In this document: piece after piece, positions 1 through 20,867 of the stretch | Numbering within the stretch: position 1 is the first letter of the stretch | How the letters are laid out: each line of letters starts with the position of its first letter | Source of the DNA: a virus | Strand: one strand, 5' to 3' | Length of the DNA: 20,867 nt | IMG/VR virus record: IMGVR_UViG_3300021425_000233 | Location: 1 to 20,867 of that record | Program-made: the position numbers and the translations under genes | The notes under the pieces: model-generated | The model's input: only the letters and a program-made list of their open reading frames with translations | Database searches by the model: none | Told to the model about the DNA's origin: nothing

Positions 1-2
1 CT

Positions 3-128
3 GCTGCCTATCGTAATGCTGCTCTGACATACGCAAAGAACTACGCAAAGTGGTCCGCTGCGCGTGAGTATTGTGAAGACAGGCAGATGAACTTCTTAAT
101 ACTCACCGAAGACCACCTAGGAGTATAA
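3..128 (+). CDS. C-terminal end of an unidentified phage protein (5' truncated)
   Basis: An open frame enters from the window edge and stops at TAA 126-128, three bases before the next ATG. The visible 41 residues are rich in Ala, Tyr, Glu and Asp and look like a short helical tail (AAYRNAALTYAKNY at the start, ending EDHLGV). The other two forward frames stop within the first 30 bases, so this frame is the plausible continuation of an upstream gene in the same late virion cluster as gp48 and gp53. I do not recognise the family, and the product cannot be named from this fragment. Confidence 0.6.
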   Translation, partial: AAYRNAALTYAKNYAKWSAAREYCEDRQMNFLILTEDHLGV

Positions 129-130
129 CA

Positions 131-820
131 ATGGCAACTGGTTTTTCAACTATCCAGCGTAACTCAGTAAATAAAGACCCTGGATATAAAACACTCTTTG
201 AAAGAGTGAATGCTGCTACTGGCGGAGAGAAAAAATCTCTCTCCTGGTATAGAGGAGCAGTTAAACAAGAAGCAAGTAGATATAAAAAGAACTTCAACAA
301 ATACATCATGGACGAACGCAAAGATCGCGTTGGTGCTGCTAAAGAACAAGATAAGAATGAATTGAGAAAATATACAGTGGCAGGTCACTTGTATATGTTT
401 GAGTATAAGGCAAAGATGAAGTGGTTGCCTTACTATGACAGATTTCCTTTAGTATATGTCATCAAAGCACCAGGCAAGGATGAATTCTGGGGTGCTAATC
501 TACATTATCTGTCACCAAAGAAAAGAATCATCACTGTAAAGAAACTAATACAGGGTAGAGTTGACATACCTAAGGTATGTTTCCATAAATATCTTAGTAA
601 CCATGTAGAAGGTCTATATCTTGACCTCGCCGCTGATGAATGGGACACTGCCATTCTCCTGCCGACCGAGGACTATGTGAGAAATATCAATGGAATGGTA
701 TTTCCTATCGACAGACAAACTGTTTGGGAAGATACTGATGAGAAGTTCTACGATAAAATCACAGGTCAAAGAGTAGTGAGAGGATACGGAAACAAACAAT
801 CTAAGGAGATGTCTAGGTAA
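131..820 (+). CDS. Conserved virion-cluster protein upstream of gp48
   Basis: A 229-residue protein with a good ribosome binding site (AGGAG, about 8 nt before ATG 131). It ends in a TAATG overlap with gp48, so the two are translationally coupled. A central block (around residues 85-125) reads YMFEYKAKMKWLPYYDRFPL and continues with a conserved-looking aromatic stretch ending NLHYLSPKKR. I associate this block with a family widespread in T4-like cyanophages, sometimes linked to DNA-end protection or tail assembly, but I cannot fix which. It has no signal peptide or membrane segment, and the N-terminal third is basic. Its position directly before the tail-tube cap gene supports a virion or assembly role, which is inference. 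Confidence 0.72.
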   Translation: MATGFSTIQRNSVNKDPGYKTLFERVNAATGGEKKSLSWYRGAVKQEASRYKKNFNKYIMDERKDRVGAAKEQDKNELRKYTVAGHLYMFEYKAKMKWLPYYDRFPLVYVIKAPGKDEFWGANLHYLSPKKRIITVKKLIQGRVDIPKVCFHKYLSNHVEGLYLDLAADEWDTAILLPTEDYVRNINGMVFPIDRQTVWEDTDEKFYDKITGQRVVRGYGNKQSKEMSR

Positions 821-1941
821 TGGCATATAGTAAGGCAGAACAACAAAGCCAAGCACTACCTCCCAATTTCCAAGGAAAAGAAGGACAAACACACGTAAAA
901 CAACAAACGACTGGTATCAATTCAACGACTGATCGTTATTGGTTGTACACCAATGGAAAGTGGGAACAAATCAGTAGTGGCAAGTATCAAGAGTTAAATC
1001 CAACTACTGCCAACTATACTACTCTAAGTGCTCCTAATATTGGCAGCACTACAAGTGCCCATAGATATCCAAAGGATGCTGCTATGGGCAAGGAGTCTGA
1101 CTACGTTCTGTTTGAATTCTATAAATATCAACCACCATTTCAAGGTATCAATAGAGGATCAACTACAGCTGGAAGTTCTGGTCTAGCAGCATACAATCAA
1201 AGTGCTACAGATGAAAGTCTTTATACTAAAGCAGAAGGTTTAAATTCTGTAATCCTTTACATGCCAGAAGATATTTCTACTGGATATAGAGCGAGTTGGA
1301 GTGGCAAATCGTTTAGTAACATTGGTAGAGATGCGTTAGCAACTGCTGGATCTGGTGATTTTGGTCAGGGATTACAAAATGCACTCACTACAGCAGAAAC
1401 AGCAATTGAACAATTTATTCCAAACACTGGAGCAAAACTAATTGAAAAAACTATACAAAAAATTACTGGTGAATCAATAAGCAATAATGAAATTTTTGGT
1501 GCTACTCGTGGAGTTGTTCTAAATCCAAACGTTGAATTACTATTCAGTGGAGTTGATCTCAGAAACTTTCAGTTGCAATACAAGTTGGTTCCAAGGAATG
1601 CTACAGAAGCAGAAGAGATTAGAAAAATTATCAATCAATTTAGGAAGGCAATGCTCCCAACATTTGGTGGTGGGGGAGACCTCACCTTCCAAACTCCTGG
1701 AATGACACAAGACAATTTTATTCGTGTTCCTAATGTGTGTAGGGTCTCATTTATGAAAGGTGGTGGATTAAATCAATATGTCCCACAATATAAAATGTGT
1801 GCTATCACTCAAGTTGATATAAATTACACTCCAGACGGAGCATATGCTACATATGGTGACGGCAACATGGTTGCTATCGGTCTTACACTAGCATTCCAAG
1901 AAACCAAACTCATTTTTGCAACAGAAGTAGAGCAATACTAA
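820..1941 (+). CDS. gp48: Baseplate tail-tube cap protein, gp48-like
   Basis: A 373-residue protein, close to T4 gp48 (364). In T4, gp48 sits on the central baseplate hub and, with gp54, starts tail-tube polymerisation. The N-terminal 60 residues are polar and low in complexity. The middle holds the typical LYMPEDISTGYRASW block (about 144-158), followed by an Ala/Gly-rich helical insert. The C-terminal part (NVELLFSGVDLRNFQLQYK, then FRKAMLP, and VPNVCRVSFM) has the tube-protein-like fold signature shared by gp48, gp54 and gp19 relatives. It overlaps both neighbours by TAATG junctions and is followed by gp53, a common cyanophage order. Expression is expected late. The alternative, another tube-initiator paralogue, is less likely because of this context. 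Confidence 0.82.
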   Translation: MAYSKAEQQSQALPPNFQGKEGQTHVKQQTTGINSTTDRYWLYTNGKWEQISSGKYQELNPTTANYTTLSAPNIGSTTSAHRYPKDAAMGKESDYVLFEFYKYQPPFQGINRGSTTAGSSGLAAYNQSATDESLYTKAEGLNSVILYMPEDISTGYRASWSGKSFSNIGRDALATAGSGDFGQGLQNALTTAETAIEQFIPNTGAKLIEKTIQKITGESISNNEIFGATRGVVLNPNVELLFSGVDLRNFQLQYKLVPRNATEAEEIRKIINQFRKAMLPTFGGGGDLTFQTPGMTQDNFIRVPNVCRVSFMKGGGLNQYVPQYKMCAITQVDINYTPDGAYATYGDGNMVAIGLTLAFQETKLIFATEVEQY

Positions 1942-2570
1942 TGTTTTTTTCACTAGTCCCCAACATCTCATACGATGAGAAACCAATTAGTTATCCGTTC
2001 TCAGAGTCGGATTATGTAACTGCGAAGAACTTCTTCCGCAGATACAAAGTTAATGATGATGTATTTTCCTATGCCGTCATTTTTAGAAAATATACTATCA
2101 TTGATGGAGAAAGACCAGATACTCTTGCAAAAAAAGCATATGGTAATGAGTTTTATGATTGGGTCATCCTTTTGACAAACAATATGATTAATGCACAGTA
2201 TGATTGGCCAATGTCAAACTATGCATTGTCTAAAGTCCTAGAGAGTGAGTATGATGATCCCTATGGAACCATCCGCCACTATGAAACTTATGAGATAGGA
2301 CAATACTCTGATGGTACTCGTGTTGATGAGACATTCTACAACAGCACACACAAACTAAACATCAATGGTTCTGTTGTAATAAAAAATGGTAACGAGATTT
2401 GTCGTCCCGTTACCATTGCTGATTATTATGCTGCTGAAAATGAGAAGAAAAGAGAAATCTATCTCCTAAAACCAGCATATTTTAGACAGTTTGTTGATGA
2501 CTACAGAAAGAAAAACATTTATAAAAAATCTGGAAGTTATATCAACCAGAGACTAAAGGCAACTGGATGA
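1941..2570 (+). CDS. gp53: Baseplate wedge protein, gp53-like
   Basis: A 209-residue protein, similar in size to T4 gp53 (196), which joins the wedges during baseplate assembly. Residues about 46-75 carry the characteristic LysM-like block (YTIIDGERPDTLAKKAYGN followed by FYDWVILLTNNM), and the middle contains Asp/Tyr-rich strands. The start codon overlaps the gp48 stop (TAATG), and the gene ends seven bases before a strong intrinsic terminator, so it is the last gene of this late transcript. The basic, lysine-rich C-terminus (about 190-205) is unremarkable for the family. Confidence 0.85.
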   Translation: MFFSLVPNISYDEKPISYPFSESDYVTAKNFFRRYKVNDDVFSYAVIFRKYTIIDGERPDTLAKKAYGNEFYDWVILLTNNMINAQYDWPMSNYALSKVLESEYDDPYGTIRHYETYEIGQYSDGTRVDETFYNSTHKLNINGSVVIKNGNEICRPVTIADYYAAENEKKREIYLLKPAYFRQFVDDYRKKNIYKKSGSYINQRLKATG

Positions 2571-2576
2571 CTTTTT

Positions 2577-2604
2577 CGGGCAAAAAATTGCCCGAATTTT
2601 TTTT
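2577..2604 (+). terminator. Intrinsic terminator after gp53
   Basis: A perfect 7-bp stem CGGGCAA/TTGCCCG (2577-2583 with 2588-2594), a four-base loop, then AA and eight T residues (2597-2604). It lies 7 bases past the gp53 stop. Read from the minus strand the hairpin is followed by AAAAAG, not a U tract, so it should work for the plus strand only. Confidence 0.9.
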
Positions 2605-2618
2605 CCAGATTTATGGAA

Positions 2619-2825
2619 TCAGTCTTCCAAATTTGAAATGATACGCTCACACTCTTTCAAGTTTTGCTTGCAGAAGGCACGAACATAACTGTTCGCATCT
2701 GTACTCATAGTATAGTGAGCGTGAGTATGTACCAGTTCAATCACCACCAAGACCCCAACACACATGGCTACGAAGTGGCATATAGGACTCGTGGCACAGC
2801 ATGTTAGGTTCTTTTTCCAGTTCAT
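2619..2825 (-). CDS. Small putative membrane protein downstream of gp32
   Basis: A 68-residue ORF starting at ATG 2825, which shares its first base with the gp32 stop (TGATG); a GTG one codon earlier is possible. It has one hydrophobic segment (about residues 16-34, HFVAMCVGVLVVIELV) and a cysteine-rich N-terminus (CC and C). The C-terminal half is hydrophilic (CKQNLKECERIISNLED). The coupling to gp32 supports expression from the gp32 promoter. I do not recognise the family. It runs convergently towards gp53, and no minus-strand terminator follows it. Confidence 0.6.
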   Translation of the reverse strand: MNWKKNLTCCATSPICHFVAMCVGVLVVIELVHTHAHYTMSTDANSYVRAFCKQNLKECERIISNLED

Positions 2826-3724
2826 CACTCTTCAGCAAGACGAGCAAAGTAGGACAGAGCATCGTCATCATCAACGACTGCCTCTTCCTTCACAGGAGAG
2901 GGAGCAGCAGAGACACGAGAGCGGAACGACGAGGGTTCAGGAGCAGCGACAGGCTCATACTCTTCATCATCAACGCTAGGAACAGCAGTGCGCTGGGTGA
3001 TACCAAGCACCATGTTCAGGCGACGCTCAAGATCCTCGTAGGACTTGAACTGGTCCTTGGCAGTGAATGCTTCTAGGGAGTGCTCAGACTTCCAGGTTGC
3101 TTCTAGTTCATCATCGTCTGCGCTGAGAGCAGAGACAGAATCAAACTCAGAAGAATCATAGTTCCAGTATCCTGCAACCTTCTTGATCTTCAACTTGAAG
3201 TTAGCACCTTCCCAAAGGTCAAAGACATTCACAGGTTGCTCATCCTGAAACTCTGGTTGCATGGCAGCAAGGATCTTGTCATGGATCTTCTTGCCATACT
3301 TGTAGAGGAACACCTTGCCCTCGTTCTCAGGGTGCTTAGGATCCTTCACGACATAGATGTTGCTGTAATACTGGAGCTTACGCTTCTGCTTACGGGCAGT
3401 CTCTTTGTCTTCATCACTACCGCTGTTCCAGAGACGGCGGTTGATCTCACCAACGGGATCCTTCTCGTTGAGAGTGGTCAGGGAGTTTTCAATGTACCAA
3501 CCACCAGGACCTTGGAAGGCGTGGGAATACACCTTTGCCCAGGGGATGGTCTCGCCTTCAGGGGCGGGGAGGAAACGGATAACAGCGTACCCGTTACCAG
3601 AAGCGTCAACCTCTGGTTTCCAGAAACGGTCATCAACGTTCTTACCGCTGGATGACTTTTCAAGTTCCTTCTGCAGGAAGTCAAAATTGTTCTGGGATTT
3701 ACGCTTCAGATCTGCGAATGACAT
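2825..3724 (-). CDS. gp32: Single-stranded DNA-binding protein, gp32-like
   Basis: A 299-residue protein, about the length of T4 gp32 (301). gp32 coats single-stranded DNA and organises replication, recombination and repair. The N-terminus has the cooperativity (LAST) motif KRKS at residues 8-10. The OB-fold core contains SNIYVVKDPK, then ENEGKVFLYKYGKKI and WEGANFKLKI, all close to T4. The tail is acidic (EEAVVDDDDALSYFARLAEE), as needed for partner binding. Unlike T4, the protein has no cysteine at all: the T4 zinc ligands (one His, three Cys) are reduced to a possible His68. Translation starts with GAGG about 8 nt before the ATG, behind a structured leader and its own promoter. Confidence 0.95.
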   Translation of the reverse strand: MSFADLKRKSQNNFDFLQKELEKSSSGKNVDDRFWKPEVDASGNGYAVIRFLPAPEGETIPWAKVYSHAFQGPGGWYIENSLTTLNEKDPVGEINRRLWNSGSDEDKETARKQKRKLQYYSNIYVVKDPKHPENEGKVFLYKYGKKIHDKILAAMQPEFQDEQPVNVFDLWEGANFKLKIKKVAGYWNYDSSEFDSVSALSADDDELEATWKSEHSLEAFTAKDQFKSYEDLERRLNMVLGITQRTAVPSVDDEEYEPVAAPEPSSFRSRVSAAPSPVKEEAVVDDDDALSYFARLAEE

Positions 3725-3761
3725 TTGGATTACCTCGGATTGTTTTGGATTTGGTTTGTGT

Positions 3762-3807
3762 GTTGGGTCTTACGTACAGGCGGGTCTCCCCGACTCATCT
3801 GCCCAAC
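3762..3807 (-). promoter_or_regulatory. Structured 5' leader of gp32, candidate autoregulatory RNA
   Basis: In the minus-strand transcript a GUUGGG/CCCAAC outer stem (3802-3807 with 3762-3767) encloses a GAGA tetraloop hairpin CGGG-GAGA-CCCG (3792-3781). The predicted transcript start falls at the 5' edge of this element, which ends about 37 nt before the gp32 ATG. In T4 a pseudoknot at the 5' end of the gene 32 leader nucleates gp32 binding and represses translation. A similar role here is inferred from position; no pseudoknot has been demonstrated. Confidence 0.5.
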
Positions 3808-3810
3808 GAA

Positions 3811-3842
3811 ATTATAATAACAGGTGGCGGGTCAGGCGTCAA
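3811..3842 (-). promoter_or_regulatory. sigma70-like promoter for gp32
   Basis: Minus strand: TTGACG (3842-3837), a 17-nt spacer, then TATTAT (3819-3814). A perfect TATAAT (3816-3811) overlaps it at 20-nt spacing. The -35 hexamer covers the stop codon of the DUF1825 gene, so gp32 can be transcribed separately from the operon before it. Confidence 0.72.
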
Positions 3843-4180
3843 TCCTGTGTGCCACTTTGGAGTTTGTCCTTCATCATCTGGACTCGCTCGCTCAATTCGT
3901 CAAACATCTGTTCGACACTGGTGCCTGGTGTAGCACCCAACATAATAATACCCTGCTTCATGGTCTCAAGGACAGACTTTGCTTCAGGGTCGTCACTCAA
4001 CTTAATACGGAAGTAAAAAGTTTTTTGTTTATCAATTAGTTCTGAGAGTTTCTCAAAGTATTCCATCTTCCTCTTGTCATCAAGAAGAACAAAATTCATT
4101 GCAGATCTAAAACAGAACTGCTGGAGATCCATCATCTCTTGGATGTCCCCACGGACTAATTCTGATTGAAAGAAACTCAT
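3839..4180 (-). CDS. DUF1825 family protein
   Basis: A 113-residue soluble, helix-rich protein. Its start (MSFFQSELVRGDIQEMMDLQ), the middle KRKMEYFEKLSELIDKQKTF with RIKLSDDPEAK after it, and the end (TPGTSVEQMFDELSERVQMM) match my memory of the cyanobacterial DUF1825 pattern, whose function is unknown. It overlaps the gp33-like gene by ATGA and lies directly before gp32. That puts it in the replication and late-transcription block of the phage. A cyanobacterial origin is plausible. T4 has gp59 between gp33 and gp32, but this protein is half the length of gp59 (217) and does not resemble it. Confidence 0.7.
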   Translation of the reverse strand: MSFFQSELVRGDIQEMMDLQQFCFRSAMNFVLLDDKRKMEYFEKLSELIDKQKTFYFRIKLSDDPEAKSVLETMKQGIIMLGATPGTSVEQMFDELSERVQMMKDKLQSGTQD

Positions 4181-4398
4181 ACCAACATCAACTTAGCTCT
4201 ACTTGTTTTCTTCATGAAGTTTAATTGCTGTGCCTCATGACGGATTTTTTCCTTCAGAGGTTTGCTAATTAACTTTGATACACTATCTATTTCAATTTCA
4301 TTCACCTCGCAATAGTGGATGACCGAATCAATATAATTCATGTCTGGATTGTGTAGTGCAATCTTCTCCACTTCCTGCGAGAACTTCGCAGCGGTCAT
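4177..4398 (-). CDS. gp33: gp33-like late-promoter transcription accessory protein
   Basis: A 73-residue protein starting at ATG 4398, chosen over ATG 4431 because GAGG stands 8 nt before it and it follows the exonuclease stop by four bases. The pattern (KFSQEVEKIALHNPDMNYID, then a short helix ending VNEIEI, and LISKPLKEKIRHEAQQLNF) follows T4 gp33, where MSYLEA and EENSIPE are succeeded by FI...EKIQSEA..NLL. T4 gp33 bridges RNA polymerase and the sliding clamp to activate gp55-dependent late promoters. It is shorter than T4 gp33 (112), as in other cyanophages. Its place just before gp32 (33-X-32) mirrors T4. Confidence 0.72.
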   Translation of the reverse strand: MTAAKFSQEVEKIALHNPDMNYIDSVIHYCEVNEIEIDSVSKLISKPLKEKIRHEAQQLNFMKKTSRAKLMLV

Positions 4399-4402
4399 AA
4401 AT

Positions 4403-5098
4403 CTATCCTCTAATAATTGTTTTTTCTCCATACCGTTCCTGATATTCGTCGATGTAACTCATTAGTTTCATAAAGAATTCTTTCTTAGGTGGAAGCACCT
4501 TGACTTGAGTCTCTCCGTTTTCACAAGCAACGATTGTTACGAGTTGCTTAACACTCAACCCGTAATTTTCTTGGAGCATACAAGCGTATGCAGTCTCCTG
4601 AACGAAGTAATCATAAAGATATTTCTCACGCTTTGGTTCTGCTGCTGTCTTAAAGTCAATGATAGACAGCACTCCATCGAACTCAGCGATACAATCGACA
4701 CGCCCTGCGATCTCTAAATGTTTAGAGTAGAGCGCCGCTTCCTGTAAGTAAATATTATTTATGCGGTCTAAAATATCCCTAGAATGATGGAACATTAAAA
4801 CGGGAAGAGGAAACTTACTATACTTCTTCAGGTCAAGATTATTATTGAGATAGTCTTCAGCAATAGAGTGATACTTGTTTCCTCTACCAGTAGCACGAGC
4901 GGACTTAGCATTTGCTGCTTTCTCTCCAACGCGGGCTCGCCACTTAGCGATGCCCGCCATCTTTTCTTTGTTGTTACTAATCACGGTGGTGACAGATGGA
5001 AACTTACTGCCCTCAGGTGTTAGATAAACACGCTTACCATCCACCATCTCAGCAGACATTTCAATAGGATCTAGTCCCACATGATTAAACAACTTCAT
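4403..5098 (-). CDS. PD-(D/E)XK exonuclease, RecB/MGME1-like
   Basis: A 231-residue nuclease. Visible RecB-family motifs are RGNKYHSIAEDYL (about 72-84, the GxxxH helix), GRVDCIAEFDG with Asp135, IIDFKTA with Asp148 and Lys150, and the QETAYA helix (167-172, the Q-x3-Y type motif). These four form a complete PD-(D/E)XK active site of the kind found in single-strand exonucleases such as MGME1. The start overlaps the PhoH stop (ATGA). Placement between phoH and gp33/gp32 fits a role in replication, recombination or host DNA turnover. The substrate is not readable from sequence. Confidence 0.85.
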   Translation of the reverse strand: MKLFNHVGLDPIEMSAEMVDGKRVYLTPEGSKFPSVTTVISNNKEKMAGIAKWRARVGEKAANAKSARATGRGNKYHSIAEDYLNNNLDLKKYSKFPLPVLMFHHSRDILDRINNIYLQEAALYSKHLEIAGRVDCIAEFDGVLSIIDFKTAAEPKREKYLYDYFVQETAYACMLQENYGLSVKQLVTIVACENGETQVKVLPPKKEFFMKLMSYIDEYQERYGEKTIIRG

Positions 5099-5847
5099 AG
5101 ACCTAGGTTGAGTTTGTTAATAATATAGGACTTGACAAGACCAGAACGAACGATATCATCGATACCAAATTCTACCAACGAAAACTCTTCCATGTTCTGG
5201 AGGATGCGTTGGAAGTCAAGGATACCTGATCGCTCACTGATCTTCTGCAGGTCAGTCTGTGCTGCGTCACCACAGAACACAATCTTACTGTCCTGACCAA
5301 CACGAGTGATGATTGAATCAAGTTCATGGAAGTTCAGGTTCTGACACTCGTCAATGATAACAATACAGTTATCAAGAGTGGTGCCACGAATGAAACTTGT
5401 ACTCCAGAACGAGATAGTTTCCTGTGCCTTGAGGTTTTCATACAACATCTCAAAGGAGTTGTCATCAGGCATCTCAAACATGGACTGAACCATGTTCTTG
5501 TATGGTATCTGATAGAGAGAAGACTTATCTTCATGATCTCCTGGTAGGAAACCAATCTCTCTAGTAGCAACCAGAGAACGAACAAGATAAACCTTTTCGT
5601 ATGGTGTGTATTCATTCAACACATCCTTGAGTGCTTTATAGAGAGCAACGAATGTCTTACCAGTTCCTGCTACACCATAAGCATAGATCATCTGCCCCTT
5701 GTCCCACTCATCAAACATAATCTGTTGATTATGAGTGAGAGGTTCAATAGGAATCATGTACGCCTCATCAATAGGCTTACGACGCTTCCTTTGCTTCGCA
5801 GTCATACCTTGTCCAGGTGCTTTCACGGTCTTCTTTCTTGGTGGCAT
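5095..5847 (-). CDS. phoH: PhoH-like ATPase
   Basis: A 250-residue P-loop protein. Walker A is GVAGTGKT at 58-65 and Walker B is IVIIDECQN at about 162-170. Other family motifs present are LVRS (88-91), GFLPGD (99-104) and GDAAQTDL (193-200). PhoH-like genes are among the commonest cyanophage genes. The family is linked to phosphate stress in E. coli, but its role in phages is not settled; RNA metabolism is one proposal. ATG 5847 is taken as the start because the 24 extra residues upstream lie entirely inside the preceding gene in another frame. The junction is TGATATG. The N-terminus is strongly basic. Confidence 0.93.
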   Translation of the reverse strand: MPPRKKTVKAPGQGMTAKQRKRRKPIDEAYMIPIEPLTHNQQIMFDEWDKGQMIYAYGVAGTGKTFVALYKALKDVLNEYTPYEKVYLVRSLVATREIGFLPGDHEDKSSLYQIPYKNMVQSMFEMPDDNSFEMLYENLKAQETISFWSTSFIRGTTLDNCIVIIDECQNLNFHELDSIITRVGQDSKIVFCGDAAQTDLQKISERSGILDFQRILQNMEEFSLVEFGIDDIVRSGLVKSYIINKLNLGL

Positions 5848-5848
5848 A

Positions 5849-6106
5849 TCAATTGTACTTATCGTGAATGGTACGGTTACGGGGAGCATGTGCCCCGATT
5901 TTGTTAGAGATGATGTCATGGAAACCAGGATGAGTTTTCTTCATCTTGTCTCTCCACTCACCAACCTCACCAGATCCAGCACAACCTTTGGACCAGTCTT
6001 TGTCCCATCCAGGGTTGTCCTTTCTCCATTGTTCGTAGTCTTTCATAGACATGTAGAGTTCTTTAGTCTCTCCAGTCTCTAGATTTTTAACAGGATATGT
6101 AGGCAT
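5849..6106 (-). CDS. Small conserved cyanophage protein (MPTYPVKN... type)
   Basis: An 85-residue protein whose start ATG 6106 overlaps the thyX stop (TAATG). It begins MPTYPVKNLETGETKEL, then MKDYEQWRKDNPGWDKDW and a GCAGSGEVGEW patch. The opening resembles the FmdB-type zinc-ribbon proteins (MPTY...), but there is only one cysteine, so no zinc ribbon can form. The family is familiar from T4-like cyanophages with no known function. Its place between thyX and phoH is consistent with early expression. Confidence 0.75.
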   Translation of the reverse strand: MPTYPVKNLETGETKELYMSMKDYEQWRKDNPGWDKDWSKGCAGSGEVGEWRDKMKKTHPGFHDIISNKIGAHAPRNRTIHDKYN

Positions 6107-6744
6107 TAATTCCACTCCAAAGCTTCAGCACAAATAGGAAATTGTTCAGAGAACACACGCTTAGCATCTAGTGCAATGTCCATGTGTTCTTTCTGCGTAC
6201 CATTAGCGGAACGCAAATCTATATAGTGGATCCATGAACGAACTGATCCCGTCATGTAGATTTTTGTGGGAACGGCGAGGGGAAGCACAAAACGAGCACA
6301 CTCTTTTGCAATACCAAGGTCAAGCATCTGCTTGTAGATATCCATAGCACTCTGGAAGTGTCGCTGAATAGTAATCTCAAGTTCTTGCTTGGTGAAAGCA
6401 TCAACATCATCAATACTATTCTGACGATTCTTATCATCCTGACGACGAAGATCGAACAGAGGAATTTCACTTGCCAACAGAGAACTGTCAGCATAACGCT
6501 GGGAAAACTCTTGAAATGTGAACGAACGGTGACGCAAAATTTGAGCTGCGATACCACGAGTAGTTTCAATCTCCAGGGTCATGTGTGCCTGCTCAAACAC
6601 AGACCAGTGGTTATGTTTAATACAATACTTTAGCAGACCAGCAACCTTAGGATTCTCCTGGTTGTTCGGATTGCTCACTCGTGCCACGTACCCCATCGTC
6701 TTCTCTGCGTCTGGAGTTACGGTTACCAACTTCACTGAATTCAT
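6106..6744 (-). CDS. thyX: FAD-dependent thymidylate synthase ThyX
   Basis: A 212-residue protein of normal ThyX length. The signature RHRX7S is present (RHRSFTFQEFS, residues 71-81), followed by QRYADSS. The C-terminal FVLPLAVPTKIYMTGSVRSW and LRSANGTQKEH blocks complete the FAD/dUMP site. ThyX makes dTMP from dUMP using methylenetetrahydrofolate and NADPH, supplying dTTP for phage DNA. The start at 6744 has AAAGGA about 8 nt before it. The first 98 bases overlap the preceding small ORF in another frame. The stop overlaps the next start, indicating coupling. Confidence 0.95.
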   Translation of the reverse strand: MNSVKLVTVTPDAEKTMGYVARVSNPNNQENPKVAGLLKYCIKHNHWSVFEQAHMTLEIETTRGIAAQILRHRSFTFQEFSQRYADSSLLASEIPLFDLRRQDDKNRQNSIDDVDAFTKQELEITIQRHFQSAMDIYKQMLDLGIAKECARFVLPLAVPTKIYMTGSVRSWIHYIDLRSANGTQKEHMDIALDAKRVFSEQFPICAEALEWN

Positions 6745-6919
6745 TACTAAATCCTTTCTCCTGCTTGCGTTTGATTTGTTTGGCTTTCAGTGCTATTTTA
6801 GCACGAATTAACTGCATCGCCATGTACTGCAGTTCTTCTTCTGTATATAGATTAGGATTTGTTTTTGCTTCTTTGATTGCTTTTTTTGCTAATCTAATTT
6901 GATCTTTTAGTCGGGTCAT
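6647..6919 (-). CDS. Small basic coiled-coil protein overlapping thyX
   Basis: A 90-residue ORF from ATG 6919. The first 55 residues form a charged amphipathic helix (MTRLKDQIRLAKKAIKEAK, then YTEEELQYMAMQLIRAKIAL), rich in Lys and Ala, and resemble a conserved small cyanophage ORF. The last 33 or so residues lie over the thyX start in another frame and are low-complexity (Arg, Glu, Ser), so they may be under little selection of their own. The start overlaps the previous gene by 26 bases. Function unknown; nucleic-acid or protein binding through the basic helix is only a guess. Confidence 0.6.
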   Translation of the reverse strand: MTRLKDQIRLAKKAIKEAKTNPNLYTEEELQYMAMQLIRAKIALKAKQIKRKQEKGFSNEFSEVGNRNSRRREDDGVRGTSEQSEQPGES

Positions 6920-7130
6920 AGTACGCTTTATAGTAGGCAACAATGCCATCGGGTCTTACGTTTCCTTGGGATACCCAATCGTGGGCGCACTCATAAATCG
7001 ACTGCGGAGAATACACTGGCGCACCGCCTTCTAGTTGGTGTCCAAATTTAGTAAGCAGAACTTTAAGTGCTGCCTGTCTATACTCCATGCGTTCATCACT
7101 GTAACGCCAATCAGTCTGGGTATCCGTCAT
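6894..7130 (-). CDS. Small conserved cyanophage protein
   Basis: A 78-residue protein, start chosen at ATG 7130 because AAGGAG stands just before it (3-nt gap, rather short) and earlier ATGs lack a binding site. The start overlaps the previous gene by 20 bases. It contains WRYSDERMEYRQAALKVLLT, then YSPQSIYECAHDWVSQGN and a YYKAYY end, a pattern I recognise from several T4-like cyanophages without a known function. No membrane segment or signal peptide. Confidence 0.7.
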   Translation of the reverse strand: MTDTQTDWRYSDERMEYRQAALKVLLTKFGHQLEGGAPVYSPQSIYECAHDWVSQGNVRPDGIVAYYKAYYDPTKRSN

Positions 7131-7281
7131 CGTCTCCTTCATCATAATTAAATCCGAACTTTGGTCCGCCCTGTTGCAACTGAATTTTGTATGCATCAGT
7201 GTCAGAATACACCTCACTCTCCAACGCATTAGTAAGAGACTTGAGATTCTTGACGATGAGTTTTAGTTTTTCTCTATCCAT
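7111..7281 (-). CDS. Small acidic protein, first gene of the thyX-phoH operon
   Basis: A 56-residue protein, MDREKLKLIVKNLKSLTNAL followed by EVYSDTDAYKI and an acidic end DEGDDDGYPD. It is a helix plus acidic tail, a type found in many cyanophages, of unknown role. It starts at ATG 7281, about 15 nt after the predicted transcript start of a consensus promoter, with no Shine-Dalgarno sequence in between. The longer frame to 7356 is rejected because it would run through that promoter and terminator. Confidence 0.7.
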   Translation of the reverse strand: MDREKLKLIVKNLKSLTNALESEVYSDTDAYKIQLQQGGPKFGFNYDEGDDDGYPD

Positions 7282-7302
7282 ATTTAGATAACAGATGTCG
7301 AT

Positions 7303-7331
7303 ATTATAACATAAAAAAAGAGGGGTATCAA
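7303..7331 (-). promoter_or_regulatory. Consensus promoter with its -35 box inside a terminator loop
   Basis: Minus strand: TTGATA (7331-7326), 17-nt spacer, perfect TATAAT (7308-7303); predicted start near 7296. The -35 hexamer is exactly the six-base loop of the terminator that ends the operon before it. It serves the 7281-to-3839 operon. Confidence 0.82.
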
Positions 7332-7337
7332 CCCCTC
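7313..7337 (-). terminator. Intrinsic terminator ending the 8119-7328 operon
   Basis: Minus strand: stem GAGGGG/CCCCTC (7337-7332 with 7325-7320), loop TTGATA, then seven T (7319-7313). The last three codons of the gene ending at 7328 lie in the 5' arm. The loop doubles as a -35 box. Confidence 0.88.
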
Positions 7338-7498
7338 CTGTTATACGTTGGTTCAACTTTTAAGAGTTGATCAAAGTATTCATGCAAGTGAATGCGATAG
7401 CAAGACCAGTATGTTACTCCTCTATATTTGAGTTGATAACAACTAGGTGGTCTGCTATCTTTATCCATGTCATCATAGTGATAGACATAGTGTTCCAT
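7328..7498 (-). CDS. Small YRG-motif (DUF4278-like) protein
   Basis: A 56-residue protein beginning MEHYVYHYDDMDKDSRPPSC and containing LKYRGVTYWS (about 23-32), the short YRG beta motif typical of the cyanobacterial DUF4278 family, though the rest is divergent. The start at 7498 lies one base after the preceding stop (TGATATG). Longer in-frame starts (TTG 7573, ATG 7549) lie inside the preceding gene, which itself carries clear YRG motifs, so they are rejected. The coding end runs into the terminator stem. Function unknown. Confidence 0.7.
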   Translation of the reverse strand: MEHYVYHYDDMDKDSRPPSCYQLKYRGVTYWSCYRIHLHEYFDQLLKVEPTYNRRG

Positions 7499-7499
7499 A

Positions 7500-7667
7500 T
7501 CACTTCTGGTAGGTGTGTCCGCGATAGCAGAATGTACCATGGACTTCATCAACTTCGCCTTGCTTGCACTCAAACTTTACACCACGATAGGTAGTGTGAG
7601 AGATTTGTGCATCGTGAAGTGCGTTAGCCTTTTCGATTTGCTTTTTGATGAGAGTTAGGGTGTTCAT
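7500..7667 (-). CDS. Small DUF4278-like protein with two YRG motifs
   Basis: A 55-residue protein. After an N-terminal helix (MNTLTLIKKQIEKANALHDA) it contains TTYRGVKFECKQG and, at the end, GTFCYRGHTYQK, i.e. two YRG-type strands as in DUF4278 proteins of cyanobacteria. A strong ribosome site (AGGAG, 7-nt gap) precedes ATG 7667. It is followed one base later by another YRG protein, suggesting a tandem duplication or a functional pair. No function is known for the family; the phage copies may derive from a host. Confidence 0.75.
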   Translation of the reverse strand: MNTLTLIKKQIEKANALHDAQISHTTYRGVKFECKQGEVDEVHGTFCYRGHTYQK

Positions 7668-7712
7668 TGTAGGTCTCCTAAAGGATGGGTGAGTGTTAAA
7701 TCTCCCGTTCCT

Positions 7713-7883
7713 TCAGTCGTTTGCGTCCCAATAGAATTCACATTCAGGTACAGATTCCCTTATGGTTTCGACCAGTTCTATCACAATTTCTTGTGGTAGA
7801 TCTACTTTGTTTGCTTTGATCCTGAACATCAATGCGTCAGCATCAGTGCAAGCCATAGTAGAATAGAGTAGTAATTCAATCAT
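7713..7883 (-). CDS. Small conserved cyanophage protein (MIELLLYST... type)
   Basis: A 56-residue protein: MIELLLYSTMACTDADALMF, then a helical VDLPQEIVIELVETIRESV and the end PECEFYWDAND. The opening is hydrophobic with a Cys and may act as a signal or membrane anchor. The pattern, including the final WDAND, is one I recognise in other cyanophages as a protein of unknown function. The start is preceded by GGAG at about 10 nt and by the string CGTTCATCC, also found before the 8119 start. Confidence 0.75.
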   Translation of the reverse strand: MIELLLYSTMACTDADALMFRIKANKVDLPQEIVIELVETIRESVPECEFYWDAND

Positions 7884-7918
7884 GGGATGAACGCTCCGTT
7901 CCGCGACTTACTTGCGTC

Positions 7919-8119
7919 CTAAGTTAGCGTCTGATTACACTGACCCTCTACCTTAGATCTAAAGTAACTTATCAAGTTATATTTAGACCTACGATCTAAA
8001 TTGTCATCCATAAGGATTTCAATTCTTTGTTGTAGGAACCTTTCACACGACATGTGCCACCCATAAGGGTTGCCGTCATCATGATGGGCTAAGGTCAATG
8101 CCAGCAGGACTGCCAACAT
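7919..8119 (-). CDS. Small secreted-type cyanophage protein
   Basis: A 66-residue protein. The N-terminus MLAVLLALTLAHH looks like a short signal peptide or anchor. The remainder contains YGWHMSCERFLQQRIEILMD and SKYNLISYFRSKVEGQC, with two cysteines that could pair outside the cytoplasm. It is a known type in T4-like cyanophages, function unknown. It is the first gene behind a consensus promoter; the predicted leader is only about 11 nt and has no Shine-Dalgarno sequence. Confidence 0.75.
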   Translation of the reverse strand: MLAVLLALTLAHHDDGNPYGWHMSCERFLQQRIEILMDDNLDRRSKYNLISYFRSKVEGQCNQTLT

Positions 8120-8136
8120 CGGATGAACGTATGGTA

Positions 8137-8165
8137 ATTATACCATATTATGTATGCCTTGACAA
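8137..8165 (-). promoter_or_regulatory. Consensus sigma70-like promoter for the 8119-7328 operon
   Basis: Minus strand: TTGTCA (8165-8160), 17-nt spacer, perfect TATAAT (8142-8137). Predicted start near 8130, about 11 nt before ATG 8119. An inverted repeat abuts the -35 box. Confidence 0.85.
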
Positions 8166-8185
8166 CTGTAACATACAATACAGTT
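8164..8185 (-). repeat. Inverted repeat abutting the -35 box, operator-like
   Basis: Arms AACTGTA and TACAGTT (8164-8170 and 8179-8185), perfect over 7 bp with an 8-base centre. It touches the stop codon of the gene ending at 8185 and overlaps the first two bases of the -35 hexamer. No T tract follows, so it is not a standard terminator. It may be an operator or a 3'-end stabilising hairpin. Confidence 0.45.
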
Positions 8186-8448
8186 TAGTTGCCTGCTAGA
8201 TAGAATCCGTCTTCTCGCTGACGACACACACGCTTTACCTGTGCATCATACTTAGGTGATGGTTCTTCTGTGATTAAATTTTTGGCAAATTCCCATGCTT
8301 CTTTGTAGCGACTAAACTTATAAACTTCGTCATAAGTTTTAGCAGAAACTAGCACACCATCCTGACGCCACAGTTTCATTGTGTGCCACTTTAATGGATC
8401 AGATGTTTTGCAGTAAAAGATACACCAATTTCCTGTTTGCCCTTTCAT
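8185..8448 (-). CDS. Small hypothetical cyanophage protein
   Basis: An 87-residue soluble protein, coupled to the previous gene by ATGA. It begins MKGQTGNWCIFYCKTSDPLK and continues with LWRQDGVLVSAKTYDEVYKF, a mix of short strands and one helix. The C-terminus (AQVKRVCRQREDGFYLAGN) is basic. No family is recognised. It is the last gene of the operon beginning with the putative restriction endonuclease, and its stop codon lies in an inverted repeat. Confidence 0.65.
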   Translation of the reverse strand: MKGQTGNWCIFYCKTSDPLKWHTMKLWRQDGVLVSAKTYDEVYKFSRYKEAWEFAKNLITEEPSPKYDAQVKRVCRQREDGFYLAGN

Positions 8449-8699
8449 TTCTTTTTCTTTTTAGGATCTTGCCAGAGTTTAGGATTAACTCTACCCTCTG
8501 TTTGTGTCATGCTAATAAGGTTACGATACTTATCCCAATAGTAGTCAAAGATATCTACCTTCTTGGCAGCAGTAACAATGTCATAAACAACACCGTTGCC
8601 ATCATCAAATTCTACTAGATGTGCAGTATGTGGTAAAGATCTATCCTGTGCTAAGTCGGGATCACAGTTTGCATGAATAATATTTACTCCCTTACCCAT
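8445..8699 (-). CDS. Small conserved cyanophage protein
   Basis: An 84-residue protein from ATG 8699, which overlaps the preceding stop (TGATG). It contains KGVNIIHANCDPDLAQDRSL, HTAHLVEFDDG, YDIVTAAKKVDIFDYYWDKY and a C-terminal EGRVNPKLW followed by a run of five lysines. The pattern, especially DIFDYYWDKYR, is one I recognise in other T4-like cyanophages. Function unknown; the lysine tail may bind nucleic acid. Confidence 0.75.
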   Translation of the reverse strand: MGKGVNIIHANCDPDLAQDRSLPHTAHLVEFDDGNGVVYDIVTAAKKVDIFDYYWDKYRNLISMTQTEGRVNPKLWQDPKKKKK

Positions 8700-9130
8700 C
8701 AGGAACGACCACCCCACTTAATCTGAGGATATGCCTCCTCCACACACTGCTTGGTGATCTTCCAACGCTTTCCAATCTTCTTGTCCTTCATCAGACACAG
8801 CACCTCTGCTTCGCCCTTGTGGAGTCCTTCTAGCAACTGAATGAATAACATTTCACGACGATTTTGTGAGATGTTAGCGCCACCCTTGAAGAAGAGATAG
8901 AGCTTACGATACTCATGAATAAGTTTCGTATGCTCTGTCCCTTCAGGCACATCATTCTCTTCATAAGGAACATCCCCTTCAGGAAGCATAGAGATCACAC
9001 TCTCATCAAAGTTTGCAATCAGGATTTGTCTGAGTGCTGGAGAGTTGTATTCTTGTAGCAGTTTAATTTTCTGTGCTTTAGTTTTAGCGTTGCTTATTTT
9101 TTGCAGCACTTCATTCAGTAATAGTTGCAT
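8699..9130 (-). CDS. Conserved cyanophage protein, DUF6433-like
   Basis: A 143-residue helical protein. The start LLNEVLQKISNAKTKAQKIK, the block LPEGDVPYEENDVPEGTEHT and the end FIQLLEGLHKGEAEVLCLMK with KDKKIG match a family very common in cyanomyoviruses, which I recall as DUF6433. Function unknown. The structure suggests a soluble all-alpha protein. It lies 25 bases after a small membrane ORF, and its start has only a weak AGG. Confidence 0.75.
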   Translation of the reverse strand: MQLLLNEVLQKISNAKTKAQKIKLLQEYNSPALRQILIANFDESVISMLPEGDVPYEENDVPEGTEHTKLIHEYRKLYLFFKGGANISQNRREMLFIQLLEGLHKGEAEVLCLMKDKKIGKRWKITKQCVEEAYPQIKWGGRS

Positions 9131-9155
9131 AACCTAATCAATTCCGTAAGTATAT

Positions 9156-9383
9156 TTAGTCGTCGTCAAATTCGTCATCATCTACAAAGCGAACTGACAA
9201 TAGTTCTTCGTTGATCCACTGCCCTTCTCCATCCAACATTTCTGGATGCACATTTTCTGTTTCCATTTTTCCATACATAAACTCATGAAGTTTTTCGTTT
9301 GCGGTCCATCCAGCAATCACACCGACGCAGAGAAAAATAAACGAAACTGTTGCTGAAAAGTACAGGACTGTTGCTTGTGCCAT
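9156..9383 (-). CDS. Small single-span membrane protein
   Basis: A 75-residue protein with one clear membrane helix at residues 5-26 (TVLYFSATVSFIFLCVGVIA), preceded by a short N-terminus and followed by an acidic cytoplasmic or periplasmic domain ending FVDDDEFDDD. A ribosome site GGAG stands 6 nt before ATG 9383. Proteins of this shape are common in cyanophages; function unknown. Confidence 0.72.
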   Translation of the reverse strand: MAQATVLYFSATVSFIFLCVGVIAGWTANEKLHEFMYGKMETENVHPEMLDGEGQWINEELLSVRFVDDDEFDDD

Positions 9384-9396
9384 GGTTCACTCCGAA

Positions 9397-9576
9397 CTAA
9401 CTTGCTTGCTTGTCCCACCAAAGTTCTAAGTTGAAGTAGACTCTTCGCTTAAGTAGGGTAAAAAATCTAGTAAATGTGAAACCTTTTCCCTTAGGAGCAG
9501 GTTCCTCTTCTGCTTCCTTCTTTTTCGCCCCCCTAAGCATGAGCTCTATGCCTCTATTTATTTTAAAATCTTTCAT
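9397..9576 (-). CDS. Small basic protein after glutaredoxin
   Basis: A 59-residue protein found by direct translation. Its start overlaps the glutaredoxin stop (ATGA). It begins MKDFKINRGIELMLRGAKKK, passes through a Glu/Pro linker and ends in an amphipathic aromatic strand (FTFTRFFTLLKRRVYFNLEL then WWDKQAS). Similar short proteins with an aromatic F/W-rich end occur in cyanophages. Function unknown; the aromatic-basic end could associate with membranes. Confidence 0.7.
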   Translation of the reverse strand: MKDFKINRGIELMLRGAKKKEAEEEPAPKGKGFTFTRFFTLLKRRVYFNLELWWDKQAS

Positions 9577-9824
9577 TTTTTCTTAGATGATACAAGATCT
9601 TTTTGCAAGAATAATTTTGCTGTCTCAACCAAACCTCCAACACTTTCCCCATCTATCATAACATGAGGAAACCCATAAACATCTGGAAATTTTTCTTTAA
9701 ATTCTTCTCTAGTAATATCAGTACCAACAGTAATGATAGTTGAATCTACTTGTGCTCTTTGGAATAGTTCCTTAAGTTTATCACAATAGAAACATCCTGG
9801 CGTAGTGTAAGCAACAATTTCCAT
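9573..9824 (-). CDS. Glutaredoxin-like protein
   Basis: An 83-residue thioredoxin-fold protein of glutaredoxin length. The active site is C11-F-Y-C14 in a TTPGCFYC context. The cis-Pro strand GFPHVMIDGESVGG (about 52-65) supplies the substrate-binding loop. A likely role is to provide electrons to ribonucleotide reductase for dNTP synthesis, as T4 NrdC does, but the partner is not in this window. It is coupled to the methyltransferase gene before it (TGATATG) and to the small ORF after it. The lysine-rich tail SSKKK is not typical of the family. Confidence 0.88.
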   Translation of the reverse strand: MEIVAYTTPGCFYCDKLKELFQRAQVDSTIITVGTDITREEFKEKFPDVYGFPHVMIDGESVGGLVETAKLFLQKDLVSSKKK

Positions 9825-9825
9825 A

Positions 9826-10800
9826 TCAAATAAATTTTTCTAAGGGAGAAGTTGTAGCAGCAATTCTGTCTTTAATAATCTGACAGTATTCTTCTGAGTA
9901 TTCAACCCCAACGGAATTGAATCCTAGTTCTTTTGCTGCAATAAGAGTAGTGCCGCTACCAGCAAACGGATCATAAACAGTTCCACTCTTTGGTGTAATG
10001 AGTTTGATAAGGTACTTCATCAACTCAAGATTCTTCACAGTAGGGTGATCATTTTTGATAGTTCTGTTATGAGTTCTCTCTTTTACAGAACTCTTAGTAG
10101 AGTAGAAAAATCTACTAGCGGTTCCAGAATCACAGTAAGTGGTTTCGCCAATGTATCCACCCCCACCAAAGACTCCACCGCCATACTGCCTACCTTGATA
10201 GTCTTCGACTCCATAGTTCCTAGACCATCCGTTACCACGGTCTCCAAACTTAGCAAACTGTTCTTCTACCTCTTCACTACCATCGTGTAGAACATTACCT
10301 GGCCAACGTCCAGACTCTAAACGAGTATCTTCAATGTTAATACCACCAACACCATGAGTTTGGCAGTTCTTTACAATAGTCTTCTCTTCAATTGGTTTCT
10401 GAGCAAGAAGAATAGGTTCATAACATGGTTTGAGACCAGTCCCCCATCCTTCCCATGCAGGATCTTTCTTACCAATATTCTGACTCTTTGGCATACCCTG
10501 TCCATACAACCACATCAGAACATCTTTGATCTTAAGACCAGAATCTTCTACAGCACAAACAAGTCTATGAAATGTTTTAGAAGCACCAAAAATCAGAAGA
10601 TGTCCCCCAGGTTTCAGAGTTTTGGCAATAGACTGCCAGGTCTCTACCTTAAAAGCAACACAATTCTGATATGAATCCCAACCATTACCTAGGTACTCAA
10701 TACCATATGGAGGATCAGTTACAACAGAATCAAATAGTTCTCCACTATAGTTGTTTGAGAAGAGAACACAATCATCATTATAAAATTCAGAGGTAGGCAT
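9826..10800 (-). CDS. Site-specific DNA methyltransferase (amino-methyl, beta-type order)
   Basis: A 324-residue enzyme from ATG 10800 (GGAG 7 nt before). The catalytic motif IV DPPYG is at 29-33 and the S-adenosylmethionine motif DPFAGSGTT at 277-285, i.e. catalytic motif first, as in beta-class N6-adenine or N4-cytosine methyltransferases. The central region (about 100-240) holds GWGTGLKPCYEPILLAQKP and GRWPGNVLHDGSEE, seen in many phage and bacterial relatives, and a Gly-rich insert that may belong to the target-recognition region. It overlaps the putative endonuclease gene by 14 bases. It could protect phage DNA from host or from the neighbouring enzyme. Confidence 0.9.
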   Translation of the reverse strand: MPTSEFYNDDCVLFSNNYSGELFDSVVTDPPYGIEYLGNGWDSYQNCVAFKVETWQSIAKTLKPGGHLLIFGASKTFHRLVCAVEDSGLKIKDVLMWLYGQGMPKSQNIGKKDPAWEGWGTGLKPCYEPILLAQKPIEEKTIVKNCQTHGVGGINIEDTRLESGRWPGNVLHDGSEEVEEQFAKFGDRGNGWSRNYGVEDYQGRQYGGGVFGGGGYIGETTYCDSGTASRFFYSTKSSVKERTHNRTIKNDHPTVKNLELMKYLIKLITPKSGTVYDPFAGSGTTLIAAKELGFNSVGVEYSEEYCQIIKDRIAATTSPLEKFI

Positions 10801-11440
10801 CAAAGGTCTCCTGGCGTTGTTTATGTTGTTCTTCTTTCAGTTTGATATGACTGATAAAAGCATTGTTGTCAATCTCTTTTAATTTTAACACAATATCTTT
10901 CTTTGTGTTATCAAAGATTACATTAGGATCATAGTTAGCAAAGAAGTGACTTTCTTTTAGCATGACTTGACCAGTACCATAATTATAATTTACATAATCA
11001 AGGTAATCATAAAGATTAAACAGATAAGTTTTAGTAGTAAGACTATCTTTTGTCTTACCCGAAACATCAATAACAAAAATCCAATAAGAATCAATCAGAC
11101 CAGAACAATAGTTTTTGTAAAGGCGATTGAACGAAACCATGTTGGGCTGACCATTGCCTTTCTCATATCCAAGTTTAATATTAATCAAATCTCCATTGGG
11201 TTTCCAAATAAGATCTTCCATTTTTCTAGTTTGCTTTCCTCCACCCTTGACTTTCTCAGGCAGAGAAAACTTATCTGGATATTTTTCTACTAATTTTTCT
11301 GCCAAAATCTCCTCAACCTTTTCTCCATAACTATGCCCTGGTTCCTTAACGGTAGGATCAAAACCAGATTCCTCCAGGCATACAGGAAGAAGTTCCTCCA
11401 CACAGGCAAGGATAAATTGACGCTGCTCTTGGGAGATCAT
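10787..11440 (-). CDS. Putative type II restriction endonuclease, partner of the methyltransferase
   Basis: A 217-residue soluble protein. A helix with Glu40 and Glu43-Glu44 precedes a strand pair MEDLIWKPNGDLINIKLG (74-91). This resembles a PD-(D/E)XK core with Asp76 and Lys89, but Asn87 stands where Asp or Glu is usual. The later part, LFNLYDYLDYVNY and GTGQVMLKESHFF, resembles what I recall from some type II endonucleases. Its 3' end overlaps the methyltransferase start, the usual layout of a restriction-modification pair. This is a fold-level inference without any alignment. It starts at ATG 11440, with no Shine-Dalgarno sequence, 20 nt after the predicted transcript start. Confidence 0.6.
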   Translation of the reverse strand: MISQEQRQFILACVEELLPVCLEESGFDPTVKEPGHSYGEKVEEILAEKLVEKYPDKFSLPEKVKGGGKQTRKMEDLIWKPNGDLINIKLGYEKGNGQPNMVSFNRLYKNYCSGLIDSYWIFVIDVSGKTKDSLTTKTYLFNLYDYLDYVNYNYGTGQVMLKESHFFANYDPNVIFDNTKKDIVLKLKEIDNNAFISHIKLKEEQHKQRQETFDAYL

Positions 11441-11441
11441 T

Positions 11442-11465
11442 AAAAAAGGGGGTTCAAGACCCCCT
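11442..11465 (-). terminator. Intrinsic terminator after psbD
   Basis: Minus strand: GGGGG (11464-11460), T11459... pairing to CCCCC (11452-11448), with an extra A-T pair at each end and a five-base loop, then six T (11447-11442). The U tract ends two bases before ATG 11440 of the next gene. The 5' arm overlaps the start region of a promoter. Confidence 0.85.
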
Positions 11466-11466
11466 C

Positions 11467-11495
11467 ATTATAGTTGGATTTCTAATAAATGTCAA
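11467..11495 (-). promoter_or_regulatory. Perfect consensus promoter before the endonuclease gene
   Basis: Minus strand: TTGACA (11495-11490), 17-nt spacer, TATAAT (11472-11467), a full match to the bacterial sigma70 consensus. Predicted start near 11460, inside the 5' arm of the terminator stem, so transcripts from here lack most of that arm and cannot form the hairpin. Confidence 0.9.
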
Positions 11496-11513
11496 TTATT
11501 AAAAATCCTGATA

Positions 11514-12572
11514 TCAAAGGGCATTGCCTCTTGGCAACACCTCTTCTGGGAACACGAAGTTTTCATGAGGTTGATCCACTGGTGCCATCCAGGCACGCAG
11601 ACCTTCATTCAGAAGGATGTTCTTGGTGTAGAACGTCTCAAACTCTGGATCTTCTGCTGCTCTCAGTTCTTGAGAAACAAAGTCATAAGCACGAAGGTTG
11701 AGAGCAAGACCAATAATACCGATGGAACTTGTCCAAAGACCCATAACAGGAACAAACAGCATAAAGAAATGCAACCACCTCTTATTGCTAAACGCAATAC
11801 CAAAGATTTGAGACCAGTAACGGTTTGCAGTAACCATTGAATAGGTTTCTTCTTCTTGTGTTGGTTCAAATGATTTGAATGTGTTTGATGCTTCACCATC
11901 TTGATACAAAGTATTCTCTACTGTAACACCATGAATAGCAGAAAGCAACGCACCACCCAGGATACCTGCCACACCCATCATATGGAAGGGATTAAGCGTC
12001 CAATTGTGGAATCCCTGCAGGAATAAGAGAAAGCGGAAGATCGCTGCAACACCAAATGACGGCGCAAAGAACCAACTGGACTGTCCAAGAGGGTAGATGA
12101 GAAATACACTAACAAATACGGCAATAGGACCTGAAAAAGCAATCGCATTGTACGGACGGATACCTACTAAACGACTAATCTCAAACTGCCTCAGCATAAA
12201 TCCTATGAGAGCAAAGGCTCCGTGGAGCGCCACAAAAGCCCAGAGTCCCCCAAGTTGGCACCACCTAATGAAGTCCCCCTGAGACTCAGGACCCCAAAGT
12301 AGAAGAAGAGAATGACCCATAGCGTCAGCAGGAGTTGACACTGCTGCTGTAAGAAAATTAGCGCCCTCAAGGTAACTAGACGCCAACCCGTGGGTATACC
12401 AGCTCGTAACGAACGTCGTGCCAGTAAGCCAGCCACCAATTGCAAGATAAGCAGTGGGAAAAAGAAGTAGTCCAGACCAACCCACAAAGACAAAGCGGTC
12501 GCGTTTAAGCCAGTCATCCAGGACATCGAACCACCCCCTTGTTTGTGGAATATTTAGTGTGCTTGTTGTCAT
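11514..12572 (-). CDS. psbD: Photosystem II D2 reaction-centre protein
   Basis: A complete 352-residue D2, the standard cyanobacterial length. Redox-active Tyr160, His189 and His197 (PFHMMG) are all present, as are the [16 protein letters not shown] and [20 protein letters not shown] segments and the C-terminal PRGNAL. With D1 it forms the photosystem II core carrying the special pair, pheophytins and quinones in the thylakoid membrane. Phage D2 and D1 together are thought to replace damaged host proteins so that photosynthesis continues during infection. AAGGA stands about 7 nt before ATG 12572. The gene follows psbA, separated by a terminator and a stem-loop leader. Confidence 0.98.
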
Positions 12573-12605
12573 TTTTGTTTTCCTTATTTTGATTTTCTAA
12601 CCAAT

Positions 12606-12646
12606 AAAGTTGAGGCCAAGTATCCATGATTATCTCCCTCAACTTT
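12606..12646 (-). repeat. Perfect 10-bp inverted repeat in the psbD leader
   Basis: AAAGTTGAGG (minus strand 12646-12637) and CCTCAACTTT (12615-12606) pair perfectly around a 21-base loop that contains an ATG. The element ends about 33 nt before the psbD start. The site lies downstream of the psbA terminator, so it would be in any transcript entering psbD. It may be an RNA-stability or translation control element, or a protein-binding site. Confidence 0.6.
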
Positions 12647-12683
12647 GGTGGAGTATCTTCATTAATCATGTGACTTTTTGGGT

Positions 12684-12718
12684 AAAAAAATTGGCGGGAA
12701 ATTTTTTCCCCCGCCAAT
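12684..12718 (-). terminator. Intrinsic terminator after psbA
   Basis: Minus strand: ATTGGCGGG (12718-12710) pairs with CCCGCCAAT (12698-12690), then seven T (12690-12684). An alternative inner pairing of GGGAAA with TTTCCC exists. It lies 23 bases after the psbA stop and should keep most psbA transcripts from reaching psbD. Confidence 0.9.
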
Positions 12719-12740
12719 GAAATCAATTATTGATTTTGGA

Positions 12741-13820
12741 TCAACCGATTGCAGGTGCGGTGAGAGCAACAGGAGTGCTTTCAGCAGCAGCAAGGTCAAG
12801 AGGGAAGTTGTGAGCGTTACGCTCGTGCATGACTTCCATTCCAAGACCAGCACGGTTGAGAACGTCTGCCCAGGTGTTCAGGACTTTGCCCTGACTATCC
12901 ATGATGGACTGGTTGAAGTTGAAACCGTTCAGGTTGAATGCCATGGTGCTAACACCAAGTGCTGTGAACCAGATACCGACAACAGGCCATGCTGCGAGGA
13001 AGAAGTGCAGCGAACGGGAGTTGTTGAACGATGCATACTGGAAGATCAGACGACCGAAGTATCCATGTGCAGCAACGATGTTGTAGGTTTCTTCTTCTTG
13101 ACCGAACTTGTAACCATAGTTCTGAGACTCAGTTTCAGTGGTTTCACGAACTAATGAAGAGGTAACCAGAGAACCGTGCATTGCACTGAACAGAGAACCA
13201 CCAAAGACACCAGCGACACCCAGCATGTGGAAGGGGTGCATCAGGATGTTGTGCTCTGCTTGGAAGACAAGCATGTAGTTGAACGTACCAGAGATGCCAA
13301 GAGGCATACCGTCAGAGAAAGAACCTTGACCGAAAGGATAGACGAGGAAGACAGCAGTTGCAGCAGCAACAGGTGCGCTATAAGCAACACAGATCCAAGG
13401 ACGCATACCGAGACGGTAAGACAATTCCCACTCACGACCCATGTAGCAGAAGACGCCAATAAGGAAGTGGAATACTACGAGTTGGTAAGGACCACCATTG
13501 TAAAGCCATTCATCAAGAGATGCTGCTTCCCAGATGGGATAGAAGTGAAGTCCAATTGCGTTGGAAGAAGGAACAACTGCACCAGAGATGATGTTGTTTC
13601 CATACATGAGCGACCCAGCAACGGGTTCGCGGATGCCGTCAATATCGACGGGAGGTGCTGCGATAAACGCAACGATGAAACAAACAGTTGCTGCCAACAG
13701 AGTTGGAATCATCAGTGTGCCGAACCAACCGACATACAGACGGTTGTTGGTGGAGGTTACCCAAGAACAAAAGTCTTCCCAGGCACTAGTAGAGCGTTGT
13801 TGTTGAAGAGTAGATTGCAT
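12741..13820 (-). CDS. psbA: Photosystem II D1 reaction-centre protein (E130 type)
   Basis: A complete 359-residue D1, standard length, with no intron. Residues identified by count: Tyr161, Asp170, Glu189, His190 and His198, all functional. Residue 130 is Glu (YMGREWELS), the high-light or D1:2-type variant rather than Gln130. The C-terminal extension after Ala344 ([14 protein letters not shown]) is present for processing. ATG 13820 is the start; a TTG upstream is rejected. No clear Shine-Dalgarno sequence precedes the ATG. The leader is about 165 nt with several stem-loops. D1 turns over fastest under light, so a phage copy sustains photosynthesis during infection. Confidence 0.98.
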
Positions 13821-13849
13821 TGTTTTGAACAAAGAAGTAAGACCATCAG

Positions 13850-13940
13850 GGAAATGGTGGAGTTACTATTTCCTGTCACCCTTAGACAGGATATGAGAGA
13901 CGGATTGTTAGACCTGCCTAGTCTCGGTCAAGCGGCAGGT
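13850..13940 (-). promoter_or_regulatory. Structured psbA 5' leader with overlapping stem-loops
   Basis: Three perfect stems read in the minus-strand RNA: ACCTGCC/GGCAGGT (13940-13934 with 13918-13912; 15-base loop), CCTGTC/GACAGG (13890-13885 with 13877-13872; 7-base loop) and GGAAAT/ATTTCC (13873-13868 with 13855-13850; 12-base loop). The second and third share bases 13872-13873, and extending the third to CAG/CTG would disrupt the second, so they are partly exclusive. They lie 30-120 nt before the ATG. Confidence 0.55.
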
Positions 13941-13986
13941 GTTGAACATGTAACGAAACCTTAAAGGTCCTTTACATTTGTTCATG

Positions 13987-13993
13987 TATTTAT
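13987..13993 (-). promoter_or_regulatory. ATAAATA late-type motif overlapping the psbA promoter
   Basis: Minus-strand ATAAATA (13993-13987) is like the NATAAATA motif proposed as the late-promoter box of T4-like cyanophages (T4 consensus TATAAATA). It overlaps the last two bases of the sigma70-type -10, so the two could not be used at once. Confidence 0.45.
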
Positions 13994-14020
13994 CATACAT
14001 GAAAGTCAGAAATTCGTCAA
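13992..14020 (-). promoter_or_regulatory. sigma70-like promoter of psbA
   Basis: Minus strand: TTGACG (14020-14015), 17-nt spacer, TATGAT (13997-13992); each hexamer differs from consensus by one base. Predicted start near 13985, giving a leader of about 165 nt. Confidence 0.82.
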
Positions 14021-14048
14021 GCCCTGAAACTAGAGTATTTGTACTCAG

Positions 14049-14222
14049 TCAGAACGAGGCATCCCCGAGTTCGTAAGTAGTATAGCATGGTTGGACCTCC
14101 CATCGCTCAAAATCTACCGATTTTTCTGCGAGCATTTGTTCCAGTTCATCAGTTGTCATACACACCTTGACAGGTCTGTTCGTTGCCTTGTCATAGATGT
14201 GGAACATTTGTGTATCAATCAT
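14049..14222 (-). CDS. Small conserved cyanophage protein upstream of psbA
   Basis: A 57-residue protein found by direct translation. It contains MFHIYDKATNRPVKVCMTTD (from residue 6), ELEQMLAEKSVDFERWEVQP and the end ELGDASF. The pattern, with its WEVQP and final DASF, is one I recognise from other cyanophages. ATG 14222 (AAAG-rich site before it) is preferred to ATG 14207. It sits after the hli operon terminator with no clear promoter of its own, and 29 bases upstream of the psbA -35 box. Function unknown. Confidence 0.72.
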   Translation of the reverse strand: MIDTQMFHIYDKATNRPVKVCMTTDELEQMLAEKSVDFERWEVQPCYTTYELGDASF

Positions 14223-14245
14223 TACTTTCTTTGGTAACGGACAAT

Positions 14246-14283
14246 AAAAAGGGACCTGTCTGTTATTTGGCAGAGGTCCCTTT
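14246..14283 (-). terminator. Intrinsic terminator of the hli operon
   Basis: Minus strand: AAAGGGACCT (14283-14274) pairs with AGGTCCCTTT (14257-14248), a 10-bp stem with a partly paired TCTG/CAGA inner loop, followed by a T run to 14246. It closes the operon 15006-14315. Confidence 0.88.
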
Positions 14284-14314
14284 GGTCGCGACGACGATAT
14301 TCAATTGTTATTTA

Positions 14315-14434
14315 TCACCAAACGCCAGGAATAATTTGTCCTGTAGTCATGTAGGTGCCAACAGCAATGACGAAACCGAGCATTGCCAGGCGAGCGTTGA
14401 GGATTTCTGCCTCAGGTGTGAATCCAAATTTCAT
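14315..14434 (-). CDS. hli: High-light-inducible protein (39 residues)
   Basis: A very short Hli protein, MKFGFTPEAEILNARLAMLG and on to TTGQIIPGVW. The chlorophyll-binding ExxNxR motif is E10, N13, R15, and one membrane helix follows (about 16-35). Hli proteins bind chlorophyll, protecting and helping assemble photosystem II under stress. A good site (GGAG, 8-nt gap) precedes ATG 14434, which overlaps the previous stop (ATGA). An ATAAATA string overlaps its stop codon. The strong terminator follows about 30 bases later. Confidence 0.93.
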   Translation of the reverse strand: MKFGFTPEAEILNARLAMLGFVIAVGTYMTTGQIIPGVW

Positions 14435-14580
14435 TTGTTGTTCTCCTGTGTTTTGTTTATGATGATGATCTTCTGACCATCGTGAGTGAATTGTAACTCA
14501 TCGTCAGGATGCCACAGTAGCTCTTCATACAAATCGTCGAGTTTCTGGATATCCTGCCAGAGTGCATCGGGGTTAGGCAT
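14431..14580 (-). CDS. Small conserved protein between the two hli genes
   Basis: A 49-residue acidic protein, MPNPDALWQDIQKLDDLYEE, then LLWHPDDELQFTHDGQKIII. ATG 14580 is chosen because it overlaps the previous stop by only 8 bases, whereas the longer frame to 14628 would run deep into that gene. The pattern is familiar from cyanophages; function unknown. Its stop overlaps the hli start. Confidence 0.72.
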   Translation of the reverse strand: MPNPDALWQDIQKLDDLYEELLWHPDDELQFTHDGQKIIIINKTQENNK

Positions 14581-14797
14581 TTGCTTTACTGGGGGCGAAG
14601 GGTTCTCTGGAACGGTTCTTGATAACAATGAATGCGTCCTTGTTATATTTACGTGTTCCCTTTAGGGGTGACCACTTTGTGTCCAAACCCTCAATTTCAT
14701 AGACCGATGTACCACCGATCTCAATATGAATATCATCATTGGGATCCCATCCAAGTGTTTGCATGGTTTCCCAAAAGTCTTCTTGTGTAAATTTCAT
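14573..14797 (-). CDS. Small hypothetical protein in the hli operon
   Basis: A 74-residue protein, MKFTQEDFWETMQTLGWDPN, then DIHIEIGGTSVYEIEGLDTK and a basic C-terminal half (KGTRKYNKDAFIVIKNRSRE). It starts five bases after the first hli stop. It is soluble, with a beta-rich middle. Its WDPNDD resembles the WHPDDE of the next gene, which could reflect shared origin or chance. Function unknown. Confidence 0.68.
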   Translation of the reverse strand: MKFTQEDFWETMQTLGWDPNDDIHIEIGGTSVYEIEGLDTKWSPLKGTRKYNKDAFIVIKNRSREPFAPSKANA

Positions 14798-14802
14798 TCA
14801 GA

Positions 14803-15006
14803 TCAGAAGATACCAAAGAACAGTTTACCAGTGATCGCGTAAGAAATCAAGCCCGAAACAATTCCACCCATTGCCCAGCGACCGTTGTACATTTCACGGT
14901 ACTGCATGGGTGAGAAGAGACCCTTACGGTTGTAGTCCTCCACTACCATCTGGGGTTCTTTAGCGAACAAGTTGTTCTGTCCGTACTCATTTGTGGTGAC
15001 GGTCAT
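14803..15006 (-). CDS. hli: High-light-inducible protein (67 residues)
   Basis: A 67-residue Hli protein. The soluble N-terminus (1-36) is followed by REMYNGRWAMGGIVSGLIS, with the chlorophyll-binding ExxNxR motif at E38, N41 and R43 and one membrane helix to the end (TGKLFFGIF). Role as for the shorter hli. It is first in its operon, about 19 nt after the predicted transcript start of a strong promoter, and has no Shine-Dalgarno sequence. Confidence 0.93.
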   Translation of the reverse strand: MTVTTNEYGQNNLFAKEPQMVVEDYNRKGLFSPMQYREMYNGRWAMGGIVSGLISYAITGKLFFGIF

Positions 15007-15031
15007 GTGTTTTGTAACGAAATACTACAGA

Positions 15032-15060
15032 AGTATATAGCAATTGTTAAGGTCTGTCAA
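15032..15060 (-). promoter_or_regulatory. sigma70-like promoter of the hli operon
   Basis: Minus strand: TTGACA (15060-15055), 17-nt spacer, TATACT (15037-15032). Predicted start near 15025, about 19 nt before ATG 15006. Confidence 0.87.
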
Positions 15061-15074
15061 GCCCCTCTGTCAGC

Positions 15075-15085
15075 ATAAATAAATA
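15075..15085 (+). promoter_or_regulatory. ATAAATA late-type promoter for the 15107 cluster
   Basis: Plus strand ATAAATAAATA holds two overlapping ATAAATA copies (15075-15081 and 15079-15085). They match the proposed cyanophage late box and end 21 bases before ATG 15107. It lies back to back with the hli promoter. Confidence 0.6.
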
Positions 15086-15106
15086 CGGATCCCAAATCTG
15101 AGTGAT

Positions 15107-15562
15107 ATGAAAAAGTTATTACCACTCGCTATGCTCCTGATGACCGCAAGTGCAGCAAATGCTGGCGGACTTGTATCAAAACATACTTCTTCAGTTCAAC
15201 TGACTGTTGATGCTGCCCGCTCTACTGCGGTAAGAATTGGTGGTAGTTATTCTGCTTCTGGTTCTAACATCTCGGTCACTACGATGGGTGGTGCTACCTC
15301 TGGTGCTGGCACATACACTGTCAATACTGCTGGTAACGACTGGTCTTTGACTGAAACATACAACGCAGCAGATAATATTCCTGCCGCTGCTGTTAGCACA
15401 GGTGATGTTCCTAACTTCGGCAACCTCACTTCTTATGCTGCTGGCACTGCTGGCACTCTAGCTGGCACCCTTGATAGAAGTCATGCTATCACGCTGACTG
15501 CTGGTGGTGCTGGTTCATCTGCAACAGGACAATTCGTTACCGAGATTACTGTAATTGACTGA
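15107..15562 (+). CDS. Exported or virion beta-rich protein with signal peptide
   Basis: A 151-residue protein with a classical signal peptide (MKKLLPLAMLLMTASAANA, cleavage near residue 19). The rest is low in charge and rich in Thr, Ser, Gly and Ala (GSYSASGSNISVTTMGG), typical of beta-rich secreted or fibre-like proteins. I recognise the type from late regions of T4-like cyanophages but know no function. It is first in a set of three, behind an ATAAATA motif and without an obvious Shine-Dalgarno sequence. Confidence 0.72.
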   Translation: MKKLLPLAMLLMTASAANAGGLVSKHTSSVQLTVDAARSTAVRIGGSYSASGSNISVTTMGGATSGAGTYTVNTAGNDWSLTETYNAADNIPAAAVSTGDVPNFGNLTSYAAGTAGTLAGTLDRSHAITLTAGGAGSSATGQFVTEITVID

Positions 15563-15573
15563 GGTAAATACTA

Positions 15574-16008
15574 ATGAATATGATTCGTTGGTGTGTCCTA
15601 AGTGTGGTGGGTGTATCTGCCACACTTGCTCCTGCCCTGGCGGTCCCCGTGGTCCCAAACTTCACTCAGGGGTCAATGACCAGCCACACAGAGACGACAC
15701 AAAAAATAACTGAGACCATCAACTCGATGGACTACAACACAGGGTATCAATACTCTGTAACAGGGAGTGGAATTACAGCATCAGGTTCTTTACAACCAGG
15801 AACAGGTGCTAATACTGTAACTATAGACGGCGTGACTTCAACATGGACAGGAATCAATACAAGACCAAACTTCACACAGACAACACCAGGAGCAGCGTTT
15901 CAGTTCACAGAAACCTATTCGGGTCCTGGTTTAAGCAATCAAACAATTATCCAAAGAACAACAGAAGTCACAAGCATAACAGACACTACCTCTATCTTCT
16001 CACAATAG
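15574..16008 (+). CDS. Exported or virion beta-rich protein with signal peptide
   Basis: A 144-residue protein. The N-terminus MNMIRWCVLSVVGVSATLAP then ALAVPVV is a signal peptide with cleavage near residue 23. The remainder is Thr/Ser-rich (FTQGSMTSHTETTQKITET, then FQFTETYSGPGLSNQTIIQR), a pattern found in a conserved cyanophage late protein. GAGG is 9 nt before ATG 15574, and the gene starts 12 bases after the preceding stop. Its last third overlaps the next gene's frame. Function unknown. Confidence 0.72.
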   Translation: MNMIRWCVLSVVGVSATLAPALAVPVVPNFTQGSMTSHTETTQKITETINSMDYNTGYQYSVTGSGITASGSLQPGTGANTVTIDGVTSTWTGINTRPNFTQTTPGAAFQFTETYSGPGLSNQTIIQRTTEVTSITDTTSIFSQ

Positions 16009-16730
16009 GTATCAATCTTGCTTTCCCAATTCAAGCATACGCTGAAGTCGGGGGTGTTAGTGCTACAGCTGCTCCCGTTGCTAATTCTTCAGGCTCTGTT
16101 ACAAATCAGGCAATCCAAGTTTTACAAGGACCCTACATTACAAACACCTATGGGGCTGGGATCCAGTGTCAGGGACCCACTCTGAACTTCACACCTTATG
16201 TAACTGGTAGTGCTTCTGCTACCAAACCTTATGAACCATATTATTATGATCCTGTATATGACATGAGGGACATGGATGAAGATGGAGCACCTGATAATCC
16301 TGGTGATATTTTATATCGTGTTCCTGTAAGAACAGGACAAAAAGATAACTACAACTTAGGAATTGGTTTCTCTGCTACATGGTCTCGTCCTTTGGATAAG
16401 AAGTTGCAGGATCAATGTAAAGAAGCAGCACAAGCTAACATTGATCTGATGAAACAAACAACTGCTAATAAAAGATTAGATTTTGAGATCGCTAGATTAA
16501 AAAATTGTGGTGAATTGATGAAGCAGGGTATCATGTTCCACCCACGATCACCATACTATAAAGTGTGTGCTGATGTGGTGTTGAAGAATCCCCCAGGAGT
16601 TATTCCACCACACGTCCATGCTATCCCTTCGGTTTCAAGACAGAACGCAGCGCCCGTATCGCCTGTGTCCTCTCGCGCTGAAGATCTTGGCGGTCCCTTA
16701 CAGACAACACAGGGACAGACTTCCCCCTGA
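15843..16730 (+). CDS. Conserved cyanophage late protein (start uncertain)
   Basis: The open frame is 295 residues. The conserved part begins near residue 49 with a hydrophobic leader (YLYLLTIGINLAFPIQAYA) followed by EVGGVSATAAPVANSSGSV, and continues with QVLQGPYITNTYGAGIQCQG, DMDEDGAPDNPGD, NKRLDFEIARLKNCGE and FHPRSPYYKVCADVVL. The C-terminal half is helical with conserved cysteines. I recognise it as a cyanophage late protein, function unknown. No ATG, GTG or TTG lies near the leader. The only ATG (15843) adds about 48 residues encoded over the previous gene and has no Shine-Dalgarno sequence, so the true start may be non-canonical or by frameshift. The last 110 bases overlap an antisense gene. 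Confidence 0.7.
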   Translation: MDRNQYKTKLHTDNTRSSVSVHRNLFGSWFKQSNNYPKNNRSHKHNRHYLYLLTIGINLAFPIQAYAEVGGVSATAAPVANSSGSVTNQAIQVLQGPYITNTYGAGIQCQGPTLNFTPYVTGSASATKPYEPYYYDPVYDMRDMDEDGAPDNPGDILYRVPVRTGQKDNYNLGIGFSATWSRPLDKKLQDQCKEAAQANIDLMKQTTANKRLDFEIARLKNCGELMKQGIMFHPRSPYYKVCADVVLKNPPGVIPPHVHAIPSVSRQNAAPVSPVSSRAEDLGGPLQTTQGQTSP

Positions 16731-17409
16731 TAGCAGCAATCTTTTTCATCACTTTCTTGACCGTTGGTTTGATAACCTTTAGTAGGATATCTGCCAGCGG
16801 TTTTGCCATAAGTGCTGATGCAGTAGCAACAACAGCAATCGTAGCAGTCGTAGTTACTACACCAGGAGCAGGAAGACCAGCAATAATCTGTTGAGGAATA
16901 GGCACTGCTTCTGTTATCTGAACACACTCATTACCTATGAGTTTATATTCAGTAACCTTCTTTCGGAAACCTTCTACATATGTTCCAACAGGTTCCTTTG
17001 CTTCCTGTGCTGGTGTGGGGCAATCTACCTTGGCAGTAGTAGGTGGTGCTGCCTGGGGTACTTCTACTTGTCCTGGTGGTTCTGGTTTTTCTTTTCGTCT
17101 GGTATCAACTCCAGCAGGAGCAGTAGGAACTATCTGGTTAGGTTCAAAATTAATAGGATTGTAACTGGGAACGCCAGCGTCACAATACGTAACCAGACCT
17201 CTCTCGTCATCACTTCCGAGAGTTTTGGAGTTGTTGTTTGCTTCGTGGGCTTCGACACAACCAGGCACATCAACGATAGGCACACCAATATTTACCACTA
17301 CAGGAGGTGGCAATGGAGTTGATGTGTAATATTCGTTAGCAGTTACTACCTGTGGAATGTCAATCTCCCTGATGTTAATGTCGGGAGAAGTGATGTTAGG
17401 GATTTCCAT
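16621..17409 (-). CDS. Putative virion protein with C-terminal membrane helix
   Basis: A 262-residue protein from ATG 17409, which overlaps the preceding stop (TAATG). The first 180 residues are Pro/Val-rich and extended (TPLPPPVVVNIGVPIVDVPG), with four cysteines. A hydrophobic segment (about 183-203, GVVTTTATIAVVATASALMA) may span a membrane, and the last 60 residues are strongly basic (Lys, Arg). I recognise no family. Its place with the next three minus-strand genes before a large virion protein gene suggests a structural or entry role. It converges on, and overlaps, the plus-strand gene 15843-16730 by 110 bases. Confidence 0.65.
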   Translation of the reverse strand: MEIPNITSPDINIREIDIPQVVTANEYYTSTPLPPPVVVNIGVPIVDVPGCVEAHEANNNSKTLGSDDERGLVTYCDAGVPSYNPINFEPNQIVPTAPAGVDTRRKEKPEPPGQVEVPQAAPPTTAKVDCPTPAQEAKEPVGTYVEGFRKKVTEYKLIGNECVQITEAVPIPQQIIAGLPAPGVVTTTATIAVVATASALMAKPLADILLKVIKPTVKKVMKKIAAIRGKSVPVLSVRDRQDLQRERTQAIRALRSVLKPKG

Positions 17410-18047
17410 TAGCAATCATTAAATACTTGTCCGACTTGTGACCCTGCTTCGGATCCAATCTTCTGTCCTAGGAGCAGAGCCCAACCACCCGCCAACCATC
17501 CCACGTAAGGGATGCTAGAGACCGCAGGAACGGCGACACCAGCAGCAAGGGCACTACCTGCCATCGCACCTTGTGACCGTGCTCCAGCGTCCGCCGCGAT
17601 ACACTCTGCGCTTTTGGCATTCGACTTTCCCTCAGCATCAATTGCACCCCCGATATTACGAGTGCCCTCTCTGGTGTATTGATCACGACGATACTCATTA
17701 CGTTTCTCGGATGATCCACCAAACCATCCTTTCTTATTTTTATCAACATCTAATGATCTCTCAGATTCTAAAACCTTAGGATCATCGGCACGAAACTCAA
17801 TCTCATATCCATCCTTACCAGCTTTAATTCTGTAAGATGAATATGGACCGTGAGGAATATTAATCGTAGGAGGTTGATGCACTTGCTCCTGTTGTGGTCT
17901 CAATACATATCCCAGAAGTCCAATATGAGAAACACCAACAAGACCAAGTAATGCCCATCCAATAGTCTTTATTGGCAATGTTTTCTTTGTTGGTGTTTCC
18001 ATTGGTGTTTCCTCAATGGGAGTTTCTTTGGACTTCCTGAATGCCAT
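17409..18047 (-). CDS. Putative membrane-anchored protein with Gly/Ala-rich C-terminus
   Basis: A 212-residue protein. A Lys/Glu/Thr-rich N-terminus precedes one membrane helix (about 28-48, IGWALLGLVGVSHIGLLGYV). A hydrophilic domain follows (residues 50-150). The C-terminal 157-197 are a Gly/Ala-rich hydrophobic stretch (AGSALAAGVAVPAVSSIPYV) resembling glycine-zipper membrane segments. No family recognised. It is coupled to the next gene by TAATG and lies 2 bases after the preceding one. Confidence 0.65.
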   Translation of the reverse strand: MAFRKSKETPIEETPMETPTKKTLPIKTIGWALLGLVGVSHIGLLGYVLRPQQEQVHQPPTINIPHGPYSSYRIKAGKDGYEIEFRADDPKVLESERSLDVDKNKKGWFGGSSEKRNEYRRDQYTREGTRNIGGAIDAEGKSNAKSAECIAADAGARSQGAMAGSALAAGVAVPAVSSIPYVGWLAGGWALLLGQKIGSEAGSQVGQVFNDC

Positions 18048-18049
18048 GG

Positions 18050-18298
18050 TTAGAATGGGATAGCGGGACCAGTTGTACTAGGGACAGCAGGACCAGTAAC
18101 TTCTGGTAACTCAGGCATAGCAGAATCTAACATTCCTGGGAGGGCATTACTAACACCTTCCACTGCTGCTTTGGTGACTTTATTAATAGCGTTCTCTACG
18201 AGAACATCTTTTTGTGTATATAGATAAGCACCCCCACCAAGAACTGCCAGTGAAGTCAGTCCCGATAGGAGTGCGATTAGGTTAATTAGTTTTTGCAT
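18050..18298 (-). CDS. Small membrane-anchored protein
   Basis: An 82-residue protein from ATG 18298. It begins MQKLINLIALLSGLTSLAVL, a single membrane helix extending to about residue 27, then an amphipathic region and a Pro-rich tail (PEVTGPAVPSTTGPAIPF). The start overlaps the preceding gene by 17 bases. Similar short proteins are seen in cyanophage late regions; function unknown. Confidence 0.65.
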   Translation of the reverse strand: MQKLINLIALLSGLTSLAVLGGGAYLYTQKDVLVENAINKVTKAAVEGVSNALPGMLDSAMPELPEVTGPAVPSTTGPAIPF

Positions 18299-18608
18299 CT
18301 TTAGGCTCGATAGCGGAAACAACTTCTGGCTCTTTCTTCGCTACTACTTTACCATTACCATTACCACCACCTGCTTTAGCAGGAGACAGTCCAAACGCAG
18401 CTAACGATCCAGAAAAGACCGAAGCGATGAAGGTAGGGTCAAAGTCAAGAATCTTTTGACCGTTGGGAAGTCTAACGTAACTAAAGGTTAGGAGAGAAGC
18501 AGACCATATAAGTACAACAACTTTCACCAGATTACCAAGGACTTCACTTTTATCTTCATCGTGGTCGTCTTTCTCTTCTACCTTTGCTTTGGATTTATTT
18601 CCGAGCAT
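18282..18608 (-). CDS. Small two-helix membrane protein
   Basis: A 108-residue protein from ATG 18608. A charged N-terminus (EEKDDHDEDK) precedes a hydrophobic helix (about 26-43, NLVKVVVLIWSASLLTFSYV), a conserved-looking loop SYVRLPNGQKILDFDPTF, and a second helix (FIASVFSGSLAAFGL). Two membrane helices in a small late protein can suggest a holin, but there is no direct evidence, and no lysin gene is visible here. An ATAAATA motif lies about 25 bases upstream. Confidence 0.68.
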   Translation of the reverse strand: MLGNKSKAKVEEKDDHDEDKSEVLGNLVKVVVLIWSASLLTFSYVRLPNGQKILDFDPTFIASVFSGSLAAFGLSPAKAGGGNGNGKVVAKKEPEVVSAIEPKDAKTN

Positions 18609-18629
18609 TGGTATAGAGTAAGGCAACTC

Positions 18630-18636
18630 TATTTAT
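18630..18636 (-). promoter_or_regulatory. ATAAATA late-type motif before the 18608 gene
   Basis: Minus-strand ATAAATA (18636-18630) lies 22 bases before ATG 18608 and covers the stop codon of the large virion gene. It matches the late-box pattern also seen at 15075-15085 and would drive the four genes 18608-16621. Confidence 0.5.
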
Positions 18637-20867
18637 GCCTGAGCCTCCGTCCATGAGAATCTAAAGTCGGCAGATCTGTTGTTTGATCCAAAACCACCAG
18701 CAATATTAGTTACTTGAACCGCAAGAACCTCAGGACCATCTGGAAATACACCAGTTGGATTTGCTCCAGAAGCAACAATCAGTTGATCGGTTCCTCCGCC
18801 AAGGATAGAATTTGAAATTTCTTTAACTTGCGCTAAATCATATGAAGCAACTCCTGCTTCCGAATAGAATCCAAATATGACTTCACCGCCAACCAATTCA
18901 GCGTTATTAGCAAGAACTGCATATTGAGCAAGAGAAGTTCCGCCAACGTTTTGCCAATTAGCAGCAATACTAATCGTTGGATTTAAAAGTAGTTCAACGA
19001 AAAATGTTCCTGTTGCAGAAATTTCCGCCGATCTTAAAACTAACTGCATTCTATTGATAAGTTCTCTAGCACCAAATGATCCAGGAATACCATTATCAAC
19101 AGATGGTGATACACGAAGAGCAAGAATTGCTTTTGTTTCACCAGAATCAATGCTTCTACCAGTTCTAGTTCCAACAGTATAAACATAAGCACGGTCATCA
19201 TCGTAGCGACCATCCATGATAACTGATGAACCCCAGTGAGAGATCTGTGGAACAGATGTGGCAGCAATTAGTTCTACTCCCGTTGGTTGATTTGCATCAT
19301 AAGCAAAAGTTTGTGCAGCTGCAGAACCCAATGTAGAGAAAGTAACACCTGTTGGGTTAGCAGAAGTAACTGCATTACTCAAAGAAATATTGTTTCCAGA
19401 GATTGAATAAACAAATGTATCTGCTGGAATTCCAGAACCAATTACCCTCTGACCTTTCTGAATTCCAGTAGCAGAACTAACAGTTCCACTAGAAGAACCA
19501 GAAGCTATTGTTAAATCAATGCCAGAAGCACCTGTTTGTTCTCTTGTTAGATTCTGGAAGTATCCAGATCTAGCAGTAGATAGTGGGGAGATAGCAGAAC
19601 CAGTTACATCTGTCAATGCAATTGGAGTAGAACTTCCTGCTGTTTCAGTGACTGTAAATTGAGTTGATGAAGGAACTGTAGCAATATAATATACTTTATT
19701 TGCTGCGAGATTTGCAAATGGAGTATCGAATATAATAGTTTGCACTCCATTTGGTTGCAGACCAGTGGTAGATGCTACTTCAATCTGACTGTTTCCAGAC
19801 GTTGTGGCAATAACATCCTGAACAAATGACACTTTTCCATTGTAATTTACATACTCAGTTACAGCAGCAGTAGAAGATGTCGTTCTTCTAATTCTAAGAG
19901 TTCCGCTATCTGGAAAATGTGTTGGAGCATCAGCAATATACATTGTTGAATCTCCAGTAGAAATAGTTTTTGTTGTTATAGATGCTGGAGGAATAGTATT
20001 AACTTCATAACGAGATGGTAGGTTACCAGATCTCATGTATGCTTCAGTGTTTTGGTTGTTGTTAGGAATCTTGTGTGCATAGATTACGTTGCCATCTTGT
20101 GCTCTGAATCCCCAACGAATGAAACCAGCACCATACCAAGAGTAGTCCATATAGAACATCTGCATCTTGGTTGGGTCAATCGTATAACCAGACTTACCAG
20201 TACCATCGCAACGGTCTAGGTTCCATGCAGATTGATTCCATTCAGTTTCAACAGTTTTAGTTACTGGAACATTATTTGCTGAAGGACCACGATAGTCTGG
20301 GAAGATTACCATCTGTGTATCAGAGATGATACCATCAACGCGATAAGAAACACCACGGATAACTACATAATCACCAGGCTTCAGTTGCTTGGCAAACTTA
20401 GTTCCCTGTCCATTGGCAGAAGTAAAACTAGAAATAAGTGTGCTTCCTTGTGTTACTGTTACCTTACCAGATAACTGGAAAGTAGAAGTTCTACGAACAA
20501 CACTGAGAGAACCACTAGCATAACGGAAGAAGATTCCGTTTTGCTGATCCATCATACCAATTTCCAGTTTGTTTCCATAGGAATCAACTGGAGTTACTGT
20601 ATATTCACCCGTCGCAGTTGTTTCAGATGGAGCATTAGTAGCAGTATATTGGAATGTATATGGATCAATTACATTTGTTACATCATACGTACCATTATAA
20701 TTGTTATCTCCACAACCACGAACATCAACTTTAGTATCTCTGGTAATGTTATGAGCATCTGCTGCAACAACAGTTACAGTTGTGCCAGATGCTGTGATGC
20801 TATCAATGTTTTCAAGTGCTGGTTCAAGAATAGAACCAGTGGAGAATGCTACACCTTTACCAGACTG
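18633..20867 (-). CDS. Large virion structural protein (5' truncated at the window edge)
   Basis: The frame stays open to the window edge, so at least 744 residues are present and the start lies outside. The segment around 105-125 of the visible part (MMDQQNGIFFRYASGSLSVV) and the block QLKPGDYVVIRGVSYRVDGI belong to a repetitive, Thr/Ser/Gly-rich structural protein familiar from T4-like cyanophages, possibly fibre- or baseplate-associated. The body alternates short beta-rich repeats (VFSTL, GSAISP and similar), compatible with a trimeric or Ig-like fibre. No enzymatic motif is seen. It ends in WTEAQA, with a late-type motif over its stop codon. Confidence 0.8.
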   Translation of the reverse strand, partial: QSGKGVAFSTGSILEPALENIDSITASGTTVTVVAADAHNITRDTKVDVRGCGDNNYNGTYDVTNVIDPYTFQYTATNAPSETTATGEYTVTPVDSYGNKLEIGMMDQQNGIFFRYASGSLSVVRRTSTFQLSGKVTVTQGSTLISSFTSANGQGTKFAKQLKPGDYVVIRGVSYRVDGIISDTQMVIFPDYRGPSANNVPVTKTVETEWNQSAWNLDRCDGTGKSGYTIDPTKMQMFYMDYSWYGAGFIRWGFRAQDGNVIYAHKIPNNNQNTEAYMRSGNLPSRYEVNTIPPASITTKTISTGDSTMYIADAPTHFPDSGTLRIRRTTSSTAAVTEYVNYNGKVSFVQDVIATTSGNSQIEVASTTGLQPNGVQTIIFDTPFANLAANKVYYIATVPSSTQFTVTETAGSSTPIALTDVTGSAISPLSTARSGYFQNLTREQTGASGIDLTIASGSSSGTVSSATGIQKGQRVIGSGIPADTFVYSISGNNISLSNAVTSANPTGVTFSTLGSAAAQTFAYDANQPTGVELIAATSVPQISHWGSSVIMDGRYDDDRAYVYTVGTRTGRSIDSGETKAILALRVSPSVDNGIPGSFGARELINRMQLVLRSAEISATGTFFVELLLNPTISIAANWQNVGGTSLAQYAVLANNAELVGGEVIFGFYSEAGVASYDLAQVKEISNSILGGGTDQLIVASGANPTGVFPDGPEVLAVQVTNIAGGFGSNNRSADFRFSWTEAQA

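What the first reader, a model, noticed from the sequence alone, without database searches (positions are those of the whole stretch)
11442..11495. Terminator and perfect promoter superimposed between psbD and the putative endonuclease gene
On the minus strand TTGACA-17-TATAAT is followed at once by a G5/C5 hairpin and six T. The predicted start (near 11460) lies at the end of the hairpin's 5' arm. RNA coming from psbD can form the whole hairpin and terminate, whereas RNA starting at this promoter lacks most of the 5' arm and escapes. This insulates the putative restriction-modification operon from the photosynthesis genes in under 60 bases. The pairing and boxes are seen directly; the switch behaviour is inferred.
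Basis: partly seen in the sequence, partly recalled or inferred. Interest (0 to 1): 0.7.

Follow-up and report, generated by a model that had tools for sequence, protein, structure and literature searches.

The report
Promoter fused to terminator after psbD
In a marine cyanobacterial virus, a transcription stop signal and the next gene's start signal overlap so closely that RNA arriving from the photosynthesis gene should stop while RNA started on the spot should not, and the same layout recurs after psbD in many related viruses.

Summary
Confirmed. On the minus strand TTGACA-17-TATAAT (11495-11467) runs 2 nt before a G5/C5 hairpin (11464-11448) and six T, one base before the ATG of a restriction-endonuclease-like gene. 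None of 60 shuffled windows has this. Folding shows the hairpin falling from -12.9 kcal/mol (full) to 0 when RNA starts at 11460.

It is not unique to this restriction-modification (R-M) operon. Of 145 distinct psbD ends from cyanophage contigs, 42 have a sigma70-type -10 box 0-5 nt before a terminator, and 25 have a T4-type late -10 box there. Of 117 psbD ends reading TGA-TA(T/C)A(A/C)T, 112 run straight into a hairpin and T tract (56 distinct stem-loops among 110). Most of these use a -35 (TTGCCA) inside psbD: Leu346 is TTG in 89% of them against 15% elsewhere, the only one of 39 leucines that differs. The window's version is a variant in which a 41-nt insert supplies a perfect -35 and moves the terminator 49 nt from the stop codon. 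A second fusion, with the -35 in the terminator loop, is also enriched (15/80 terminators, null 1.4).

Insulation by 5'-arm truncation is the best explanation. No RNA data were available; activity is inferred.

The parts
11514..12572 (-). psbD (photosystem II D2); stop TGA 11516-11514
   Evidence: PF00124, E 1.6e-72; phage psbD homology ends near the stop codon
11476..11508 (-). AT-rich inverted repeat GGATTTTTAATAA-TTGACAT-TTATTAGAAATCC with the -35 hexamer in its loop
   Evidence: fold z-score -4.5 for the 74-nt stretch that holds both hairpins; related sequence with a partly kept repeat in L073 and L424
11490..11495 (-). -35 element TTGACA
   Evidence: 6/6; 17 nt from the -10; kept at the same place in L073 and L424
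11467..11472 (-). -10 element TATAAT
   Evidence: -10 box 0-5 nt before the stem in 122 distinct psbD ends
11460..11462 (-). predicted transcription start, inside the 5' arm of the hairpin
   Evidence: inference from -10 geometry (5-7 nt after the hexamer); fold loss on truncation
11448..11464 (-). terminator hairpin GGGGGT-CTTGA-ACCCCC
   Evidence: 56 different stem-loops at the same place among 110 relatives
11442..11447 (-). T6 tract of the terminator
10787..11440 (-). 217-aa type II restriction-endonuclease-like gene, ATG one base after the T tract
   Evidence: no Pfam, PHROG or PDB sequence match; AlphaFold model pLDDT 86; best Foldseek hits R.SwaI E 9e-7, HincII 5e-5; start conserved in relatives
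9826..10803 (-). DNA methyltransferase overlapping the end of the endonuclease gene
   Evidence: PF01555 E 3.6e-37; the pair stays together in relatives
9573..9824 (-). glutaredoxin, the gene that directly follows the psbD module in S-H9-2, S-RIM32 and S-RSM4
   Evidence: PF00462 E 2.8e-10

Best explanation
This is a compact transcription-unit boundary: an intrinsic terminator for psbD with a host-type sigma70 promoter for the next operon laid over its 5' arm. RNA polymerase arriving from psbD transcribes the whole inverted repeat, forms the hairpin and stops in the T6 tract. Polymerase starting at the TATAAT begins at about 11460-11462, so its RNA lacks most of the 5' arm, is only about 14-20 nt long at the T tract, and cannot be terminated there; it goes straight into the endonuclease gene. 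The R-M pair is thus transcribed from its own promoter and shielded from psbA/psbD read-through. Shown: sequence, fold loss, conservation of geometry across unlike sequences, and codon constraint on the embedded -35 in relatives. Inferred: promoter activity, termination efficiency, insulation.
For: Single superposition against none in 60 shuffled windows. Stepwise loss of the fold with start position. Among 145 distinct psbD ends from two scans not selected for this feature, 42 have a sigma70-type -10 box 0-5 nt before a terminator stem. Of 117 psbD ends reading TGA-TAYAMT, 112 are followed at once by a hairpin and T tract: 110 by the script's rule and two (L270, L315) by eye. The 110 hold 56 different stem-loops, and 97 have a start codon within 6 nt of the T tract. 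Distance from -10 to start codon: median 25, range 23-32, n = 98. In the no-insert class the -35 is TTGCCA inside psbD at spacing 18; Leu346 is TTG in 89% against 15% outside the class, p 7e-17, while the next largest difference at 38 other leucines is 0.07. Where a separate downstream -35 exists, as in the window, TTG is used in 2 of 8. Of 11 spacer-type ends, 6 have a -35 of at least 5/6 (5 of them TTGACA), shuffled expectation 3%. A close relative (L001) keeps TATACT, a near-identical hairpin and an 88%-identical endonuclease behind a different small gene. Class A also occurs away from psbD (L153-L155).
Against: No transcript ends were available. A start at 11464 or 11463 would leave a 5-6 bp hairpin. 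There is no Shine-Dalgarno in the 20-nt leader, so expression from this start is assumed. The codon signal is partly shared by neighbouring codons (345, 349, 351, 352), and codon 345 gives a similar independent-pairs result, so joint inheritance of the psbD end by recombination contributes. In most relatives the terminator is 6-9 nt from the psbD stop, where lambda tR2 in E. coli lost nearly all activity under translation (PMC4824070); those versions may be leaky. L002 and L003 keep a TATAAT 22 nt before the endonuclease start but have no hairpin there and are not behind psbD.
Confidence: 0.7

Rival explanations
1. Only the terminator matters. The -10-like sequence is a by-product of the AT-rich spacer and stop codon, and the next genes are expressed by read-through.
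For: The terminator shape is unmistakable. TGA followed by A/T-rich sequence can resemble a -10. Some psbD ends have a plain terminator (18 of 145).
Against: 12/12 promoter at 17 nt in the window; -10 boxes cluster 0-3 nt before stems and almost nowhere else in the upstream 60 nt; codon bias at the embedded -35; different -35 sequences paired with the same -10 phase.
Confidence: 0.1
2. Translational switch as in T4 e, soc and I-TevI: the hairpin blocks ribosome entry on long transcripts, while transcripts from the local promoter lack the 5' arm and are translated. Termination is minor.
For: Same geometry and same logic in T4 relatives (PMC2988022). The hairpin ends 7 nt before the ATG. Other copies of this endonuclease gene (L474, L475) carry a long promoter-spanning hairpin that covers an AGGA just before the start.
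Against: No Shine-Dalgarno to hide in the window's leader; GC stem plus T6 is the terminator signature and recurs with T tracts in relatives. Both effects could add up.
Confidence: 0.15
3. The hairpin is mainly a 3' stabiliser or processing end for psbD mRNA, and the promoter is a separate, weak early promoter.
For: A second strong AT-rich hairpin precedes it. Hairpins at mRNA 3' ends commonly protect them (general knowledge).
Against: Does not explain the fixed 0-3 nt phase of the -10 to the stem, or the start codon right after the T tract.
Confidence: 0.05

Closest known systems
T4 promoter-in-hairpin switches (I-TevI, I-TevII, I-TevIII, segB, soc, e; mobE of Aeh1)
   Same: Phage promoter placed so that locally started RNA lacks the 5' arm of a hairpin which long upstream RNA forms; used for endonuclease genes (PMC2988022).
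   Different: There the hairpin hides a ribosome binding site and acts on translation. Here the hairpin has a T tract and no ribosome binding site to hide, so it should act on transcription.
IS10/IS50 protection of transposase from outside read-through (from memory, not tested here)
   Same: Only externally started RNA contains the full inverted repeat.
   Different: Acts on translation, in transposons.
E. coli frd terminator / ampC attenuator overlap (from memory)
   Same: Terminator of one operon superimposed on the promoter-leader of the next.
   Different: ampC RNA contains the whole hairpin and is attenuated; here the local RNA should lack the 5' arm and escape.
Predicted sigma70 promoters, late promoters (NATAAATA) and TransTermHP terminators in cyanomyoviruses (PMC3037559, PMC2984593)
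   Same: Both kinds of element were predicted in intergenic regions of cyanophages.
   Different: In the parts read, the fixed superposition, its recurrence behind psbD and the embedded -35 are not described.

Membership tests
Intrinsic (Rho-independent) terminator | GC-rich stem of at least 5 bp, short loop, at once followed by a T tract | tested here: met
Intrinsic (Rho-independent) terminator | RNA 3' ends in the T tract | not testable with these tools
   no RNA data held
sigma70-type promoter | -35 and -10 hexamers at 16-18 nt | tested here: met
   12/12 at 17 nt; relatives keep the -10 phase
sigma70-type promoter | RNA 5' end 5-9 nt downstream of the -10 | not testable with these tools
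   no RNA data held
T4-type promoter-in-hairpin translational switch | promoter start inside the 5' arm, so local RNA cannot fold | tested here: met
   fold series, given the start predicted from the -10
T4-type promoter-in-hairpin translational switch | hairpin sequesters the Shine-Dalgarno of the downstream gene | tested here: not met
   no Shine-Dalgarno in 11460-11441; hairpin ends before the T tract
Transcription attenuator of the downstream operon | the operon's own transcript contains the full terminator hairpin | tested here: not met
   the start predicted from the -10 lies inside the 5' arm; truncated RNA does not fold
Type II R-M cassette (downstream genes) | restriction-endonuclease fold plus cognate methyltransferase as neighbours | tested here: met
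   R.SwaI/HincII fold, PF01555, pair conserved; enzyme activity untested

The most novel reading that the evidence does not exclude
T4-like cyanophages use a standard genetic part at transcription-unit boundaries, a fused terminator-promoter in at least two geometries (-10 flush against the stem so the start lies in the 5' arm; or -35 in the loop with the -10 just after the T tract). It partitions the genome into insulated units without intergenic space, and is driven either by host-type sigma70 boxes or by late boxes in the same position.
Probability: 0.45. Interest if true: 0.7.

Novelty: new variant of a known kind. Interest (0 to 1): 0.55.

Why it matters
If true, a sequence of under 60 bases gives a one-way transcription boundary in a crowded phage genome. 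That would explain how cargo genes such as photosynthesis and restriction-modification cassettes can be swapped behind psbD without inheriting each other's expression. It also makes the transcription units of cyanophages more predictable from sequence, and shows a promoter -35 written into the synonymous codons of a photosynthesis gene. It is directly testable in isolates such as Syn9 and S-PM2.

Tried and rejected
Uniqueness to the R-M operon: rejected; the module precedes unrelated genes. Known RNA family: Rfam finds only PhotoRC-II upstream of psbA, nothing at this site. Endonuclease identity by sequence: no Pfam, PHROG, PADLOC, NCBIfam or PDB match; the fold search succeeded. Genome-wide class A count: only about one per genome (the psbD end) plus two elsewhere in seven cyanophage genomes, so class A is not a general boundary; class C is more frequent. 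Control phages: 0 of 37 T4/RB49 terminators carry class C at 10/12, and only 2 terminators were found in HTVC008M, too few to use. Independent-pairs test of the codon: 11.4 concordant against 0.6, but neighbour codon 345 behaves alike, so it cannot separate selection from block recombination. First unbiased count was wrong because de-duplication removed shared class A loci; redone. No paper with Syn9 start-site mapping was found in the library.

Full report
Observation. The minus strand between psbD (stop 11516-11514) and the next gene (ATG 11440) reads TTGACA-17-TATAAT-GA-GGGGGT-CTTGA-ACCCCC-TTTTTT-A-ATG. The scan gives this as the only 12/12 sigma70 site in the 20 kb scanned, and lists the hairpin as a terminator. 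Dinucleotide shuffles of the window never give a promoter whose -10 lies within 5 nt of a terminator stem (0 in 60). With a TATAAT ending at 11467, 5-7 nt of spacing puts the start at 11462-11460. RNA begun there is also only about 14-20 nt long at the T tract, so most of it is inside polymerase (inference).

What surrounds it. The window is from a T4-like cyanophage: psbA, psbD, hli, PhoH, ThyX and gp32 are present. The 217-aa gene after the module has no sequence match in the family libraries, but its AlphaFold model (pLDDT 86, 11 sequences) matches R.SwaI, HincII and EcoRV. The next gene is a PF01555 DNA methyltransferase, and the two travel together in environmental phages. In S-H9-2, S-RIM32 and S-RSM4 the module after psbD leads straight to glutaredoxin, which in the window lies behind the methyltransferase. 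L073 has the same kind of 41-nt insert and hairpin, followed by a glutaredoxin-like reading frame. The simplest history is that the R-M pair entered between an existing psbD module and glutaredoxin (inference).

Conservation. Two scans for psbD, not selected for this feature, gave 145 distinct psbD ends: 42 with a sigma70-type -10 0-5 nt before a terminator (class A), 25 with a late-type ATAAATA there (class B), 6 with a -35 inside the hairpin and a -10 after it (class C), 18 with a plain terminator, and 54 without one. A scan for TGA-TAYAMT alone shows that 112 of 117 such ends go straight into a hairpin and T tract (110 counted by script, 2 by eye), with 56 different stem-loops among the 110 and a start codon within 6 nt of the T tract in 97. 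Sequence drifts while geometry stays.

Embedded -35. Where the -10 touches the stop codon, the -35 is TTGCCA in psbD codons 346-347, spacing 18. Leu346 is TTG in 89% of class A0 psbD genes against 15% of the rest, while the other 38 conserved leucines differ by at most 0.07. In A0, codon 346 has entropy 0.31 against 1.70 for its neighbour 345. Where a separate -35 lies downstream, as in the window, TTG falls to 2 of 8. Caveat: codons 345, 349, 351 and 352 also differ between classes, and 345 gives a similar independent-pairs result, so joint inheritance of the gene end is part of the signal.

Second geometry. In seven cyanophage genomes (P-SSM2 without its last 13.5 kb), 15 of 80 terminators carry a 10/12 or better promoter whose -35 starts inside the hairpin and whose -10 follows the T tract; shuffling the downstream bases gives 1.4 (sd 1.2), and T4 plus RB49 give 0 of 37. 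The window has one at 7339-7303. Several relatives of the endonuclease gene have one too, e.g. L024 GACCCC-TTGACA-GGGGTC-TTTTTTATTGT-TATAAT.

Mechanism. The best account is a one-way boundary: upstream RNA terminates, local RNA escapes. In lambda tR2, termination dropped below 10% when the stop codon was 5 nt away and needed over 27 nt for full effect (PMC4824070). Most class A modules lie 6-9 nt from the psbD stop and may leak when psbD is translated; the window's lies 49 nt away and should be tight. That would suit an endonuclease gene. This is a prediction, not a result.

Comparison. The logic equals the T4 promoter-in-hairpin switches used for I-TevI and other genes (PMC2988022), but those hide a ribosome binding site. 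Here there is none to hide and a T tract is present, so it works like them at the level of transcription and is not a member. Sigma70 promoters, late promoters and terminators have been predicted in cyanophages before (PMC3037559, PMC2984593); the passages read do not describe the fusion. The literature search covered open-access papers only.

Noticed in passing
window 7339-7303 (-): Second fused site: terminator AGGAGGGGTTGATACCCCTCTTTTTTT with the -35 (TTGATA) in its loop and TATAAT 17 nt on, after the T tract.
   Followed up: partly
window 11508-11476 (-): 13-bp AT-rich hairpin with the -35 TTGACA in its loop; a related sequence without the TATAAT lies behind psbA in S-RSM4 (L070 2500-2555).
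   Followed up: partly
window 10787-11440 (-): Orphan 217-aa family with an R.SwaI/HincII-like fold, no entry in Pfam, PHROGs, PADLOC or NCBIfam, found just upstream of an N6/N4 methyltransferase in many environmental phages.
   Followed up: yes
L474 and L475, about 60 nt before position 2501: Same endonuclease family behind a perfect TTGACA-16-TATAAT promoter spanned by a long inverted repeat that would hide the AGGA before the start codon on read-through RNA, like IS10 or T4 switches.
   Followed up: no
L068 382-1652 (S-H9-2), L069 376-1646 (S-RIM32): A different endonuclease-methyltransferase pair sits between psbA and psbD, so the psbAD region is a repeated landing place for R-M pairs.
   Followed up: no
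psbD ends L083, L084, L112, L127, L150 and others: Late-type box AATAAATA in the place of the sigma70 -10 directly before the terminator (25 of 145 ends), often followed by genes for similar small hydrophobic proteins.
   Followed up: partly
window 13858-13953 (-): PhotoRC-II RNA (RF01717, 61 bits) upstream of psbA.
   Followed up: no
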